A stretch of 64,000 nucleotides of DNA from Eudoraea adriatica DSM 19308 (GTDB taxonomy: Bacteria > Bacteroidota > Bacteroidia > Flavobacteriales > Flavobacteriaceae). The stretch covers positions 310,001 to 374,000 of the forward strand of contig NZ_KB907548.1 in NCBI RefSeq assembly GCF_000382125.1, in the 5' to 3' direction. The stretch's first letter is position 1, and every line of letters starts with the position of its first letter. The translations under genes were made by a program, and so were the position numbers. This document shows, piece after piece, positions 1 through 64,000 of this stretch. Below the pieces are notes generated by a model that made no database searches, was not told the DNA's origin, and saw only the letters and a program-made list of their open reading frames with translations.

Positions 1-145
1 TGAATACTAAATGCCAACTTGGCTCAATATCTATTTCAATTTCCTTAAAAAATTTTCGCGTATCATGAGACATCCTATCACTTATACGCTTTAATCTATT
101 GTCTAAAGCCTTGTATCCGAGCTCTTTAATGAAATCCCTTTCCAT
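1..145 (-). CDS. MarR-type regulator, possibly fused to GNAT (N-terminal 48 residues only)
   Basis: A reading frame starts with ATG at 145 on the minus strand and runs off the left edge of the window. The visible part begins MERDFIKELGYKALDNRL and continues with ISDRM, a KEIEID stretch and PSWHLVF, without a stop. This start is typical of Bacteroidota MarR-family winged-helix regulators, several of which carry a C-terminal GNAT acetyltransferase domain. Whether that second domain is present cannot be seen. Two adjacent 10-bp palindromes lie 40-60 bp upstream and are good autoregulatory operator candidates. The family call rests on the N-terminus alone, so confidence is moderate. Confidence 0.6.
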   Translation of the reverse strand, partial: MERDFIKELGYKALDNRLKRISDRMSHDTRKFFKEIEIDIEPSWHLVF

Positions 146-183
146 TTTCAAAGTTTAATAAACCAAATATAGTAAAATATAAT

Positions 184-205
184 TAGTTGACTACATAGTT
201 AACTA
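184..205. promoter_or_regulatory. Two tandem TAGTTnACTA palindromes upstream of the MarR-type gene
   Basis: TAGTTGACTA (184-193) and TAGTTAACTA (196-205) start 12 bp apart, about one helical turn, in front of the divergent-reading MarR-type gene. MarR dimers bind short palindromes and often repress their own gene, so these are plausible operators. The same decamer, TAGTTGACTA, recurs at 33496-33505, and a one-base variant at 45804-45813. Binding is inferred. Confidence 0.4.
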
Positions 206-305
206 AATATATTCCTGGAATACCATTCATGGATCCAAATTAGTTCTACTTCGCAGGACTGCATAAAGGCCCTACCCTACCTGGAAATTTATAATAAGTC
301 GTTGA

Positions 306-1055
306 CTAAAGGGTCTTAATTTTTATATTTCGAAACCAGACATCGGAGAACCAGTCCTGAAGGCCTATATGACCCTTTGTGGCCAAACCAAATTCCGGAA
401 ATACCTTAAAGCTTGAAGCTGCAACCCTTTCCATCCAGGCATCTGTAGTAAAATCTGCCTGTGCCGTTAACTTCCTGTTAAGGTAGAATTCTATTTTTCC
501 ATCGATATGCTTAATGGTTGAAGTATTCCATTGTCCGGCGGGGTTTGTTTCTACAGCATTGAGTTGTGGTGCAAAGCCATAGAGGCAGCCCGAACGTTTG
601 GTCTCAATAGCATAGTCCATATGGCTGGGGTCTAAAAGTTGGTATTCCGGTCCGGTATGCCAGGTAGCAGGTTTGTCAGATTTCTCCTGTACATTGATAA
701 AGATTCCGCTATTGCCACTTTCAGAGAGTTTCCATTCAAAAGTAAGCTCGTAATTTTCGAATTCCATATCGGTTACCAAATCCCCGTGCTGGCCCGTTCC
801 TTCTTTTGAATTGCAGTAAAGCTCACCATTCACAACTTTCCAAACCGATGTTGTATCCGGGTAGTTATACAAATGCCATCCTGCCGTAGTCTTGCCATCA
901 AATAGTAAAGTCCATCCTTCGGATTTTTCTTCATCGGTTAAGTGATTGTGTTCTACTATTCGCTGTGATGCTGTTTTGATATCTGTTTTCTTTTCGCTTT
1001 TGCAAGCTATTACAAGAAAAAGAAGCGTAAAAATGATATAAATCCTGTTGAGCAT
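306..1055 (-). CDS. DUF1080 (3-keto-disaccharide hydrolase-like) lipoprotein
   Basis: A 249-residue exported protein. Residues 1-18 form a lipoprotein signal with lipobox LVIAC (Cys18). The rest is one DUF1080 domain, a concanavalin-like beta-sandwich of the kind found in 3-keto-glycoside hydrolases. Typical elements are FDGKTTAGWHLYN near residue 51, a SGNSGIFINV core strand, WHTGPEYQLLD, and a closing GHIGLQDW segment. Family members act in the periplasm, or lipid-anchored, on 3-keto-glycosides made by Gfo/Idh/MocA-type oxidoreductases; one such oxidoreductase with an export signal lies at 60760-62091. Nothing in this locus fixes the substrate. It stands alone on the minus strand and is unrelated by operon to the second DUF1080 gene at 34443. 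Confidence 0.85.
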   Translation of the reverse strand: MLNRIYIIFTLLFLVIACKSEKKTDIKTASQRIVEHNHLTDEEKSEGWTLLFDGKTTAGWHLYNYPDTTSVWKVVNGELYCNSKEGTGQHGDLVTDMEFENYELTFEWKLSESGNSGIFINVQEKSDKPATWHTGPEYQLLDPSHMDYAIETKRSGCLYGFAPQLNAVETNPAGQWNTSTIKHIDGKIEFYLNRKLTAQADFTTDAWMERVAASSFKVFPEFGLATKGHIGLQDWFSDVWFRNIKIKTL

Positions 1056-1256
1056 AGTTTGAAATCTGATTTATTATATTTCTAAATATACTCAAAATGT
1101 ATACACTTAAGAATGGCTATACAATTAAATAGCGCTGCCCAGGAATTAGTACCGCACCTATCACAGGCAGAGAAATGTTATCAATAGATGAAAATAAGGT
1201 CGGGCTATTTCAATTCCGGAATGATTTTATAAAAGGATGCATAAGTTTAGGCCTGC

Positions 1257-2132
1257 TTACGAAATACCATAGGTTTCTACATTTTTATCAATTTGACGAA
1301 CGAGCCCCTTTAAAAAATTACCAGGGCCAATTTCTGTAAAATCAGTTGCACCATCTTCTATCATGTGGAGTATGGTATGCCTCCACATAACAGGATGTGT
1401 CATTTGATCAATCAAATTTTTCTTGATTAGTTCAATGTCCACACTTGGGCGACCTGCGACATTCTGGTAAATGGGACAAATTGGCTTTTTGAATTCGGTT
1501 TCGTCTATGGCTATTGTAAACTCTTCAATTATGGGTTCCATAAAGGGAGAGTGAAATGCACCACTTACAGGTAAATTTACCACTGCCTTAGCTCCCGGAC
1601 TTAATTTATCACAAGCTTCTTTCAGGGCTTTCTTTTCACCTGAAATAACAACCTGATGTAGTGCATTATAGTTGGCGGGGACCACTACGCCGTCTACGTG
1701 ATCACAGATATCCCTTACAATAACATCGTATAATCCCACTACAACGGCCATCCCTGTATTTTCAACTTCACAGACTTTTTGCATAGCCGAGGCTCGTTTG
1801 GCTATAAGCTTCAGAGCCGATTCAAAATCTAAGGATCCTATAGCGGCTAAAGCTGAAAATTCACCTAAAGAATGCCCTGCTACCATATCTGGTTTAAAAT
1901 CGGACCCCAGGATTTTAGTCAGAATGTATGAATGCAAAAAAATAGCTGGTTGTGCAAACTTTGTTTGTTTCAAATCAGCGGCAGATCCTTTAAACATTAT
2001 ATCAGTGATCGAAAATCCTAAAAGTTGATTAGCTCTACTAAAATATTCCTGAGCCAATTTGGATTTTTCAAACAACTTTTTGCCCATACCCGGAAATTGA
2101 GTGCCCTGACCTGGAAATAAATAAGCATGCAT
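1257..2132 (-). CDS. fabD: ACP S-malonyltransferase FabD
   Basis: Transfers malonyl from malonyl-CoA to acyl carrier protein, the committed step feeding cytosolic fatty-acid elongation. The 291-residue length is normal. The sequence opens with the FPGQGTQFPGMG motif, has the nucleophile elbow GHSLGEFSALA with catalytic Ser88, Arg113 in AKRASAMQ for the malonyl carboxylate, and the partner His194 in SGAFHSPFMEP. GPGNFLKGLV near the C-terminus is also standard. The gene is monocistronic here; the neighbours are not other fab genes, which is common in Bacteroidota. Start ATG at 2132 gives the conserved N-terminus. Confidence 0.97.
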   Translation of the reverse strand: MHAYLFPGQGTQFPGMGKKLFEKSKLAQEYFSRANQLLGFSITDIMFKGSAADLKQTKFAQPAIFLHSYILTKILGSDFKPDMVAGHSLGEFSALAAIGSLDFESALKLIAKRASAMQKVCEVENTGMAVVVGLYDVIVRDICDHVDGVVVPANYNALHQVVISGEKKALKEACDKLSPGAKAVVNLPVSGAFHSPFMEPIIEEFTIAIDETEFKKPICPIYQNVAGRPSVDIELIKKNLIDQMTHPVMWRHTILHMIEDGATDFTEIGPGNFLKGLVRQIDKNVETYGIS

Positions 2133-2553
2133 AATAAAAAAGATTATTTAGATTATTGATAAATCACTTTATAAAAAAAAAAAATTGACAAGAAAAAACT
2201 GTATTATCCATGACCGTAAATTTAGTATTCTTAGTTGCAACTAAATCCAATACCCCACGAATATTCCATTAATTCCTAACTTCTGATTATAAAGAAACTA
2301 TATTTTCTTACAAATTTTGTTTAAAAACGATAATATTCAAGTTTAAAGGTTATATGTCCATTTACACAGTAATTTTCCCTAATAATTTGGCCTGCAATGC
2401 TTTTACCTCTCCTTAACTCCTGCTCTTCTCCTTCTAACTGGCTGTATTATTTCAAAGTCTCATCCACATCCAAAGTATGCTTTCAGATAGTCTGAGGCAC
2501 AAAAAAACCAGTATACATGTATACTGGCATTGTATTGAAATAAATTTATCTTT
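2133..2553. other. Intergenic region between adh and fabD
   Basis: No convincing gene. It holds the leader of fabD, including a run of A/T at 2171-2183, a 14-bp perfect palindrome TTAGTTGCAACTAA at 2231-2244 that could be an operator about 100 bp upstream of fabD, and the terminator of the dehydrogenase at 2508-2527. The pyrimidine-rich stretch 2401-2450 has no reading frame of note. Confidence 0.5.
2508..2527 (-). terminator. Rho-independent terminator of the alcohol dehydrogenase gene
   Basis: A 20-bp perfect palindrome, CCAGTATACATGTATACTGG, lies 27 bp past the stop of the minus-strand dehydrogenase gene. Read on the minus strand it is followed directly by seven Ts. Confidence 0.75.
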
Positions 2554-3609
2554 TTAGTTTTTCAGGGATTTCATATCAATTACGAAGCGATATTTTACAT
2601 CGCTCTTCAACATCCGTTCATAGGCAGTATTTATGTCCTGCATATTAATCACTTCGATGTCTGAAATAATATTATGTTTCCCACAGAAATCCAGTAGCTC
2701 CTGAGTTTCCGCTATGCCTCCAATAAGGGATCCAGCTACTGATTTGCGTCCCATAATAAGCGGCACCGTTACCAGCATTGGATCCAATGGCCCTAAATAG
2801 CCTACAACAACCAGGGTACCATTAGTGTTCAATGTGCCTACGTACGGATTTAAATCGTGTTCATAAGGAACCGTGTCAATAATAAGATCAAAACGCCCCA
2901 TAGCACCCTCCATTTGAGACTCGTCAGTTGAAATAATTACTTCATCTGCGCCTAAAGCTTTTGCATCATCTGTTTTATTGGTTGATCTGGAAAATAAGGT
3001 AACATGAGCTCCTAATGCATCTGCCAATTTAATGGCCATATGACCCAGGCCACCCAAACCAACAACAGCCACTTTACTGTCTTTACCAACATTCCAGTGC
3101 CGCAGAGGTGACCAGGTAGTAATACCTGCACATAATACCGGCGCAATACCTGCTAAATCCAGATTTTCAGGTATGCTTAAAACAAAAGCTTCGTCAACTA
3201 CAATCGTTTCGGAATACCCTCCATGGGTATTTGTCTCTAAATGTTTGTCGTAGCCTCCATACGTTCCAACCCATTCCGGACAGTATTGTTCCAAATCGTT
3301 TTTACAATTATTACAGCTTCTGCAGGAATCCACCAAACATCCTACCGCAACTAAATCACCTTCTTTATACTGCTTTACATCTTTCCCTACTTTTAATACC
3401 TTCCCTACTATTTCATGTCCCGGGACTACAGGGTACTGGGTCATACCCCAGTCATTGCGGGCAAAATGCAAATCAGAATGACAAACGCCACAATAAAGAA
3501 TATCTATTTCAACATCTTTTGCAGTCACTTCCCTCCTATTAATATCCAGTTGTTTTAAATCTGCATCTGCAGCTACTGTTCCATAGGCTTTAATATTTTT
3601 TACCTTCAT
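2554..3609 (-). CDS. Zinc-dependent NADP(H) alcohol/aldehyde dehydrogenase (YahK/CAD type)
   Basis: A 351-residue medium-chain dehydrogenase of the cinnamyl-alcohol-dehydrogenase branch, which usually reduces aldehydes to alcohols with NADPH in the cytosol. Catalytic zinc ligands are Cys40 (CGVCHSDLH), His65 with Glu66 (PGHE) and Cys160 (PVLCAG). The structural zinc lobe is complete (Cys96, Cys99, Cys102, Cys110). The Rossmann motif GLGGLGH is at 184-190, and SRSTNK after the second strand fits NADP preference. It is transcribed alone, with a palindromic terminator just behind it. Substrate range cannot be deduced. Two other zinc dehydrogenases in the window (35997 and 39969) belong to different subgroups. 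Confidence 0.9.
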   Translation of the reverse strand: MKVKNIKAYGTVAADADLKQLDINRREVTAKDVEIDILYCGVCHSDLHFARNDWGMTQYPVVPGHEIVGKVLKVGKDVKQYKEGDLVAVGCLVDSCRSCNNCKNDLEQYCPEWVGTYGGYDKHLETNTHGGYSETIVVDEAFVLSIPENLDLAGIAPVLCAGITTWSPLRHWNVGKDSKVAVVGLGGLGHMAIKLADALGAHVTLFSRSTNKTDDAKALGADEVIISTDESQMEGAMGRFDLIIDTVPYEHDLNPYVGTLNTNGTLVVVGYLGPLDPMLVTVPLIMGRKSVAGSLIGGIAETQELLDFCGKHNIISDIEVINMQDINTAYERMLKSDVKYRFVIDMKSLKN

Positions 3610-4063
3610 ATTTTTTTGATTTTTAGCAAATTATTTGATAACTCATTTACGGGTTTAAACCATGATGGTAAATTACAAAAAGTGGCATAAAAAAGCAGTA
3701 ATATAAATCCGGTAAATTTTATTTTTCTTTTTCTGATTTTTAAATTATTTTGTAACAATCAGAATCCTAATGTCTTAGGAAATAAATGAAATCCGGGCTT
3801 AGGCTTACAGGCAACATCTCGCAGAATTAGCATTTCCCTTTCCATCTCCTTATGCAGTTTTGGGATACTACGGGAATGGACTCTGTTTGCAGATTCCAAT
3901 TTTCATTTGCGTTTAGTGTTTTACGAAAGTTTTATCCCAGTGGATACGCACCGCTTAAATCTTGGAATGAATTCAAGGTGTTCTAACAAAATTCTTTATC
4001 TTTATATCTAGCAATTAGCTGCCTTTTTTACTGGAATTTTTAATTAATAAATCATTTGATGTT
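3610..4063. other. Intergenic region upstream of adh and of the EEHP lipoprotein
   Basis: A divergent promoter region of about 450 bp. A possible -7 element TATCTTTA (3997-4004) precedes the plus-strand lipoprotein gene, but I find no good TTG at the expected distance. A 44-codon plus-strand ORF at 3852-3986 is not convincing (see rejected items). Nothing else is visible. Confidence 0.4.
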
Positions 4064-4360
4064 ATGAGCAAATTAAAAGAACTTAAATATGTTACATTGA
4101 TGCTGCTCTTGTTTTGTTTTGTTGGAGCCGGCGCAATTAGCTCTTGCAGGGACCAAAAGAAGAAAGAAAGCACCGAAGAACAAACAGAACAATTTGAGAG
4201 CGAGGAGCATCCTGCTGAAGCCACTTCCGAAAGTGAAGAACATCCCTCAGCAGAAGGCGAAGAGCATCCTAAAAAAGAAGGGGAAGAACACCCCTCTGAA
4301 GAAGGCGAAGAACACCCTGCTAAAGAAGGGGAAGAACATCCGAAGGATACCGTATCATAG
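4064..4360 (+). CDS. Small lipoprotein with EEHP octapeptide repeats
   Basis: A 98-residue protein that I do not recognise as a named family. Residues 1-28 are a lipoprotein signal ending in lipobox AISSC (Cys28). After a short KKKES linker the mature chain is made of six EEHP units; the last four are spaced exactly eight residues apart with consensus EGEEHPxx. It contains no other domain. The mature part is very acidic and carries one His and one Pro per unit, which would fit an extended periplasmic chain that binds divalent metal or cations; this is inference. Repeat units differ by synonymous changes (cat/cac, gaa/gag), so the repeat is maintained at protein level and is not a recent slippage product. 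It converges on the transglutaminase-like gene, 14 bp away. Confidence 0.75.
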   Translation: MSKLKELKYVTLMLLLFCFVGAGAISSCRDQKKKESTEEQTEQFESEEHPAEATSESEEHPSAEGEEHPKKEGEEHPSEEGEEHPAKEGEEHPKDTVS

Positions 4361-4374
4361 CAGATTTCTCAGAT

Positions 4375-5736
4375 TCAGGAGGTTTCTTTCGAAGACTTTC
4401 TTTGAAAAGAGAAAAAAGTTTTAGGAAACGCTGGAGTTATTCCAATTTCCATAACAGGATATGCCAGAAAGTTGATGGGTCCGCTAGATGGACCGGGTTT
4501 TATTAGAAGATCTCGTCCTTTGCTGAATTCTATTCGATTTGCCGGATGCCGGCCAAAATAATAAGTGGCCAGGGCACTGTATTTGTTAGCTTCACTAATA
4601 TCTACAGGCCACCATTTCCCCTCTGCATAAAATTCTGCCCAACAGTGGTAACCATCAATGCCTCCTTCGTCGCGATCTGACGGAATTGATGCTCCCACTG
4701 CAAACCTTGACGGGATTCCTGCAGATCTGGCAAGGGAAATGAAAAGTGAATGAAACTCCGTGCAATTGCCGGTAAGCGCATCGCATGCATAAACGGCATC
4801 GCCAGTACCATACCTTCCAGCCTTAATATAGCGCATATTGTCAATTACATAATCATACAATGCTCTTGCCTGCATGATGGTTCCTTCGCTGTTTTTGGAG
4901 CCAATAATGGAATCTGCCAAAACCTTAAACCGGTCACCCACGGGCATCAGTAAACTGGGGTTAAGATATTTTTCAAGCTCCGAAACATCCGAATAAGGCA
5001 TTTTCTCACGCCTTTGAACATCATAAACAAGTTCCAGTTTCTTTCCACTGTGTTCCGGGGAAAGTTCCATATAAAATATAGAATTACCATAATTTTGTTC
5101 CTCAAGTATCTGATGCTCTGTAGGAGCATTAATAGTGAGTAATTCAACAGTTTGATAATCATCAGTTTGTGGAATAGGAATCCACATTTTTGCCGGCTCT
5201 CTCAGTTCCGGCAGGGTGACTTCATAATGAAATTCAAATTGGTCTTCTCCTTCGATTACCCCAAGCAGATCTGATGTAGCATCTTGAACCGGCATCCTAT
5301 ACCAGGTCTTGTCTTCACGCTGTTTCCAGGTATAAAAAGGTTTTCCGTTAAGCTTGTGCAAAGTAGTTTCTGTAACCGACATACTACCCGGATCGCCATC
5401 CAGGAAGAAATCCACATCGTATACGTCGCCGCTTATATCGGCCAGGTCTACACATGCAAAATGACGCCTGGGGCCTAAATTTGAAAGGTATTCGGTATGT
5501 ACGCGTACCAATTTTAATCTTAATTCCTTCCCTTTTGAAGTCATATTAAAATAGCCGCCTCCTTCTTCTACCTTTTTGGCGATATTGGCTTTTATCCCCT
5601 CTTCTATATCCTTGGTAACCACCTTGGGAATATTGTTTTCCGCAAGTGTTTTAACTTCTTTTTTCTTTTTGGTAGCTGTATTACAGCCCATCAGAATGGC
5701 GAGTATAACCGTAAAAATAATTCTGGGTGCTTTCAT
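4375..5736 (-). CDS. Exported transglutaminase-like lipoprotein
   Basis: A 453-residue lipoprotein from the ATG at 5736. That start was chosen because MKAPRIIFTVILAILMGC is a clean lipoprotein signal (Cys18); the frame is open 27 codons further upstream but without signal character. The C-terminal third is a transglutaminase-like cysteine-protease fold with the triad in TGNCTEFHSLF (Cys), DGYHCWAEFY (His) and WWPVDISEA (Asp). The middle is a beta-rich domain with PAKMWIPIPQTDDYQ, as in other bacterial periplasmic transglutaminase-like proteins. Such proteins are usually peptidases or amidases; substrate unknown. It is followed in the direction of transcription by the convergent EEHP lipoprotein and preceded by the cytochrome gene. 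Confidence 0.85.
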   Translation of the reverse strand: MKAPRIIFTVILAILMGCNTATKKKKEVKTLAENNIPKVVTKDIEEGIKANIAKKVEEGGGYFNMTSKGKELRLKLVRVHTEYLSNLGPRRHFACVDLADISGDVYDVDFFLDGDPGSMSVTETTLHKLNGKPFYTWKQREDKTWYRMPVQDATSDLLGVIEGEDQFEFHYEVTLPELREPAKMWIPIPQTDDYQTVELLTINAPTEHQILEEQNYGNSIFYMELSPEHSGKKLELVYDVQRREKMPYSDVSELEKYLNPSLLMPVGDRFKVLADSIIGSKNSEGTIMQARALYDYVIDNMRYIKAGRYGTGDAVYACDALTGNCTEFHSLFISLARSAGIPSRFAVGASIPSDRDEGGIDGYHCWAEFYAEGKWWPVDISEANKYSALATYYFGRHPANRIEFSKGRDLLIKPGPSSGPINFLAYPVMEIGITPAFPKTFFSFQRKSSKETS

Positions 5737-5894
5737 TCTATAAACTAATAATAGTGGTATGAATTTACAATAATTCATCCGTTCTCCCAATAAATTGGGT
5801 GTCCGCTCACTGATCACTGCTGAAACAGAAGCTTCTGGCTATTGTATTATTGACCATACCTGATGGGGAAGTGTAGCTGAATTCTAAACCTGCT

Positions 5895-6308
5895 TTAATC
5901 GGGATTTATATCATCAACATGCTGCATATAGGTAGCTATGGTTTGTAATTCCTCATCGGATATTTCCTGAAGAAAACCGTCAATATTTGCCTGCATTATG
6001 GCCACTTGTTCGGGAGTTGTGTCAACAATGGGCTTAGCCCTGCCTTTTAAAAATGCAAAGATATCGCCATTTTTGGCTTGGTAGACGTCCATGATTTCTT
6101 TAACAGAGGGTCCAATGGTTGACTTATGGACATCATGGCAGGTAATACAGGTTTTTTCAGAGAATAATCGGTTCCCTAAAAAAATTTGGGATTCCCAACT
6201 CAATTCCCCGCGCTGGGGCATTACGTTGTTTTTTAAAGGTGTTTCCTTCTTATCCGTCTTGCAGCTTAATAACATAAGAAATATAATTAGGAATGACAGT
6301 AAACGCAT
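5895..6308 (-). CDS. Class I cytochrome c lipoprotein
   Basis: A 137-residue lipid-anchored periplasmic haem protein. The signal ends in LMLLSC (Cys16). The single haem-binding motif CITCH is at 54-58 with His58 as proximal ligand; the following HKSTIGPSVKEI matches cytochrome c-551/552-like domains. The likely sixth ligand is the methionine in TYMQHV close to the C-terminus. It could pass electrons between a periplasmic dehydrogenase and a terminal oxidase; no partner gene is adjacent. It lies 158 bp upstream of the transglutaminase-like gene on the same strand. Confidence 0.85.
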   Translation of the reverse strand: MRLLSFLIIFLMLLSCKTDKKETPLKNNVMPQRGELSWESQIFLGNRLFSEKTCITCHDVHKSTIGPSVKEIMDVYQAKNGDIFAFLKGRAKPIVDTTPEQVAIMQANIDGFLQEISDEELQTIATYMQHVDDINPD

Positions 6309-6516
6309 GGGATTTGGATATGAAAATACTCAATTAAAGATAGTAAAAACCTATGTTTTTATCCTTTAATACAGGACAATATATTTCATATATAATAAGA
6401 GATTAGTAATTTCTAGCATAAAACCTTAGTATCGTAACATCCAAAGTTTTCGGATCATAAATATTGGCTATCTTACGGGTCTTTTGAGAACCTTCACGGA
6501 CAACCGAATCTAATCT

Positions 6517-8712
6517 ATGGCAGAAAAGAAGAAGTTTGGCACTTTTGCAGGAGTCTTTACCCCTTCCATACTCACTATTTTAGGTGTTATTATGTATATG
6601 CGTTTGGGCTGGGTAGTTGGTAATGCAGGTCTTTTGGGTGCCATCGTTATAATTATTATTGCCCATATAATCGCAGTTACAACGGGTTTAAGTGTATCCT
6701 CTGTGGCCACAGACAAAAAGATAGGTGCCGGCGGTATTTATTATGTGCTATCCCGAAGTATGGGAATTCCTATTGGCGGCTCAATAGGCATAGCTTTATA
6801 TGTAGGTACAGCCTTGTCCATAGCCCTTTATTTAGTAGGTTTCTCCGAGAGTTTTAATGCGTATTTTGGATTTGGCATGTCTGTGAACGACATCAGGATA
6901 ACAGGAACTATTGCCTTGTTGGCATTAACGGTGATTGCCTTAATAAGTACTTCCCTGGCCCTGAAAGCACAATATTTTATATTGGCAGCCATAGCGGTTT
7001 CACTGGTTGCCATCTTTTCAGGATCATCTGATATTGCACCAGAATCCGTACCGCTTTTTTCAACAGAAGGCGCAGTACCCCTTGAAGTGGTCTTCGCTAT
7101 ATTTTTTCCCGCAGTTACTGGTTTTACCGCGGGTATTGCCATGAGTGGAGATTTAAAAGACCCAAAAAGATCTATTCCCGTAGGGACCTTATCCGCGATT
7201 GGATGTGGTCTTGTAGTCTATCTTGGCCTTGCTGTTTTTATTGCATTTACTATTAATCCGGATGTTCTGAAAACAGATTATAATATTTTAATGAAAATTG
7301 CCCTGTTTGCACCCGCGGTGGTCGCCGGAATTTGGGGAGCAACCCTGTCTTCGGCCTTAGGTGGTATACTTGGGGGGCCAAGGATATTGCAGGCTATGTC
7401 TATGGATAAGGTAACCCCTAAAATATTTGGTAAAGGAAAAGGAACCAATAACGAGCCTGTGAATGCCCTGCTTATGGTTTTTATTATCGCAGAGGCAGGA
7501 ATTCTTATAGGGGAATTAGACATTATTGCCCGTGTGGTCTCCATGTTTTATCTGACTGCCTACGGTTTTATCAATATTTCCTATTACCTGGAAAGTTGGG
7601 CAAACCCGGATTTTCAGCCATCCTTTAAAATTAAACGCTGGATAGGCCTCCTTGGTTTTGTTGCCTGCTTTGCGGTTATGTTTAAGTTGGATATGATTGC
7701 CATGTTAGCTGCATTGGCGATCATCGGGGGACTATATTTTGGTTTGCAACGAAAGGAGGTCAAGCTGCAATCAAACGATGTATGGCGAAGTGTATGGGAA
7801 AATGTGGTTAACAAAGGACTAAAAAAGATAGATGCCAAGGTGGACGAAAATACCAACTGGAATCCAAATATTATTCTCTTTAGCGGCAAAAGTGATCATC
7901 AATATTATTTATTGGAATTATGTAAAACGGTCTCAGGTCGTACCGGAATTGTTACAAATTTTAAGCTTATCCTCGATACAAAAGATGATACCCCTTTAAA
8001 AAAAACGGAACAGGTTGTAAGGGACGAATCCCTTCAGGAACTTGGTATTTTTGGAAGGCAGGTAAAAGTGGATAACATTTATAGTGGTATTACAAATATT
8101 GCCACTGTTTTTGGGTTTTCGGGGGTTGAACCAAATACCATAATGATGGGATGGCCAAAAGGTTTGGAAAATTCTGTAGAATATTCCAAAATGACTGAAA
8201 CCTTGCTGTATTTGGACTATAATTTGTTGTATTTGGATTTTGACAGGAAAACAAAATTTGGAAACTATAGCACTGTAGACCTTTGGTGGCGTGAAACGGA
8301 CAGCAAGAATGCCGAGATGATGTTAAATATTGCACGTTTTATTATTGCTTCACCGAAATGGAACAATACCGTTATCCGGGTTTTGTTTGTGAATAACAAC
8401 AATGTGGAAAGTAACCTGATTCATTCTAAAATAACTAAACTGGTCGAAGATTTAAGGGTTAATGTAGAAATTAGAATTATTAACAATGCTGTAGAACAGG
8501 AAGCGTTTTATACTATAATTGAACAGCAATCTGCGTCCACTGATCTCACCCTGGTGGGAATACCAAATTTTAAAATTGAAAAACAAGCCGAATTCGTATT
8601 AAAAACAAATCAATTGTTTGAAACCATAGGATCTACGCTATTGGTAAAAGCTGCTAATAATTTCAATGAGCTTGATTTGAATCTGAATGAGGCAAATACA
8701 AAGGTTTTGTAA
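6517..8712 (+). CDS. Cation-chloride-cotransporter-like permease (SLC12/APC superfamily)
   Basis: A 731-residue inner-membrane transporter of the amino acid-polyamine-organocation superfamily. The N-terminus carries the CCC/SLC12 signature FGTFAGVFTPSILTILGVIM followed by RLGWVVGNAGLLGA and IGAGGIYY. About twelve membrane segments span residues 25-415, including FPAVTGFTAGIAMSGDLKDP, a conserved loop of the family. The remaining 300 residues form a soluble cytosolic regulatory domain as in eukaryotic CCCs. Bacterial members are little characterised; symport of K+ or Na+ with chloride, or of an amino acid, is possible. The gene is monocistronic. A paralogue of similar length lies at 43540-45732. 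Confidence 0.85.
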   Translation: MAEKKKFGTFAGVFTPSILTILGVIMYMRLGWVVGNAGLLGAIVIIIIAHIIAVTTGLSVSSVATDKKIGAGGIYYVLSRSMGIPIGGSIGIALYVGTALSIALYLVGFSESFNAYFGFGMSVNDIRITGTIALLALTVIALISTSLALKAQYFILAAIAVSLVAIFSGSSDIAPESVPLFSTEGAVPLEVVFAIFFPAVTGFTAGIAMSGDLKDPKRSIPVGTLSAIGCGLVVYLGLAVFIAFTINPDVLKTDYNILMKIALFAPAVVAGIWGATLSSALGGILGGPRILQAMSMDKVTPKIFGKGKGTNNEPVNALLMVFIIAEAGILIGELDIIARVVSMFYLTAYGFINISYYLESWANPDFQPSFKIKRWIGLLGFVACFAVMFKLDMIAMLAALAIIGGLYFGLQRKEVKLQSNDVWRSVWENVVNKGLKKIDAKVDENTNWNPNIILFSGKSDHQYYLLELCKTVSGRTGIVTNFKLILDTKDDTPLKKTEQVVRDESLQELGIFGRQVKVDNIYSGITNIATVFGFSGVEPNTIMMGWPKGLENSVEYSKMTETLLYLDYNLLYLDFDRKTKFGNYSTVDLWWRETDSKNAEMMLNIARFIIASPKWNNTVIRVLFVNNNNVESNLIHSKITKLVEDLRVNVEIRIINNAVEQEAFYTIIEQQSASTDLTLVGIPNFKIEKQAEFVLKTNQLFETIGSTLLVKAANNFNELDLNLNEANTKVL

Positions 8713-8799
8713 GGCTGACTATTATTTGACACTTTTAACCTACTTCAACACATCTTTCAACTCAAAAAATTTATTTAAAGGAAAAGGTGCATTGAAAAA

Positions 8800-9867
8800 C
8801 TAGAAGTCATATTTTAAAATATCATTCCCCAGGTTTGTTATATAAAGTGTTTGGCCATCATTAGAAAAGAACATCCCTGTGAGTAATCCCGGTAGTGGAC
8901 TAAACAGATCTGGCGATAATAATTCAAGTCTTTCCAGTCCCAAATGGCTCCTTCGATTCCATTCGTTTGTAATCTTTAAATTATCCTTTGTGGAACCATC
9001 AAACAGCACATGCCGAGAATGGTTTTTAAAATCTATGGCAATTACCTGATTGTACAGAGGTGAAGCTACGACTAGCCGACCTTCATTATCAATTAATAAA
9101 TTATCCGGAGTCCCTACATTGGCAGCCACTCCAACATATTTGGCAGAACCGCTATTTGTGTCTACTTCAAATTTATGTACTCTGTCCATCATGGTTTCCG
9201 AAATATAAAGGCGTTTTTCCTCCTTATCCATGGTAATACCATTGGCAAAATGTAAACTGTCCATAATTATAACAGGCAGACTTTTTAAGTCGGCCATTCT
9301 GAAAACCGCTCCATGGGGTACCGGTAAATTCACATCACGAAACATTTCTTCTAAATTCGTACTCTCAGTGGATTGGGAAAACCACAATGCCCCGGTTTTA
9401 TCCCTGTAGATTGTATTAACACCATAAGGATGGTCATAAATCATTTCTACTACTTCCGAGTCTATATTCACCCTGTATATCTTTCCGTCTGCAACGTCAG
9501 ACATTAGAATATGTTTCCCGTCGTGTTCCAGAACCATACCATTAGGCGATGCAGTCTGCTCCGGTGGAAGATGAACAAAACCGGCAGCTGCGAAATCGCC
9601 AAACGGGCGATTAGCACCATCTTTTTCAATGATTCTTAGGCCATTGGCCTGATCTACTACTACAATTCTTCCATCTTCCAGTTCAACCCCGTCTTCAGCA
9701 CGCAGCAAGCTGCCATCCCCGGGAAACAGATTCTCTTTATGATATGTAAAATATGGGAGTGGTTTTGTGGATTCCTCTTTATCAGCAATCTTATCTGACG
9801 GTTTAGGCGTATTGCAGCAAATAAAAGTAAAAGCGAAAAGGAATAAAGCGTAAATGGATAGTTTCAT
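8800..9867 (-). CDS. SMP-30/gluconolactonase-like beta-propeller lipoprotein
   Basis: A 355-residue lipoprotein with signal MKLSIYALFLFAFTFICC. The mature part is a six-bladed propeller of the SMP-30/gluconolaconase/LRE family, with repeated blades such as GRIVVVDQANG, HILMSDVADGKIYR, ALWFSQSTE, NGITMDKEEKRLYISETMMDRV and DNLLIDNEGRLVVASP. The family includes lactonases and strictosidine-synthase-like proteins that coordinate one divalent metal in the central tunnel. A lactone hydrolase role in the periplasm is plausible but unproven. It ends 87 bp from the convergent permease gene and lies downstream of the S41 gene on the same strand (96-bp gap). Confidence 0.8.
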   Translation of the reverse strand: MKLSIYALFLFAFTFICCNTPKPSDKIADKEESTKPLPYFTYHKENLFPGDGSLLRAEDGVELEDGRIVVVDQANGLRIIEKDGANRPFGDFAAAGFVHLPPEQTASPNGMVLEHDGKHILMSDVADGKIYRVNIDSEVVEMIYDHPYGVNTIYRDKTGALWFSQSTESTNLEEMFRDVNLPVPHGAVFRMADLKSLPVIIMDSLHFANGITMDKEEKRLYISETMMDRVHKFEVDTNSGSAKYVGVAANVGTPDNLLIDNEGRLVVASPLYNQVIAIDFKNHSRHVLFDGSTKDNLKITNEWNRRSHLGLERLELLSPDLFSPLPGLLTGMFFSNDGQTLYITNLGNDILKYDF

Positions 9868-9963
9868 AATTATCTTTTAAGTTATTCTAAAGATATAGGA
9901 AATTATACTATCCAAATTCAAAATCACTAATTGTTAACTCAATCGAATTATTCCTGACTGGGT

Positions 9964-11610
9964 TTAATGTCCACGCTCCATTTCATGCAGCATTTCCCGT
10001 GCATTCTCACCTGTTGGTCCTTTTGGGTCCAGGCTAATGGCTTTAGTATAATATTCTTTAGCCTTGACAGAATCACCGGATTTCCAGTAACCTTCTGCCA
10101 GGCTGTCCCAGGTATTAGGAGATTCCGGAAAAAGTTTGGTATTCATTTCAAAGACATACAGCGCCCCTTCAAATTGTCCTGAGCCCAATAGTTGATAACC
10201 AGCTTTATTAAATTCTGCCTCAAAATTGAAAAACTTATACGCAGGATCCTGCACCAGCCGCTGGGCTTCCGTAGCGAGCAACTCATACTTTCCATCCATA
10301 AATAACTGGGTCAGATAACCCATTGGATCTATTATAAAATTATCGGCAGAAAAATTGAGAGCGGCCTCCAATACCGGATCTTCATTGGCACTATAGTCCT
10401 CAAAGGTGGGTTCTACAGCCAAATGGGGCACAGTATAATCTGCATTTTCCCATTGTGGCTTATCCTGCCACCAGGCAAAGGATAGGTAAATGGCCAGCTT
10501 GGAGTTTGGCAATTCTACACGCCTGTTGTCCCCATAAAAATTAATATTCTCACCGGTAGGTTCACCTACAAAAATAGCATTTGTATAATTATCAAGTTCG
10601 TTCACTAAATTCTGACAAGCCGAAAATGTGCGACGCCCTATGATAACGAAAAATTTCCCGGTCTGATTAATCTTTTGAGACTTTATAATACCCGTAACTA
10701 TAGGTTTGTTCTTGTAGTTATTGCCACCCCCATTTAAACGGACATCCAGAATCAAGCGCTCTACGTCATTATTTTCTACAAAGTCAAACAGGCGCTCATA
10801 AAATGCAGGGATATTTTCATCAGGATCATCTTGTATCTGGCTATGGCGCACATAAACCGCCTTATGTTCCGGCAGGTATTCAAAATAATAGATCTTGTCC
10901 AGGTTTTTTAGGTAATAAGGGCTGTTTGACTGGTCTCTTGCTCCTACCCAATCTGTATCTGGTTTTACCTCCCCATAGGCAAGGTGCCCATTTAGTGGTT
11001 TGCCGGCTGTTACTTCTGTAATAAAAGTCTTACCTTCCTTTTCTACTTTAAACGTAATCTTGTTTTTTAGGGTTTTTGTGACACCTTGTGCGTGTAGCAC
11101 TTCGGGAACCAACAAATAATTACCTCCATATGCTTTAAAAAATTGCTCATTTTCGGCAGGAACTACAGGATATATTGCCTCTAAAACATTTGCTATAGGC
11201 TTCCCTTCTACTTCCAGGATTTTTGCACCTACTATAGATTCATACGCTTTATATGCTCCATGAATATAAATTCCATCTTTATAATAGTGAGTATAGATGG
11301 GAAGTTCATGATATTGTACAGGTCCTTCAGAATAACTTACTCTGGTATGCCCGTATTTGAACATCCCTATTATCTTACTGAAACCGACAAGAACCTCATG
11401 ATCCTGCATTTGAGGAATGGCCTTGTCAAATTCAGCTATAGCTTCGTCAAAAGCCGCTGCCGTGGTCTTTTTAAATAGAAAAGGATAATCTTCATGAACG
11501 GTATTTTGTAAAAACCGCAGGTCTTCCTGCCATTGTGAGCTTGTAAATTTTTGCTGCGCCGGTACCTGCCAAAGCAATAATAAGGCAGCGAATAAAAATA
11601 ATTTGTTCAT
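9964..11610 (-). CDS. Exported S41-family (tail-specific protease-like) protein with C-terminal TPR
   Basis: A 548-residue exported protein: a 19-residue signal peptide (MNKLFLFAALLLLWQVPAQ), an N-terminal helical region, an S41 peptidase-like core and, from about residue 470, tetratricopeptide repeats (EGALYVFEMNTKLFPESPNTWDSL, then VKAKEYYTKAISLDPKG in the second). LILDVRLNGGGNN and RRTFSACQNLVNEL match S41 elements; the serine in TFSAC is the likely nucleophile. The PDZ domain of classical CtpA is not obvious. Function is probably periplasmic proteolysis of an unknown substrate. The upstream region carries an ECF-like promoter. Confidence 0.8.
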   Translation of the reverse strand: MNKLFLFAALLLLWQVPAQQKFTSSQWQEDLRFLQNTVHEDYPFLFKKTTAAAFDEAIAEFDKAIPQMQDHEVLVGFSKIIGMFKYGHTRVSYSEGPVQYHELPIYTHYYKDGIYIHGAYKAYESIVGAKILEVEGKPIANVLEAIYPVVPAENEQFFKAYGGNYLLVPEVLHAQGVTKTLKNKITFKVEKEGKTFITEVTAGKPLNGHLAYGEVKPDTDWVGARDQSNSPYYLKNLDKIYYFEYLPEHKAVYVRHSQIQDDPDENIPAFYERLFDFVENNDVERLILDVRLNGGGNNYKNKPIVTGIIKSQKINQTGKFFVIIGRRTFSACQNLVNELDNYTNAIFVGEPTGENINFYGDNRRVELPNSKLAIYLSFAWWQDKPQWENADYTVPHLAVEPTFEDYSANEDPVLEAALNFSADNFIIDPMGYLTQLFMDGKYELLATEAQRLVQDPAYKFFNFEAEFNKAGYQLLGSGQFEGALYVFEMNTKLFPESPNTWDSLAEGYWKSGDSVKAKEYYTKAISLDPKGPTGENAREMLHEMERGH

Positions 11611-11656
11611 ATAAGAATTCGTTAGATGTTTAACTTAAAAAGTGTAATATGTTATT

Positions 11657-11686
11657 AATTAGACAACTATTTCTAAAAAATGTTAC
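11657..11686 (-). promoter_or_regulatory. ECF-sigma-like promoter upstream of the S41 gene
   Basis: Read on the minus strand, GTAAC (11686-11682) is followed after exactly 16 bases by TGTCTA, about 50 bp upstream of the S41/TPR start. It resembles the stronger GTAAC-N16-CGTCTATTA elements at 33193-33222 and 56280-56309 but has T in place of the first C. It is a weaker match. Confidence 0.35.
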
Positions 11687-11696
11687 AAGAAAATTT

Positions 11697-12095
11697 CTAA
11701 CCGGCTCTTTCTCTCAGGTTTTTTATCCTGAAGGCTGCATAAATCCCTACCACCAAAATATACTCCAGTCCAATAAACCAAAACCAGGCGTCTGCAAAAA
11801 ATGTAAGATGACTTCCACCCGCTGGGATAATAAATAAGGGAACAGTTATTAAGGAATCAAAACATATGGTTACCAAAAACATGAAAACCCCTAATTTAAA
11901 ACCATTTGTTTCTGCTCCGGTTTTATAGTAATATTTTGCGCCAAGGATTACACCTGGTATCAAAGCCAAAGTGAGTACAATATTTGCCTGTAATTCCGTA
12001 TTATCCAGGATTTTTACAAAAAAAGATAAGATATATGCCGTAACGCCTATGGCCCATACCATTGCTGCTGATATTATTGCTCTTTTAATTTCCAT
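11697..12095 (-). CDS. Four-helix membrane protein, DUF5367-like
   Basis: A 132-residue integral membrane protein starting at MEIKRAIISAAMVWAIG (12095); the frame is open 13 codons further but that part is hydrophilic and not conserved-looking. Four hydrophobic segments are visible (near residues 6-26, 36-54, 67-90 and 103-124), with a GAKYYYKTGAETNGFKLG loop between the second and third. The pattern fits small DUF5367-type proteins of Bacteroidota; function unknown. It is the last gene of an apparent operon AraC - DUF1772 - NmrA - this gene, 61 bp after the NmrA gene. Confidence 0.65.
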   Translation of the reverse strand: MEIKRAIISAAMVWAIGVTAYILSFFVKILDNTELQANIVLTLALIPGVILGAKYYYKTGAETNGFKLGVFMFLVTICFDSLITVPLFIIPAGGSHLTFFADAWFWFIGLEYILVVGIYAAFRIKNLRERAG

Positions 12096-12156
12096 TGTCT
12101 TTATGTTATTAGGTTTATATAATAGATGATCCAAAATGGATTGGTTAAGAATAATA

Positions 12157-13002
12157 TTATATCCGCTCCATCCCTACTCCATCCCAAACATGAGATTTCG
12201 CAACTTCATTGGCATATGTAGTAAAATCAATGGGTTCTCTTCCCAATACTTTTTCAATATCATTAGTGATCATTGAATTACTCTCTACCAAAACTTCTTC
12301 AAACAAATAATTGATTAGCCATAGATAGTCATCAGGCAAATTAAATTCCTTCATCATTGCATTGTATTCTTCCATGCTAATTGGTGTGAATTGAATTTCC
12401 CTGCCTGTTGCCGCAGATATTTCACGGACCACATCTGAAAAAGCAAGCGTACGTGGACCTGTTAACTCGTAGATTTCGCTATTATGCTTATCATCAAGTA
12501 AAGAGGCAACCACCACATCTGCAATATCATTGGCATCTACATAAGGTACCTGGGCTTCATTCTTTGGCAAAGCTACATGGCCCGCCAAAATAGGATCCAG
12601 GAAGAAACTTTCACTAAAATTCTGATTAAACCAGCTCGCTCTCACAATAGTCCAATCCAAACCGGAATTCATGACAATTCGCTCGCATTCTTCTGCTTCT
12701 TGCTCCCCTTTCCCTGAAAGTAGTACCACTTTCCGAATACCGGACTCCACAGCCAGGTTTGTAAATCCTTCAATGGCTTCTTTTGCGCCCGGAACCGCCA
12801 AATCTGGTTGAAACGTGATATAAACGCTCTCCATTCCTTGCAATGCTCCTTTCCATGTCCAAGGATCTTCCCAATCAAAAGAGGGATTTTCACTACGTGA
12901 TCCTATTCTAACGGTTTGCCCTTTTTTAACTAAACGGTTTGCAACGCGACGGCCTGTTTTTCCTTTACCGCCTAATACTAAAATGTTTTGTTCTTTTTTC
13001 AT
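12157..13002 (-). CDS. NmrA/NAD(P)H-binding family oxidoreductase (atypical SDR)
   Basis: A 281-residue cytosolic protein with an N-terminal dinucleotide motif GGKGKTGRRVANRL (residues 11-24) and RIGSRS after the second strand, which suggests NADP. VYITFQPDLAVPGAKEA and the WTIVRASWFNQNFSE segment are typical of the NmrA-like/TMR family of atypical SDRs, which are redox sensors or NAD(P)H:quinone or nitroreductase-like enzymes. The canonical YxxxK is absent, as usual in this subgroup. It follows the DUF1772 gene with a 25-bp gap and is probably cotranscribed with the AraC regulator. Confidence 0.85.
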   Translation of the reverse strand: MKKEQNILVLGGKGKTGRRVANRLVKKGQTVRIGSRSENPSFDWEDPWTWKGALQGMESVYITFQPDLAVPGAKEAIEGFTNLAVESGIRKVVLLSGKGEQEAEECERIVMNSGLDWTIVRASWFNQNFSESFFLDPILAGHVALPKNEAQVPYVDANDIADVVVASLLDDKHNSEIYELTGPRTLAFSDVVREISAATGREIQFTPISMEEYNAMMKEFNLPDDYLWLINYLFEEVLVESNSMITNDIEKVLGREPIDFTTYANEVAKSHVWDGVGMERI

Positions 13003-13027
13003 GATGTTAATTTTTAAGATTTATAGA

Positions 13028-13546
13028 TTATGTATTTATGGTATTTGTTCTGCAAAAACAGATAATAAGCAGTAATAAGAAGGATAGTACTGTACTTACG
13101 GTTCTGATAAGATGAAACCTGTTCCATTTTACTTCGAACTTGTCCCGTAACAGTTTTAATTCTTCGGCACTGGCCTGCATCAAATCTGTTTTATCCAATA
13201 GCTCATTCAAGGGTACATTTCCGAATATAGTGACTGCAACCAGCCCAATAATATACAAAGCGGCTGATGCCATAACCATCCATAATAGGGTCCCGGAAGA
13301 TGATTTGAATAAAAAGATGTTGGCTATATGCAAAAAGAACGGACCAAAGAATGTTATTAGGAATATTGGGTTAATAATGGCCCTGTTCATTTCCTGAAAA
13401 GAGCGCAAATAACCCATATTAACCAGTTGTCCAATACCGGGAGTAACCGCATTGTTCCAGGTAAAGCAAAGACCTGCTGTAAGCCCGGTTAAAAGGGTTG
13501 CCAGTACTAATATGATGGTTTGTGTATCAAAGTTTAAAGAAGTCAT
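13028..13546 (-). CDS. DUF1772 membrane protein (anthrone oxygenase-like)
   Basis: A 172-residue membrane protein with four predicted helices. AGLCFTWNNAVTPGIGQL near residue 25 and FQEMNRAIINPIFL are the hallmark segments of DUF1772, a family that includes fungal anthrone oxygenases. A C-terminal hydrophobic segment (FLLLLIICF) closes the protein. The ATG at 13546 was chosen over a GTG two codons upstream. It sits between the AraC regulator and the NmrA-like reductase, so it may take part in an oxidative detoxification step under that regulator. Confidence 0.8.
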   Translation of the reverse strand: MTSLNFDTQTIILVLATLLTGLTAGLCFTWNNAVTPGIGQLVNMGYLRSFQEMNRAIINPIFLITFFGPFFLHIANIFLFKSSSGTLLWMVMASAALYIIGLVAVTIFGNVPLNELLDKTDLMQASAEELKLLRDKFEVKWNRFHLIRTVSTVLSFLLLLIICFCRTNTINT

Positions 13547-13636
13547 TATCACATTGTTTTAAGATTACAATGCAAATTTGCGACTAAGCCTTATGACTTA
13601 TTTGTTTGAAAAGGATTGAAATTTGTTCGAAAAGGA

Positions 13637-14503
13637 TTATGACTTTACCTCACTGGGTCTAAAGCCATACTTTTTGATAAAAGCGTTCGAAAATGAACTC
13701 AGGCTTTCATAGCCTACAGACCATGCCGCTTCCTGTATGGTAACCTCTTTGGAACTTAGAAGATCATGGGCCTTTATAAGACGTTCATTTTGCAGGTATT
13801 TGTAAACAGGAAAACCAAACAATTCCTTGAAACTCTTTTTGAGTTTAAAATCGTTTAATCCGATCATTCTTGAAAGTTCCGCTATGGATGGCGGGGTCTC
13901 CATATTTTTAGTAAGGATTTCTCTGGCCTCATATAACTTTTCCCTGTCAGTATTCTTTATTGTTTTGGTCTTATCTTTGGCTGAACCTGATACTTTGGCA
14001 AAAAAATGAGACAGTAATTCCGTAACCTGGCTCCTTAGAAATAAGAACCTGGCCGGGCCCTCGTAAGTGTTTGCAAAAATTTTATCGACCGCATTTTGCA
14101 TGTTATGATCCATAAAAAAAGTAGGGCCTTCAACGTAATCGCTATTTGGGTTTATAAGCTCATTTACATATTGTGAATAGACTTCGCGTTCACTATCCGG
14201 TAGTTCTTTTAAATTCTTAAGACTATAAAGAATAACCACACAAGACAGTTTTTTATGTTTGGAAACAGTATGTATAAACTTAACATTCTCATTGGCAAAA
14301 AAAGACATGGCCAGCCCCTTGGTATTGTTATAGCTTTTTTGATGAGCACCGTATTTTACCTTAAGATCTACGTTGCCTGCACCATAAAAAGCAAAAGCTA
14401 TGACATCTTCATCAAAACCGCAGCTATCAATATTCTCCTCTTTAGAATCTGCATATTCTAAAAGTACTATGAAGTCATTTATTTGTATAAAATCTCTGGT
14501 CAT
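13637..14503 (-). CDS. AraC-family transcriptional regulator
   Basis: A 288-residue regulator. The C-terminal 100 residues form the two-helix-turn-helix AraC domain: PSIAELSRMIGLNDFKLKKS is the first recognition unit and VTIQEAAWSVGYESLSSFSN with KKYGFRPSEV the second. The N-terminal 180 residues form an effector-binding region without an obvious cupin metal motif, similar to other Bacteroidota regulators of this length. It is the first gene of the operon that continues into DUF1772, NmrA-like and DUF5367-like genes (84-bp gap to the next), so it probably controls that set; ligand unknown. Confidence 0.9.
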   Translation of the reverse strand: MTRDFIQINDFIVLLEYADSKEENIDSCGFDEDVIAFAFYGAGNVDLKVKYGAHQKSYNNTKGLAMSFFANENVKFIHTVSKHKKLSCVVILYSLKNLKELPDSEREVYSQYVNELINPNSDYVEGPTFFMDHNMQNAVDKIFANTYEGPARFLFLRSQVTELLSHFFAKVSGSAKDKTKTIKNTDREKLYEAREILTKNMETPPSIAELSRMIGLNDFKLKKSFKELFGFPVYKYLQNERLIKAHDLLSSKEVTIQEAAWSVGYESLSSFSNAFIKKYGFRPSEVKS

Positions 14504-14644
14504 ATCTAATGCTAAGATATTTAATTTGTCAATTACTTAGCGTCTAATACCGCACCATTATCAATTTAGCTCGTTCTTAAATTTGTTTGGCTCTAAACCG
14601 AGAATATCTTCTCAATACAAGTATGCTGATGCAATCCTTATTGT

Positions 14645-16480
14645 TTAAGCAGGAACGCTACTTTTCATCCCCTCCACGTAATACATTTTTAGACTCCCTC
14701 TGTTCTTAACCTCTATTTCTCCCCTGAAGGCACAGTCATAACTGTCTTTTATTAATTCGTAGGTATTTTCACTGATATTGATCTTCCCGGCTTCTGAATT
14801 TGATTCCATCCGCGAGGCCACATTTACCGCATCGCCCCAGATATCATAGGCAAATTTATGGGTCCCCACTACCCCGGCTACCACAGGACCGGTATTAATG
14901 CCAATACGGATATCAAAAGTTAGATCACTTGCAGCCATATCATTTTTAGTCTCTTCTACAAAGGCGGCAATTTCTAGGGCTGCCGAGATCATTCTGTCGG
15001 CGTGGTCCTTTTCATTATCATGCAAACCTCCGGCGCACATATAGGCATCCCCTATGGTTTTAATTTTTTCCAGGCTGTGTTTTTCTATAATGGCATCAAA
15101 CTTTGAAAAGTAAAAATCCACGGTTTCTACCAAAGCCTCTGGCGACAGCTTTTCGGAATAACTCGTAAAACCTTTAAAATCTGAAAATAAAACCGTTACT
15201 GCATCGTATTTTTTGGCTTTTACCTTTCCTTTTTCCTTTAGTTCCAGCGCCGTTTCTTCTGGGAGGATATTGAGTAAGAGTTTATCTGAGCGTTCTTTTT
15301 CTTCCTCAATGATTTGTTTTGTTTTTCTGATAAAGTTATTTCGCCGGTACAGACCTATTGCCATGATGCCTATTAACACTAGTGCAATGGCCGTACCAAT
15401 GGTCATATTACGCTGGTTTTTTTCTCTTTGCTCTGCCAGGTCTACCTCTGTCTGCTTTTGGGAGACTTCAAAATTCGTGCGTTGATCCGCCATTTGCTGT
15501 ACGGTTTCAAGGTTTCTTACACTGTCTCTATACACAATATGCTCCTTATAATATTTATAAGATGCTACCAGGTTTCCGGCTTGTTCGTATAGCTCGGAGA
15601 GCTGAAGGTTAGATTCACTGATCTGTTTTTTTAAACCATACTTTTTGGCCAGATTCAGGCTTCTTTTAGTATAATCCAATGCCGTGGGTAGGTCCCCTTT
15701 CTTTAAATAAATATCAGAAATATAGGTGAGGTATTCTGCTATAGGGGAATAATCTTCCAATTCCTCAAGTATTTTTATGGCTTCATTGATATTCTCTTCA
15801 GCAAGGCTATTGTTTCCTTGCTCAGCATACACCATTCCAATATTACCCTTGTTATAAGCAGATCCAATTAAATAATTGGACTTCTTGAAAAGGTTACCTG
15901 ACTCTTCAAAATATTGCAATGCCAAGTCGTATTTTGCAATATTAAAAGCTTCATCTCCAGCATTTAATAAGGCAGTTGCTAAACGAACCGTATCATCTGT
16001 CTGCCTTAAGAGTTTAATTGCTTTGTCGTAATAAATTTGAGCATTATTGGAGTTTCCAATTTCAGAATATGTATCTGCAATACACATATTAGCAATTCCT
16101 TCGCCTGAAATATAGACAGCTTTAATCGCTGCGACCTCGGCCTTGAAATAACTATTTAAGGCAATATCTAAATTACCTAATAAGCGATCTATATCTCCTT
16201 TTTGACGGAATCCCCTATATAGATATAACTGATTGCTTTCTAACTTGGAGAGAGCTATCAATTCTGTGGCATATTTTAAGGATAACTCAAGATCATTCAC
16301 TTCGTTAAAAGACAAATTTCGTAATAGTTCTAACTTAGCTTCGCCCTTCAGCTTACCTTCATGATAAATCTTTTTCAGACTATCGGCCACGCTTTGGTCT
16401 TGGGCCAAACTGCCTATATTGCAAAAACAAACGAAGCCTGCGGTAAAGCAGGCTTTAATAAAATTATTGAATGTTAACAA
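14645..16480 (-). CDS. TPR transmembrane class III adenylate cyclase
   Basis: A 611-residue protein: N-terminal signal (1-26, ending in GSLAQ), a TPR array at about 40-310 (repeats such as IYYDKAIKLLRQ, ALQYFEESGNLFKK, SLAEENINEAIKILEELE), a coiled coil, one membrane segment near 355-373 (TIGTAIALVLIGIMAIGLY), and a class III cyclase domain at about 400-605. Metal-binding Asp residues lie in LFSDFKGFT and IGDAYMC. Lys in LEKIKTIGD and Asp in YDIWGDAVNVASRME are the adenine-selecting pair, and Asn/Arg of NVASR are the transition-state residues, so ATP is the likely substrate. Topology implies periplasmic TPRs that sense something and a cytosolic catalytic domain. No ATG is available near the start; TTG at 16480 lies 6 bp behind the stop of the upstream gene, so translation may be coupled. 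Confidence 0.88.
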   Translation of the reverse strand: MLTFNNFIKACFTAGFVCFCNIGSLAQDQSVADSLKKIYHEGKLKGEAKLELLRNLSFNEVNDLELSLKYATELIALSKLESNQLYLYRGFRQKGDIDRLLGNLDIALNSYFKAEVAAIKAVYISGEGIANMCIADTYSEIGNSNNAQIYYDKAIKLLRQTDDTVRLATALLNAGDEAFNIAKYDLALQYFEESGNLFKKSNYLIGSAYNKGNIGMVYAEQGNNSLAEENINEAIKILEELEDYSPIAEYLTYISDIYLKKGDLPTALDYTKRSLNLAKKYGLKKQISESNLQLSELYEQAGNLVASYKYYKEHIVYRDSVRNLETVQQMADQRTNFEVSQKQTEVDLAEQREKNQRNMTIGTAIALVLIGIMAIGLYRRNNFIRKTKQIIEEEKERSDKLLLNILPEETALELKEKGKVKAKKYDAVTVLFSDFKGFTSYSEKLSPEALVETVDFYFSKFDAIIEKHSLEKIKTIGDAYMCAGGLHDNEKDHADRMISAALEIAAFVEETKNDMAASDLTFDIRIGINTGPVVAGVVGTHKFAYDIWGDAVNVASRMESNSEAGKINISENTYELIKDSYDCAFRGEIEVKNRGSLKMYYVEGMKSSVPA

Positions 16481-16486
16481 TTTAAA

Positions 16487-17005
16487 TTAATTATTAGCTC
16501 TTAATTTGGGATCAATTAGAAATGAGAAATTGTTATTTTGCTGGTCATATACACTAAAATTGATGGTGTATACATCAAGTTGATTTATCAAACTTTGGTT
16601 ATTATTGACAACCGCGTTAACATTGGAAGACCTGCCTCCCCCTCCTTCAATGGTGCCGTCAGCAAAAAAATTCTGGTTTGAAGGAGCATCCGGGTCGGAG
16701 ATTTGTGAGGCTTCATGTACAATGCTATCTATGGCAATAGAAAATCCTTTGTCAACACCCTCGGGATATCTGACTTCTCCTACCCATTGCACGTTATGAT
16801 TAAGATAAACATTGGCCACATAGGTTTTCACATCAGTTGAAGTTCCATCGTTATTATCATCGCTAAGTGTGCATAAAGCGTCCACCTGGTCCTGAGTATA
16901 AGTTGTACCTCCAAGCGCAAAAAGGCTACTTGCTTCTACTGTCAAGGTAATTTTTACTGGTTTGCCTGGTGGGTCGGATGGTGGGTTATTATTTCCGTGG
17001 CTCAT
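16487..17005 (-). CDS. Unknown protein encoded directly upstream of the adenylate cyclase
   Basis: A 172-residue protein that I do not recognise. It has no signal peptide or membrane segment. It starts with a Gly/Asn/Pro-rich tail (MSHGNNNPPSDPPGKP), then alternates short beta-strand-like segments: VKITLTVEAS, VANVYLNHNVQWVGEVRYPEG, a glycine-rich GTIEGGGGRSSNVN turn, YTINFSVYD and FSFLIDPKLRANN at the end. Acidic NDG turns are frequent (DDNNDGTSTD). It looks like a compact cytosolic beta-sandwich. The 6-bp gap and the TTG start of the cyclase suggest a tight two-gene operon, so it may be a partner or output of the cyclase; this is inference. Confidence 0.75.
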   Translation of the reverse strand: MSHGNNNPPSDPPGKPVKITLTVEASSLFALGGTTYTQDQVDALCTLSDDNNDGTSTDVKTYVANVYLNHNVQWVGEVRYPEGVDKGFSIAIDSIVHEASQISDPDAPSNQNFFADGTIEGGGGRSSNVNAVVNNNQSLINQLDVYTINFSVYDQQNNNFSFLIDPKLRANN

Positions 17006-17220
17006 AATTTTAGTTGTTTTAGGCTAGTAATTGAAATTCTAAGATACTATTTTTCTATTAACAAATTTAACTAAGTCAATATAATTACTTTAAAAAAGAA
17101 ACTATACTTTACGCAGGAAAGATTTTGGCAAGATGAATAAGAATCTGTTTAGTTCTTTCGTTGGTGCCAAATAGTGCTGTTTCCTTACTATTGTTCTTAT
17201 GATAAATAATAGCCGCTAAA

Positions 17221-17694
17221 CTATTCCGGCGACGCATATTCGAAATATCTTCTATTACCGATATCTTTTTCCGGTTTGTGTTTGTACCCCAGAAACCGAT
17301 ACCATGATATGCGATCCGTATCATCTGCTTCGGCGTACTGGCTAATGCTACACCCCTTAAATTGTACAGCTAGCTCTTTGGCTATTTTGCGCATGTCAAA
17401 ACTTATCTGCATTCCATATTCTTCCATATGTTTACTGGATACAAAGAAGGTTGCATATTTCTTATCTTCAACTTTATACCCACCAACAATGGCCAGTGGT
17501 TCACTGTCCGGGGTTTTCCATATTTTGGAATACCCGCCCTGTTGCGCCAATTTAAGAAGATCCTTAATAAATTGCAGCGTTTCCTGCCGTTCACTTTCGC
17601 TATCAAGTTTCCACTCCCACTGCAATTTCTCCCAAGGATTTTCGAGAATATACATTATATCAACAGAGCATATTTCATCATGATTTCCAGACAT
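17221..17694 (-). CDS. GNAT-like protein (divergent acetyltransferase fold)
   Basis: A 157-residue soluble protein from the ATG at 17694; a second possible start is the ATG at 17655 (MYILENPWEKLQ). The order of elements resembles a GNAT fold: helical N-terminus, strands PLAIVGGYKVEDKKYATFFVS, helix RKIAKELAVQF, and the C-terminal RISWYRFLGYKHKP with a final FEYAS strand, similar to the WYxxLGF end of acetyltransferases. The acetyl-CoA pyrophosphate loop (RxxGxG/A) is not evident, so catalytic activity is doubtful. No functional partner is adjacent. Confidence 0.65.
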   Translation of the reverse strand: MSGNHDEICSVDIMYILENPWEKLQWEWKLDSESERQETLQFIKDLLKLAQQGGYSKIWKTPDSEPLAIVGGYKVEDKKYATFFVSSKHMEEYGMQISFDMRKIAKELAVQFKGCSISQYAEADDTDRISWYRFLGYKHKPEKDIGNRRYFEYASPE

Positions 17695-17777
17695 ACTAAG
17701 AGGTGATTTCAAAAAAATTCACGGACAATTTAGTATTTGTTCTTCGGTATTCCTAAGAATTAAAGCCACTTTATAAG

Positions 17778-18695
17778 CTATTTTTTAAACCTGGAGTAAA
17801 GCACTATTTTTTTCCCGGTGTTGATAAAGTAAACCCCGGAAAGCAAAACAATGGCTGCAATTATAGACTGTAGGGTAATGGGTTCATTCAAAAAATAGCT
17901 ACCCAAAAACATAGCAACGATGGGATTCACATAGGTATTGGTAGCCACCTTTTCCGGCGAAACATTTTTTAAGAGATAATTAAAGGAAGTAAAGGCCACT
18001 ATACTGCCAAAAATAATAAGTAATAGCATGGACCAGTTGGTTTCTGCACTCCAGGTAGTGGGCGAGCTCCAGGTTTCGCCAAAAGCCAGGCTCATAAGGC
18101 CCAGCATTAGTCCACCCATAAACATCTGGTAGCCCGTGTTTACAAAAAAGTTTTTCGGGAAATCTGCCCGGACCACAAAAAGGCTGCCATAGGCCCAGGC
18201 GAGCATGGCGGAAAAGATCAAACCTATTCCCAGCAAGGCGTTTTCCTGCTCCAACACTGCTTTTTGGTTTATAAGTAAGTACATCCCTATAATCCCCAAA
18301 AAAATCCCTACTATGGAACTGGCTTGTATTTTCTTCCCTTGCAAAATCCACATCATGAGTAGTACTATCAGGGGTTGGGCAGAGATCTCCAGTGCAGCAA
18401 AGTTACTATCTACATATTTCAGGGCCCATACCACTACCCCATTCCCAAAACTAAGAAAAAGGAAACCCACCAGGATGGTATTTCCCAGCTGCTTTTTGGT
18501 AATACGCAGGCTTTTGCCCATTAGAGCGGCAATCCCAAAAATTAGAAGTCCGGCCGTGGTAAAACGAACACCTGCGAGCATAAAAGGCGGTAGTTCCGCT
18601 ACCGCGATCTTGTTGAGTAAATAGGTAGAACCCCAGATCACATAAATAGCGAAGAAAGCGCTGATTATTAAAGGTACATTTCGTTTGGACTCCAT
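17778..18695 (-). CDS. EamA/DMT-family transporter
   Basis: A 305-residue inner-membrane protein with ten predicted helices in two EamA repeats. The start at 18695 (MESKRNVPLIISAFFAIYVI) was chosen because WGSTYLLNKIAVAELPPF, the family hallmark, follows in the first helix; the open frame upstream of it has no such character. The second repeat begins around YGSLFVVRADFP and ends with LLKNVSPEKVATNTYVNP and VALGGY-like packing, typical of RhaT/EamA exporters. Members export amino acids or other metabolites; the substrate cannot be read from the sequence. It appears monocistronic. Confidence 0.88.
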   Translation of the reverse strand: MESKRNVPLIISAFFAIYVIWGSTYLLNKIAVAELPPFMLAGVRFTTAGLLIFGIAALMGKSLRITKKQLGNTILVGFLFLSFGNGVVVWALKYVDSNFAALEISAQPLIVLLMMWILQGKKIQASSIVGIFLGIIGMYLLINQKAVLEQENALLGIGLIFSAMLAWAYGSLFVVRADFPKNFFVNTGYQMFMGGLMLGLMSLAFGETWSSPTTWSAETNWSMLLLIIFGSIVAFTSFNYLLKNVSPEKVATNTYVNPIVAMFLGSYFLNEPITLQSIIAAIVLLSGVYFINTGKKIVLYSRFKK

Positions 18696-18861
18696 GCGGC
18701 TTAGTATAGACAGCAATATTAGCTTTTTGAATGTACATCTTAAAAGATTTTGGCTAAAACTATAGTTGGTCCTAAAATTGATCACTGGAATAATTAAAAA
18801 TGACAGCAACATAGACATGGAATTTTAGATTCTTATCACCATGGCTGCGAACCGGATTTGA

Positions 18862-19314
18862 TCAATTCTTATACAAGTCATTTCGGGATAAAGTTCTACC
18901 CTTAAATTTAATGGGAATACCTACCAATAAGGAATCCTTATTATAAACTGCTGCCTGAAAATGAAGGTGGGGTTCCTGCGAAAATCCGGAAATTCCTACC
19001 AACCCTAATGGCGTTCCCTCCTTTACATAACTATTCTTATTTGACGTCTGCTTGGGTTTCCCTAGGTTGCCAGATCTGAACCAGACAAAAGCTCTGCCTG
19101 TAATGCAGATTATGAGGAGAAGCATAAGATACCTAAGATAATAGCTGCCTACCAGGGGCCATTGCCCCCATAGGAACAGAAAATAGAGAATGGCAGCGTA
19201 TAAAATGGACTTCGCTAATAATCCAATATTGCTTTTAGGTTTACGAAAGAAAAAATCTGTTAGTATTAAAAAAGGTAGTCCCAGATGAATCAGTATAAAT
19301 ACTAACTTCTCCAT
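18862..19314 (-). pseudogene. M23-like membrane protein lacking the first half of its peptidase domain
   Basis: A 150-residue frame starting at MEKLVFILIHLGLPF. Residues 1-85 form three to four membrane helices, as in the N-terminal part of Bacteroidota membrane-bound M23 (LytM) peptidases. The chain then runs straight from VWFRSGNLGKPKQTSN into VKEGTPLGLVGISGFSQEPH, with LHFQAA after it, which is the second half of an M23 domain with the HLH zinc motif. The first half (GxxHxGxD and the GYGN...YAHL strands) is missing, so the zinc site cannot be complete. An in-frame internal deletion of an ancestral gene of about 270-300 residues is the simplest explanation. The frame is otherwise open, so the product may still be made. 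Confidence 0.6.
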
Positions 19315-19401
19315 ATAAATTATTAAAATGTTCAATGGAAAGCGTTAATAAAAAGATGAAGCTATTGGTAAATTGTTACAGTCAGGAGATTCAATAGTAA
19401 A

Positions 19402-19421
19402 AAACAGCTATTTTGCTGTTT
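19402..19421 (-). terminator. Terminator of the DUF6503-like gene
   Basis: Arms AAACAGC (19402-19408) and GCTGTTT (19415-19421) enclose a six-base loop about 100 bp past the stop of the minus-strand gene; on that strand the stem continues into a run of six Ts. Confidence 0.55.
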
Positions 19422-19519
19422 GGCATCCTCCTATAATTCTAAAGAGTCCCTTTAAATAAAACAAAAAGTCTTATATCTTGAATAAACAGTCCTGAATTAA
19501 GCTGTTTGTAATGCTTATA

Positions 19520-20326
19520 TTAAAGTTTAAAATCTTCAGCCTTAAAACCATTATTGAATTTAATATCCTTGAAAGTATATCTGCCATTTAAAACATACTC
19601 TCCCTTTTCATTGGGACCGAAAGACTCGCGAACAGTGGTCAGATAAATACCATCGACTATCTCATAAGTTAAGGTCATTTTTAAAATGGGGTCGTCTATT
19701 CCCCAATCCGGCAACGAAAAATAGAACAGATCTATTAAATGGGTATCTGGATTAAAATACAGGATATACTCATCATTCTTTTCTTTTCCGGTGATATTAC
19801 CATTGTATGTTAAGCTTACCTTGTCATAGGTTATACCATCAACCTTTTCGGTTCCTAAGTAGCTATAAATGGTTCCCGGGTCTTTTAATTTATACATCAT
19901 CGTAAACCAATAAAAGTTTACTTTTCGTAAAAAAACGGTTCCCGCAAGTGCCTTTTCATCTGAAATGGGACTCCCGTCCAGGCTTAGAGCTGGTTTACCA
20001 TTAACCAAAGATTGTATGGCCAGCCCTTTCTGATTTGGCAATACATTTCGTTGATGTACCTTGTAAGAGCCCCATGAATGTTCGCCGTTAAAAATATGGC
20101 GTTCAGTGGAAACATCTTTTCCATTATCTAAATTATCATAGATGTATGTGAACTGCACGTCTCTCTTTGCAGCAATTTTCTGATAGCCTCCATTAACCTC
20201 TGTTAAAGCGTTCAGCAATGCTTTAGATTTTGCATCAGATTGCTGGGCTAATAGCGAATTGCCATTGACAATAACGATTGACAATGCGAATAATATGCCA
20301 GTATGTTTTATGAAATTTGTGCTCAT
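19520..20326 (-). CDS. Exported protein of unknown function, DUF6503-like
   Basis: A 268-residue exported protein with a signal peptide (hydrophobic 10-27, LLAQQ cleavage region). The mature part is beta-rich and resembles DUF6503-type proteins of Bacteroidota, which share the LolA-like half-barrel topology: ALTEVNGGYQKIAAKRDVQF, ERHIFNGEHSWGSY, a central FLRKVNFYWFTMMYKLKDPG, YILYFNPDTHLIDLFYF, and YTFKDIKFNNGF at the end. Such folds bind lipids or act as periplasmic carriers, but no function is established. It is separate from the pnt operon (178-bp gap) and has its own terminator. Confidence 0.65.
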   Translation of the reverse strand: MSTNFIKHTGILFALSIVIVNGNSLLAQQSDAKSKALLNALTEVNGGYQKIAAKRDVQFTYIYDNLDNGKDVSTERHIFNGEHSWGSYKVHQRNVLPNQKGLAIQSLVNGKPALSLDGSPISDEKALAGTVFLRKVNFYWFTMMYKLKDPGTIYSYLGTEKVDGITYDKVSLTYNGNITGKEKNDEYILYFNPDTHLIDLFYFSLPDWGIDDPILKMTLTYEIVDGIYLTTVRESFGPNEKGEYVLNGRYTFKDIKFNNGFKAEDFKL

Positions 20327-20504
20327 GATTAATTTTTGTTAATTAATGCTGATTTGTGCAGATGCTTTTTTGTCGATTAAAACTCTCAGTACTTACATCC
20401 ATGGAAGAACAAAAAATATGCAGGCATTAAAAAAAATAGAATAAAACAAATTTTTTGGTATCAGATTGGGCTTAACCTCCGTAATGGAAAACTTGAAAGC
20501 TTCT

Positions 20505-21884
20505 TTACATGTTTTTCAATTCGCTTACAAGACTGGTCAATGCATCTTTGGCATCTCCAAAGAGCATCACCGTTTTAGAATTATAGAATAATTCATTTTC
20601 TATTCCGGCATATCCTGCATTCATGGTACGCTTATTAACAATGATATGTTTTGCATTTTCGGCGTTCAATATGGGCATCCCATAGATGGGACTTGAGGGG
20701 TCGTTATGTGCAGCCGGATTTACTACATCGTTGGCCCCTACAACCAGAACAACATCCGTATTTTTAAAGTGAGAATTAATATCCTCCATTTCAACCAACA
20801 AGGAATAATCCACATTACTCTCCGCCAGTAAAACATTCATATGGCCCGGCATTCGACCTGCAACGGGGTGAATAGCATATTTAACATCAACACCTTTTTC
20901 GGTTAGCAATTCTTCCAATTCATGTATAACGTGTTGTGCCTGGGCAACAGCCAATCCGTAACCAGGAACAATTATTACACTGTTGGCATAGTTCATCATA
21001 ATTGCGGCATCACTTGGGTTTGTTTTTTTGATGGACCCAAGACGTTTATCTGTCCCGGCGGCTGAATCTGTGCCCCCGAAAGCACCAAATATTACGGCAC
21101 CAAGGGTCCTGTTCATTCCCTTGCACATGGCAATGGTAAGAATAATACCGGCAGAACCAACGAGAATACCCCCTACTAACATTACCATGTTGGAATATAA
21201 AATCCCAGTGATAGCAGCCGCAATACCTGTTAAGGAATTCAATAATGAAATTACCACAGGCATATCTGCGCCTCCGATAGGGAGTACAAATAAGATTCCG
21301 TAAATCAAACCTGCCCCAAGTAAGCCAAAAATTATAGCCTGATCGCTTGCGCCAGTACTGACCGTGAATACAGCGAACGCGATGATGGCCAGAATAAATA
21401 TATTATTGATGGTGTTGTATCTGGGAATAGTCACGACACTTTTTATTGAACCGTTTAATTTACCCCATGCTATAAGACTTCCTGAAAATGTGATCGCACC
21501 TATTATTATTCCCGAGACAATGGTAGTGGCCTGCATCTTGTCGCCAACATTTTTACTGAATTCTACCAATCCAATCAGGGCGGCACTTGCTCCTCCAAAA
21601 CCATTAAACAAAGAAACCAATTCGGGCATTTTGGTCATTTTAACTTTAACAGCCATCCAACCGCCAATTGCAGAACCTGTTAATAGGGCTAAACCAATAA
21701 GTATATATATAGAGATTGGGATTTGGAGATCATGAATAAAAATTGTGGCTGCAATGGCAAGAGCCATTCCTGAAGCCGCAATTAAATTTCCATTTTTTGC
21801 TGTGGCGGGGTGCCCCAACTTTTTTAGTCCTAGAATAAAAGCTATAGTAGCTATCAGATAGATAATACTTAATGATATGCTCAT
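20505..21884 (-). CDS. pntB: NAD(P) transhydrogenase, beta subunit PntB
   Basis: A 459-residue subunit of the proton-translocating transhydrogenase, which uses the proton-motive force to reduce NADP+ with NADH. Residues 1-260 contain about nine membrane helices (domain II). The C-terminal 180 residues are the NADP(H)-binding domain III with VPGYGLAVAQAQH (the GxGxxA/V motif), HPVAGRMPGHMNVLLAE, and VVLVVGANDVVNPAA. Length and motifs are standard. The start codon shares one base with the stop of pntAb (TAATG), so translation is coupled. Confidence 0.97.
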   Translation of the reverse strand: MSISLSIIYLIATIAFILGLKKLGHPATAKNGNLIAASGMALAIAATIFIHDLQIPISIYILIGLALLTGSAIGGWMAVKVKMTKMPELVSLFNGFGGASAALIGLVEFSKNVGDKMQATTIVSGIIIGAITFSGSLIAWGKLNGSIKSVVTIPRYNTINNIFILAIIAFAVFTVSTGASDQAIIFGLLGAGLIYGILFVLPIGGADMPVVISLLNSLTGIAAAITGILYSNMVMLVGGILVGSAGIILTIAMCKGMNRTLGAVIFGAFGGTDSAAGTDKRLGSIKKTNPSDAAIMMNYANSVIIVPGYGLAVAQAQHVIHELEELLTEKGVDVKYAIHPVAGRMPGHMNVLLAESNVDYSLLVEMEDINSHFKNTDVVLVVGANDVVNPAAHNDPSSPIYGMPILNAENAKHIIVNKRTMNAGYAGIENELFYNSKTVMLFGDAKDALTSLVSELKNM

Positions 21885-22192
21885 TAATTTTTCTTTTTAA
21901 ACATTTGAAGCATTCTTCCGGTTACCGCAAATCCACCAACCACATTTATAATTCCAAGCACTACTCCTATAAAACCCAGGGCTAATGCAAAATAATCATC
22001 CGGGTCTGATTGTAACATTACCAAAATAGCACCTATTACTACCACTCCACTTAGAGCATTTGCGCCAGACATAAGAGGCGTATGCAAAACCGCCGGAATA
22101 TGTTTAATTACCTCTACACCTACAAATATTGCAAGGATCAGAATGTAAATAATTTGGAGATTATCACTAATAAATTGCATCAATCCAGTCAT
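21884..22192 (-). CDS. pntAb: NAD(P) transhydrogenase, small alpha subunit PntAb
   Basis: A 102-residue membrane subunit carrying three to four helices of domain II (FISDNLQIIYILILAIFVGV, TPLMSGANALSGVVVIGA, GFIGVVLGIINVVGGFAVT). TPLMSGANALSG is the conserved loop of this subunit. In many bacteria it is fused to PntAa; here the alpha subunit is split in two, as in Rhodospirillum rubrum. Its start lies 1 bp behind the pntAa stop. Confidence 0.95.
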   Translation of the reverse strand: MTGLMQFISDNLQIIYILILAIFVGVEVIKHIPAVLHTPLMSGANALSGVVVIGAILVMLQSDPDDYFALALGFIGVVLGIINVVGGFAVTGRMLQMFKKKN

Positions 22193-22193
22193 C

Positions 22194-23303
22194 TTATTCG
22201 CTTTTTGGTTGTCGTATTATTCCATTATGAACAATTAAAGTCTCATCTGTTATTTGTTCTTCCAGGTCCCATTTAAATTGGTTGTTCTCTGTAAGATGCA
22301 TGATAAAATTATACATGTTTTTAGCATACAAATCGCTGGCATTAGTAGAAACACTTTCCGGTGCTATGCTGGTCCCAATTACTTTTACTCCATTTCTTTT
22401 AACCGTCTTATTAAGTTTGCTTATTTCACAATTACCGCCCTGAGCTGCAGCGAGGTCAATTATCACAGCGCCATTTTTCATCTGTAAAACCTGTTCCTCA
22501 GTAATTAATAAGGGAGATTTTTTGCCGGGTATACCGGCAGTTGTAATTACTAAATCTGCATTAAAAAGAGATTTGTTAACTGCTTCTTTTTGTCTTTGTG
22601 CATAATCTTCAGAAGCTTCTTTTGCATAACCATCTTCAGATTCACCATTAGAACCTTCAACTAAAATGAATTTTGCACCCAAAGATTCTGCCTGCTCCTT
22701 TGTTTCTAATCTAATATCTGTGGCTTTTACTATAGCTCCAAGGCGCTTTGCCGTTGCTATGGCCTGTAAACCGGCTACCCCTACTCCATATATCAAAACC
22801 TTTGCAGGCTTAATAGTCCCCGCCGCAGTCATCATTAACGGAAATATTTTTTTCATTTCATAGGCCCCTAAAATAACCGATTTATAGCCTGCTAAATTAC
22901 TTTGAGAACTAAGTACATCCATATCCTGGGCCCTGGAAATACGCGGCATGGCATCCATTGAAAACGCTGATGCGCCCTGCTCTGCAATTTTTTGAATTAG
23001 ATCAGGGAAGGATTTATGATACAACTGACCAATTAAAATTTGCCCCTTATTTACTAATTTTAAATCATCTTCATTAAACGGGTTTATCTTAATAAGCACA
23101 TCGGCTTCTTTAAAAACAACACCTCGTTTTTCAATTCTCGCACCTGCTTTTTTATAGTCAGAATTCTTAAAAGAAGAATACTCGCCGGCATTTTCTTCTA
23201 CAATTAGATCAAACCCTTTATCAATTAGTTGTTTTGCTATGCGAGGAGCTATTGAAACGCGTTTTTCGCCTTTTTGAGTTTCTTTCAATATGCCTATTAT
23301 CAT
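22194..23303 (-). CDS. pntAa: NAD(P) transhydrogenase, alpha subunit part 1 PntAa
   Basis: A 369-residue cytosolic NAD(H)-binding subunit (domain I). It opens with IIGILKETQKGEKRVSIAP, the alanine-dehydrogenase/PNT N-terminal signature, and has the Rossmann motif GVGVAGLQAIATAKRLGA followed by KATDIR. TTAGIPGKKSPLLIT and the end region with IGTSIAPES are also conserved. It is first in the operon pntAa-pntAb-pntB, which probably supplies NADPH for biosynthesis and redox defence. Confidence 0.96.
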   Translation of the reverse strand: MIIGILKETQKGEKRVSIAPRIAKQLIDKGFDLIVEENAGEYSSFKNSDYKKAGARIEKRGVVFKEADVLIKINPFNEDDLKLVNKGQILIGQLYHKSFPDLIQKIAEQGASAFSMDAMPRISRAQDMDVLSSQSNLAGYKSVILGAYEMKKIFPLMMTAAGTIKPAKVLIYGVGVAGLQAIATAKRLGAIVKATDIRLETKEQAESLGAKFILVEGSNGESEDGYAKEASEDYAQRQKEAVNKSLFNADLVITTAGIPGKKSPLLITEEQVLQMKNGAVIIDLAAAQGGNCEISKLNKTVKRNGVKVIGTSIAPESVSTNASDLYAKNMYNFIMHLTENNQFKWDLEEQITDETLIVHNGIIRQPKSE

Positions 23304-23609
23304 AGTCGTTTGTTGTTTAACAGCCTAAAAATTGTCCCCGGAATTGAATTAATATTTATAGCCCATGAATTTATGCTATTTTTTTTAAAATCTATGCAAA
23401 TCAAATGAAAAGTGTTTTTGAGTACTTCTTATCTATAAACTATTAGGGTCAGTATTAATTGGTCATCTATAAATCAAAATTCGAACAAGTTAGCCACCCA
23501 TAATTAATTTAATATGCTTTTCACAACTACATAAGTCTGTTTGGCAACAAATATGCAACTACTTTAAAGAAGCCACTAGTTTTAGCGTTATAATGGAAAG
23601 TCAAGATAA
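23304..23609. other. Divergent promoter region between pntAa and the outer-membrane protein gene
   Basis: About 300 bp without a gene. On the plus strand TTTG near 23550 is followed by TACTTTAA, a loose match to the Bacteroidota promoter, about 40 bp upstream of the barrel gene. Otherwise nothing stands out. Confidence 0.35.
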
Positions 23610-24119
23610 ATGAAAAATACAATTTTTGCACTAGCTTTCACATTTCTTGGAATGAGTTTGCATGCACAAGAAGGTTTAAAGCTTGGTATTCACGCAGGAT
23701 TGCCTATTGATGATTTTAATGATGAAATTAGCCTTGTGGCCGGATTAGACCTTGGTTATATGTGGGCCCTTGGAGAAGTAGTTGACCTGGGGATAAGTAC
23801 AGGACTTATATACGGATTTAAGGAATCTTTTCAGTCTGATATAATTGCGGATAATCTAACAGATGTGCAATTTGTTCCGCTTGCTGCTACTATAAGAGTA
23901 TGGCCCTCCAATTCCTTTTCATTCGGGGTTGATGGAGGATACGGACTTGGATTAAATAAAGGGAATGACGGGGGAATCTATTACAGACCTATCATAGGCT
24001 ACATGATGGGGCCTTTGACAGAAATTAATCTCTCTTATACCGGAATACAGCTAGAAAACAGAACCTGGAATACGGTTACATTAGGATTTTTGCACACTTT
24101 CGAATTTAAAAAGTGGTAA
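23610..24119 (+). CDS. Small outer-membrane beta-barrel protein
   Basis: A 169-residue exported protein with a 19-residue signal peptide (MKNTIFALAFTFLGMSLHA). The mature part alternates strands of about ten residues with short turns (LKLGIHAGLPI, LVAGLDLGYMWAL, VDLGISTGLIYGF, VPLAATIRVWP, FSFGVDGGYGLGL) and ends in LGFLHTFEFKKW, a beta-signal-like C-terminal strand. This fits an eight-stranded OmpA/OmpX-like barrel. No ligand can be assigned. The gene converges on the aldo-keto reductase gene, 8 bp away. Confidence 0.75.
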   Translation: MKNTIFALAFTFLGMSLHAQEGLKLGIHAGLPIDDFNDEISLVAGLDLGYMWALGEVVDLGISTGLIYGFKESFQSDIIADNLTDVQFVPLAATIRVWPSNSFSFGVDGGYGLGLNKGNDGGIYYRPIIGYMMGPLTEINLSYTGIQLENRTWNTVTLGFLHTFEFKKW

Positions 24120-24126
24120 ATACCAT

Positions 24127-25119
24127 TTAATTCTGTAATATTCCTTCTATAGTTTGTAATTCCTCGGGGGTAAAATCCATTTTCCCGAGAATCCCCACGG
24201 CATCTTCTATTTGCGCTACTTTACTGGCACCAATAATTACTGAAGTCACCCTTTTATCCCTTAAAACCCAGGAAAGTGCCAATTGTGCCATTTTTTGTCC
24301 TCTCGCTTCTGCTACTTCATTGAGCTTTTTTACCTTCTCAATCTTTTCGGGAGTTATATCTGATGATTGCAGATAGCTGGCTGCTTTTGATGCCCTGGAA
24401 CCTTCAGGAATACCATTGAGATACTTATTAGTCAACAACCCTTGAAACAAAGGGCTGAATACTACGGATCCTACACCATTTTTCTCAAGCACATCTAATA
24501 ATCCATCCTCCACCCATCTATTGAACATACTATAAGAAGGCTGGTGCACCAAACATGGTGTGCCTAGTTCTTTTAAAATATCTATGGCTTTTTGTGATTG
24601 TACAGGGTCATAGGAAGAGATCCCTGCATACAAGGCTTTTCCCGATCTAACAATCTGATCCAGGGCCATCATAGTCTCCTCAAGAGGAGTATTTGGATCG
24701 GGCCTGTGGCTGTAAAAAATATCTACATATTCCAGCCCCATTCGTTTCAGACTTTGATCACAACTTGCAATCAGGTATTTACGGGATCCCCATTCTCCAT
24801 ATGGCCCGGGCCACATATCATAACCTGCTTTTGAGGTAATGATCATTTCATCTCTATACGATTTTAAATCCGACTTTAGAATTCTTCCAAAAGTCTCTTC
24901 TGCTGAGCCATAGGGAGGGCCATAATTGTTAGCAAGGTCAAAGTGGGTAATCCCAAGATCAAAGGCCCTAAGTACCATCTTTCGGCCATTTTCATAGACA
25001 TCAATTCCGCCAAAGTTATGCCATAAGCCAAGAGATATTGCCGGGAGAAGTAAACCGCTGTTTCCACACCGATTGTATTTCATTTTGTCATACCTTTCCG
25101 TATTCGCTGAATATTTCAT
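24127..25119 (-). CDS. Aldo-keto reductase, YghZ/glyceraldehyde-3-phosphate reductase type
   Basis: A 330-residue cytosolic NADPH-dependent reductase closely resembling E. coli YghZ, which reduces L-glyceraldehyde 3-phosphate and methylglyoxal. The start at 25119 was kept because ANTERYDKMKYNRCGNSG aligns with the N-terminus of YghZ. The catalytic tetrad is visible: Asp61 and Tyr66 (FDLANNYGPP), Lys97 (ITSKAGYD) and His138 (FYSHRPD). SVIIGASKVAQIED at the end is the cofactor-phosphate loop. It lies 74 bp downstream of the URO-D-like gene on the same strand and may be cotranscribed with it. Confidence 0.92.
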   Translation of the reverse strand: MKYSANTERYDKMKYNRCGNSGLLLPAISLGLWHNFGGIDVYENGRKMVLRAFDLGITHFDLANNYGPPYGSAEETFGRILKSDLKSYRDEMIITSKAGYDMWPGPYGEWGSRKYLIASCDQSLKRMGLEYVDIFYSHRPDPNTPLEETMMALDQIVRSGKALYAGISSYDPVQSQKAIDILKELGTPCLVHQPSYSMFNRWVEDGLLDVLEKNGVGSVVFSPLFQGLLTNKYLNGIPEGSRASKAASYLQSSDITPEKIEKVKKLNEVAEARGQKMAQLALSWVLRDKRVTSVIIGASKVAQIEDAVGILGKMDFTPEELQTIEGILQN

Positions 25120-25193
25120 ATTTGATAAGCTACTATTTTTTTAAGGTTTTATTAATTTATAATGCAATTCACAACCAGGCCAGGTAATTAGTA

Positions 25194-26261
25194 TTAGAGT
25201 TGGGAAACTGTATGACCAGTATCCACTGCAGTTCGTACTTTTTTCCAATCCACCTCCCCCAATAAAGCACATTCAGCCCCTAAAATAAAACGAGCCGGAG
25301 CTTCTTGCAGGACTTTGTTTACCTGTGCCTGTATTTCCTGATCAGTGCCGGTAAGGATAGGACCCCTTTTCTCCAGGCCACCCATAATAGGACGTTCTCC
25401 AAACATAGTATACAACTCTTTTAAAGGTACTTTTTTACCTGCAACGACATCACTTAAATTTACTATATGCCCGGGATAGTCTATGAATGGACTTAAATCG
25501 TCATAAGGCCCATCATAATCACAGATATGCAGAACATTGCAGATACAACCTTCATTAATTTCATTCTGAACTACCATATCTGTAGGTTTTATATAATCCA
25601 GAAAGATATTCGGGTCCTCGAACCTGAATGCCTCATTTCCCTGAGTTGGCGCCAAAAATCCGTCAACACCAAGTTTTTTACATTCTTTTAAAAAGATCAT
25701 AACGCTATCCGTAATAATTTCAAGACCTTTTTTTACATTCTCAGGATCCTGTTTTAAATGCTCAGTAACCAATTGGCCGGTAACACTATGGCCTGCGCAC
25801 ATGAATGGGGAATAAAAAGTAGCGATGACCGGAGCCAATTTTTTGCCTTGTTTAACCAATTCCTTAACCACATAGAGTTGTTTTTCATAAAAATCCTTTT
25901 TATAAAAAGGGATTTTAGCCCAGTCTTCCGGCTTTTGGATAATATCTATAGCCGGGAATAATGCTTCGTATTGGATTTTAATAAAATCCATATCAATAGC
26001 CTTAAAATATTCGAGATGTCTGGCTACGGCGGCATCCCCCCATTGATAGCCTTCACCAAAATGAACAAAAAACCCACTTGGGATATAGTCCTGCTTTCCG
26101 GTTGAAGTCAACAGATTTAAAACCGCTTCTCGCTTGTTGAAAGCGGGGTTTGAATCACATGAGCCCAGACTGAACGCACCCAGGCCAGTAGCATATGTGC
26201 CAGCAGAGATCAACCCCATAGATTTTAGAAATTCCCTTCTTTTAATTGTTGTTAGGTCCAT
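25194..26261 (-). CDS. Exported uroporphyrinogen-decarboxylase-like (URO-D fold) protein
   Basis: A 355-residue protein with a twin-arginine-like signal (KRREFLKSMGLISAG) that also contains a lipobox-like LGSC. The rest is a TIM barrel of the URO-D/cobalamin-methyltransferase superfamily, with PVIATFYSPF, FLKECKKLGVDGFLAPTQG, ICDYDGPYDDLSPFIDYPG and the late ARFILGAECALLGEVDW strand. Export rules out haem biosynthesis; exported URO-D-like proteins occur in sugar- and aromatic-degradation loci, and their reaction is unknown. It probably forms an operon with the aldo-keto reductase downstream. Confidence 0.78.
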   Translation of the reverse strand: MDLTTIKRREFLKSMGLISAGTYATGLGAFSLGSCDSNPAFNKREAVLNLLTSTGKQDYIPSGFFVHFGEGYQWGDAAVARHLEYFKAIDMDFIKIQYEALFPAIDIIQKPEDWAKIPFYKKDFYEKQLYVVKELVKQGKKLAPVIATFYSPFMCAGHSVTGQLVTEHLKQDPENVKKGLEIITDSVMIFLKECKKLGVDGFLAPTQGNEAFRFEDPNIFLDYIKPTDMVVQNEINEGCICNVLHICDYDGPYDDLSPFIDYPGHIVNLSDVVAGKKVPLKELYTMFGERPIMGGLEKRGPILTGTDQEIQAQVNKVLQEAPARFILGAECALLGEVDWKKVRTAVDTGHTVSQL

Positions 26262-26328
26262 AAGTCAGAATATTTAAAAATGAAACAGCATTGATTAAGA
26301 CTCATGGAAAGATAATCCAAAAAGATTA

Positions 26329-26372
26329 AATCCTGAATAAGTCCATAATATAGTATGGATTTATTCAGGATT
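26329..26372 (-). terminator. Long hairpin terminator behind the PQQ-propeller gene
   Basis: Nineteen-base arms (26329-26347 and 26354-26372) with a single mismatch enclose a six-base loop, 54 bp past the stop of the minus-strand propeller gene. On that strand the stem is followed by TTAATCTTTTT, a weak T-tract. Confidence 0.6.
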
Positions 26373-26425
26373 ATGTATTATGTATTTAAAGTATGATGGC
26401 GCTGAAATCAACGCTCACAATTTAG

Positions 26426-28369
26426 TTATAAAATAAAGCGTTTCACCATTTTGGAATCATGCTTTAAAAACACTTCCCCCTCAACTAGGTCAATGGCATA
26501 GTTAGGTTTCCTGTTTTTTCCAAGTGGAATACTACTCTCATTTTCACCGGTATCTTTATTAATTTTTAAAAGTTCAATTCCATTTTCACCCTTGGTAAGT
26601 ACCATACAGTAATTTCTGGCTTCTTTAGTAGCCTTAAACCTTTTATTGGCGGCGTTAAAAGCTAATCCGGCTGCGCTACCGGCAGACCTGCCCATTTCAT
26701 TATAGGCAGCTCCCAATTCTGCGAATGTCTGTCCTTCAACAGTATCCAGACCATATTGAGCCCCTGCTTGCTGCAATGCCCCCGAGGTCATAGTACTCAC
26801 AGCGGAAACATAACCGGCATAAATGGTTCCTGCAAACAGCAAAGCCCTTTTCCATCCTTCTTCTCTGGGTGAGGCATAATATTTTTGAAATAAAAGTGTG
26901 CCGTTATAGTCATACATCGCAAAATTCTGATCAGAACTTAAAAGGATTCCCTTTTTCCTAAGCTCTAACGTATTTGGCGATTCATTTTCACTAAATCTAA
27001 CAGGCTCTGTGGCAGCCATATCAATTGCTCCACTATCAAGATTAACACTTACTACGGCCCCTGATTTATAATCATAGGTGTATAAATGATTTCCATTTTG
27101 GTTTACCAGTTTATAGTGGGTTTTAAGGTCTTTATCCCATAAAAGATCGCCTGTTATTGTATTTACAATATTCATTTCTTCAGCAGTTGCATATAGTATT
27201 CCATTATCTGTAGTAAGGGTGTATCCTACATGTCCCTTAACTTTGATTGTTTTATCAAAGGTGAAGAGGCCGTTTTTAGTATCGAGGTAGTTTAAAAAGT
27301 GTTTCTCATTTCTTGTGGTGATTACCAGCATTCCTTCTTCCGTAGGCGTGTAATCATAAATTCCTCCTTTAATGGTTATCCCCCTACCCTTTTTACCCCA
27401 AAGACCGTTTCCATCCTCCATGGAGAATAGATTCACACGGGAATTTGAGGCACCCTGAGGCAGAACCAATAAATTATTGTTTATCCAGGTTGTAAGTCCC
27501 AGTTGCCCTTTTACTTCTATCGGTTTTTCCCAAATCATCTGCCCGTTTGAAATATCATATGCGCTATAGGTAGAAGTGAAGGTTACAATAGTATTACCAT
27601 TATTAGAGGACATTGACTGATTTTCATTTCTTTGTTCAGAGCCAATTATGAAATACTTTCGGGAAGGATGCATATTAAAATCGAGCTTAATTTCCATTCC
27701 TTCAGAGGCTGCCTCTGCCACATTTTTCAGAAGATTTCCAAAAGCACCCATTTTGCTAATCTGCTCTGCCTCGCTTGAATTATCAACGCTCCAGATGACG
27801 TCTCCGGTTTTTGACTTTATTTTTACATTTTTAAGCAATGTTATTCCCAGTAGTTCTTCATCATTCAACTCAACAAGATTTATCAATTTACCAAAACTAC
27901 CTTCCTTGCTCCAGAGTACGTTGCCAGTAGAGATGTCTATTGAAAGAGCCATATCCTCGCCAGAAACCGATTTTCCGGCTACAACAATGGCATTAGATTG
28001 ATAAAGGACAAAATGTTGTTTCACATTTTTAATTCCGTGATCAAAAGAGTTAAATACCTTACTGCCATCAAAAAGATTTACAATAAAAAACCCTTTTTCT
28101 GTTTCAATTTTAGCGAAAGGCGAATTATCCAGTTCCGTAAATGAATCTTCACTCAATCGTGAAAAAGTTAAATCGCTCCAGATGACTTCTCCAGTGTTAT
28201 TGTCAATACCATATAAACCTGAATTCGTATGTACAATATAATTTCCTAAAGCACTGACAGTCTGCCAGTTTATCTCATTATCAAATGAAGAAGTCCATGT
28301 TTCTTCTGACTGAGCGAATAATGAAATACTAGTGCAAACGAATGAGTATAATATAATTTTTTTAAACAT
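26426..28369 (-). CDS. Exported PQQ-binding-like beta-propeller protein
   Basis: A 647-residue exported protein (signal MFKKIILYSFVCTSISLFAQ). Residues 20-510 contain repeated PQQ-like blades with the signature DxxTGxxxW, for example GIDNNTGEVIWSD, DISTGNVLWSKEG, KSKTGDVIWSV, DISNGQMIWEK and NTITGDLLWDK. About seven or eight blades are present. A short Ala/Gly-rich region follows (TIYAGYVSAVSTMTSGALQQ), then a last strand pair. No dehydrogenase residues or PQQ-specific disulfide are evident, so it is more likely a structural or binding protein than an enzyme. It is transcribed alone. Confidence 0.8.
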   Translation of the reverse strand: MFKKIILYSFVCTSISLFAQSEETWTSSFDNEINWQTVSALGNYIVHTNSGLYGIDNNTGEVIWSDLTFSRLSEDSFTELDNSPFAKIETEKGFFIVNLFDGSKVFNSFDHGIKNVKQHFVLYQSNAIVVAGKSVSGEDMALSIDISTGNVLWSKEGSFGKLINLVELNDEELLGITLLKNVKIKSKTGDVIWSVDNSSEAEQISKMGAFGNLLKNVAEAASEGMEIKLDFNMHPSRKYFIIGSEQRNENQSMSSNNGNTIVTFTSTYSAYDISNGQMIWEKPIEVKGQLGLTTWINNNLLVLPQGASNSRVNLFSMEDGNGLWGKKGRGITIKGGIYDYTPTEEGMLVITTRNEKHFLNYLDTKNGLFTFDKTIKVKGHVGYTLTTDNGILYATAEEMNIVNTITGDLLWDKDLKTHYKLVNQNGNHLYTYDYKSGAVVSVNLDSGAIDMAATEPVRFSENESPNTLELRKKGILLSSDQNFAMYDYNGTLLFQKYYASPREEGWKRALLFAGTIYAGYVSAVSTMTSGALQQAGAQYGLDTVEGQTFAELGAAYNEMGRSAGSAAGLAFNAANKRFKATKEARNYCMVLTKGENGIELLKINKDTGENESSIPLGKNRKPNYAIDLVEGEVFLKHDSKMVKRFIL

Positions 28370-28478
28370 TCTATGAATATTAAAATTGTTGATTTGGGTT
28401 GAATTGATTCGTGAAATAAAAACGTTAGTATATTCAGTTTATTGTTAGCCAAAGGGTTGAGTTTAAAAACAAAAAAAA

Positions 28479-28510
28479 GGGAAGCAAAGTGTCAGGCACT
28501 TTATCTTCCC
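28479..28510 (-). terminator. Terminator of the globin/FAD-oxidase operon
   Basis: A two-part stem, GGGAAG/CTTCCC and AAAGTG/CACTTT, with a five-base loop, about 65 bp past the FAD-oxidase stop. On the minus strand it is followed by eight Ts. Confidence 0.75.
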
Positions 28511-28575
28511 CTGGTTATCTTTTATCCTTTATTCTATATAGTTGTTCAGGAACTAAGGACTATTAAACCTGAATT

Positions 28576-29976
28576 TTATGTTTTGGGTTTTATATTCTGA
28601 TTTACCCTAAACAAATTGTTGGGGTCGTGGGCTTTTTTAATTTCGGTCAAACGATCATAATTATGCTTATAACTGGCCTGAACCCTCTCCTGCCCCTCAT
28701 CCATCATAAAGTTGGAATACGCCCCGCCTGAAGAATACGGATGCAAGGCTTCCCAATAGTCCTTGCACCATTGAGTTATTTTTTCAGCGTTTTCCGGATC
28801 CGGATCCACCCCTACTATAACACCCGCATATTTTGCATCTCTGTAAGCCCATGGAGTATCTTCTTTTCCAACCCTGCTGGCCGCCCCGCTTAGTGGATAC
28901 ATGTGCATTTGGGATAATGGCGTTGGAATACTTGATCCAAATTTTAAATGCGCCGCCCTTGCCTCTGCTCCTATTTCATTAAAGAAATCGGCCCTCCAGT
29001 ACCACTGTAATCCAGGGGGCATCAATCCATCAAATAGTGTTTGAATAGCCGGATAAGGCATTTCTCCTACATGTTCAAATACAGGTTCTTTGTCCCTGAC
29101 TTCCTGAAATAATTTGTCAAAATCTCCGGCATCGCCCGTATAGCACCAGACAATCCCGCAAAACATCTTATTGTGTAAGACATCCGGAAATGGGGGTCCG
29201 GGTATAATCATAGTCGCGATAAAACCATTTAAATCATCCGGGGTATTTAAGATAAAGTCATGATACCAGGACATAATTTCTTCCGTTTTTTCAATAGGCC
29301 ATAAGGTTGGCCCACCAATAACCGTCTTTACCGGGTGTGCCTGGAATTTGAAAGAAGTTACAACCCCAAAATTACCTCCGCCTCCTCGTATTGCCCAGAA
29401 AAGATCTTTATTCTGATCCTTGTTAACAGTTACAAAGGAACCATCTGCGAGTACCATATCGGCCTCTAATAGATTATCAATGGTCAGACCATATTTTTTG
29501 GTAAGATGACCTACCCCACCGCCAAGGGTTAATCCACCAACCCCGGTTGTTGAAATTATTCCCGCAGGAACAGCCAGGCCAAAAGGATGTGTGGCATGAT
29601 CTACTTCACCCCATACATTTCCACCTCCTACACGTACTGTTTGATCTGCCAGATTAACCCGTACACTTTTCAATCCCGACAAATCGATTACTAATCCATC
29701 ATTACATAGCCCAAGACCACCTCCATTATGACCGCCACCCCGTATAGCAACCAATAAATTATTTTCCCGGCCAAAATTTACGGAGGCTATTACATCTGCA
29801 ACATCCAGGCAAAGCACAATCATGCCGGGGTGTTTATCAATCATCCCATTGTATACCTTTCTGGTTTCGTTGTATTCGGGGTCTGAAGCCTGTACTATGT
29901 TTCCTCTAAGTTGCGATTTGAAATTTTCAATTACAGAACTATCTAAATCATTTATTGTTTGCTTTTTTTCTTCCAT
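28576..29976 (-). CDS. FAD-linked oxidase with BBE domain
   Basis: A 466-residue flavoenzyme of the p-cresol methylhydroxylase/VAO superfamily. The FAD domain has VAIRGGGHNGGGLG with His83 as the probable covalent FAD attachment, and PAGIISTTGVGGLTLGGGVG for the pyrophosphate. No cysteine occurs at the second attachment position, so attachment is by one bond. The C-terminal BBE motif YSNFMMDEGQERVQASY near 425-441 and HDPNNLFRVNQNI are standard. Relatives oxidise sugars, berberine-type compounds or hydroxynicotine. No signal peptide. It follows the truncated haemoglobin gene by 32 bp; both may form an operon with the fusion regulator upstream. Confidence 0.88.
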   Translation of the reverse strand: MEEKKQTINDLDSSVIENFKSQLRGNIVQASDPEYNETRKVYNGMIDKHPGMIVLCLDVADVIASVNFGRENNLLVAIRGGGHNGGGLGLCNDGLVIDLSGLKSVRVNLADQTVRVGGGNVWGEVDHATHPFGLAVPAGIISTTGVGGLTLGGGVGHLTKKYGLTIDNLLEADMVLADGSFVTVNKDQNKDLFWAIRGGGGNFGVVTSFKFQAHPVKTVIGGPTLWPIEKTEEIMSWYHDFILNTPDDLNGFIATMIIPGPPFPDVLHNKMFCGIVWCYTGDAGDFDKLFQEVRDKEPVFEHVGEMPYPAIQTLFDGLMPPGLQWYWRADFFNEIGAEARAAHLKFGSSIPTPLSQMHMYPLSGAASRVGKEDTPWAYRDAKYAGVIVGVDPDPENAEKITQWCKDYWEALHPYSSGGAYSNFMMDEGQERVQASYKHNYDRLTEIKKAHDPNNLFRVNQNIKPKT

Positions 29977-30008
29977 TGGTATTATTGTTTTGTTTATTAA
30001 TTAGTTAT

Positions 30009-30380
30009 TTATTTAGAAAGTATCATACCCTTTAATGACCATAGAATATAGAGTACATCTTTTTTGGCTTCATCATTAATGTCATTTTTATCCAGAGCTG
30101 CCAAAACATCATCAATTACATGCATATACTCATCGTGGCTAATGTTCATCCCTTTATGAGCAGTTTCCATATCCTGACCGTTATACTCCGGAGGTCCGCC
30201 GCTGCCGGAACTGAAAAATTCAATAGTATGCTGCTTAATAACTTTTAGGCGTTCCGGTTCTTCTTTTAGTGGTAAAAACCGGGCATTCACTGCCGGATTG
30301 TTCATATGTTCTTCGATAGCATCATCTACTATCCTTGAAATACCATCAGATCCACCTAATCGTTCATAAAGTGTTGTCAT
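30009..30380 (-). CDS. Group I truncated haemoglobin
   Basis: A 123-residue globin with the N-terminal LYERLGGSDGISRIVDD signature and proximal His75 in METAHKGMNIS. The FFSSGSGGPPEYNGQDM segment is the E-F loop region of truncated globins. These proteins bind O2 or NO and often detoxify NO. It lies between the DUF4242-AraC fusion regulator (110-bp gap upstream) and the FAD oxidase (32 bp downstream). The neighbourhood suggests oxygen or electron transfer linked to the oxidase; this is inference. Confidence 0.92.
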   Translation of the reverse strand: MTTLYERLGGSDGISRIVDDAIEEHMNNPAVNARFLPLKEEPERLKVIKQHTIEFFSSGSGGPPEYNGQDMETAHKGMNISHDEYMHVIDDVLAALDKNDINDEAKKDVLYILWSLKGMILSK

Positions 30381-30490
30381 CTTAATTGTTTTTGGTTATA
30401 TCATAAAGTTAACCAGACTTAAACAGGTGTCTTATCACTTTTAGTCCAAAAAATTACACTTTTGATTCATCATGACTTTAAAAGAAAGAT

Positions 30491-31597
30491 TTAAACCTGA
30501 TGCATTTGTGCATATTTTGAAGGTAGGATCCCAAACATTTCATAAAAGGATTTTGAAAAATAGGCGAGACTGTTAAAGCCACTTTCAAAAGCAATTTCAG
30601 AAATATTTCCTTGTTGGCTATGGATTAGCTCCAATGCTTTATGCAATCTGTATTCCCGGATAAAAGTAATAGGTGATTTACCCGCAAGTTTCTTAATTTT
30701 TCTATATAACTGGGATTTACTATGCCCAAGTTCCTTGCTAAGTGTAATAATGTTGAAATTAGATTTATTCCAATTATGTTCGCAAAACTGAACCAGCCTA
30801 TTAATAAATAATACTTCCTTAGGCGTTAAGGTTCTGATTAATTCATGGTCGATTACAGCGTTTCGATTTTCATTTTCATACGATGTCTTTACACAAGGAG
30901 AAATAATGATCTGGCCCTCGATAAGCTCACACATTTGTGTTGCCAATATTATTGATTCCGAAAAAAGACCATCCTTAGCCGTTACCGGTGATCCTGTACA
31001 CAGGCCTATTTTTAGGCGCTGATTATCCCTTTCCAGTTTTGGATAACTATACTTAAAACTATCCTGAATTTTTAGGGCGCATAATACTGCGTTGGTAACA
31101 GATTTAAAAGAGATTAGGTAGGATTTGTCATTTTCCCGAACTATGCTGCCTTCAAAATGTTTAACAGATTTTGCAACGCTACGATGAAATTTCTGTGTGA
31201 ACATACTTAGCTGATGTGTATCCAGCCTGTGCAGATAATCGGAAGATTCTAATACCATGATCACTCTAAAGGGCGGATCTTCGATAATATTTAATTCCTG
31301 GTTTTCATCCTTTTTGGGGTCTTCTATGCGACCAAGAAAAGATTCCACCAAATTTGGATCTACTTCAATAATATCATGGGGAATTTCTCCATGAGCATGA
31401 TTATGCATGCTTTCTATAGCCTCTCTGTCAGGTGCTTCTATCAGGCAGAAAGCAGTGTGTCTTTCAGTATCACACCAATAGGTCATTCCTTTACACCCAT
31501 ATAAATGCTGCACCTTCAAATCCTCCTGATGCATTAAGGCAACATGTTCTGCGGTAATTTCCGCCGGGATATCATGTCGATCCATGTATATGGGCAT
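30491..31597 (-). CDS. DUF4242 - degenerate cyclase-like - AraC HTH fusion regulator
   Basis: A 368-residue three-part protein. Residues 1-90 are a DUF4242 domain (MPIYMDRHDIPAEITAEHV, YGCKGMTYWCD, TAFCLIEAPDREA, HAHGEIPHDIIEVD), a ferredoxin-like fold; a Streptomyces member binds nickel. Residues about 110-245 resemble a class III nucleotidyl cyclase (HFEGSIVRENDKSYLISF, LKIGLCTGSPV, GQIIISPCVK) but lack the metal-binding aspartates, so it is probably a sensor. Residues 265-365 are an AraC DNA-binding domain (LSKELGHSKSQLYRKIKK and ISEIAFESGFNSLAYFSKS). It is first in the apparent transcription unit with truncated globin and FAD oxidase. The ligand could be a metal or a small molecule. Confidence 0.85.
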   Translation of the reverse strand: MPIYMDRHDIPAEITAEHVALMHQEDLKVQHLYGCKGMTYWCDTERHTAFCLIEAPDREAIESMHNHAHGEIPHDIIEVDPNLVESFLGRIEDPKKDENQELNIIEDPPFRVIMVLESSDYLHRLDTHQLSMFTQKFHRSVAKSVKHFEGSIVRENDKSYLISFKSVTNAVLCALKIQDSFKYSYPKLERDNQRLKIGLCTGSPVTAKDGLFSESIILATQMCELIEGQIIISPCVKTSYENENRNAVIDHELIRTLTPKEVLFINRLVQFCEHNWNKSNFNIITLSKELGHSKSQLYRKIKKLAGKSPITFIREYRLHKALELIHSQQGNISEIAFESGFNSLAYFSKSFYEMFGILPSKYAQMHQV

Positions 31598-31791
31598 TGG
31601 CGTTGTTTTCTTACAATTTAAGAAAAATAATTAAATTTTACTCAATTATTTGTACACACAAGCTAACCAAAGTCCAAGACTTGCATCTTTATAAATAAAA
31701 CAACAGAATATCAAACAAGTGATTACTTTTAACCAGCAATAGATTAAACCAAATATGCGTACAAAAAGTCTCAGCTACCTTGCCCTGTCAA

Positions 31792-32385
31792 ATGGATAAT
31801 AAACCACTTCACTTTAAACTCTATAAACCCTTTGGTATTATAAGTCAGCTTAATTCCAAAAATCCAAAGGAGTTGCGAAAAAAGAAATTTTTAAATGCGC
31901 TTTATAGTTTTCCGGATGGGGTAATGCCTATAGGCCGGCTCGACGAGAAATCTGAAGGTCTGTTGCTTTTTACCACAGACGGAAAACTAAGTGACGATAT
32001 CAATCGTTCCGGAGTAGAAAAAGAATATTATGCCCAATTAGATGGTGATATATCAAATGAAGCCATAACACTTTTAAAAAAGGGTGTTGCCATTGGTTTT
32101 CAAGGAAGGCGTTACGTTACAAAAGCTTGTAGGGTCCATAAATTAGATGCCCTGCCAATACTTCCTGAGGCCGATAAAAAAATTCGCATAGGAAGGCACA
32201 GGCCTACCAGCTGGATATGTATTATACTAACGGAAGGTAAATTCAGGCAGGTACGTAAAATGACTGCAGCGGTTGGATTCCCTACCCTTCGCCTTGTTAG
32301 GATAAGAGTAGGAGACATAACTATAGAAAAGTTGTTGCCTGGCGAAGTTAAACCATTGTCGAACCTCACAGGCAAATGCGAATAA
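31792..32385 (+). CDS. RluE/RsuA-type rRNA pseudouridine synthase
   Basis: A 197-residue enzyme that isomerises a uridine in rRNA to pseudouridine. The ATG at 31792 is used; a TTG four codons earlier is less likely. HFKLYKPFGIISQ and the catalytic motif GRLDEKSEGLLLFTTDG (Asp in GRLD) are clear, and GKFRQVRKMTAAVGFPTLRLVR is the conserved C-terminal block. The S4 RNA-binding domain is absent, as in RluE. It converges on the head-GIN gene, with only one base between the two stops. Confidence 0.92.
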   Translation: MDNKPLHFKLYKPFGIISQLNSKNPKELRKKKFLNALYSFPDGVMPIGRLDEKSEGLLLFTTDGKLSDDINRSGVEKEYYAQLDGDISNEAITLLKKGVAIGFQGRRYVTKACRVHKLDALPILPEADKKIRIGRHRPTSWICIILTEGKFRQVRKMTAAVGFPTLRLVRIRVGDITIEKLLPGEVKPLSNLTGKCE

Positions 32386-32386
32386 T

Positions 32387-33031
32387 TTAATTCATAGGAA
32401 TAGCCTGTCCCGAGCCTGAGATATTGGTATTTATTGTTGGGCTGCCTTTGTAATAAACATTACCGCTGCCTTCGATTTTTACGTTTAGACTTTCTGTACA
32501 ATAGACTTCACAATCTCCTGAGCCTTCAATGCGTAAATCTACATTGGCAGCCATAAATTCTGAACAATTAATTGTTCCGGAGCCTTCATTTTCAATAATT
32601 AAGTTATCCGTGTAACCGGCAATGAAAATATTACCACTCCCTACATTTTCAATTTCCATGGTTCCGTCTCTTTGAACATCAAACACCGTAACTTCCCCCG
32701 TGCCTTCATTTTTTATGTAGTTTAAATCCGGTACGGTAATATTGGCTTCCAAATAGGTGTTTTTGTAGTTTCCCTCTTCCAGATAAATATTCAATTGATT
32801 GGCGGATACCCTTGTATTTACTTTATCAATAATATTATCATTCGCTATTATCTCCAAAGATTGCGTGGACCCATGCGTTATATTCACAATAAAAGTGCCA
32901 CTACTGTTAATTTTGGCAAAAGCGTTTACCTCTCTGAATTCTGAAATCGTATTTCCCGAACCTGTATAATTATCTTTGGAACAAGCACTTAATACTATTA
33001 TGGCTATTGCTAATACTAATAATCTTCTCAT
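32387..33031 (-). CDS. Head-GIN domain lipoprotein (DUF2807)
   Basis: A 214-residue lipoprotein with signal MRRLLVLAIAIIVLSAC (Cys17). The mature chain is a right-handed beta-helix-like DUF2807 domain rich in G-S-G turns: INSSGTFIVNITHG, IENVGSGNIFIAGY, IENEGSGTINCSE, IEGSGDCEVYC and IEGSGNVYYKG. The family is abundant in Bacteroidota and is often placed near ECF sigma factor or envelope-stress genes; its activity is unknown. It lies 16 bp downstream of a 38-codon ORF, and an ECF-like promoter precedes both. Confidence 0.9.
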   Translation of the reverse strand: MRRLLVLAIAIIVLSACSKDNYTGSGNTISEFREVNAFAKINSSGTFIVNITHGSTQSLEIIANDNIIDKVNTRVSANQLNIYLEEGNYKNTYLEANITVPDLNYIKNEGTGEVTVFDVQRDGTMEIENVGSGNIFIAGYTDNLIIENEGSGTINCSEFMAANVDLRIEGSGDCEVYCTESLNVKIEGSGNVYYKGSPTINTNISGSGQAIPMN

Positions 33032-33047
33032 GATCTACAGGATTGAT

Positions 33048-33164
33048 CTAAGAAACGCTGTCTTTTTTTGTTTGCTTTGAAGTATGACCTCTGCTCATGC
33101 TCCATCCATATCCCATATGATAATTTAAGGTCCGTTTAATGTAATTCATGTCAAGTGTTCTCAT
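33048..33164 (-). CDS. 38-residue basic small protein leading the head-GIN gene
   Basis: An ATG at 33164 opens a 38-codon frame ending in TAG at 33048, 16 bp before the head-GIN start. The product begins MRTLDMNYIKRTLNYHMG, continues YGWSMSRGHTSK and ends in KQTKKDSVS; net charge about +5, no hydrophobic segment. A second ATG (codon 6) is possible. The predicted ECF-like -10 ends 29 bp upstream of the ATG, so the ORF fills the leader of the transcript with an A-rich 20-25 nt untranslated region. I do not recognise the family. It is not alignable with the 37-residue proteins at 56377-56789, but it shares size, charge, an MR- start and nearly the same promoter. Confidence 0.5.
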   Translation of the reverse strand: MRTLDMNYIKRTLNYHMGYGWSMSRGHTSKQTKKDSVS

Positions 33165-33596
33165 GATGATTGTTTTTTAATTGATGTATATTTAATAGAC
33201 GAGAGCAATTAATTTTTGTTACAAAAAGTAAACCGTGCAGTTTTATTTGTAATTAATTCACGCTTTAATCCAGCTGTAACAAAACATCAGAAGGGAATTA
33301 TTGTTTGGTTTATAACAATAAATATCTTGAGGAAAGAACATTAAATTTTCCTGAAAAATTAAAGGTTTAAGAGGCCAAGGCTATTTTATTCCGAGGATTC
33401 TTTTAAAAATGCGAAGTTCACACTGATAGAACTTGCAGACAACCGCTATTAATTCTGAATACTTATTAGTTGATTTCATCTTGTTTTGAATATACTAGTT
33501 GACTATTAGTACTGCAAAGCACTAAAAAATCACATTCAAATAAAGATAAGTTGAGAAATTTACCGGGAAACCAGTCTTTTCAATGGAAATTTGAAG
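33165..33596. other. Intergenic region upstream of the head-GIN operon
   Basis: About 430 bp between the small-ORF leader and the cold-shock gene end. It contains the ECF-like promoter at 33193-33222 and the palindrome TAGTTGACTA at 33496-33505, flanked by ACTAG and TTAGT. A second GTAACAAAA at about 33286 on the plus strand has no matching -10. No further ORF is convincing. Confidence 0.4.
33193..33222 (-). promoter_or_regulatory. ECF-sigma-type promoter of the small ORF / head-GIN operon
   Basis: On the minus strand GTAAC (33222-33218), 16 bases, then CGTCTATTA (33201-33193). GTAAC/CGTC-type elements with 16-17 bp spacing are typical for ECF sigma factors. The 30-base block agrees with the one at 56280-56309 in 26 positions, including the full GTAACAAAAATTA and CGTCTATTA parts. 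Confidence 0.65.
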
Positions 33597-34052
33597 TTAT
33601 ATTTTCTTAACCCTGACGGCATTCAGCCCTTTCATGCCTTTTTCCAGCTCAAAAGAAACCTTGTCATTTTCAATAATCTCATCAATTAAACCGCTTACAT
33701 GGCAGAAGTATTTTTCATTATTTTCAGAATCGATTATAAAACCAAAACCTTTGGAGGAATCAAAAAATGAAACTTTCCCTTTTCTTACAGGATCTACTTC
33801 CTCTATATCTCCCTCTTCCTTCTTTGGAATTCCTAGAATTATATCTTCTGCATCAATTTCCACTTTCAATGAAGGATCCGGAGGAGTATCTGTTAAATTT
33901 CCATTATGATCAACATATGCAAATTCAATTCCACCACCTCTTTCTTTGGCTGCTGCTTTTCTAGCTTCTTTTTTCTTTTGTTTTTCCTCGCGCTTTTTGA
34001 GACGTTTTTTTTCTTTTTCCCCCTTACTATAGGTTTGTTGCGATCTTGCCAT
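33597..34052 (-). CDS. Cold-shock domain protein with charged N-terminal extension
   Basis: A 151-residue nucleic-acid-binding protein. The C-terminal 65 residues are a cold-shock domain: KGKVSFFDSSKGFGFIIDS contains RNP1 (KGFGFI), NEKYFCHVSGL corresponds to RNP2 (here YFCHV), and VSFELEKGMKGLNAVRVKKI closes the barrel. Residues 1-45 are a lysine/arginine/glutamate-rich helix (MARSQQTYSKGEKEKKRL and onward). This architecture is common in Bacteroidota. It probably acts as an RNA chaperone. The linker FAYVDHNGNLTDTPPDPS is a short beta element typical of the same proteins. Confidence 0.9.
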   Translation of the reverse strand: MARSQQTYSKGEKEKKRLKKREEKQKKKEARKAAAKERGGGIEFAYVDHNGNLTDTPPDPSLKVEIDAEDIILGIPKKEEGDIEEVDPVRKGKVSFFDSSKGFGFIIDSENNEKYFCHVSGLIDEIIENDKVSFELEKGMKGLNAVRVKKI

Positions 34053-34442
34053 TAAATAGATTTATTTGGATATTATATTTTAGTTTAAAAAGAAACGTGA
34101 TTAAGAAATGAGCGCTTGGAAAAAGTAAGTGTGGTACGTTGAATACTCCAAAAAATTAGCCAGAGCGATAGTTACTATTGGTCGGTGGTCATCTTATTAA
34201 ACTTATACGAAGATAATACCTTGCGTTCTAATTTACAATTAAAAGAGATGGAAAGCTTGTTCTTATCCTCAATCATTGACCATAAGTTATAATGCAATTA
34301 AAGGATATTTCATTAACCAGGCGTTAATACCAAAAACAAAATGCATATTGTTTTGGAAATGCTTATTTTTAAATACATCTTTTAAACCATTAATCAATAT
34401 TTAACTGGTGTCTGGTTTTATATTGTCAATTTTAATAGCCTT
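34053..34442. other. Intergenic region upstream of the sugar operon
   Basis: About 390 bp between the divergently read cold-shock gene and the DUF1080 operon. It must hold both promoters. I find no clear operator, consensus promoter, riboswitch-like structure or small ORF longer than about 15 codons. Confidence 0.35.
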
Positions 34443-35261
34443 ATGCGGTTACCAACCACGTGTTTACATTTCTTACCATTGCGCTTAGTGCTTTGTTTAT
34501 TTTTGTTTTCGGGTTTACAATCCTGTAAAGAAAAACAACAACAATATTCAAAAGAACAATCCGAATTACTTCCAAATTCAATTGAGGGGTTTATTTCAAT
34601 ATTTGACGGCGAATCTTTAGATGGCTGGGATGGTGATCCTTCCTATTGGCATGCAGAAAACGGACTATTGATTGGTCAAGTAACACCCGAAACACCTTTG
34701 GAAAGCAATACTTTTATTATTTGGCAGGGTGGCCTGCCCACTGACTTTGAATTAAAATTAGAATTTCGCATTACAGAAGCCGGTAACAGTGGTATTAATT
34801 ATCGGAGTGAACGCCTGGATACAATTCCTTTTGCTTTGAAAGGTTATCAGGCGGACATTGATGGTAAAAATACTTATACCGGTCAAAATTATGAAGAAAG
34901 AAAGCGAACTACTCTGGCATACAGGGGTGAAAAGGTGGTGGTTAGATCACAGGAAAATGCATTTGAACCTGGCTCCCTGAGGGCCAATATAAAAAATAAT
35001 GCCTGGCAAACCAGGGAAATAATAGCATCTCTTGGGAATTCTGATAGTTTAAAATCGAAGATTAAAGCAGAAGGTTGGAATAGCTGCCATATCAAGGTTA
35101 AAGACAATCATTTACAACACTATGTAAACAAGACATTGATGAGTGAGGTAACGGATTTAGATTCAGTAAACCGGAAAGATTCTGGCTTTTTGGGCTTACA
35201 GGTACATGTGGGGCCTCCTATGAAAGTAGAATTCAGAAATATTAAATTAAAAGAATACTAG
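34443..35261 (+). CDS. DUF1080 (3-keto-disaccharide hydrolase-like) lipoprotein, sugar operon
   Basis: A 272-residue lipoprotein with signal ending in FSGLQSC (Cys28) and a DUF1080 domain: FDGESLDGWDGDPSYWHAENG, FELKLEFRITEAGNSGINYRS, LKGYQADIDGKNTYTGQ, GWNSCHIKVKDNHLQHYVN and GFLGLQVHVGPPM. It is 20 residues longer than the copy at 306-1055 and belongs to a different DUF1080 subgroup with the YQADID segment. It is the first gene of a five-gene plus-strand operon with gaps of 6, 33, 7 and 20 bp. Its place suggests release of a 3-keto sugar from an external glycoside, which the cytosolic enzymes behind it then process. Confidence 0.85.
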   Translation: MRLPTTCLHFLPLRLVLCLFLFSGLQSCKEKQQQYSKEQSELLPNSIEGFISIFDGESLDGWDGDPSYWHAENGLLIGQVTPETPLESNTFIIWQGGLPTDFELKLEFRITEAGNSGINYRSERLDTIPFALKGYQADIDGKNTYTGQNYEERKRTTLAYRGEKVVVRSQENAFEPGSLRANIKNNAWQTREIIASLGNSDSLKSKIKAEGWNSCHIKVKDNHLQHYVNKTLMSEVTDLDSVNRKDSGFLGLQVHVGPPMKVEFRNIKLKEY

Positions 35262-35267
35262 GCCGAT

Positions 35268-35963
35268 ATGAAACCCATTGTACAAATTTCCTTAGACCTT
35301 ACAAATATTGATGAAGCTTTGGAAACGGCCGCAATGGCCCTAAGGGCGGGAGTGGATTGGCTGGAGGCTGGCACTCCCCTGATTTTGGCTGAAGGATTAC
35401 ACGGGGTAAAAAAATTAAGAGAAAACTTCCCGGGCGTGCCAATCGTGGCAGACCTTAAAACCATGGATGGGGGTTACCTGGAAGCTGAAATGATGGCTAA
35501 GGCCGGGGCCACTCATGTAGTAGTTATGGCCAGGGCCCATGAAGAAACAATTAAGGTGGTCGTTGAAGCAGGAAGAGATTTTGGCGTAAAAGTAATGGGT
35601 GATAATCTTGGATGTCCGGATATGGTAGCAGGTGCCAAAAGACTGGAAGATCTGGGATGTGATTATGTGATTCATCACATTGGCTATGATGAACGCCGGG
35701 GGATAGCTGCTCAAGGTTTTTCCATGCCAAGCCCGTTAGATCAGTTGCGGGAAGTTGTAGCCGCTGTAAATATTCCGGTACAGGCCGTTGGCGGTTTATC
35801 ATTGGAACAGGCAATAAGATGTCCGGAATACGGTGCGCCATTGGTTGTACTGGGAGCTCCTTTAACTATTGACGCCGATTCGTTTAAAACTGCTGATGGT
35901 GATCTTGAAGCATCATTAAGGTTAATATGCGACCAAATACATGCCTATAAAGAAGTGGATTAA
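35268..35963 (+). CDS. HUMPS-family decarboxylase/aldolase, hexulose-6-phosphate synthase-like
   Basis: A 231-residue (beta/alpha)8 enzyme of the orotidine-5'-phosphate decarboxylase suprafamily. Active-site residues are in place: Asp10, Glu33 (LEAGTP), and Asp62-Lys64-Asp67 in ADLKTMDGG. The loop IHHIGYD around His136/137 reads like the HTGYD of hexulose-6-phosphate synthase rather than the HRxR of 3-keto-L-gulonate-6-phosphate decarboxylase. The reaction is therefore an Mg-dependent aldol or decarboxylation via an enediolate on a keto-sugar (phosphate). No phosphohexuloisomerase or kinase is adjacent, so formaldehyde fixation is not proven. It lies 6 bp behind the DUF1080 gene. Confidence 0.82.
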   Translation: MKPIVQISLDLTNIDEALETAAMALRAGVDWLEAGTPLILAEGLHGVKKLRENFPGVPIVADLKTMDGGYLEAEMMAKAGATHVVVMARAHEETIKVVVEAGRDFGVKVMGDNLGCPDMVAGAKRLEDLGCDYVIHHIGYDERRGIAAQGFSMPSPLDQLREVVAAVNIPVQAVGGLSLEQAIRCPEYGAPLVVLGAPLTIDADSFKTADGDLEASLRLICDQIHAYKEVD

Positions 35964-35996
35964 TCTGATTTGAATCATGGATAAAACAATACTTAT

Positions 35997-37022
35997 ATGA
36001 ACTCTATTGCCGTTGTAAATTTTGCTCCGAAAAAAGGTAGTGTGGAAATCAGAGATATAAAGAAGCCTGCCATTGGTGATGACGAAATCCTTCTTCAAGT
36101 GGCTAACGTTGGTGTTTGCGGGAGTGATTTGCATCAGTGGACCGCAGATCATAGTTGGCCCGTTAATTATCCTGTAGTTCTCGGGCATGAGTTTGGAGGC
36201 CATATTGTTGAATTGGGGAAAGGAGTTAAGAATTGGAAAGAAGGTGATGCTGTAGTGAGTGAAACAGCTGCAGTAATAAATGCTCAAAGTCCTTTGTCCA
36301 GGCAGGGCCTTTACAATCTGGACCCTGAGCGGAAGGGTTTTGGATATGGAGTTAATGGGGCAATGACCAAATTTGTAAAGGTTCCGGCGCGATGTCTTCA
36401 TAGCATACCTGAAAATCTTTCTTTTGAACAGGCTTGTTTAACAGAACCCTGTTCGGTTGCTTATAATGCAGTAGTAGTTAATTCAAAAATACAACCTGGC
36501 GACCGTGTAATTGTTTTGGGCCCCGGAACCATTGGAATATTATGCGCAGCTATAGCCCAATTATGTGGTGCGCAGGTAGCTCTTGTTGGATTGAAAAAAG
36601 ATGCAGAGAGATTATCTGCAGCGAAGCAATACAGCTGCGATATTATTATGGATGATGCTACCGAATGGGCACTTGAACGGGATGGTCTTGGTGTCGATTG
36701 TGTTATTGATGCAGCAGGGGTAAGTGAAACCCTGAATTTAGCCTTAAAATGGGTAAGGCCCAATGGGCATATTACCAAGGTTGGCTGGGGGCCCAGGCCT
36801 TTTAATCATTCCCTGGATCCTCTAGTGCAAAAAAACGTCACTTTGCAAGGCAGTTTCAGCCATAACTGGCCCATTTGGGAAAAAGTTCTTTCCCTTTTGG
36901 CATCCGGCAGATTGGACGTAAGACCAATAATTGGCGGAATATGGCCCCTGGAGCAGTGGAACGAGGCTTTTGAAGCCATGCATTCCGGGAAGGTGGTAAA
37001 GAGTATTTTAAAACCTAATTAA
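35997..37022 (+). CDS. Zinc-type sugar-alcohol/threonine-dehydrogenase-like enzyme lacking the structural zinc cysteines
   Basis: A 341-residue medium-chain dehydrogenase. Catalytic ligands Cys41 (GVCGSDLHQW), His64 and Glu65 (LGHEFGG) are present, and VLGPGTIGILCAAIAQLCGA is the dinucleotide fold. The loop that normally carries four cysteines for structural zinc (residues 92-110) reads AVINAQSPLSRQGLYNLD, followed by PERKGFGYG, and has no cysteine at all, although YNL and PERKGFGY around it match relatives with intact clusters. The enzyme has therefore lost structural zinc, not the catalytic site. In the operon it probably oxidises or reduces a hydroxyl of the sugar handled by the neighbouring HUMPS enzyme and SDR. 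Confidence 0.85.
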   Translation: MNSIAVVNFAPKKGSVEIRDIKKPAIGDDEILLQVANVGVCGSDLHQWTADHSWPVNYPVVLGHEFGGHIVELGKGVKNWKEGDAVVSETAAVINAQSPLSRQGLYNLDPERKGFGYGVNGAMTKFVKVPARCLHSIPENLSFEQACLTEPCSVAYNAVVVNSKIQPGDRVIVLGPGTIGILCAAIAQLCGAQVALVGLKKDAERLSAAKQYSCDIIMDDATEWALERDGLGVDCVIDAAGVSETLNLALKWVRPNGHITKVGWGPRPFNHSLDPLVQKNVTLQGSFSHNWPIWEKVLSLLASGRLDVRPIIGGIWPLEQWNEAFEAMHSGKVVKSILKPN

Positions 37023-37029
37023 ATTAGAT

Positions 37030-37827
37030 ATGCGTTTAAAGAATAAAGTAATCTTAATTACAGGTGCATATACAGGCATAGGCAGGGCAATTGCTAAGGC
37101 ATGTGTTAAAGAAGGCGCCCATGTGGTATTGAACGGATTACGCGACGAAAAAGGTAAGTCGCTGGTTGATGAACTTGGTAGTGACATAGCTACTGCGGTT
37201 ACTATGGATATAACACAGGAAGGGGTCCCGGAACTATTAGTGAAAGAAGCACTTCAGCGATTTGGCAAACTTGATGCCGTGGTAAATAATGCTGCAATGA
37301 TAGTCTCCTCAAACATAGATACCACAGACCTTGCATTTATGCGAAAAATGCTGGCCATAAATACACTGGCTCCTTTTGCAATAATCCAGGCCGCTCTTCC
37401 ATCTTTAAAAATAACCAAGGGCTGTATACTAAATATTGGTTCCATTAACTCCTGGAGCGGGGAACCAAATTTACTGGCCTATAGCATATCTAAAGGGGCT
37501 TTGATGACCATGAGCAGGAATCTTGGGGATAGCTTGTTCCGTGATTACGGGATACGTGTAAATCAAATTAACCCCGGTTGGGTATTGACTGAAAACGAAA
37601 AAATTAACCAGAAACAACAGGGAATGAATGATGATTGGTATAAGGACTTACCGGATTTATTTGCACCAGCCCAACGTATTTTTGAGCCAAAAGAGATAGC
37701 ATCCGGTGCAGTCTACTTGTTGTCTGATGAATGTGGCCCTGTAAGCGGACAGGTACTGGAACTTGAGCAATTTCCAATGATAGGTCGAAATCTGCCAAAG
37801 AATTGGAGTGGATTTCGCTCTGAGTAA
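37030..37827 (+). CDS. SDR-family oxidoreductase, sugar operon
   Basis: A 265-residue classical short-chain dehydrogenase. TGAYTGIGRAIAKA is the cofactor loop, NNAAMIVSSN the NNAG-equivalent, and INIGSINSWSG-like segment LNIGSINSW with YSISKGAL gives the Ser-Tyr-Lys triad. The end region GLVSGQVLE-like CGPVSGQVLELEQFPM is normal. It starts 7 bp after the dehydrogenase gene, so it is cotranscribed. Its likely role is oxidation of a second position of the same sugar or sugar acid, or reduction of the keto product. Confidence 0.9.
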   Translation: MRLKNKVILITGAYTGIGRAIAKACVKEGAHVVLNGLRDEKGKSLVDELGSDIATAVTMDITQEGVPELLVKEALQRFGKLDAVVNNAAMIVSSNIDTTDLAFMRKMLAINTLAPFAIIQAALPSLKITKGCILNIGSINSWSGEPNLLAYSISKGALMTMSRNLGDSLFRDYGIRVNQINPGWVLTENEKINQKQQGMNDDWYKDLPDLFAPAQRIFEPKEIASGAVYLLSDECGPVSGQVLELEQFPMIGRNLPKNWSGFRSE

Positions 37828-37847
37828 ACCATAAAACACCACTAATA

Positions 37848-38741
37848 GTGCCAAAATTAGCTGTCTTTCCAAAAGCGTATATGCAAGATCTTTGTAAAAC
37901 CGGAGCCATGAAAGTAGCTGAATGGATTGATTTGGCAACTTCTTTGCAGGTCGATGGCCTGGAATGGTATGCTGGTTTTCTGGAAATGGCAGATCGTTCT
38001 AATTGGGAAGTATTCAGGAAAAGTGTGGAAGATCAGGGAAAAGAGATTCCGATGCTTTGTTGTTCGCCAGATTTTACGCATCCTGATAAATCCTTCAGGC
38101 AGAACGAAATAAATAAACAAAAATACTGGATTGACATGACCAAAACCCTTGGAGGAACATATTGCCGGGTACTTTCTGGTCAAAAACGTCCGGAACTTTC
38201 AATAGAAGAGGGCATTGAATTAGCTGCAGAATCCATTCAGGCGTGTTTGCCCTACGCCAGCGATTTGGGAATTACATTGATTTTGGAAAACCACTACAAA
38301 GACGATTTTTGGACTTATCCGGAATTTGCACAAAAAATGGACGTGTTTTGTAAACTTGTATCTTATATAGATCATCCCAATTTTGGAGTTAACTACGATC
38401 CCAGCAATGCTTTTTTAGCAGGTGAAGACCCTCTGGAATTATTGAAAAGAGTATCCTCCCGGGTGGTGACTATGCATGCCAGTGATCGTTATCTGGTGGA
38501 AGGGACCATAGATGATCTTCGAAAAGAAGAAGATGGGGTCTTAGGTTATGCCAGGAGACTTCGACATGGGGAGATTGGCAAAGGTTTAAATGATTATGAT
38601 GCAATTTTTACGGAGTTGAAAAGAGTAAATTTTGATGGTTGGATTAGTATCGAAGACGGTGTGGACGGAATGGAACAGCTTCAAAGAAGTGTTTCTTTTC
38701 TAAGAAAAAAAATACACACGTACTGGCCTGAATATAAATGA
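37848..38741 (+). CDS. Sugar phosphate isomerase/epimerase-like TIM barrel, sugar operon
   Basis: A 297-residue xylose-isomerase-like AP-endonuclease-2-fold protein. The GTG at 37848 is the chosen start, since PKLAVFPKAYMQDLC is a typical first strand; an ATG at 37881 would remove it. Metal ligands fit LILENHY (Glu), NYDPSNA (Asp), MHASDRY (His) and SIEDGVDG (Glu). Family members isomerise or epimerise keto- and aldo-sugars in the cytosol. The gene closes the operon; no terminator with a T-tract is obvious behind it before the convergent lpxD. Confidence 0.85.
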   Translation: MPKLAVFPKAYMQDLCKTGAMKVAEWIDLATSLQVDGLEWYAGFLEMADRSNWEVFRKSVEDQGKEIPMLCCSPDFTHPDKSFRQNEINKQKYWIDMTKTLGGTYCRVLSGQKRPELSIEEGIELAAESIQACLPYASDLGITLILENHYKDDFWTYPEFAQKMDVFCKLVSYIDHPNFGVNYDPSNAFLAGEDPLELLKRVSSRVVTMHASDRYLVEGTIDDLRKEEDGVLGYARRLRHGEIGKGLNDYDAIFTELKRVNFDGWISIEDGVDGMEQLQRSVSFLRKKIHTYWPEYK

Positions 38742-38842
38742 ATTAAAGTTATTTATTTTAAGTTATAATTAATAATTTAATTTTCCCTTTGATAGATGAT
38801 TTGATTGAGAATTTATTCAGCTGTAACTATTTACTTCTTGTT

Positions 38843-39832
38843 TTATTTGATCAGATTACGTGTAGCTACCCATTCCTTAAGCTTCTCACGGGCATCCGCA
38901 GCCGGATAGCCCAATACAGTTTTCCCTGCCGGCACGTCTGCCAAAACACCAGAGCCTGCACCTACGGTAGCACCGGAATGTATAGTCGTATGGTCCTTTA
39001 TGGATGCACTTCCGCCAATAACTACTCCGTCTCCTAAAGTTACGGATCCTGCAAGTCCGCTAGCTCCGGCCATAATACAGGAACGGCCTAAAACGCAATT
39101 GTGTGCAATTTGTACCTGGTTGTCGATTTTGCAGCCGTCCCCAATTATTGTTGAACTGAATTTCGCCCGGTCTACCGAGGAATTTGCCCCGATTTCCACG
39201 TCATTACCAATAACTACATTTCCTATATGAGGAATTTTTACCAAACCCCTTCCGTCCTCTCGTGGACGATATCCAAAACCATCACCACCAATGCTGACGT
39301 TATTTTGAAAAATACAGTAAGCCCCAATCTCTGTTCGCTCACGAATGACCGTTCCTGACCAAATAATAGTATGTGCACCGATTTTCGTTTCATCAAGAAT
39401 AGTAACATTAGGATATACAATAACTGCTGCACCCAGAACAACGTCTTTTCCAATATAACATCCTGCCCCTATTTTGCTACCTTCACCTATTGTTGCCGAT
39501 TCATGTATTACGGCTGTAGGATGTATGTCGAAGTCAAATTGAGGGGTATCCTTAATATAAACTTCTAACAGCTTTGCCATGGCTAAATCAGCATTTTTTA
39601 CCTTAATCAGAGCCCTGTTGTCCCCGGGTTCAGCTTTTAGCCCTTCGTTAATAATGGCTGCTGCTGCCCCGGAGTTTTCCCATTTTTGTGCATATTTTCG
39701 GCTCCCTATAAAAGTAATTTGGGTGTTATCCGCTTTTTCAATTTCTTCTAACCCCAATATTTTCTGGTTTGTATTACCTATGAGTTCTCCACCCAGAATT
39801 TCATTAATTTCTTGTATTGTAAATGATTTCAT
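38843..39832 (-). CDS. lpxD: UDP-3-O-acylglucosamine N-acyltransferase LpxD
   Basis: A 329-residue acyltransferase that adds the second hydroxyacyl chain in lipid A synthesis. The N-terminal uridine-binding domain (DNTQITFIGSRKYAQ) is followed by a left-handed beta-helix of hexapeptide repeats from about residue 104. Catalytic His244 is in QIAHNCVLG, and GGDGFGYRP is the conserved insertion. It is not in an lpxC-fabZ cluster here, so it may be the second LpxD copy that many Flavobacteriia carry; only the genome could tell. It is monocistronic. Confidence 0.93.
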   Translation of the reverse strand: MKSFTIQEINEILGGELIGNTNQKILGLEEIEKADNTQITFIGSRKYAQKWENSGAAAAIINEGLKAEPGDNRALIKVKNADLAMAKLLEVYIKDTPQFDFDIHPTAVIHESATIGEGSKIGAGCYIGKDVVLGAAVIVYPNVTILDETKIGAHTIIWSGTVIRERTEIGAYCIFQNNVSIGGDGFGYRPREDGRGLVKIPHIGNVVIGNDVEIGANSSVDRAKFSSTIIGDGCKIDNQVQIAHNCVLGRSCIMAGASGLAGSVTLGDGVVIGGSASIKDHTTIHSGATVGAGSGVLADVPAGKTVLGYPAADAREKLKEWVATRNLIK

Positions 39833-39968
39833 ATGTTTTAGCTCTTAATTGTTCAGGTGCCGAATTGCCAGCTTTCACAAAGATAGAATTTATATTATCA
39901 GGATTTATTTTAATGCATTTTTCATCTATATAATTTTCCATAGTGAATAATATATCTGAAAAAATATT

Positions 39969-41006
39969 CTAAAAGGAATTAATAACCGTAATTCCTGCAG
40001 AATTAGATTGATGCATTTGTGGCAAGTGCATTGGTACTTCTTCGAGGGTAATAGTTTGGGTTATCATTTTCCCTAAATTAATTTTAGCTGCTTTAATAAA
40101 ATCAAACATTTCCCCGTATTTATGGGATTGCATTCCATGACTTCCCAGGATTTCCAATTCATTAGCCACAACCAGCGGCATTGGTATTGGCGGTGTAGCA
40201 TGCGATGCTGTCATAAGTCCAATCTGAATATGCTTACCTCGCTTTCTGAGTCCCATTATGGAATTCAAACAGGTAGTGGTATGCCCCAGGGCGTCTATAG
40301 ATATATGCACACCACCATTACTAAGTTCTTTAATGGCCTGCACAACATTATTCTTGCTGGCATTAATAGTAAAGTCTGCACCCAGGTCACTGGCCTTCTT
40401 ACATTTCTCATCACTTATATCTATAGCTAACACTTTGGCCCCAATCCCCTTAGCAATTTGAATTGCGGAAAGCCCTACTCCACCGCATCCATGAATGGCA
40501 ATAGTTTGATCTGAGGTTAATTTACCCTGTTCTCTAATTCCACGGTACGCTGTTATAAACCTGCAACCCAGGCCTGCAGCTTCAAGGAAATTAATATCAT
40601 GAGGCAGCTCTACAAGGTTTTCGTCAGCATAATCTATTGCCACATATTCAGCAAAAGAACCCCAGGCTGTAAAACCCGGTTGGAACTGATAGTCACATAC
40701 CTGCTGATTACCTTCCAGGCAATAGGTACAGGATCCGCAACCTCCTACAAAAGGGACGGTGACCCGTTGCCCTTCACTCCAATTAGTAACCTCCTTCCCT
40801 ACAGTCATTACGGTTCCTGCCAGCTCATGCCCGGGAACATGCGGCAAGACAATATCCCGATCATGCCCCATCCAGCCATGCCAGTCACTTAGGCATAAGC
40901 CACTGGCTTCAACTTTAATAACCACGCCAAAGTCTGAGGGACTGGGGTCATTAACGCCGGCAACTGAAATTTGCCCTTGAAATTCATTATATAAAGCTGC
41001 TTTCAT
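39969..41006 (-). CDS. Zinc-dependent alcohol dehydrogenase
   Basis: A 345-residue medium-chain dehydrogenase with complete zinc sites: catalytic Cys38 (GLCLSDWHGW), His60/Glu61 (VPGHELAG), structural Cys90, Cys93, Cys96 and Cys104. The dinucleotide motif GCGGVGLSAIQIAKG follows. GLGCRFITAYRGI is the segment with the third catalytic ligand. It belongs to the class close to bacterial alcohol dehydrogenases for short aliphatic or medium-chain alcohols. It is transcribed alone and differs from the other two zinc dehydrogenases in the window. Confidence 0.88.
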   Translation of the reverse strand: MKAALYNEFQGQISVAGVNDPSPSDFGVVIKVEASGLCLSDWHGWMGHDRDIVLPHVPGHELAGTVMTVGKEVTNWSEGQRVTVPFVGGCGSCTYCLEGNQQVCDYQFQPGFTAWGSFAEYVAIDYADENLVELPHDINFLEAAGLGCRFITAYRGIREQGKLTSDQTIAIHGCGGVGLSAIQIAKGIGAKVLAIDISDEKCKKASDLGADFTINASKNNVVQAIKELSNGGVHISIDALGHTTTCLNSIMGLRKRGKHIQIGLMTASHATPPIPMPLVVANELEILGSHGMQSHKYGEMFDFIKAAKINLGKMITQTITLEEVPMHLPQMHQSNSAGITVINSF

Positions 41007-41150
41007 AGTTGAAAATGAAAATATAGTAAAATCATGAATCTTTAACTCGTGATATCACTGCCTTTTGTACCCTAAAATAATGAATTTTAATAACTAGATA
41101 GTATGAAATGCCTGTGTTGAAATAATCTTTGCGCAATTTGTTTCCAATAA

Positions 41151-41180
41151 AAAAGGCGGAATAATACAATTCCGCCTTTT
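41151..41180 (-). terminator. Terminator of the DUF4382 gene
   Basis: Perfect 11-base arms AAAAGGCGGAA (41151-41161) and TTCCGCCTTTT (41170-41180), eight-base loop, 19 bp past the stop; on the minus strand it runs into further Ts. Confidence 0.85.
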
Positions 41181-41198
41181 GGACTTAACCACTGTTCC

Positions 41199-42077
41199 TT
41201 ATGGCACAGGAACCAAATCAAAGTCTTGAATTATTTTATTCCCCGCCACAATAGTTATTTCTTCTGCAGTTTGTGTCTCATAGCCTTCCAGCTCTACCAT
41301 TACATCATATGAACCGGCATCAAGACCCATTATTGTATAATTGCCATTGTCGTCTGTAGGAGCCGTCATAATCGGATCTAAAGTCCCTGTTTCAAATACA
41401 GTTACCGTTGCCCCTTCCAAACCTATGGATTCCTCATCCTCAATGGTTGAAACCAATCCAGATAGCGTACCGGCTGTAGTCAGATTACTGGCCTTAATTA
41501 CAGGTTTAAAATTAAACCCAATTATTCCTGAAACATCTTTACTGCTTCCTTTGGGAATAAAAGACCTGCTTACGTCAAAGTCTAAAAGTAAATCGGCACT
41601 TAATTCACCACTAACCAATATGGACGGATCAATAAATACTTTAATGCCGGTTTGTTCTCCACTTGGCACTTTTAAATCAAATATAGTCCCATCGGTAAGA
41701 ACAACGTTTACCCCTTTGACATAAATTCGGATAAGATCATAGGAACCTACGGGCACATCGATATCCACAATTGTTTCAGTAAGACCATTTACAAGTTCTA
41801 TAAGATTAACCTCTCTTTCTTCTTCCGATAGGACTATAAAAGAATTTCCGCCTTCCTGTTCTTCGGGATCTTCTTCCTCCATTGAACCTTCCTGTAAACG
41901 TGCTTCTATTTTAAAAATGGTAATATTTGCTTCCGAAATAAGATCATAGGGAAATGGAGCATCCGTTAATTGTACCGTTAGTCTGCCCGTATCTGACTCT
42001 TTGTTCAGGTCTTCAGAACATGATGAAAAAAACAATAATGCCAGAATGATAAAAGGAGATAAAAGTCTAATTTTCAT
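41199..42077 (-). CDS. DUF4382 lipoprotein with carboxypeptidase-regulatory-like domain
   Basis: A 292-residue lipoprotein (signal ending in LFFSSC, Cys20). Residues about 30-190 are DUF4382: GRLTVQLTDAPFPYDLISEA, VDIDVPVGSYDLIRIYVKG, IKVFIDPSILVSG and LLLDFDVSRSF. Residues about 205-290 are a CarboxypepD_reg-like/SdrD_B-like beta-sandwich with EGATVTVFETG and DDNGNYTIMGLDAGSYDVMV. Such proteins are surface or periplasmic binding proteins of unknown ligand. The gene has its own perfect terminator and appears monocistronic. Confidence 0.85.
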   Translation of the reverse strand: MKIRLLSPFIILALLFFSSCSEDLNKESDTGRLTVQLTDAPFPYDLISEANITIFKIEARLQEGSMEEEDPEEQEGGNSFIVLSEEEREVNLIELVNGLTETIVDIDVPVGSYDLIRIYVKGVNVVLTDGTIFDLKVPSGEQTGIKVFIDPSILVSGELSADLLLDFDVSRSFIPKGSSKDVSGIIGFNFKPVIKASNLTTAGTLSGLVSTIEDEESIGLEGATVTVFETGTLDPIMTAPTDDNGNYTIMGLDAGSYDVMVELEGYETQTAEEITIVAGNKIIQDFDLVPVP

Positions 42078-42383
42078 GGGGGATTAGATTTATATAATAG
42101 AATAATTCTATTAATTATTGAAATTAAAAATTCAATTTTAAAGCGCTAATTTCCAGATTTTTAATGTAAGAATTACTTATTTCTTCATTTTTTCGATAAA
42201 ATACATCTCAGCTTTACTAAGGATAGGATCTATTCTAAATGGTTAATAATGGTGTTATAAGTTTGTTTTTCAGTCTTATAGATATAATGAAGAATAAAAC
42301 TTTAAGTCTATTATCGTTCCTGGCTTACTTAAAACAAAAAAGAGCGCTTTTAGCGCTCTTTTATTATTTTCAGGTTGTTTAAC
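42078..42383. other. Intergenic region between the NTF2-like and DUF4382 genes
   Basis: About 300 bp, AT-rich. It contains the terminator of the NTF2-like gene (42338-42362) and presumably the promoter of the DUF4382 gene. No ORF or other structure stands out. Confidence 0.35.
42338..42362 (-). terminator. Terminator of the NTF2-like gene
   Basis: Perfect arms AAAAGAGCGCT (42338-42348) and AGCGCTCTTTT (42352-42362) with a three-base loop, 21 bp past the stop; T-rich on the minus strand. Confidence 0.85.
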
Positions 42384-43310
42384 TTATTTTGCGTCCAATA
42401 CTTTGGTACTTATATAGGAGCTAGACCTTATAATTTTCCCTTCTTCATTAAAGTCATGAATATATAAGGCCGGCAGAATTATTTTTTTGCCGTCAGCTTT
42501 TCTGACCATTCTAAACTTCCACCAGGATTGTACAGTTCTGCCATCACGCAAATCATATTCCAGATAGTCCGGATAGCCAACGACATCAATACTTGTTATT
42601 TCGAAAGCATCCATAATTTCCTTATTTCGTTCTTTTACTTCCTCAAGACTCCAGGACTCACCATCTGGCAACTCCAAAGAATTAAAACGAGCATCTTCCT
42701 TAAAAAAACTATAGGCCGTTTCAAGGTCCATATTCTCAAAGGCGCTCATCATCTTGCGAACTGTATTGATATTGTCATGATGGTTGTAAATAATGCCATT
42801 TCTTCTATCTTCAAAACTTTGTCCAATCTCCCAGAAAACACGCTCATTATAATAATTGATCATGGTTTCTATTTTGTTATCATCATTCAACTTAAATAGC
42901 CGGTGTGTTGGCATGTCAATTTTTACGCCGGTCTCATTGTGCATTGCTTTTAAGTGATTCCAGGTCTGTACCCATACGCCACTTTCCTTGTATTCTATAG
43001 CATCAGGATAAGCACCCTGGGTAGGCTTGAATGAAACATAGGACAGGTTTTCTTTCCAATATTTGGATTGGTCTATAAGTTCTTCTTTGGTGTTCCCTTT
43101 GGCATCTTTATTGGTGCTGGTGCCATTGTAGGATTTAAAATCATCAGCCAGATATGAACCCAGCTTATCGGTATCTCCAGTAAAAAAAGCATCAAGCATT
43201 CCATTTACAACATCTATTGCCGGATGTTCATTATAGACTTTGCCATTGTTCTTTTGAGAATATCCCAAAGCAACAAAAAGCATTAAGGCAGTAAAAAATA
43301 CATTTTTCAT
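42384..43310 (-). CDS. Exported protein with two tandem NTF2/SnoaL-like domains
   Basis: A 308-residue exported protein from MKNVFFTALMLFVALGYSQ (start 43310; the open frame extends 31 codons upstream but without signal-like start). Two SnoaL-like units follow, each with an opening helix and curved sheet: VVNGMLDAFFTGDTDKLGSYL then AVYPD-like GAYPDAIEYKESGVWVQTW, and VRKMMSAFENMDLETAYSFF then GYPDYLEYDLRDGRTVQSWW. Both end with an interface strand about polyketide-cyclase-like length. The ligand pocket is unknown. It has a strong terminator. Confidence 0.75.
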   Translation of the reverse strand: MKNVFFTALMLFVALGYSQKNNGKVYNEHPAIDVVNGMLDAFFTGDTDKLGSYLADDFKSYNGTSTNKDAKGNTKEELIDQSKYWKENLSYVSFKPTQGAYPDAIEYKESGVWVQTWNHLKAMHNETGVKIDMPTHRLFKLNDDNKIETMINYYNERVFWEIGQSFEDRRNGIIYNHHDNINTVRKMMSAFENMDLETAYSFFKEDARFNSLELPDGESWSLEEVKERNKEIMDAFEITSIDVVGYPDYLEYDLRDGRTVQSWWKFRMVRKADGKKIILPALYIHDFNEEGKIIRSSSYISTKVLDAK

Positions 43311-43539
43311 ATTAGAAATTTTAATGGTTATGGCTGCAAAAAAATATAATCTGCTAAGATCTGCCAAGCCTAAAAGGACGAACACCTGTATTTTATGTCC
43401 CAAGCTATCAGTTTACTGATCGAAAGACCAAATTAAGAGTGGATAATAAAATTTTCCTGAAATTCGTCAAGACAGAATTTATCCATTATTGACACATAAT
43501 TGTTATCTTCTGCACAAATTCAGTATTACAAATCGTACT

Positions 43540-45732
43540 ATGGAAGCTAAGCCGGCCGGCAGTAAGAAATTCGGGACTTTCGCAGGCGTATTTACGCCTA
43601 CTCTTTTAACTATTCTCGGTGTAATAATGTATTTGAGAATGGGTTGGGTTGTGGGTAATGCCGGTCTTTTGGGCGCCTGGTTAATAATCATTATTTCATT
43701 CCTTATTACCTTAACCACGGCTCTTTCCATGTCGGCAATAACAACCAATATACGAATAGGTGCCGGAGGTGCTTACGCCATAATTTCTCAAGCACTTGGC
43801 CTTGAAGTAGGCGGCAGCCTTGGTATTCCCCGATATGTTTCTCAAGGCCTTGCAGTTACCATGTATATTTTTGGATTTAGAGAAGGCTGGCTGGGTATTT
43901 TCCCTGACCATAGCCCCTTTTTAGTGGATATAATTGTGTTTGGGGTTTTGTTAACCATTGCCTACATAAGTGCAGATCTTGCCATTAAAACCCAGTTCTT
44001 TATAATGGGTGTTATTATTCTCTCCCTTGTATCGATAGTGATGGCTGCATATTATGGGTCGATGACTATTCCAACAGAAGAGGCCATACGATGGGGTAAT
44101 TTCAAAGGCTCACCTGAAAACGATTTTAGCGGAAGTACATTCTGGATTGTATTTGCCGTATTTTTTCCGGCTTCAACCGGGATAATGGCGGGTGCCAACA
44201 TGTCCGGGGAACTGAAGAATCCTAATAAGAGTATTCCATTAGGTACATTATGGGCAATTGGGATAAGCTTCATTATCTATATGTCACTCGCCTTCTGGTT
44301 GGCGCGTTCTGCCTCTGAACAGGAACTTATCTCCAACTATAATATCATAATTAACAAGTCCTACTTTGGACCATTTGTGATTGCCGGAATCCTTGGTGCT
44401 ACCTTCTCTTCAGCTCTCGCATCGCTCGTGGGTTCCTCCCGTATCCTTTTTGCGATGGGGGAACATCGGGTATTGCCATATGGAAAATTTCTGGCAGGGC
44501 AAAGTGCCAATGGTCAGCCCAGAAATGCAATGATCGTTACAGGGATTATGATTTTTATTACAATGCTATTGCGCGACTTAAACGCAGTTGCGCCTCTGGT
44601 AACCCTCTTCTTTCTTATCACTTATGCTATGATCAATATTGTAGTAATAATAGAGCAAAACCTTGGTTTAATAAGTTATCGACCTTTGTTCAAGATTAAC
44701 AAATGGGTGCCCTACATTGGGTTGACGTCCTCGGTATTAGCTATGTTTATTATTAATCCAACGATAAGTCTAATCTCGATAAGTATTGTTTTTGTAGTTT
44801 ATTGGTTCCTGTCCCGCCAGCACATTGAGACTCCTTTTGAGGACGTTAGGTCTGGTCTTTTTGTTTCGTTTGCAGAATGGGCTGCAAAACATACCTGGGG
44901 TATGAAAACGATGCAGCAACGAGCATGGAAACCAAATTTAATGGTCCCGGTTAGGGATGTTACGGGTGCCAAGGGTAATTTTCAGTTTCTACGGAACATT
45001 GCCAAACCAAAAGGATCAATAAAACTGGTAGGTATTGAACCCAATGGAGCGAATTCCAACCTGGCTGAGGAACTTTCTTCTCTTTCAGAAGCTTTTAGAA
45101 TTAAAGATGTATTCTCTTCCTGGACGGTAATTAATACTGATGATTTTGCCAAAGGTGTTAATTACGGCAATCAGGCTTTGAAAGGAGCTTTCTTCAGGCC
45201 TAATATAGTTTTTTTGAACCTTCAGCAGCACGATGATTACGAAACGGAGATAAGGCCTGTAATAAAAGAATCTATCCGCCTGGAAATTGGAGTTTTATTG
45301 TATTCTTCCCATCCCACCGCTTTATTAGGGAGAAGAAATATGATTAATGTTTGGGTAAGTGACAGAACTGACAACTGGGATATTGGATGGGATATTGGTA
45401 ATTTAGACCTATCTATTTTAATAGCTTATAAGCTTAAAAAAAACTGGGATGCAAGAATTCGCCTGATAATAGTTATTAAAGATGAAGAAGAAAGAGAGAA
45501 CGCCCAGAACTTCCTGAATTTGTTGATTAATCTGGCACGCTTGCCAGAAACACTTACCGAAGTTCGGGTCGGGAATTTTAAGGATATGGCAGCAAATGCA
45601 CCTTCGGCCGACCTTAATATTTTTGGAATGCAGGAAAATTTAAGATTTGAATTTGTTCAGGAAATGACCCTGAGTACAAACAGTTCCTGTCTGTTTGTTA
45701 AGGATTCCGGACATGAAAGCATACTTGCATAA
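43540..45732 (+). CDS. Cation-chloride-cotransporter-like permease, second paralogue
   Basis: A 730-residue paralogue of the protein at 6517-8712. The start MEAKPAGSKKFGTFAGVF was chosen since it aligns with the first copy; the frame is open 17 codons further. Shared segments include FTPTLLTILGVIMYLRMGWV, VGNAGLLGAW, RIGAGGAYA and FPASTGIMAGANMSGELKNP. Membrane part about residues 20-425, soluble C-terminal domain 430-730 with less similarity to the first copy (for example PNIVFLNLQQHDDYET). The two copies are on the same strand, each monocistronic, 37 kb apart. Probably an ion or amino-acid symporter of the inner membrane. Confidence 0.85.
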   Translation: MEAKPAGSKKFGTFAGVFTPTLLTILGVIMYLRMGWVVGNAGLLGAWLIIIISFLITLTTALSMSAITTNIRIGAGGAYAIISQALGLEVGGSLGIPRYVSQGLAVTMYIFGFREGWLGIFPDHSPFLVDIIVFGVLLTIAYISADLAIKTQFFIMGVIILSLVSIVMAAYYGSMTIPTEEAIRWGNFKGSPENDFSGSTFWIVFAVFFPASTGIMAGANMSGELKNPNKSIPLGTLWAIGISFIIYMSLAFWLARSASEQELISNYNIIINKSYFGPFVIAGILGATFSSALASLVGSSRILFAMGEHRVLPYGKFLAGQSANGQPRNAMIVTGIMIFITMLLRDLNAVAPLVTLFFLITYAMINIVVIIEQNLGLISYRPLFKINKWVPYIGLTSSVLAMFIINPTISLISISIVFVVYWFLSRQHIETPFEDVRSGLFVSFAEWAAKHTWGMKTMQQRAWKPNLMVPVRDVTGAKGNFQFLRNIAKPKGSIKLVGIEPNGANSNLAEELSSLSEAFRIKDVFSSWTVINTDDFAKGVNYGNQALKGAFFRPNIVFLNLQQHDDYETEIRPVIKESIRLEIGVLLYSSHPTALLGRRNMINVWVSDRTDNWDIGWDIGNLDLSILIAYKLKKNWDARIRLIIVIKDEEERENAQNFLNLLINLARLPETLTEVRVGNFKDMAANAPSADLNIFGMQENLRFEFVQEMTLSTNSSCLFVKDSGHESILA

Positions 45733-45865
45733 TTTTTTTTAGGTTGGCTGCTAATGGTTGCTGTTATTTTCGGATAAAAAATCTAAAATTGTTCCCGTTA
45801 TACTAGTTGATTAGTTTATTTCTTGTCTTAACCACCTTTACAACTAAAAATTGATATGTTTCTCA

Positions 45866-45893
45866 TTGATGTCCTAATGTTTTAATATCTTTA
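45866..45893 (+). promoter_or_regulatory. Bacteroidota-type promoter of the aminotransferase gene
   Basis: TTG (45866-45868), 17 bases, then TATCTTTA (45886-45893) match the -33 TTG and -7 TAnnTTTG elements of Bacteroidota sigma-ABfr promoters, 65 bp upstream of the start codon. The palindrome-like TAGTTGATTA at 45804-45813 lies further upstream. Confidence 0.55.
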
Positions 45894-45958
45894 ATTCTCG
45901 TTATTTATGCTGTTTATATTTTACAGATAAAACACGAAGGGTTTAATAGCTATTACAA

Positions 45959-47452
45959 ATGAAAGCCACTTTAAAAGCGCCAGATACATTAGAAACATAT
46001 TTTCAACCTTTTAGAAATCAAGTTGTTGGGGTAGATCAAAGTTTTGAATCGCCTTTTGGTAAGAAAAAAATCATCTATGCGGACTGGATTGCCAGCGGAA
46101 GGTTATACCGTCCTATTGAAGAAAAATTGCTGCATCAGATTGGCCCTTATGTGGCTAATACGCATACCGAAACCTCAGTAACCGGCTCGGCCATGACGCT
46201 GGCCTATAAAGATGCCAGGAATATTATTAAAAATCACGTAAACGCTTCTGCGGAAGATGTTTTAATAACTGTCGGTACGGGAATGACAGGTGCAATAAAT
46301 AAATTTCAAAGAATTTTAGGATTAAAAGTTTCTGAAAACCTGAAAGAGCATACAAAGATCCCTGATGCTATAAGACCTATTGTTTTTATATCTCACATGG
46401 AGCATCATTCCAACCAAACCTCCTGGTTAGAAACAATCGCACATGTAGAAGTAATACCTTGTAATTCTGAAGGCTTGATTTGTTTAGATAGTTTTAAGGA
46501 ATTGCTTTTGAAATATGAAAAACATCCTATAAAAATTGCTTCCGTCACCGCTTGCTCAAATGTGACAGGTATTGTAACGGATTACTATGAGGTTGCCAGG
46601 TTAATACATCGTTATAACGGATTGTGTTTTGTGGACTTTGCCTGCTCTGCACCATATGTGCCAATAAATATGCATCCAAAAGATAAAGATGCCTATTTAG
46701 ACGCTATTTTCTTTTCTCCACATAAATTTCTGGGCGGACCGGGAGCTTCGGGGATTCTGATTTTTAATAAAAAATTGTACAAAAATTTAGTTCCGGACAA
46801 TCCGGGAGGTGGAACAGTAGCCTACACAAACCCCTGGGGAGATCATGATTATATAGATGATATAGAAACCAGAGAAGACGGGGGTACCCCGGGTTTTCTG
46901 CAGACCATAAAGACAGCATTAGCAATACGTCTGAAAGAAGAAATGGGAACTGATAACATTTTAGCAAGGGAACATGAGATCGTTGACAAAATATTTAAAG
47001 AATTATCCCATATAGAGAATATACATATACTGGCCCAAAGACATAAGGATCGATTAGGGGTTATTTCTTTTTTTATAGATGATGCACACTATAATTTGGT
47101 TGTAAAAATACTCAATGACAGGTATGGTATACAGACCCGAGGTGGCTGTTCCTGTGCAGGAACCTACGGTCATTATTTATTAAATGTCGATCTATCGACA
47201 TCCAAAGCAATTGAACAAAAAATCCTTGAAGGCTGCCTTATTGAACGTCCGGGTTGGGTGCGTATGTCCGTACATCCGATAATGACTGATCGGGAAATAG
47301 ATTTTATCTGTGAAGCTATTAAACAAGTGGCTTTGCAACATAAAGAATGGGGCAAAGATTATGAATACAATAGTATGAAGAATGAATTTGTATTTAGGGA
47401 CAAGGAACCCATAGAAAAAACCATTACAGCAGATTGGTTTAATATAAAATAA
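45959..47452 (+). CDS. Class V aminotransferase (cysteine-desulfurase-like)
   Basis: A 497-residue PLP enzyme of the class V (NifS-like) aminotransferase fold. The PLP lysine is in FFSPHKFLGGPGAS, preceded by LCFVDFACSAPYVPINMH with the PLP-binding Asp; SHMEHHSNQTSW and NTHTETSVTGS are conserved for this subfamily. RGGCSCAGTYGHYLL near residue 400 contains the cysteine region typical for cysteine desulfurase-like proteins. The protein is longer than IscS/SufS by about 90 residues and is not in an iron-sulfur cluster operon, so it is more likely a desulfurase/lyase with its own substrate. It has a hairpin right after the stop. Confidence 0.85.
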   Translation: MKATLKAPDTLETYFQPFRNQVVGVDQSFESPFGKKKIIYADWIASGRLYRPIEEKLLHQIGPYVANTHTETSVTGSAMTLAYKDARNIIKNHVNASAEDVLITVGTGMTGAINKFQRILGLKVSENLKEHTKIPDAIRPIVFISHMEHHSNQTSWLETIAHVEVIPCNSEGLICLDSFKELLLKYEKHPIKIASVTACSNVTGIVTDYYEVARLIHRYNGLCFVDFACSAPYVPINMHPKDKDAYLDAIFFSPHKFLGGPGASGILIFNKKLYKNLVPDNPGGGTVAYTNPWGDHDYIDDIETREDGGTPGFLQTIKTALAIRLKEEMGTDNILAREHEIVDKIFKELSHIENIHILAQRHKDRLGVISFFIDDAHYNLVVKILNDRYGIQTRGGCSCAGTYGHYLLNVDLSTSKAIEQKILEGCLIERPGWVRMSVHPIMTDREIDFICEAIKQVALQHKEWGKDYEYNSMKNEFVFRDKEPIEKTITADWFNIK

Positions 47453-47495
47453 AACTGAGTAGGGTCCTTTTTTAACAATAGAAACCTACTCAGTT
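47453..47495. terminator. Hairpin between the convergent aminotransferase and GerW-like genes
   Basis: Arms AACTGAGTAGG (47453-47463) and CCTACTCAGTT (47485-47495) begin right behind the stop codon and enclose 21 bases. There is no T-tract behind the stem, so it is an atypical terminator or an mRNA end-protecting structure. Confidence 0.5.
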
Positions 47496-47548
47496 AATTA
47501 CTAAGTCAGACTTAGCAGATGTTTTGGCTGATCATCGTTTGGGCTATT

Positions 47549-47920
47549 TTAAGCCATTTCTTCTTCTTTCTTATTTATGGTTTCCACATACTTGTTAATT
47601 AAATCCGGAACTTTTTCAAAAGCGGCAGCTAAACCATGGGATTTACCTGCTTCTATAAATGATATCTCGTCATCTTTAGTTACTAAAAACCCAATAGGTT
47701 CAATACCCATTCCTGCTCCGGCACCCATGCCCTGACCTTTTTTGGCTTTGGCTTCCATGCCTTCTCCTCCGCCGGATCCAAATCCCATACCTACCTTAAT
47801 AACAGGTATGCATTTAAATTCGCCTAATTGAAATTGTTCGCCAATAACAGTTTCAGTTTTTGCTTCAGTTTTGATAAAATCTGTGATTTTACCCAAAAAT
47901 TCTTCAAAATGTAATTCCAT
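47549..47920 (-). CDS. GerW/YtfJ-family protein
   Basis: A 123-residue protein of the GerW (YtfJ) family known from Bacillus and Clostridia spores. VIGEQFQLGEFKCIPVIKVGMGFGSGGG is the family core, followed by a glycine/methionine-rich stretch (QGMGAGAGMG) and EPIGFLVTKDDEISFI. It has no signal peptide or membrane segment. The upstream neighbour (47931, 10-bp gap) is YtfI/DUF2953-like, which is the same gene order as ytfI-ytfJ in Bacillus. Function outside spores is not known to me; the pairing suggests a membrane-bound complex with the YtfI-like protein. Confidence 0.85.
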   Translation of the reverse strand: MELHFEEFLGKITDFIKTEAKTETVIGEQFQLGEFKCIPVIKVGMGFGSGGGEGMEAKAKKGQGMGAGAGMGIEPIGFLVTKDDEISFIEAGKSHGLAAAFEKVPDLINKYVETINKKEEEMA

Positions 47921-47930
47921 GATAAATTTT

Positions 47931-48431
47931 TTAAAAGTTAATAAATGATCTTATAATGCTAATAGGTCGGCTTTGCAGGTGTAAAACCATGTTCACTCTT
48001 CCATCAAAATTTACTTGAAAAGTGCCAACATGGTGATTCAAAAAAGCAAATGCAGGATAAAGTTTTGCGTTTTCAATGCAATCTCCTGTATCAATATCTA
48101 CCAGTAATTTTTTCACTTTAAAAGATTTTAGTACTTGTAGCCCTCCTTTAAAATTTGATTTGATATCTCTCCTCCTGCCGGATTTTTTTTCAACTTTTTT
48201 CTTTTGCTCCTTTTCCTTTTTTCTTAGCGGATAGAAATAAAACCTGGTAAATAATGTGTTTAGCCTTATCCGTAAAAATTCTGTTTCGTGCCCTTCTACG
48301 GCGACTTTAACCAATCCCAAAATTCGAACGAAGTATTGCTTTTTAGCCATGTTTATTACAATATCCAGGGGAACAAATAAAAGATAAAGGATAAACAAAA
48401 GCAGGAGTAAGCCTAATACAACCCAGAGCAT
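47931..48431 (-). CDS. YtfI-like (DUF2953-like) membrane-anchored protein
   Basis: A 166-residue protein from MLWVVLGLLLLLFILYLLF (start 48431; the frame is open 23 codons more but without sense). One N-terminal membrane anchor is followed by a beta-rich part (VDIVINMAKK-like LDIVINMAKKQYFVRILGLVKV), a lysine-rich loop (RKKEKEQKKKVEKKSGRRR) and a second beta part (VKKLLVDIDTGDCIENAKLYP, HVGTFQVNFDGRVNMVLHL). This layout is that of DUF2953 proteins such as B. subtilis YtfI. The gene precedes the GerW-like gene with a 10-bp gap on the same strand, so the two are cotranscribed. Confidence 0.7.
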   Translation of the reverse strand: MLWVVLGLLLLLFILYLLFVPLDIVINMAKKQYFVRILGLVKVAVEGHETEFLRIRLNTLFTRFYFYPLRKKEKEQKKKVEKKSGRRRDIKSNFKGGLQVLKSFKVKKLLVDIDTGDCIENAKLYPAFAFLNHHVGTFQVNFDGRVNMVLHLQSRPISIIRSFINF

Positions 48432-48693
48432 CGTTTTATTTTTATGCAAAGGAAAAACATCATTTGTTTTTTGACAATGATTTGAATCATTGCAATGCAA
48501 CTATCCCATGAAAATTTTACAGATTAATTTGTTCATTGAAAGTAACTGATTAAAGTATCTCAACCCATCATGATTGCAATTCAAAGAATCGGATGATTTT
48601 CTTTATGAAAGGGGTCTATAATATACCTTAGAAGAGAAGAAATTCTAAGCATTATATCAAAACATACATAGTATTTACTGTAATTAATGGTTT

Positions 48694-49443
48694 TCACCTA
48701 ATATAACTCCCGGCATTGATATCTATAGTAGAACCTGTGGCATGGTCCATCTGGCCGCTGCACATAAGTACTACAACCGGGGCTATATCTTCGGGAGTGG
48801 TTATTTCATTTAAGGCCAATTCACTAAGTATATTTGTTTCACCATATTTGCGAATTGCATCTTCTGCCATTTCTGTTCGGGTGAATCCTGGAGCAACAAC
48901 AAATGATTTAATGTTGTATCTGCCAAAAGATCTGGCTACAGTTCGTGAAAGCGAGGTTAGCCCCCCTTTAGAGGCCGCATATGCAAGATATTCCTCCGTT
49001 TCACCACGGAAGGCAGCCCTGCTTCCAATGTAAATGAATCGTCCTCCACCTTGTTTTTTAAAATATTCTATCCCTAATTTTGTAAGCAGACCTGCTGATT
49101 CAAGGTTAATGGCCATGGTTAGCCGCCAGTTATCAAGCCAATCCTCAGTGGTACCTTCTGTTGACTGGGGCAAAAATATACCGGCGTTCAGTACAATGGT
49201 ATCTAATTTCCCTAATTGTTCAATCGCTCGTTTAAAAAGTAATTCTACTTCATCGGATTTGGAGAGGTTTGCCTGGAAAGTTTCGGCTTTTGAATATTTA
49301 AGCTTTACATTATCAGCTTCAGTTCGGCTGCTGTTGTAATGTACCCCTACCCGGGCATTAGCTTCAAGTAAGTGAATGGCAATTGACTTCCCTATGCCCC
49401 TGGAAGCCCCGGTAACCAGAATATTCTGTCCTTTTAAATTCAT
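48694..49443 (-). CDS. SDR-family oxidoreductase
   Basis: A 249-residue classical short-chain dehydrogenase, FabG-like in length and motif order: TGASRGIGKSIAIHL, LNAGIFL (NNAG variant), YIGSRAAF with YAASKGGL (Ser-Tyr-Lys), and a final GSTIDINAGSYIR. HYNSSRTEAD after strand two suggests NADP. FabG-type 3-oxoacyl reductase or a general carbonyl reductase are both possible; it is not clustered with fab genes. Confidence 0.88.
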   Translation of the reverse strand: MNLKGQNILVTGASRGIGKSIAIHLLEANARVGVHYNSSRTEADNVKLKYSKAETFQANLSKSDEVELLFKRAIEQLGKLDTIVLNAGIFLPQSTEGTTEDWLDNWRLTMAINLESAGLLTKLGIEYFKKQGGGRFIYIGSRAAFRGETEEYLAYAASKGGLTSLSRTVARSFGRYNIKSFVVAPGFTRTEMAEDAIRKYGETNILSELALNEITTPEDIAPVVVLMCSGQMDHATGSTIDINAGSYIR

Positions 49444-49697
49444 TTAAATTTGCACTATGTACTAGTGAAAGTATTGAGAATCTATTATAAATCCAACTTT
49501 TAAGTGACACTTAAACCCCACTCATCGTTTCCGCCTTTCACTATTATGTCTATTCTTTTTACAATTGCCCTATTGATCCATGTTTCCCTTTTTAATCTTT
49601 ATAGATAAAGGTATTTTGAGAATACCGGATTAAAGAAAGTTTATTAAGCATAATAAATAAAAAATTGAATGCAATTTTGCACAAACACGGAAGTGCT

Positions 49698-50948
49698 ATG
49701 AACAATGATCCTGCCCATTTTTTATATGACTATTTAATTGAAACAGGGATATCTGAATCTATTGCAAGGTATTTAAATTTAATTGGACTGTTGCTGACCA
49801 CGTTAATTGTAGTTGGCATCCTTCATTTTGTAATTAAAAAGGTCATACAGAGGGTCTCTGTACTTTTTGCCAGAAGGACAAAAACCAACCTGGACGACAT
49901 TGCAATTACAAATAAGCTCCACAGATTATTGGCAAATGTCTTCCCGTTGCTACTGGCTATAGAGTTGATTCCTGTGGTTTTTGCAGACTTTGATTATTTG
50001 GGAGGAATGGCTTTGAAGTTTACAAATATTCTAGCCATTATTCTAATCCTGAACATTGCAAAAAGCATTTTACGAAGTTTGAGGGACTACCTTAAAACAC
50101 TACCACGCTACCAGGATAAGCCTATTGATAGTTATATACAGGTTTTTATGATAATTGGCTGGATCATGGCCATTTTGACCATTTTTGCAATTATTACAGA
50201 TACGTCTATCTGGAAGTTTTTCACAGCTCTGGGAGCAGCCTCAGCTGTATTACTTTTATTATTTAAGGATTCCATTCTTGGGCTGGTTGCAAGTATTCAG
50301 GTAAGTATGAATGATATGGTTAGAATCGGGGATTGGATCACCTTTGAAAAATATGGGGCTGATGGCGATCTGATAGAAATTAGCCTGGCTACGGTTAAAA
50401 TTCAGAATTTTGATAAGACAATAACAACAATACCCACTTATGCCTTAATTACAGACTCTTTTAAGAATTGGAGAGGGATGCAAGAGTCCGGTGGTCGGAG
50501 AATAAAACGAGCTTTAATTATTAAGCAGAAGAATATAAAATTTTTAACCCCCAGTGAAGTTAATAAGTTAAAAGAAATACAACTTTTACATGATTATTTG
50601 AATTTGAGAAATGAAAAAATAGCAAAGTATAACCAGGAAAACAATATTGATAAATCACTTCTTGTGAATGGTAGAAATCTAACCAACATTGGTGTTTTCA
50701 GGAAATATATGGAGTCCTATCTGAGTAATCATAGCGCGCTGAACAAAAATATGACCATGATGACAAGACAACTTGCACCAACCCCGCAAGGTATTCCCAT
50801 AGAGGTTTATGTTTTTAGTAGTGACAAAAGATGGAAGAACTATGAATATATAATGTCGGATATATTTGATCATTTGCTGGCTGCTGTCACCTATTTTGAT
50901 CTTGAAGTCTATGAATTACCCACTTCAATTCAAAAGGATGGTACCTAG
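49698..50948 (+). CDS. MscS-family mechanosensitive channel, YbdG-like
   Basis: A 416-residue inner-membrane channel from the ATG at 49698; a TTG eleven codons upstream gives an unconvincing extension. Four or five helices span residues 20-185. The pore-lining helix and beta domain are marked by FFTALGAASAVLLLLFKDSI, GLVASIQVSMNDMVRIGDWI and LATVKIQNFDKTITTIPTY. The long C-terminal cytosolic domain with an insertion at 280-320 and SSDKRWKNYEYIMSDIFDHL is that of YbdG/MscM rather than small MscS. It probably releases ions on hypo-osmotic stress. Confidence 0.9.
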   Translation: MNNDPAHFLYDYLIETGISESIARYLNLIGLLLTTLIVVGILHFVIKKVIQRVSVLFARRTKTNLDDIAITNKLHRLLANVFPLLLAIELIPVVFADFDYLGGMALKFTNILAIILILNIAKSILRSLRDYLKTLPRYQDKPIDSYIQVFMIIGWIMAILTIFAIITDTSIWKFFTALGAASAVLLLLFKDSILGLVASIQVSMNDMVRIGDWITFEKYGADGDLIEISLATVKIQNFDKTITTIPTYALITDSFKNWRGMQESGGRRIKRALIIKQKNIKFLTPSEVNKLKEIQLLHDYLNLRNEKIAKYNQENNIDKSLLVNGRNLTNIGVFRKYMESYLSNHSALNKNMTMMTRQLAPTPQGIPIEVYVFSSDKRWKNYEYIMSDIFDHLLAAVTYFDLEVYELPTSIQKDGT

Positions 50949-51081
50949 ACCCATCAGAAATATTATTTTTTTGTAAAAGAAATTTAAAGATTCCCTAATC
51001 TTTATAAAAATCCAAATCCAGAGATTCAGTTCTGAGTACACAGGAATATTTGTCTATCTTGTATTTTCTAAAAAAATAGCT

Positions 51082-51690
51082 GTGTATAAAAAATTATTGT
51101 TTCTCGGCTTTCTGTTTACAATGGTAAATGGTAGTGCTCAGGATAAAAAGATTGAAATAATCACCGAAGAAATTCCTAATCGCATCGCATTTTATGCAGT
51201 TAATGTTAATGCACAAGACCTTGATGTAATGTTCTCGCTAACCGGAACAAATTTCAGGCAAAGTAGAGCAAGACCAAGGTTTATAAGGGTTCCTGCCGCT
51301 TCAAAAGTACATATGAAGACCATAGTTCTTTTTAGGGATAAGAAACCTTCGTATACTTATAAGCTAGAGGTGAACGATAGTTTGTCTGCCAGGGCATTGA
51401 TAAAAGAATCTGAACAAATCAAGATTAAGCCGCCTAAACAAATAACGGTTTATGTCCCGGAAACATGTGATCTATGTGATAGTCTGCTAATTCGATTAAG
51501 TGGAAGTAAGTATCTCTTCAATCTAGTTAACCTCGACGAAAAACCTAAAATTAAGGAGCAACTACAAGCTGCGTTTGGAAAAGAAACACCAATAGACTCA
51601 CTCACTTCTCCTATAGTAAATCTTGACGGAAAACTGTTTACTAATCTGAACACCTATGATCTGTTAATGGAACAGGTTAATAAAGAGTAG
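51082..51690 (+). CDS. Exported protein with C-terminal CxxC thioredoxin/glutaredoxin-like domain
   Basis: A 202-residue exported protein with GTG start (51082) and signal MYKKLLFLGFLFTMVNGSAQ. Residues 25-115 form a beta-rich domain (RIAFYAVNVNAQDLDVMFSL, KVHMKTIVLFRDKKPSYTYKL). Residues 120-200 resemble a glutaredoxin-like fold: QITVYVPETCDLCDSLLIRL holds the CDLC redox motif after the first strand, FNLVNLDEKP the second strand, SPIVNLDGKLF the cis-Pro region and YDLLMEQV the last helix. A periplasmic thiol-disulfide role is likely; the partner is unknown. Confidence 0.7.
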   Translation: MYKKLLFLGFLFTMVNGSAQDKKIEIITEEIPNRIAFYAVNVNAQDLDVMFSLTGTNFRQSRARPRFIRVPAASKVHMKTIVLFRDKKPSYTYKLEVNDSLSARALIKESEQIKIKPPKQITVYVPETCDLCDSLLIRLSGSKYLFNLVNLDEKPKIKEQLQAAFGKETPIDSLTSPIVNLDGKLFTNLNTYDLLMEQVNKE

Positions 51691-51747
51691 TTTTTGACAT
51701 TAACCATATTATCAAAAAACAGGTCGGTCAAAACTGCATTGGAAATA

Positions 51748-51969
51748 TTAAATTTCCGGCCTGCCTTTTAGTCTTTTTTCTAATTTTTGTTTAAGGGCAG
51801 TTAATCGCTTCATGAGCTCCATTATCGCCGCATCCTGATTCTGCTTGTACAGTTCATTTAAGCCTAAAATAAGTGACTTTGCTTCCCTTGAAGCCACAAT
51901 ACGGTCATTGGTTGTAAGTTTGGTCCATTTACGCTGTTCAAACGACCTTGCCTTCTCAATTATATCCAT
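51748..51969 (-). CDS. Small conserved-looking helical protein of unknown function
   Basis: A 73-residue soluble protein that I do not recognise. It is almost wholly helical: MDIIEKARSFEQRKWTKL, VASREAKSLILGLNELY, then AAIMELMKRLTALKQKLEKR and a basic end. Regular heptad leucines and charged faces suggest a coiled-coil or a small partner protein. The frame is the only one at this site with normal amino-acid composition, so I consider it real. Confidence 0.6.
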   Translation of the reverse strand: MDIIEKARSFEQRKWTKLTTNDRIVASREAKSLILGLNELYKQNQDAAIMELMKRLTALKQKLEKRLKGRPEI

Positions 51970-52187
51970 AGTATCTTTAATCTTTGTTATTAGAAGGAAT
52001 GATTATTTATTCCTTACTCAAAATAGCCCTATTATTTTATAAATTCCAAAAAATAGACAATTTAGTTATGCAATAGCCCTATTTCGGGTGCATAAATTTA
52101 TAAATTCTATTATATTGTCTAATGGCTTTAACATATGTTTAAACATATTTATTTCAATTTCAGATTTCGAATCTGGGTTTTTGAGGA
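51970..52187. repeat. Short intergenic region dense in direct and inverted repeats
   Basis: A 218-bp region holds two copies of AATAGCCCTATT (52022-52033, 52072-52083), two of TTATAAATTC (52037-52046, 52098-52107), an inverted pair TAGACAAT/ATTGTCTA (52054-52061, 52114-52121) and two overlapping palindromes AACATATGTT (52130-52139) and ATGTTTAAACAT (52135-52146). No ORF. It is upstream of the 73-residue protein gene. Confidence 0.5.
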
Positions 52188-53654
52188 TTAATTTTGAACT
52201 TTAATAAAATATTCTTGTAAAATAGTTTTCCCATTAGCAGACATTAACCTGGTAATTATTTCGTCTGCAGGTATAACATTCACGGCGTTGACCAGGTTGT
52301 GCGCTAACATATAATTGTAGGCATGGCGTTCAAGGAAATCTGCCAAAAAAGGTAATTCTTCGGCGGTCCAGAATCCGTTTAGTGAATCTATTATACCGTC
52401 AAAATCTGATCCTATTGCCATACAGCCCCAGGCAAAAAGGCCTTCAGCATCCAGTACTTCGGCAATATGCTGTATCTGATTCCACAATAATTCTGAGCGA
52501 TAGTGCATTATTTTGTTTCGCTTTAATGATTTTTTTGTCTTCTTTAGTGTCTTTTTATTGACAATTCTACGCTCATCAAGCTGTAGTCCTATTATACCCT
52601 TGCTTTTGGCTATACGTATAATTTCTTCATCAAAAAGATTAATAGCAACAGGATTTAGCTTGCTGGCAGTTTTGGGGTTTGCCGGAAGCGGATCGTCGAA
52701 AGATTTAAGACCATTACAAGCCGCATGGCTTGCTATTACCGGAAGATTCTTAAAATTCGGGTTTCCTGAATCAAGTATTTGATAGTATTCTTTTCTTGCC
52801 TGAACACTCATATGCTTAATGTCTGGTATGATTCTTTTATTATCGGTATCATCAACGAGTCTCTCCAATACTTTTCTTCCTAAAGGGGTAAATCCCTGGT
52901 TAAGTCCTTCAGTTTGATCTGCAAATTTCAATATTATTCCAGACAGGCTTTCAGAATGGCCACATAATTGATTCCAAAAGTGATGGGCAATTGTGATGAA
53001 AAAAGGGCGAAATCCCCAATTTTTTATTTTCTCAAGATTTGTCAGTACTTCAACCTCACTATAAGACTGCCTCAGGCCGGTGTTGAGTACATGTAATCCT
53101 TCAATACTCAAGATAACGCATATGGTGTGTACTTTTGATCCGGATTTATTTTCATTCTTTATTTTCTGAATTTCAGTAAAACTATTGACCAGTTTATAGC
53201 GAAACTTACCTTCCGGCAGCCGCACTATTTTACCATCCAATTGCCTGTAAAAATCGTACTGAGTTTCCAGATCCCTAAAATAATCGGTTATCCCTTGTAA
53301 ATAATCAACACGCTTACCCCCTACTCCTAATGCAAAATTTGAAGCAAGATCCAGTAATAATTCACTGTTCATTTTGTTTCTCACAAACCATTTTTCCAAT
53401 GGATAAAGCGATACGCATACAATGCCCACTCCGCCTTTAGCAAGGCTTGTAAAGTTTGCCTGGGAAAATTTGGTAAGTCCGGTGAAGTAGTTTAATAATT
53501 TATCGGTAATGGAAGGAGGATCATAGTGCCAAATACTTCGTTTGCTACTCCTATGGCCTATATGAATTCCCTTAGGCGTATAATTGAAGCTTTTTCCAAA
53601 CGGTTTTAAGGAAGGGTGACAGTGAAAATCAATATACTCATCATTAAAATGCAT
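52188..53654 (-). CDS. Peptidase family M19 (membrane/renal dipeptidase-like) protein
   Basis: A 488-residue metal-dependent dipeptidase-like TIM barrel. Family blocks are ILSIEGLHVL (bridging Glu), PVIASHAACNGLKSF (His) and AWGCMAIGSDFDGI at the C-terminal side. The first metal block reads YIDFHCHPS instead of the usual D-x-H-x-D, so one ligand is H-x-H in place of H-x-D. No signal peptide, unlike some relatives. It may cleave dipeptides or D-amino-acid-containing dipeptides in the cytosol. The gene stands alone. Confidence 0.82.
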   Translation of the reverse strand: MHFNDEYIDFHCHPSLKPFGKSFNYTPKGIHIGHRSSKRSIWHYDPPSITDKLLNYFTGLTKFSQANFTSLAKGGVGIVCVSLYPLEKWFVRNKMNSELLLDLASNFALGVGGKRVDYLQGITDYFRDLETQYDFYRQLDGKIVRLPEGKFRYKLVNSFTEIQKIKNENKSGSKVHTICVILSIEGLHVLNTGLRQSYSEVEVLTNLEKIKNWGFRPFFITIAHHFWNQLCGHSESLSGIILKFADQTEGLNQGFTPLGRKVLERLVDDTDNKRIIPDIKHMSVQARKEYYQILDSGNPNFKNLPVIASHAACNGLKSFDDPLPANPKTASKLNPVAINLFDEEIIRIAKSKGIIGLQLDERRIVNKKTLKKTKKSLKRNKIMHYRSELLWNQIQHIAEVLDAEGLFAWGCMAIGSDFDGIIDSLNGFWTAEELPFLADFLERHAYNYMLAHNLVNAVNVIPADEIITRLMSANGKTILQEYFIKVQN

Positions 53655-53815
53655 TGTTGCCAGGAACTAAATCTCGTAAATTAAATTACAGAAAATTATT
53701 ACATTTCGCTGAATTGCAAAATAGTAATGTATCAGTAAGCAGATATTATGTATGATTTGCGTTTACAATAAGAGCTCAAATCCTATGATATTGATTTTCA
53801 ATTTAAATTATAGAT

Positions 53816-53857
53816 AAAAAAGCCATATCGCCTGAAATTTAACGACATGGCTTTTTT
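53816..53857 (-). terminator. Terminator of the EF-G-like gene
   Basis: Arms AAAAAAGCCAT (53816-53826) and ATGGCTTTTTT (53847-53857) lie 18 bp past the stop. A T-tract is present on both strands, so it could work in both directions. Confidence 0.8.
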
Positions 53858-53874
53858 TAAACCTAAAGACCTGC

Positions 53875-55977
53875 TTAATTTTTAACCAGGTTGGCCTGAA
53901 TATTATTCGGAACCGCCTTGAAAGAGGAAAAAGCTGAATTAAATGTTGCTTTCCCCTGAGTTAGAGACCTTAAATTGGTTGAATAACCGTAAAGCTCGGA
54001 CTGAGGTACTGCACACTTCAGAATCTGATAGTGATCTATGCTGTCAATTCCCTGAATGATAGACCTTCTTGATTGTAAATCCGTCATAACATTACCAACC
54101 ATTTCTTCGGGTACTTTAACGGTTAATTCCTGTATGGGTTCCAAAAGTTTAGGTTTGGCATTTAGAAAAGCTTCCTTAAAAGCATGCGCCCCTGCTATTT
54201 TGAAAGCGATATCGTTAGAGTCTACAGAATGCATTTTGCCGTCATAAACCATTACACGAACATCGCGTATATAAGAGCCTGTAAGCGGTCCTGATTCCAT
54301 TACCTCTAAAATACCTTTTTTAATGGATGGCAGATAACGTATATCTATGACGCCTCCTACTATACAATTATAGAATACCAACTTACCCCCCCAGGGAAGA
54401 TCAACTTCTTCCTTGCCTCTGATATTAAACCCTTCCGGTTCAGGCATCCCTTCATACCAGGGTTCTATTTTAAGGTGTACCTGTGCAAACTGACCCGCAC
54501 CTCCCGATTGCTTCTTATGCCTGTAATTAGCGTTCGATGCTCTTTGTATGGTTTCTCTATATGGAATTTTTGGAGCTTCAAATTGAGCTTCAACTCCATA
54601 GATATTGTCCAATGTCCATTTAATAGTTGCCAAATGCAATTCCCCCTGGCAACCTAAAATTAATTGCTTTAGTTCCTTTGAAAATTCAATCACAACTGTT
54701 GGATCCTGACTATGGATCTTCTTCAGAGCATCACTAAGTTTTTCCTCCTCATTCTTTTTCACTGCCGATACGGACTTACGCGTTCTTGGTTCCGGGTATT
54801 GTATAGGTTTAATAGTAATTGACTCCCCTGGCATATGCAGGGTATCATTGGTCTCTGTACTTTTGAGTTTTAATGTCGCTCCAATATCACCTACTTCCAA
54901 TTTTGGAACTGATTCTCGTTTTTTACCATCCATAATATAAAGATGATTTAGTATTTCCGTCTCACCAGTTCTGGAATTTACCAATTTATCATTTGCCTTA
55001 ACTTCCCCCGATTTTACTTTAAAGAAGGAGATTTGTCCCAAACTGGGTTGATAAACAGTTTTAAATACAAATAAAGCCGTTGGTGCTTCTTTTTTACGAA
55101 CCAGTACATCCCCCTCTACGGTTTGCTCCGGTTTTAAGTCGGCTGCAGCCGGTGCTACGTTATCTATGAAGCCCATTAGTCTGCCGCTACCCATATCATT
55201 TAGTGCAGAAACACAGAAAACCGGGAACAGTTCGTGATTTAGCATTCCTGCTTTAATACCTACGCGCATTTCATCTTCATTGAGGGTGCCTTTCTCAAAG
55301 AATAGCTCCAGTAATTCCTCGTCATTCTCCGCAGCTTTTTCAACAAGTTCATTGTGCAATTCATCAGCCCTCTCTTTTTGGTTTTCCGGAATTGGCAATT
55401 TTTCCGGTTTTCCCCCTTCAGGTGAAAATTTATAGCATTTCATTTTAAGAACATCAATAATGCATTGTGCGCCATCAATAATCAATGGATATTGAATAAT
55501 TACCGCATTGTTGCCTACGAGCTCCCTTACCCCTTTAAACGAGTTCTCAAAATTTGCATTTGCATGGTCTATTTGATTAACAACAAAAAGTGTGGGCTTA
55601 GAATAGTTATTAACATAATTCCAGATTATTTCAGTTCCAATTTCCACACCGTGCTGGGCATTTAAAACTGTAACAATTGTATCTGCCACACGAATAGAAG
55701 ATATAATTTCTCCTACAAAATCATCCAAACCCGGGGTGTCTATTATGTTTATCTTGTAGTTACGCCATTCGGTATGAAGTGGTGTTGCATATACCGAAGT
55801 GCCCCGCTCATGTTCAATTTCATGATAATCTGAAACCGTATTTTGTGTTTCAACCGTTCCTCTCCTGTTAATAAGACCGGCTTCGAAGAGCATGGTTTCG
55901 GCAAGCGTAGTTTTACCACTATTATGCGCTCCTACGAATACCACATTTTTAATGTGTTTGTCATCATATATTTTCAT
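53875..55977 (-). CDS. EF-G-like translational GTPase (EF-G2 type)
   Basis: A 700-residue GTPase with the five-domain layout of elongation factor G. G1 is GAHNSGKT (16-23) in place of the usual AHIDAGKT; G3 is DTPG (80-83), and G4 is NQID (134-137). Domain II (TALFVFKTVYQPSLGQISFF), domain IV (KKQSGGAGQFAQVHLKIEP) and domain V (MVGNVMTDLQSRRSIIQGID) are present. HERGTSVYA replaces the RGITI of normal EF-G. It is therefore the EF-G2/FusA2-like paralogue rather than the main translocase, and its role (translocation, recycling or ribosome rescue) is open. It is monocistronic. Confidence 0.88.
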   Translation of the reverse strand: MKIYDDKHIKNVVFVGAHNSGKTTLAETMLFEAGLINRRGTVETQNTVSDYHEIEHERGTSVYATPLHTEWRNYKINIIDTPGLDDFVGEIISSIRVADTIVTVLNAQHGVEIGTEIIWNYVNNYSKPTLFVVNQIDHANANFENSFKGVRELVGNNAVIIQYPLIIDGAQCIIDVLKMKCYKFSPEGGKPEKLPIPENQKERADELHNELVEKAAENDEELLELFFEKGTLNEDEMRVGIKAGMLNHELFPVFCVSALNDMGSGRLMGFIDNVAPAAADLKPEQTVEGDVLVRKKEAPTALFVFKTVYQPSLGQISFFKVKSGEVKANDKLVNSRTGETEILNHLYIMDGKKRESVPKLEVGDIGATLKLKSTETNDTLHMPGESITIKPIQYPEPRTRKSVSAVKKNEEEKLSDALKKIHSQDPTVVIEFSKELKQLILGCQGELHLATIKWTLDNIYGVEAQFEAPKIPYRETIQRASNANYRHKKQSGGAGQFAQVHLKIEPWYEGMPEPEGFNIRGKEEVDLPWGGKLVFYNCIVGGVIDIRYLPSIKKGILEVMESGPLTGSYIRDVRVMVYDGKMHSVDSNDIAFKIAGAHAFKEAFLNAKPKLLEPIQELTVKVPEEMVGNVMTDLQSRRSIIQGIDSIDHYQILKCAVPQSELYGYSTNLRSLTQGKATFNSAFSSFKAVPNNIQANLVKN

Positions 55978-56254
55978 ATGTCCTTGTTTTTGGGAATAAA
56001 ATCATAAATCTAATATGGATATAAAATATAGCATATGACTTTTGTTAGGTTTTAGTTTGACGAGTTACTACAAGATAAGTTTTAATTGCTTTTTATCCTT
56101 AACTTTTTCATCTTTTTTATAGGTCTGTTCCCAAATTCAAATTTTAACCGAATTAATTATTAAAAAAAGATTATATACTAAAATGCTCTATAACAAGTAA
56201 ATAAGTATGTTTTTATTTTATGCTACCCCTATCAATTGTTAAAAATTGTATAAA

Positions 56255-56281
56255 ACGGTACTATTTTATACATAGTACTGT
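56255..56281. promoter_or_regulatory. Inverted repeat overlapping the -35 of the small-protein promoter
   Basis: Arms ACGGTACTA (56255-56263) and TAGTACTGT (56273-56281) have one mismatch and a nine-base spacer. The right arm runs into GTAAC of the promoter, so a bound regulator could block or help the polymerase. No binding protein can be named. Confidence 0.45.
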
Positions 56282-56309
56282 AACAAAAATTATTTCTTGT
56301 CGTCTATTA
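56280..56309 (+). promoter_or_regulatory. ECF-sigma-type promoter of the small-protein array
   Basis: GTAAC (56280-56284), 16 bases, CGTCTATTA (56301-56309). This agrees with the head-GIN promoter at 33193-33222 in 26 of 30 positions with the same spacing. The first small ORF starts 68 bp after the -10 block. Confidence 0.65.
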
Positions 56310-56376
56310 GTTGTAGATCATTAAGATTTACAATTAAAAAGGAAAAAAACACTATCAACTTTAAAAAATATAAACG

Positions 56377-56490
56377 ATGAGAAATTTTAGCAATCAAACA
56401 CCAACAGAATCAAGAAGGTATTCATTCTTTTCTAATTTTAAGAACAGCAAGAGAGTACGCTGGTCAGAAGCAAGAAACTATACCAATTAA
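56377..56490 (+). CDS. 37-residue basic small protein, array copy 1
   Basis: An ATG at 56377 opens a 37-codon frame ending in TAA. The product begins MRNFSNQTPTESRR, has the core FFSNFKNSKRVRW and ends SEARNYTN. Net charge is about +6; there is no signal peptide, membrane segment or cysteine. Together with the next two copies it defines a family with invariant R2, PT at 9-10, SRR at 12-14, FSN at 18-20, K22, SKRVRW at 24-29, E31, R33 and Y35. The family is unknown to me. It is the first gene behind the ECF-like promoter. Arg-rich basic character allows nucleic-acid, ribosome or membrane-surface binding; none is shown. Confidence 0.75.
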   Translation: MRNFSNQTPTESRRYSFFSNFKNSKRVRWSEARNYTN

Positions 56491-56513
56491 TATTAATTTA
56501 AAAGCGAACAATC

Positions 56514-56627
56514 ATGAGGCATTTTATCAAGCAGACACCAACAGAATCCAGAAGGCACACGTTCTTTTCTAATTTTAAAAACAGCAAAAGGGTACGCTGG
56601 GCTGAAGTAAGACACTATACTATCTAA
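56514..56627 (+). CDS. 37-residue basic small protein, array copy 2
   Basis: The same length as copy 1 and 23 bp behind it. The product begins MRHFIKQTPTESRR, core FFSNFKNSKRVRW, end AEVRHYTI, net charge about +7. Against copy 1 it has at least seven synonymous codon changes (for example AGA/AGG at R2 and R26, AAG/AAA at K22 and K25, TCA/TCC at S12), with replacements gathered at variable positions 3-6, 15-16 and 30-37. This is the pattern of purifying selection on protein. A-rich spacer before the ATG, as for the other copies. Confidence 0.75.
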   Translation: MRHFIKQTPTESRRHTFFSNFKNSKRVRWAEVRHYTI

Positions 56628-56675
56628 TAGCTGGATAGTAAAATAAAAAGTAAGAAAACATTAAAAATAAAAGAA

Positions 56676-56789
56676 ATGAGACATTTACTACAACATTCAC
56701 CAACAGATTCAAGAAGGTTTTCATACTTCTCCAATCTTAAGGATAGCAAACGAGTTCGCTGGACAGAAAGCAGAAATTATGTACGGTAG
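56676..56789 (+). CDS. 37-residue basic small protein, array copy 3
   Basis: Again 37 codons, 48 bp behind copy 2. The product begins MRHLLQHSPTDSRR, core YFSNLKDSKRVRW, end TESRNYVR, net charge about +6. It is the most diverged copy, with conservative changes only in the core (F to Y, F to L, N to D, E to D) and different codons for conserved residues (CGA for R26, GTT for V27, TTC for F18). It ends the array; two hairpins follow, the second with a T-tract. Confidence 0.75.
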   Translation: MRHLLQHSPTDSRRFSYFSNLKDSKRVRWTESRNYVR

Positions 56790-56803
56790 CGAAAAGAAAG
56801 GAT

Positions 56804-56868
56804 CCGGCCCGATTAAGCCGGCGGAGATTTAACGAAGGAGGTAATAGTAATTAACCTCCTTTTTTTAT
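56804..56868 (+). terminator. Terminator of the small-protein array
   Basis: A GC-rich hairpin CCGGC/GCCGG (56804-56808 and 56817-56821) is followed by AAGGAGGT (56835-56842), an 11-base loop, ACCTCCTT (56854-56861) and a run of Ts on the plus strand. The direction of the T-tract shows that the plus-strand array is transcribed as a unit. Confidence 0.8.
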
Positions 56869-56880
56869 GTTCATTTACTA

Positions 56881-57585
56881 TCAATTATCCTTTCTGGTGA
56901 GAGGAACAAATCTCACAGCCATAACCGCCTTGGTTTTAATTTTCCCCGATTTATTCGTTATCAGCAGTAATTCCCTCACTCCATTGTGTGGTCCGACAGG
57001 AATAATCATACTCCCTCCTTCCTTTAGTTGTTTCAAAAGTGGCTCAGGAATTTCCTCTGCTCCCGCGGTAACTATTATTGCATCGAAAGGTCCTTTCTCG
57101 GGCCAACCAAGATATCCATCACCGGATTTTACATGAATATTGTCATACCCTAATGCAGAAAGTCTGTTTTTAGCGGTTATAGCCAATACCTCAACAATTT
57201 CAATGGTGTATACAGAATCTACTATTTGTCCCAATATGGCTGCCTGGTAGCCAGATCCGGTACCGACTTCCAAAACACGGTGGTGCTTTTTTAATTTCAG
57301 AATCTGGGTCATGTAAGCTACGATATAAGGCTGGGAAATGGTCTGCCCCATTCCTATAGACAATGGATTGTCTGTATATGCATACGGTTGCATTTTGGCA
57401 GGTACAAACTCATGTCTGGGAACATTTCGCATTGCGTTTAAAGTAGCCGGATCGTTTATGTCTCTTGCCAACAGCTGTTCCTTTATCATGTTTTCCCGTA
57501 ATTGCTTAAAGTTTATTTGGCTATGACTAAATGTTGCAAACAGGTAAATTATACCCAGGACAAGTACTTTAAATATAAATCTCAT
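56881..57585 (-). CDS. pcm: Exported protein-L-isoaspartate O-methyltransferase
   Basis: A 234-residue PCMT with an N-terminal signal peptide (MRFIFKVLVLGIIYLFATFSHSQ; start 57585). The methyltransferase has VLEVGTGSGYQAAIL (motif I), MGQTISQPYIVAYM (substrate loop), AIIVTAGAEEIPEPLLKQL and GGSMIIPVGPH. PCMT methylates isoaspartyl residues to start repair of aged proteins, using S-adenosylmethionine. Signal-bearing versions occur in other Gram-negatives; how SAM would reach the periplasm is unclear. It lies in a same-strand group with DUF4251 (58-bp gap) and a second exported methyltransferase. Confidence 0.9.
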   Translation of the reverse strand: MRFIFKVLVLGIIYLFATFSHSQINFKQLRENMIKEQLLARDINDPATLNAMRNVPRHEFVPAKMQPYAYTDNPLSIGMGQTISQPYIVAYMTQILKLKKHHRVLEVGTGSGYQAAILGQIVDSVYTIEIVEVLAITAKNRLSALGYDNIHVKSGDGYLGWPEKGPFDAIIVTAGAEEIPEPLLKQLKEGGSMIIPVGPHNGVRELLLITNKSGKIKTKAVMAVRFVPLTRKDN

Positions 57586-57643
57586 TGTTTTCACTGATGT
57601 CAATTTAGAATAGTAAGAATTCCAGTACAGCTAAACAGATAAT

Positions 57644-58159
57644 TTAGTTAATATTTTCTTCTTTTATTGGCTTCAAATACCCAATATAATTTATTGAAGA
57701 CCGCGCACTGCTTATTACTTTTACAGTGGTCTGTCCGCCATAGCCTACAGTAAGAGTAATATCGTGGCGCTCTGAACCGCTGCGTACTCCTATTTTAATA
57801 ATGGACCGTCTTTTCTTATCAATATATTTTACACTGTATTTATCCGGAACCCCTTTGTAGGTGATACCGGAGTTGGTATTATAGCCCCCGGCCCCTCTTG
57901 CTGTGCCAAAAAATGGTAAATCTATATCAACTTCTCCATCTTTGACTATAAAACGATTTGGTATTGTTGCTAATGTTATTCCTGTAGAAATGTAGTTTGG
58001 ATCGAACAGATAATTACCGGAATCAATCAGTTCCTGCATAACATTATATGCTGTATTTTTTTGGTCTTCCTTTTTTTGATGCTTTTCATCCTTTTTTTGA
58101 GCGGTCAAAGTTGAAGTAACCAATATCAAAATTATTGTTTTGAGAAAAATGTTTTTCAC
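57644..58159 (-). CDS. DUF4251 exported protein
   Basis: A 171-residue exported protein with GTG start and signal MKNIFLKTIILILVTSTLTAQ, a charged KKDEKHQKKEDQK linker, and a DUF4251 domain: LIDSGNYLFDPNYIS, GEVDIDLPFFGTARGAGGYN, SGITYKGVPDKYSV, RHDITLTVGYGGQTTVKVIS and SINYIGYL. The family is Bacteroidota-specific and of unknown function. It lies between two exported methyltransferase genes on the same strand. Confidence 0.85.
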   Translation of the reverse strand: MKNIFLKTIILILVTSTLTAQKKDEKHQKKEDQKNTAYNVMQELIDSGNYLFDPNYISTGITLATIPNRFIVKDGEVDIDLPFFGTARGAGGYNTNSGITYKGVPDKYSVKYIDKKRRSIIKIGVRSGSERHDITLTVGYGGQTTVKVISSARSSINYIGYLKPIKEENIN

Positions 58160-58220
58160 AGCTAAAACTTTAAGTTAAAAAAATAAGTATTTCTATTTAC
58201 AAGATACAAAAAACTGATTT

Positions 58221-58874
58221 TCAAGGAAGAACTGCCAGTAACACCCATATCCTTTTATCCGGATCTTCTTCCCAAAACCCAAGGTCATTTTCCTTTTGAA
58301 TGCCGCTAAAACCGGCTTCCTTCAATTCATTTTGCACATATCCTGGTGAAATAGTATGCGCCAAAGTTTGCTCTTGCCTGGATTTTCCTGTCATTTCGCT
58401 TTTCAGTTTTTCCAGTACCAATATGCGGCCATCTGGTTTCAGGGCTTTTTTTACATTCAGGAGGATTTGTCTGTAGTCTTTCATTTCATGGTAGGCATCA
58501 ATAATAAAAGCTACATCTATGCTTTGTTCCGGTAATTTGGGATCGTTATAATCTCCCAAAATAGTATGGATATTTCTTATGCCTCTTTCTTTAGCAATAT
58601 CATTTAATCTATCCAATCGGTCTTCCCGTACATCTACAGAATATACTTGCCCGGTCTCACCAATATATTTTGCAAGCCTAATGCTCATATAGCCCTGATG
58701 GCAGCCTATGTCTGCAACAACATTTCCCTTCTCCACCCCGGCCATTTCAAAAATATCCATGACTTTCATCCATTCATCCCTGTCTTTCCATTCACTCTCT
58801 GAATATTGGCCATACAGACCCGGAATGAAGAACAGCATTAAAAGAAAACCTATCGCAATGGCTTTATTTCGCAT
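58221..58874 (-). CDS. Exported class I SAM-dependent methyltransferase
   Basis: A 217-residue protein with an apparent signal peptide (MRNKAIAIGFLLMLFFIPGLYGQ) before a Rossmann methyltransferase: VVADIGCHQGYMSIRLA (motif I), GQVYSVDVREDRLDRL (motif II acidic residue), VAFIIDAYHEMKDY and LKPDGRILVLEKL. The order is UbiE/COQ5-like. The export signal is unusual for a SAM enzyme. If the hydrophobic start were an anchor facing the cytosol the enzyme could still use cytosolic SAM, but GQ at the end looks like a cleavage site. It is first in a unit with DUF4251 and pcm. Confidence 0.8.
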   Translation of the reverse strand: MRNKAIAIGFLLMLFFIPGLYGQYSESEWKDRDEWMKVMDIFEMAGVEKGNVVADIGCHQGYMSIRLAKYIGETGQVYSVDVREDRLDRLNDIAKERGIRNIHTILGDYNDPKLPEQSIDVAFIIDAYHEMKDYRQILLNVKKALKPDGRILVLEKLKSEMTGKSRQEQTLAHTISPGYVQNELKEAGFSGIQKENDLGFWEEDPDKRIWVLLAVLP

Positions 58875-59072
58875 TTATGTAAGGTAGTATTTTCATTAGT
58901 ATAAGACTCCTAATATTCTCATAATTCTGCTGGTACAATTTTGTACTTTATGCAATTGGAGAGGAGTAAAACAATATAGTTAAAAATGCACACTATTCCG
59001 GGGACATTATTTCATTGTTCACCATGATTTTTTATAACTGAAATATATTTTCATGAGAAAACAGAAGGATCC

Positions 59073-60629
59073 CTATCGTTTTAGCATAAAAAAGCCTACC
59101 AGTGCATTGCCCTCTGTAGTTTCAATCCGATACCAATAAGAATCGGATGCCAGGGGTTTTCCATTAAAGCTTCCATCCCATCCCTGATCCGGAAATAATT
59201 GTTTCAATAATTGGCCATACCGGTTAAATATATGTATTGTTCTGACTTCAATTTCCGGTGTTGATGAAACTATCCACTGGTCATTAAAACCATCATTGTT
59301 CGGTGTAAAAAATTTAGGGACTGGCAATTCATCCGGTTCGGTCTGAAAACCAGTTGTTGTAAAGGATTCCTCCGGGCAATTTTCTGCCTGTAAATTTAAT
59401 CTGTATGGAATAATTCTTACGTAAATAGTACTGCCCTCAGGTAGGGGCTGTTCAAAGCCGTAATTGGTTGAATTGCCTACATCCTGAGCATCAACTATAT
59501 CAAATCCCCCCGGAAAAGTACCAACGGATAGAATATACCCCTGAACATTACTCACAGATTCCCATTCTAAGTTGGAGTTTACATTAATATTAGCTGCACC
59601 ATTTTTTGGGTTTACGAGTTTGGTACAATCCGGAGGTACTGGTGCTGCACCTGTAGTAAAAGAAATAGGCTGACAATTTGGTGCTACTCCCAGATCATTA
59701 TAGGGTGTAATGCGGACAAAATACAGGGTATTACCTTCAAAATCAGGAGGCTTATAATTGGTTCCGTCTCCTACGTCAAAATTGTCAAGTATCTTAACAC
59801 CGCCAATGGCTGATTTCTCTATAGTCATTAGGTAACCCGAGGCATTAAAATCTCTAATCCAGGTAATATTTGCGGTTACTGAAACAAATTCCCCTCCGTC
59901 TACCGGATCTATTATTTCGGTACAAATTGGCGGATTATTGCCTCTTGTCCTAAAAGAAACTTCAGTACAGGACGGAGATTCATTAGCACTGTTATATGGT
60001 ATTATTGTGACATAAATACGTTGCTCAAGGGGTAAATCAACCGGGGGATTATAAGCCGTAACATTTCCTACATCTTCATTGGGTAATATGTCATTTAAAC
60101 CGGCACTTGTACCAATATTCAAAATATATCCTGTAGCTTCCGGCCGCCCGGTCCAGCTAATATTTGTATTAGGGGGAACTCCATAAGAACCTACTGCCGG
60201 GTTAGAAAGTGTAACACAGCCCGGAATAGAACTTGCAAGTCCTGTTGTAAAACTTTCCTCCATGCAATTTGGGGCATCGCCATTATTGTTATTTGGTATT
60301 ATCGTAACATAATAGACCGTACTGGGCATCAGGCTTGTAGCAGGTGTATAGTTAAGATTGCTACCCACAGGTTCTCTATCTAAAATATCTGTTCCTCCCG
60401 GATTTGTACCGATATAAAGGAAATATTGGGTGGCGTTTGCTACTGCCTGCCATTGCAGCTGGGTATTTACGGAAACCCCTGTTTCACCATTGGAAGGGGA
60501 AGTCAACATAGTACACCCGGGAGGTCCCTGGGCAGTTAAGCTGGAGAGCGTGCCAAACAGTAGTGTCCAAAGTGTTTTTAGTGCGCACTTTTTTATAAGA
60601 ATTTTATATGGTACAACTTGAAGATCCAC
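59073..60629 (-). CDS. T9SS type B-sorted adhesin-like protein with four Ig/FN3-like repeats
   Basis: A 518-residue exported protein with a GTG start (60629) and signal up to LSSLTAQ. Four repeats of about 90-95 residues follow; each opens with Cys (CTMLTSP, CVTLSNP, CTEIIDP, CTKLVNP), contains a NTxLxW-type strand and an IGTxxGGxDI-like strand, and ends with Cys-x-x-x-SF, so each repeat may have one disulfide. The last 80 residues are the gliding-motility-associated C-terminal domain: VPKFFTPNNDGFNDQWIVSS, IHIFNRYGQLL, GWDGSFNGKPLASDSYWY and GFFMLKR. This sends the protein through the type IX system to the cell surface. Confidence 0.9.
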   Translation of the reverse strand: MDLQVVPYKILIKKCALKTLWTLLFGTLSSLTAQGPPGCTMLTSPSNGETGVSVNTQLQWQAVANATQYFLYIGTNPGGTDILDREPVGSNLNYTPATSLMPSTVYYVTIIPNNNNGDAPNCMEESFTTGLASSIPGCVTLSNPAVGSYGVPPNTNISWTGRPEATGYILNIGTSAGLNDILPNEDVGNVTAYNPPVDLPLEQRIYVTIIPYNSANESPSCTEVSFRTRGNNPPICTEIIDPVDGGEFVSVTANITWIRDFNASGYLMTIEKSAIGGVKILDNFDVGDGTNYKPPDFEGNTLYFVRITPYNDLGVAPNCQPISFTTGAAPVPPDCTKLVNPKNGAANINVNSNLEWESVSNVQGYILSVGTFPGGFDIVDAQDVGNSTNYGFEQPLPEGSTIYVRIIPYRLNLQAENCPEESFTTTGFQTEPDELPVPKFFTPNNDGFNDQWIVSSTPEIEVRTIHIFNRYGQLLKQLFPDQGWDGSFNGKPLASDSYWYRIETTEGNALVGFFMLKR

Positions 60630-60759
60630 CTTTAAAGATAGCAGAATTATTAAATATGATCTTTATCTTAGGTATGTCTCAAAAAAACACCAAAACTTTC
60701 AGGCTCAGATTTTCATTAAAGTTTTAATAGGAACCATTTATCAGGTCGTTGCCTGAAAG

Positions 60760-62091
60760 CTAAAATTTTCTGTATTTCATGTGTCGCATCTTATTGGCGG
60801 CACTGTTACCTTTAAATTTTTCGCTATCAGGATTCCAGTTGAGGGTTTCACCAAGGCTGTAGGCAATATTTGCTATATTACAAACACTGGCAGACCGATG
60901 GCCCGTTTCAACATCGCAGATAGGTTGGGTTCTGTTTTTTATAGCATCTAGCCAATCCTGGTAATGGTCTTTTTTTACTTTGTATAAACGTGTGTCTGTA
61001 TCTTTTAATTCCACATTTAGAATACCCGCTGGGTCAGTTTCAAGAAAACTTCGACTGACATCCATATTACCTTCGGTTCCATAAAAACGAACGCCCCATC
61101 CACGTTCAAAGTCTTCATGAACAACTTCTATACCATTTTCGTAATACATCTTTAAGCCACGCACTGCATTTCTATCGGCCGGTGGCACAAATTTCACAGG
61201 TCCGGTTCTGTCCATTCCTAACGCCCATTGAACGATATCGAACATATGTGCACCCCAGTCGCATAGAATACCGCCACCAATCTCCTGATACAGGCGCCAG
61301 TCTGGCCAGAAATCGACATCATTATTTGAAGGAGCCATCCGATGATTATAGCTCAAAAGGGGAGCCGGACCGCACCAATTATTCCAATTTACTTCCTCCG
61401 GCGTTGGCTCTGCAGTTAAATCATAAGGCTTTGCAGGATCACCTACATTTACCAGGATTTTCTGAATATCTCCCAGGTAACCATTCCTGACCAGTTCGCA
61501 GGCTTTTCTAAAATTGTCCCATGAGCGCTGCATACTTCCGGTTTGGACAATCTTACCCGTTTTTTTAGCCCATTTAACCATATCGGAACCTTCCTTCAGG
61601 GTATGTGTCAAAGGCTTTTCACAAAATACATCTTTTCCGGCTTTCATGGCGTCAATAGACTGCATAGCATGCCAATGGTCCGGGGTTGCAATGACAACAG
61701 CATCTATTTCCGGCTGATCCAGAAGTTCTTTATATTCCAGATAAGTGCTAATGCTATTATAGTTGGATTGGTTTCGATGTTCTGCATATACCTTTTCAAC
61801 ATGACCTTTGAACCACGCATTTTTAGTTGTCCAGACATCACAACCGGCTACAATTTGCGCATTTGTATTCTCAACAAATCGTGAAGCAAGCCCCCTGCTC
61901 TGCTTACCCAAACCTATAAAACCGAGGTTTACTTTATCACTTGGGGCAACAAAACCTTTTCCTAAAACATGGCGTGGTACAATTGAAATTGCTCCCAGCG
62001 TAAGGGCAGAGTTTCGAATAAATTTTCTACGAGTGAGGTTTGATTTTTTGTGCTCCTCTATTGATTTAGAATTTAGTTTTTTGCCTTTCAT
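60760..62091 (-). CDS. Tat-exported Gfo/Idh/MocA-family oxidoreductase
   Basis: A 443-residue oxidoreductase with a twin-arginine signal (NLTRRKFIRNSALTLGA). The Rossmann motif is GFIGLGKQSRGLA, CEKPLTHTLKEG the EKP motif, and HRMAPSNNDVDFWPDWRLYQ with GGGILCDWGAHMFDIVQWAL the catalytic C-terminal part. Exported members of this group oxidise or cleave glycosides at C3 with tightly bound NAD. The product would be the substrate of DUF1080 enzymes such as those at 306-1055 and 34443-35261, but these are far away in the window. It is monocistronic. Confidence 0.88.
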   Translation of the reverse strand: MKGKKLNSKSIEEHKKSNLTRRKFIRNSALTLGAISIVPRHVLGKGFVAPSDKVNLGFIGLGKQSRGLASRFVENTNAQIVAGCDVWTTKNAWFKGHVEKVYAEHRNQSNYNSISTYLEYKELLDQPEIDAVVIATPDHWHAMQSIDAMKAGKDVFCEKPLTHTLKEGSDMVKWAKKTGKIVQTGSMQRSWDNFRKACELVRNGYLGDIQKILVNVGDPAKPYDLTAEPTPEEVNWNNWCGPAPLLSYNHRMAPSNNDVDFWPDWRLYQEIGGGILCDWGAHMFDIVQWALGMDRTGPVKFVPPADRNAVRGLKMYYENGIEVVHEDFERGWGVRFYGTEGNMDVSRSFLETDPAGILNVELKDTDTRLYKVKKDHYQDWLDAIKNRTQPICDVETGHRSASVCNIANIAYSLGETLNWNPDSEKFKGNSAANKMRHMKYRKF

Positions 62092-62226
62092 GATCGGTAA
62101 TTTTGCTATTTATGAAATGGTTAGAATTAGCTATTAAATTACGAGAAAAAATTTAATAATTAGTCATGTAAAGCTATAATTCAAACCTGTCTGAGTATTG
62201 ATTTAATGCAATTGCAGACTTAAACC

Positions 62227-64000
62227 TTATTTGTTAAACCAGTATGTTAGTTTTAATGTAATTGACCATACCCTACCCTCAAAAGGTGCCAATAATTCAT
62301 TGTTGGTGTAAACAATAAACAAATCCGAAGCCGGACTATAACGCCATTGAAGCCTTGAGTTAAGATTGAAGTTCTTTGATTGTTCATTATATTGAAATAA
62401 GTTGGCAAAAAATAGTTTATTGGTGAAAGTAATATCTATCTCAGAACCTATTAACCAAAATTCTGTGGTATTCCATGGTTCCGGCAATTTGATGTTATTA
62501 TAACTAATATTGGAGCTTAGACTAACGTATGGCTGGAAACGATAGCCCAATTCGCTTATGATGCTTGTTCGTATACCATCTTCGTAGTAGCCCCCATATC
62601 TTCCACCGGCCGAATAGGTAAACATACTTTGTGGTCTGGAATTATATGCAAATCTGAAGGCATTCCAACGATGTTTGGTTCCTGTGGCAAGGGAATCTTT
62701 ACCGGTCCCTGTCGGATCAAAAGGTGCCAGCAATTCTACATACTCATTTAGCCCTTCCAGACTTAAACTGCTTCGGTTACGAAAGTTAACCTGGTATTCC
62801 AGTATATTCTGATGATCTGTTTCCCTTATTTTCTCGTTGAAAAAATAATTTAATTTTCCAACCGGTCCATGACTTACTACCGGACCTTTTTTAGGAAACC
62901 ATAAATGGCCTAAAAATGCACTGAAATTAAAATACCCCTTTCTGGGTACAAAACCAACTTCTGCTGTGTATGTACTATCCACATATTCCTCTTTTATGCC
63001 CCAATTCCATTTCCTGCTTTTGTATTCAATGTTAGCAGCTTGTGTAATTCCGTTTCCCTGTTTATCCGGCGTAAAGGATTTTAGCACAAAGGCTTTTCCA
63101 TTCCACAAGTTGTCAGGTGAGGCCAAATTATATTCCAATCCCAGGTTGCGGTTAAATTTTGGATAGACAGTGCGCAGCGAGTCATTATCCTGCGGATAAT
63201 TAGTTGATTCCTTATTTACAAAAAGCAATCCTATGCTAGATCGGCTAAATACTTGTCGCTGAAGACTAATCACACCAAAATTTTGACCCGGGAGGCCCGT
63301 TGCTTCATCCTTTGCAGTTTGAATGTCCATGACACCCAAACGCCATTTTTCACCCAGGTTTCCGCTAAGCCTTAAACCACCGTTTATTGGAATACCCAGT
63401 CCTATTCTCCTTGAAAAGAAAGGTCTGATAGTAGCGTAACCGAAGTTTGCGAATAAATCTGCATTTTCGAGAAAGAATTGCCGTCGTTCCGGAAAGAAGA
63501 GTTCAAATCTATCCAGATTCGTAACCTGTCTGTCTACTTCTACCTGAGAAAAGTCCGGATTTATAGTCAGGTCCAGATTTAAGGAGGAGGACAGACTTAC
63601 TTTTATATCTCCACCTACTTTAGTCTCATAGTCTGTAGTTCCATCTAAATCATAAGTTGTTTGTCCCAACACATATGGAATTAAAGAAAAATTAAAACGC
63701 GGAGTCGGAGGGGGTTCATCCCAAACCAATACTCCTGTATATGCAAGTGACGCAGTTGGAAATTGTCTTGGTATTGGGGTCCAGCTTGATTTTTCACTGG
63801 TTGCCAAATGTAGCCGGCTGAAGTTTATACCCCATTCTTTAACCCCATCTTCATATCTTATGGATTTAAAAGGAAGGGCCATTTCAAAAATCCATTTATC
63901 CTCGTCCCTGGTAACGGCGGAAATCCATTTACTGTCCCAATTAAGATCAACACTGCCACCGGCAGACATGGTACCATCCCACTGAGCCCCGGCGGCATTG
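62227..64000 (-). CDS. DUF5916 outer-membrane barrel protein (5' end beyond the window)
   Basis: The frame is open from 62227 to the right edge; upstream of the internal Met at 63969 it reads NAAGAQWDGT, so the true start lies outside. About 590 residues are visible. The first part is the end of a CBM9-like carbohydrate-binding domain (VTRDEDKWIFEMALPFKSIRY, WGINFSRLHLAT). The rest is a DUF5916 beta-barrel with DLTINPDFSQVEVDRQVTNL, RFELFFPERRQFFLENADLF, repeated aromatic strands and a C-terminal VWSITLKLTYWFNK. Family members are large outer-membrane proteins of unknown role, sometimes in polysaccharide loci. Confidence 0.88.
   Translation of the reverse strand, partial: NAAGAQWDGTMSAGGSVDLNWDSKWISAVTRDEDKWIFEMALPFKSIRYEDGVKEWGINFSRLHLATSEKSSWTPIPRQFPTASLAYTGVLVWDEPPPTPRFNFSLIPYVLGQTTYDLDGTTDYETKVGGDIKVSLSSSLNLDLTINPDFSQVEVDRQVTNLDRFELFFPERRQFFLENADLFANFGYATIRPFFSRRIGLGIPINGGLRLSGNLGEKWRLGVMDIQTAKDEATGLPGQNFGVISLQRQVFSRSSIGLLFVNKESTNYPQDNDSLRTVYPKFNRNLGLEYNLASPDNLWNGKAFVLKSFTPDKQGNGITQAANIEYKSRKWNWGIKEEYVDSTYTAEVGFVPRKGYFNFSAFLGHLWFPKKGPVVSHGPVGKLNYFFNEKIRETDHQNILEYQVNFRNRSSLSLEGLNEYVELLAPFDPTGTGKDSLATGTKHRWNAFRFAYNSRPQSMFTYSAGGRYGGYYEDGIRTSIISELGYRFQPYVSLSSNISYNNIKLPEPWNTTEFWLIGSEIDITFTNKLFFANLFQYNEQSKNFNLNSRLQWRYSPASDLFIVYTNNELLAPFEGRVWSITLKLTYWFNK

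What the first reader, a model, noticed from the sequence alone, without database searches (positions are those of the whole stretch)
56377..56789. Tandem array of three 37-residue basic proteins, apparently undescribed
Three consecutive plus-strand ORFs of exactly 37 codons lie in DNA that would pass as intergenic. Twenty residues are invariant in all three (R2, PT 9-10, SRR 12-14, FSN 18-20, K22, SKRVRW 24-29, E31, R33, Y35). Conserved residues use different codons (R26 is AGA, AGG, CGA; V27 is GTA, GTA, GTT; K22 is AAG, AAA, AAG), so the constraint acts on protein. They have a shared ECF-like promoter in front and a plus-strand terminator behind. No export signal, no cysteine, net charge +6 to +7. 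Repeated duplication of a stress-regulated small protein suggests a dosage need or diversification of targets such as RNA, ribosome or membrane surface.
Basis: partly seen in the sequence, partly recalled or inferred. Interest (0 to 1): 0.88.

Follow-up and report, generated by a model that had tools for sequence, protein, structure and literature searches.

The report
Tandem envelope-stress microproteins in marine flavobacteria
Three 37-residue proteins that look like empty DNA are a real, strongly conserved, unnamed protein family in flavobacteria, and their promoter carries a site shared with a known membrane-stress operon and also stands before other unnoticed tiny proteins with the same short core.

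Summary
In detail: three plus-strand 37-codon ORFs share 20 invariant residues; 0 of 500 shuffles come near. Each copy is under purifying selection across eight congeneric genomes (dN/dS 0.07-0.10). The family matches in 63 of 397 genomes of the window's family (E 0.01), up to 11 matches each, and has no significant Pfam, NCBIfam or PDB relative.

The ECF-like promoter is real and richer than described. CTGTAAC-N16-CGTCT abuts a 21-bp dyad, GTACTAT-N7-ATAGTAC. A dyad with at most one mismatch lies upstream of the PadR-PspC/Toastrack operon in 21 of 23 array genomes and 18 of 20 without the 37-aa family, against 2 of 230 and 0 of 200 shuffles; it is probably that PadR's operator.

The composite promoter occurs in 156 of 395 family genomes, the reversed control in none. 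In 40 sites fetched after the core was defined, 35 precede microproteins with W-x3-[RK]-x-[YFH]: 71 of 125 sense small ORFs, 0 of 81 antisense.

Best reading: envelope-stress effector microproteins under PadR/PspC plus an ECF sigma. Target unknown.

The parts
56237..56243 (+). TGTTAAA block upstream of the dyad; TGTTAA repeats also precede the dyad at most PadR operons shown
   Evidence: Consensus of 53 array promoters; contexts
56258..56278 (.). 21-bp dyad GTACTAT-N7-ATAGTAC, proposed operator of the PadR of the PadR-PspC-Toastrack operon
56278..56305 (+). ECF-type promoter: CTGTAAC (56278-56284), 16 nt, CGTCT (56301-56305)
   Evidence: composite pattern in 156 of 395 family genomes
56307..56337 (+). 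5'-leader hairpin, seen in the genus but not family-wide
   Evidence: (z -4.85)
56377..56490 (+). 37-aa microprotein, copy 1
   Evidence: dN/dS 0.072 in genus
56514..56627 (+). 37-aa microprotein, copy 2
   Evidence: dN/dS 0.097
56676..56789 (+). 37-aa microprotein, copy 3
   Evidence: dN/dS 0.086
56834..56866 (+). Intrinsic terminator: hairpin plus T run
33196..33223 (-). Second ECF-type promoter of the same form (TGTAAC-N16-CGTCTA), without the dyad
33048..33164 (-). 38-aa ORF MRTLDMN..GWSMSRGH.., resembling the 28-aa microproteins (MRTL start, W-x3-R-x-H)
   Evidence: among held loci also in L091 only; no Pfam match; homology not proven
32387..33031 (-). DUF2807 (Toastrack) putative lipoprotein behind that promoter
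   Evidence: DUF2807 counted as Toastrack in PMC11237479 (passage)

Best explanation
The three ORFs are a tandem array of translated cytoplasmic microproteins in an envelope-stress regulon of Flavobacteriaceae. SHOWN by sequence: conserved protein-coding family; one composite promoter (dyad abutting an ECF -35) in front of the array and a terminator behind it; the same dyad at the PadR-PspC/Toastrack operon; the same composite promoter in front of other microproteins that share W-x3-[RK]-x-[YFH]. INFERRED: the PadR of that operon binds the dyad and holds the array off; membrane stress sensed by the PspC/Toastrack protein relieves it; an ECF sigma factor (best candidate the apparently autoregulated, DUF4252-linked one) then transcribes the array. 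INFERRED, weaker: the microproteins dock through the W-x3-R-x-Y core onto one common target, probably at or near the cytoplasmic face of the envelope machinery, and tandem copies supply dose while differing N-termini tune the action.
For: Purifying selection: dN/dS 0.072, 0.097, 0.086 for copies 1-3 over eight genomes, differences concentrated at codon position 3. Family: strong matches in 9 of 10 genus genomes (the tenth is 60% complete), 47 named loci, 63 of 397 family genomes at E 0.01. Promoter: 55 of 74 arrays examined match, 53 with spacer 16; 48 of the 55 have GTAC at both ends of the 21-mer. Dyad at the PadR operon with at most 1 mismatch: 21 of 23 array genomes and 18 of 20 genomes without the 37-aa family, against 2 of 230 and 0 of 200 shuffled regions. 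Domains of that operon in the window's genome: PadR, PspC, LiaI-LiaF-TM, Toastrack, DUF4870, and HAAS below cut-off. Composite promoter in 156 of 395 genomes, reversed control 0 in all 395 rows. Core: 29 of 31 sites in the first promoter-only set, then 35 of 40 in a second set fetched after the core was fixed, with 71 of 125 sense small ORFs, 0 of 81 antisense and 1.4 expected from residue shuffles. The 28-aa and 37-aa profiles align in the same W/R register, P 0.0003. Sigma candidate: orthologue in 18 of 18 array genomes; in the five genomes examined whose arrays have -35 TGTTAC, its own promoter has TGTTAC too.
Against: No expression or binding data. Not every array has the promoter: 20 of 73 did not match, of which I judged four to be variants; several single copies sit in other operons behind other sequences. 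Some arrays (L038, L043, L046, L047, L049 minus) have ECF boxes but no dyad. The dyad halves often differ (CTT with ATA). In one search other near-dyads also recur between genus genomes and were not examined. Six of the 20 genomes 'without the family' do carry the composite promoter. The sigma link may rest on one lineage (no tree built) and has exceptions: L022's genome has TGTAAC at the array and TGTTAC at the sigma gene, L049's has GAAAC and TGTAAC. hhalign probability for 28-aa versus 37-aa is only 40%, and the two other pairs compared are weaker. Five of 40 sites lack the core. Nothing here identifies the target.
Confidence: 0.6

Rival explanations
1. The microproteins bind the ribosome or RNA and tune translation under stress, like a hibernation or modulation factor.
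For: Net charge +5 to +8 in 157 of 170 distinct members, conserved aromatic and basic residues and no amphipathic helix pattern; an EF-G-like GTPase is the divergent neighbour in the window and lies beside arrays in several other genera.
Against: No significant sequence match to any PDB chain. The EF-G-like neighbour is absent beside many other arrays. Regulation points to the envelope.
Confidence: 0.2
2. They are feedback peptides: they bind PadR, PspC or the sigma/anti-sigma pair and shut off or sustain the response that makes them.
For: Same dyad at array and PadR operon; single copies precede a 2TM-kinase operon in L025, L039 and L044.
Against: Up to 11 matches per genome is unusual for a feedback peptide; the PadR is also in 20 of 20 genomes chosen for lacking the 37-aa family.
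Confidence: 0.15
3. The array acts as RNA (leader peptides, attenuator or sponge) and the ORFs are incidental.
For: 5' hairpin in the genus; short ORFs near promoters.
Against: dN/dS 0.07-0.10; arrays mostly stand alone (39 of 53 promoter-bearing arrays have no close co-directional gene); hairpin not family-wide (10 of 62 with z below -2); no Rfam match in 55000-58000.
Confidence: 0.04
4. Small toxins, antimicrobial or signalling peptides.
For: Short, basic, tandem and variable in number.
Against: No hydrophobic segment or export signal seen by eye; not amphipathic as helices; no match for copy 1 in phage or plasmid records and none for the profile in viral contigs; widespread in one family behind a conserved promoter rather than sporadic.
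Confidence: 0.06

Closest known systems
PSP/Lia-type envelope stress systems: HAAS-PadR with PspC and Toastrack (PMC11237479; passages read)
   Same: The proposed controller operon has these domains (PadR, PspC, LiaI-LiaF-TM, Toastrack, weak HAAS), and its promoter dyad is shared by the array promoter.
   Different: The passages read do not mention microprotein effectors of this kind; the 37-aa proteins match no Pfam model significantly.
ECF sigma regulon of Flavobacterium psychrophilum, motif SM6 with a conserved CGT -10 box (PMC9723704; passages read)
   Same: A CGT-type -10 and an ECF/anti-sigma pair among the target genes.
   Different: The targets shown include T9SS and Band-7 genes and one putative regulatory RNA; no microproteins and no dyad are described in the passages read.
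Unannotated small-protein families in the global smORF catalogue (PMC11364881; listing and abstract start only)
   Same: Conserved unannotated short ORFs.
   Different: I could not check whether these families are in that catalogue; the shared composite promoter and W-x3-R-x-Y core come from the present calls.

Membership tests
PadR-PspC-Toastrack (HAAS-PadR) envelope stress regulon | Operator shared with the PadR operon promoter | tested here: met
   Dyad at the array (56258-56278) and, with at most 1 mismatch, upstream of PadR in 21 of 23 array genomes and 18 of 20 others
PadR-PspC-Toastrack (HAAS-PadR) envelope stress regulon | Canonical PadR ATGT/ACAT inverted motif (PMC3506622, passages) | tested here: inconclusive
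   The PadR-operon dyad of the window's genome has ATG-N5-CAT inside GTACTATG..CATAATAC; the window's array version has CAT on one side only
PadR-PspC-Toastrack (HAAS-PadR) envelope stress regulon | PadR binds the site and controls the array | not testable with these tools
   Needs EMSA and mutants
ECF sigma regulon | -35 AAC and -10 CGT boxes, spacer near 16 | tested here: met
   55 of 74 arrays, 53 with spacer 16
ECF sigma regulon | Cognate sigma autoregulated by the same motif | tested here: inconclusive
   DUF4252-linked sigma has TGT[AT]AC-N16-CGTC upstream in the 17 of 18 genomes where the script found its start, but its -10 flank differs from the arrays' and two genomes disagree at -35
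Ribosomal or hibernation protein | Sequence relation to a ribosome-bound chain in the PDB | tested here: not met
   No match for P0001 up to E 10; profile A2 gives only two hits, E 0.39 and 0.57, to a cytokine receptor
Type I toxin or membrane-active peptide | Hydrophobic or amphipathic helix | tested here: not met
   Mean hydrophobic moment below shuffled in all four tests at 100 degrees; at 160 degrees one segment (25-35) is slightly above, 0.42 against 0.37
Any Pfam or NCBIfam family | Significant match | tested here: not met
   Over 55 members the best are NF047934 (2 members, E 0.0053), NF040975 (1, E 0.033; below its cut-off), PF19184 (2, E 0.07) and PF03528 (1, E 0.15)

The most novel reading that the evidence does not exclude
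Flavobacteriaceae carry a superfamily of roughly 28-44-residue stress microproteins defined by a W-x3-[RK]-x-[YFH] docking core on interchangeable N-termini, deployed as mixed tandem arrays from one PadR-dyad plus ECF composite promoter: a previously unseen effector arm of a PspA-free phage-shock-like response, acting on a single conserved target.
Probability: 0.4. Interest if true: 0.9.

Novelty: new variant of a known kind. Interest (0 to 1): 0.78.

Why it matters
If right, a widespread group of bacteria has a hidden stress arm made of proteins too short for the profile libraries searched here. It gives the PadR-PspC-Toastrack system a concrete candidate operator and concrete candidate effectors. 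It also yields a promoter pattern that finds unannotated microprotein genes directly, which turns 'what do these systems make' into a simple experiment.

Tried and rejected
Amphipathic membrane helix: rejected as the leading idea. In 165 members the mean moment was 0.14 against 0.26 shuffled for residues 9-22, and 0.35 against 0.37 for 25-35.

Structure: AlphaFold2 gave two short helices (9-22, 25-33) at pLDDT 63.5 and pTM 0.22; too weak for a fold search, so none was run.

5' RNA element: strong in the window but only 10 of 62 arrays have z below -2; treated as genus-specific.

Mobile element: no match for copy 1 in phage or plasmid records and none for the profile in viral contigs (a pattern-limited scan).

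Loose ECF pattern as a regulon finder: own-genome hits 10 against 4 for the reversed control, so many single hits are chance. The dyad alone with one mismatch is no better than its control (own genome 11 against 16); only the composite pattern is specific.

Range: phylum sample 4 of 395, order sample 6 of 296 with one weak hit outside the family. In many genomes only 19-25 candidates were scored, so counts are lower bounds; on the other side some of the 63 matches are weak (E 0.001-0.01).

Literature: searches showed no description of the family in the titles, abstract starts and passages I saw; the peptide words occur in no held paper. Most subscription papers are not held. PMC5613140 (passages) mentions a PadR in Zobellia; I could not link it to this one.

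Full report
WHAT IS THERE. Three plus-strand ORFs of 37 codons lie at 56377-56490, 56514-56627 and 56676-56789, with 20 invariant residues. In 500 dinucleotide shuffles of the region no small-ORF pair exceeded 19% identity, against 76% here. A hairpin with a T run at 56834-56866 closes the unit. The window is G000:C3:310001-374000.

IS IT PROTEIN. Over eight congeneric genomes the copies at each position show dN/dS 0.072, 0.097 and 0.086; between the window's own three copies pN/pS is 0.21 to 0.57. Strong matches occur in 9 of 10 genus genomes, the exception being 60% complete. The genome collection gave 47 loci with names including Eudoraea, Muriicola, Saonia, Robiginitalea, Maribacter, Kriegella and Lutibacter. 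With a 55-row profile 63 of 397 family genomes match at E 0.01 or better, some weakly, with up to 11 matches each; a phylum sample gave 4 of 395 and an order sample 6 of 296. No significant Pfam, NCBIfam, PDB or Rfam match was found (the best weak hits are listed in the membership table). Conservation over 145 distinct members of exactly 37 residues: T10 94%, F18 92%, S19 91%, K25 91%, R26 94%, W29 93%, R33 91%.

THE PROMOTER. Of 74 arrays examined, 55 match the ECF boxes, 53 with spacer 16 and 2 with 17; 48 of the 55 have GTAC at both ends of the adjoining 21-mer. The element shares one base with the -35 box: GTACTAT-N7-ATAGTAC in the window (56258-56278), elsewhere often GTACCTT..ATAGTAC. 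Arrays in L038, L043, L046, L047 and L049 (minus) have ECF boxes without the dyad. In the thinned set of 73 arrays, 53 matched the ECF pattern, and inspection suggested four more variants among the other 20. Arrays with the promoter mostly stand alone (39 of 53 have no close co-directional gene); those without often have one (14 of 20): a 2TM kinase/LytTR system, MacB-type efflux, an ankyrin-repeat gene, and others.

WHO READS IT. A one-mismatch dyad search in the genus returned, besides the array and a 71-aa hydrophobic ORF, a recurrent site in front of a DUF4870 - PadR - PspC/LiaI-LiaF-TM/Toastrack operon. That search is no more specific than its control, and other near-dyads that recur in its list were not examined, so the weight rests on what follows. 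The PadR has orthologues in 23 of 24 array genomes searched (two of the 24 are probably the same genome; the miss is L034's) and in 20 of 20 genomes chosen for lacking a 37-aa match. In the 1.4 kb upstream of PadR a dyad with at most 1 mismatch lies in 21 of 23 of the first set (own genome added, the duplicate dropped) and 18 of 20 of the second, against 2 of 230 and 0 of 200 shuffled regions; with at most 2 mismatches it is 22 of 23 and 20 of 20, against 13 of 230 and 8 of 200, and one of the latter hits (L228) looks like chance by its context. Six of the 20 (G015, G026, G028, G133, G162, G182) do carry the composite promoter. Of the 13 that do not, 12 have the PadR dyad within 1 mismatch (my count; G456 was not). 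The site is thus most simply the PadR system's own operator, which the array promoters share. PMC11237479 (passages) describes HAAS-PadR systems with PspC and Toastrack as membrane-stress modules and counts DUF2807 as Toastrack. In the window a DUF2807 gene (32387-33031, minus) has the same ECF boxes.

WHICH SIGMA. An ECF sigma gene, followed by an unassigned gene and two DUF4252 genes, carries TGTAAC-N16-CGTCT upstream of itself. It has an orthologue in 18 of 18 array genomes. Of 17 whose start my script located, 11 have TGTAAC and 6 TGTTAC. In the five genomes whose arrays read CTGTTAC (L038, L043, L046, L047, L048) the sigma promoter reads TGTTAC. Against this: the five may be one lineage (no tree was built), L022's genome has TGTTAC at the sigma gene and TGTAAC at the array, L049's has TGTAAC and GAAAC, and the -10 flanks differ. 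This is a candidate, not a proof.

OTHER PROTEINS BEHIND THE SAME PROMOTER. The composite pattern A[AT][AG]GTACTGTAAC-N15-17-CGTC occurs in 156 of 395 family genomes; the reversed control scores 0 in all 395 rows. By my hand count, 44 of those also have a 37-aa match, leaving about 112. Thirty loci (31 sites) came back from that search: 29 sites are followed by small ORFs with W-x3-[RK]-x-[YFH] (61 of 108 sense small ORFs, 0 of 59 antisense); the other two, both in L267, precede 188-aa proteins. Because I formulated the core after reading those loci, I then fetched 40 further sites from genomes without a 37-aa match: 35 of 40 have the core, 71 of 125 sense small ORFs, 0 of 81 antisense, 1.4 expected from residue shuffles. 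Of the five misses, L272 has two copies of a 29-aa ORF without the tryptophan, L298, L299 and L300 precede longer proteins, and L277 shows nothing clear. The types are about 28 aa (MRTLNNNQLT..SK..WN.KRRYR), 43-44 aa (..IWKGTKRYAH), 37-43 aa (..GWNTDRLYD) and the 37-aa type; L262 mixes the 28-aa and 37-aa types. Over 99 held sites, a set partly chosen through the 37-aa family, 231 of 382 sense and 1 of 205 antisense ORFs carry the core, with 8.2 expected. Profile comparison supports a relation of the 28-aa and 37-aa types in the same W/R register (P 0.0003, probability 40%); the two other pairs compared gave P 0.048 and 0.12, and three pairs were not compared. dN/dS was 0.36 for the 28-aa type (10 pairs) and 0.13 for the 43-44 type (4 pairs), small samples. 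An ExbD-like gene follows within 1 kb in 13 of 31 and 15 of 40 sites (Pfam ExbD for one). A 38-aa ORF in the window (33048-33164, minus) resembles the 28-aa type.

MECHANISM. Most likely these are cytoplasmic effectors of an envelope-stress response: repression by PadR, signal through the PspC/Toastrack protein, transcription by an ECF sigma, many copies for dose. The shared core suggests one docking site. The hydrophobic-moment test argues against simple membrane insertion, and AlphaFold2 gives only two low-confidence helices. Target and activity are unknown. The extra test did not make me change any odds.

Noticed in passing
window 33048-33223 (minus): ECF-type promoter and a 38-aa ORF (MRTLDMN..GWSMSRGH) in front of a DUF2807 lipoprotein gene; same ORF in L091.
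   Followed up: partly
window 56307-56337: Strong 5'-leader hairpin at the presumed mRNA start (z -4.85), kept in much of the genus but not in most other arrays.
   Followed up: yes
L071-L074, L076: A conserved 71-aa hydrophobic ORF (no Pfam match for the L072 one) has the ECF boxes and the TACATAGTACTGTAACA element in other genus genomes; the exact pattern finds none in the window's own genome.
   Followed up: partly
L086, L087, L090: Single divergent 35-aa relatives (MRHSN[KR]STK..), two of them (L086, L087) with the ECF boxes in view.
   Followed up: partly
L025, L039, L044: Single copies precede an operon of 2TM-type histidine kinase and 2TM proteins (Pfam checked in L025, which also has a LytTR regulator; the others by BLAST cluster), behind an ACARTTCGGT element; no exact TAnnTTTG box was found.
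   Followed up: partly
L259 and other promoter sites: An ExbD/TolR-like gene follows many of the 28-aa arrays.
   Followed up: no
L081, L267, L298, L299: Secreted-looking proteins, some with GFDT..YLP.GFDP repeats, behind the ECF boxes; no Pfam match for the L081 one.
   Followed up: no
L272: Two identical 29-aa ORFs (MRTSSETKN..YFKRRIA) behind the composite promoter that lack the core tryptophan.
   Followed up: no
L084, near 14568 (minus): A second ECF sigma gene with TGTAAC-N17-CGTCTT just upstream; similar 17-spacer sites appear in other genus genomes.
   Followed up: no
L052 at 6001-6132: A degenerate copy at the end of a four-member array, suggesting birth and decay of copies.
   Followed up: no
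window 53875-55977 (minus): EF-G-like GTPase divergent to the array, also beside arrays in several other genera.
   Followed up: partly
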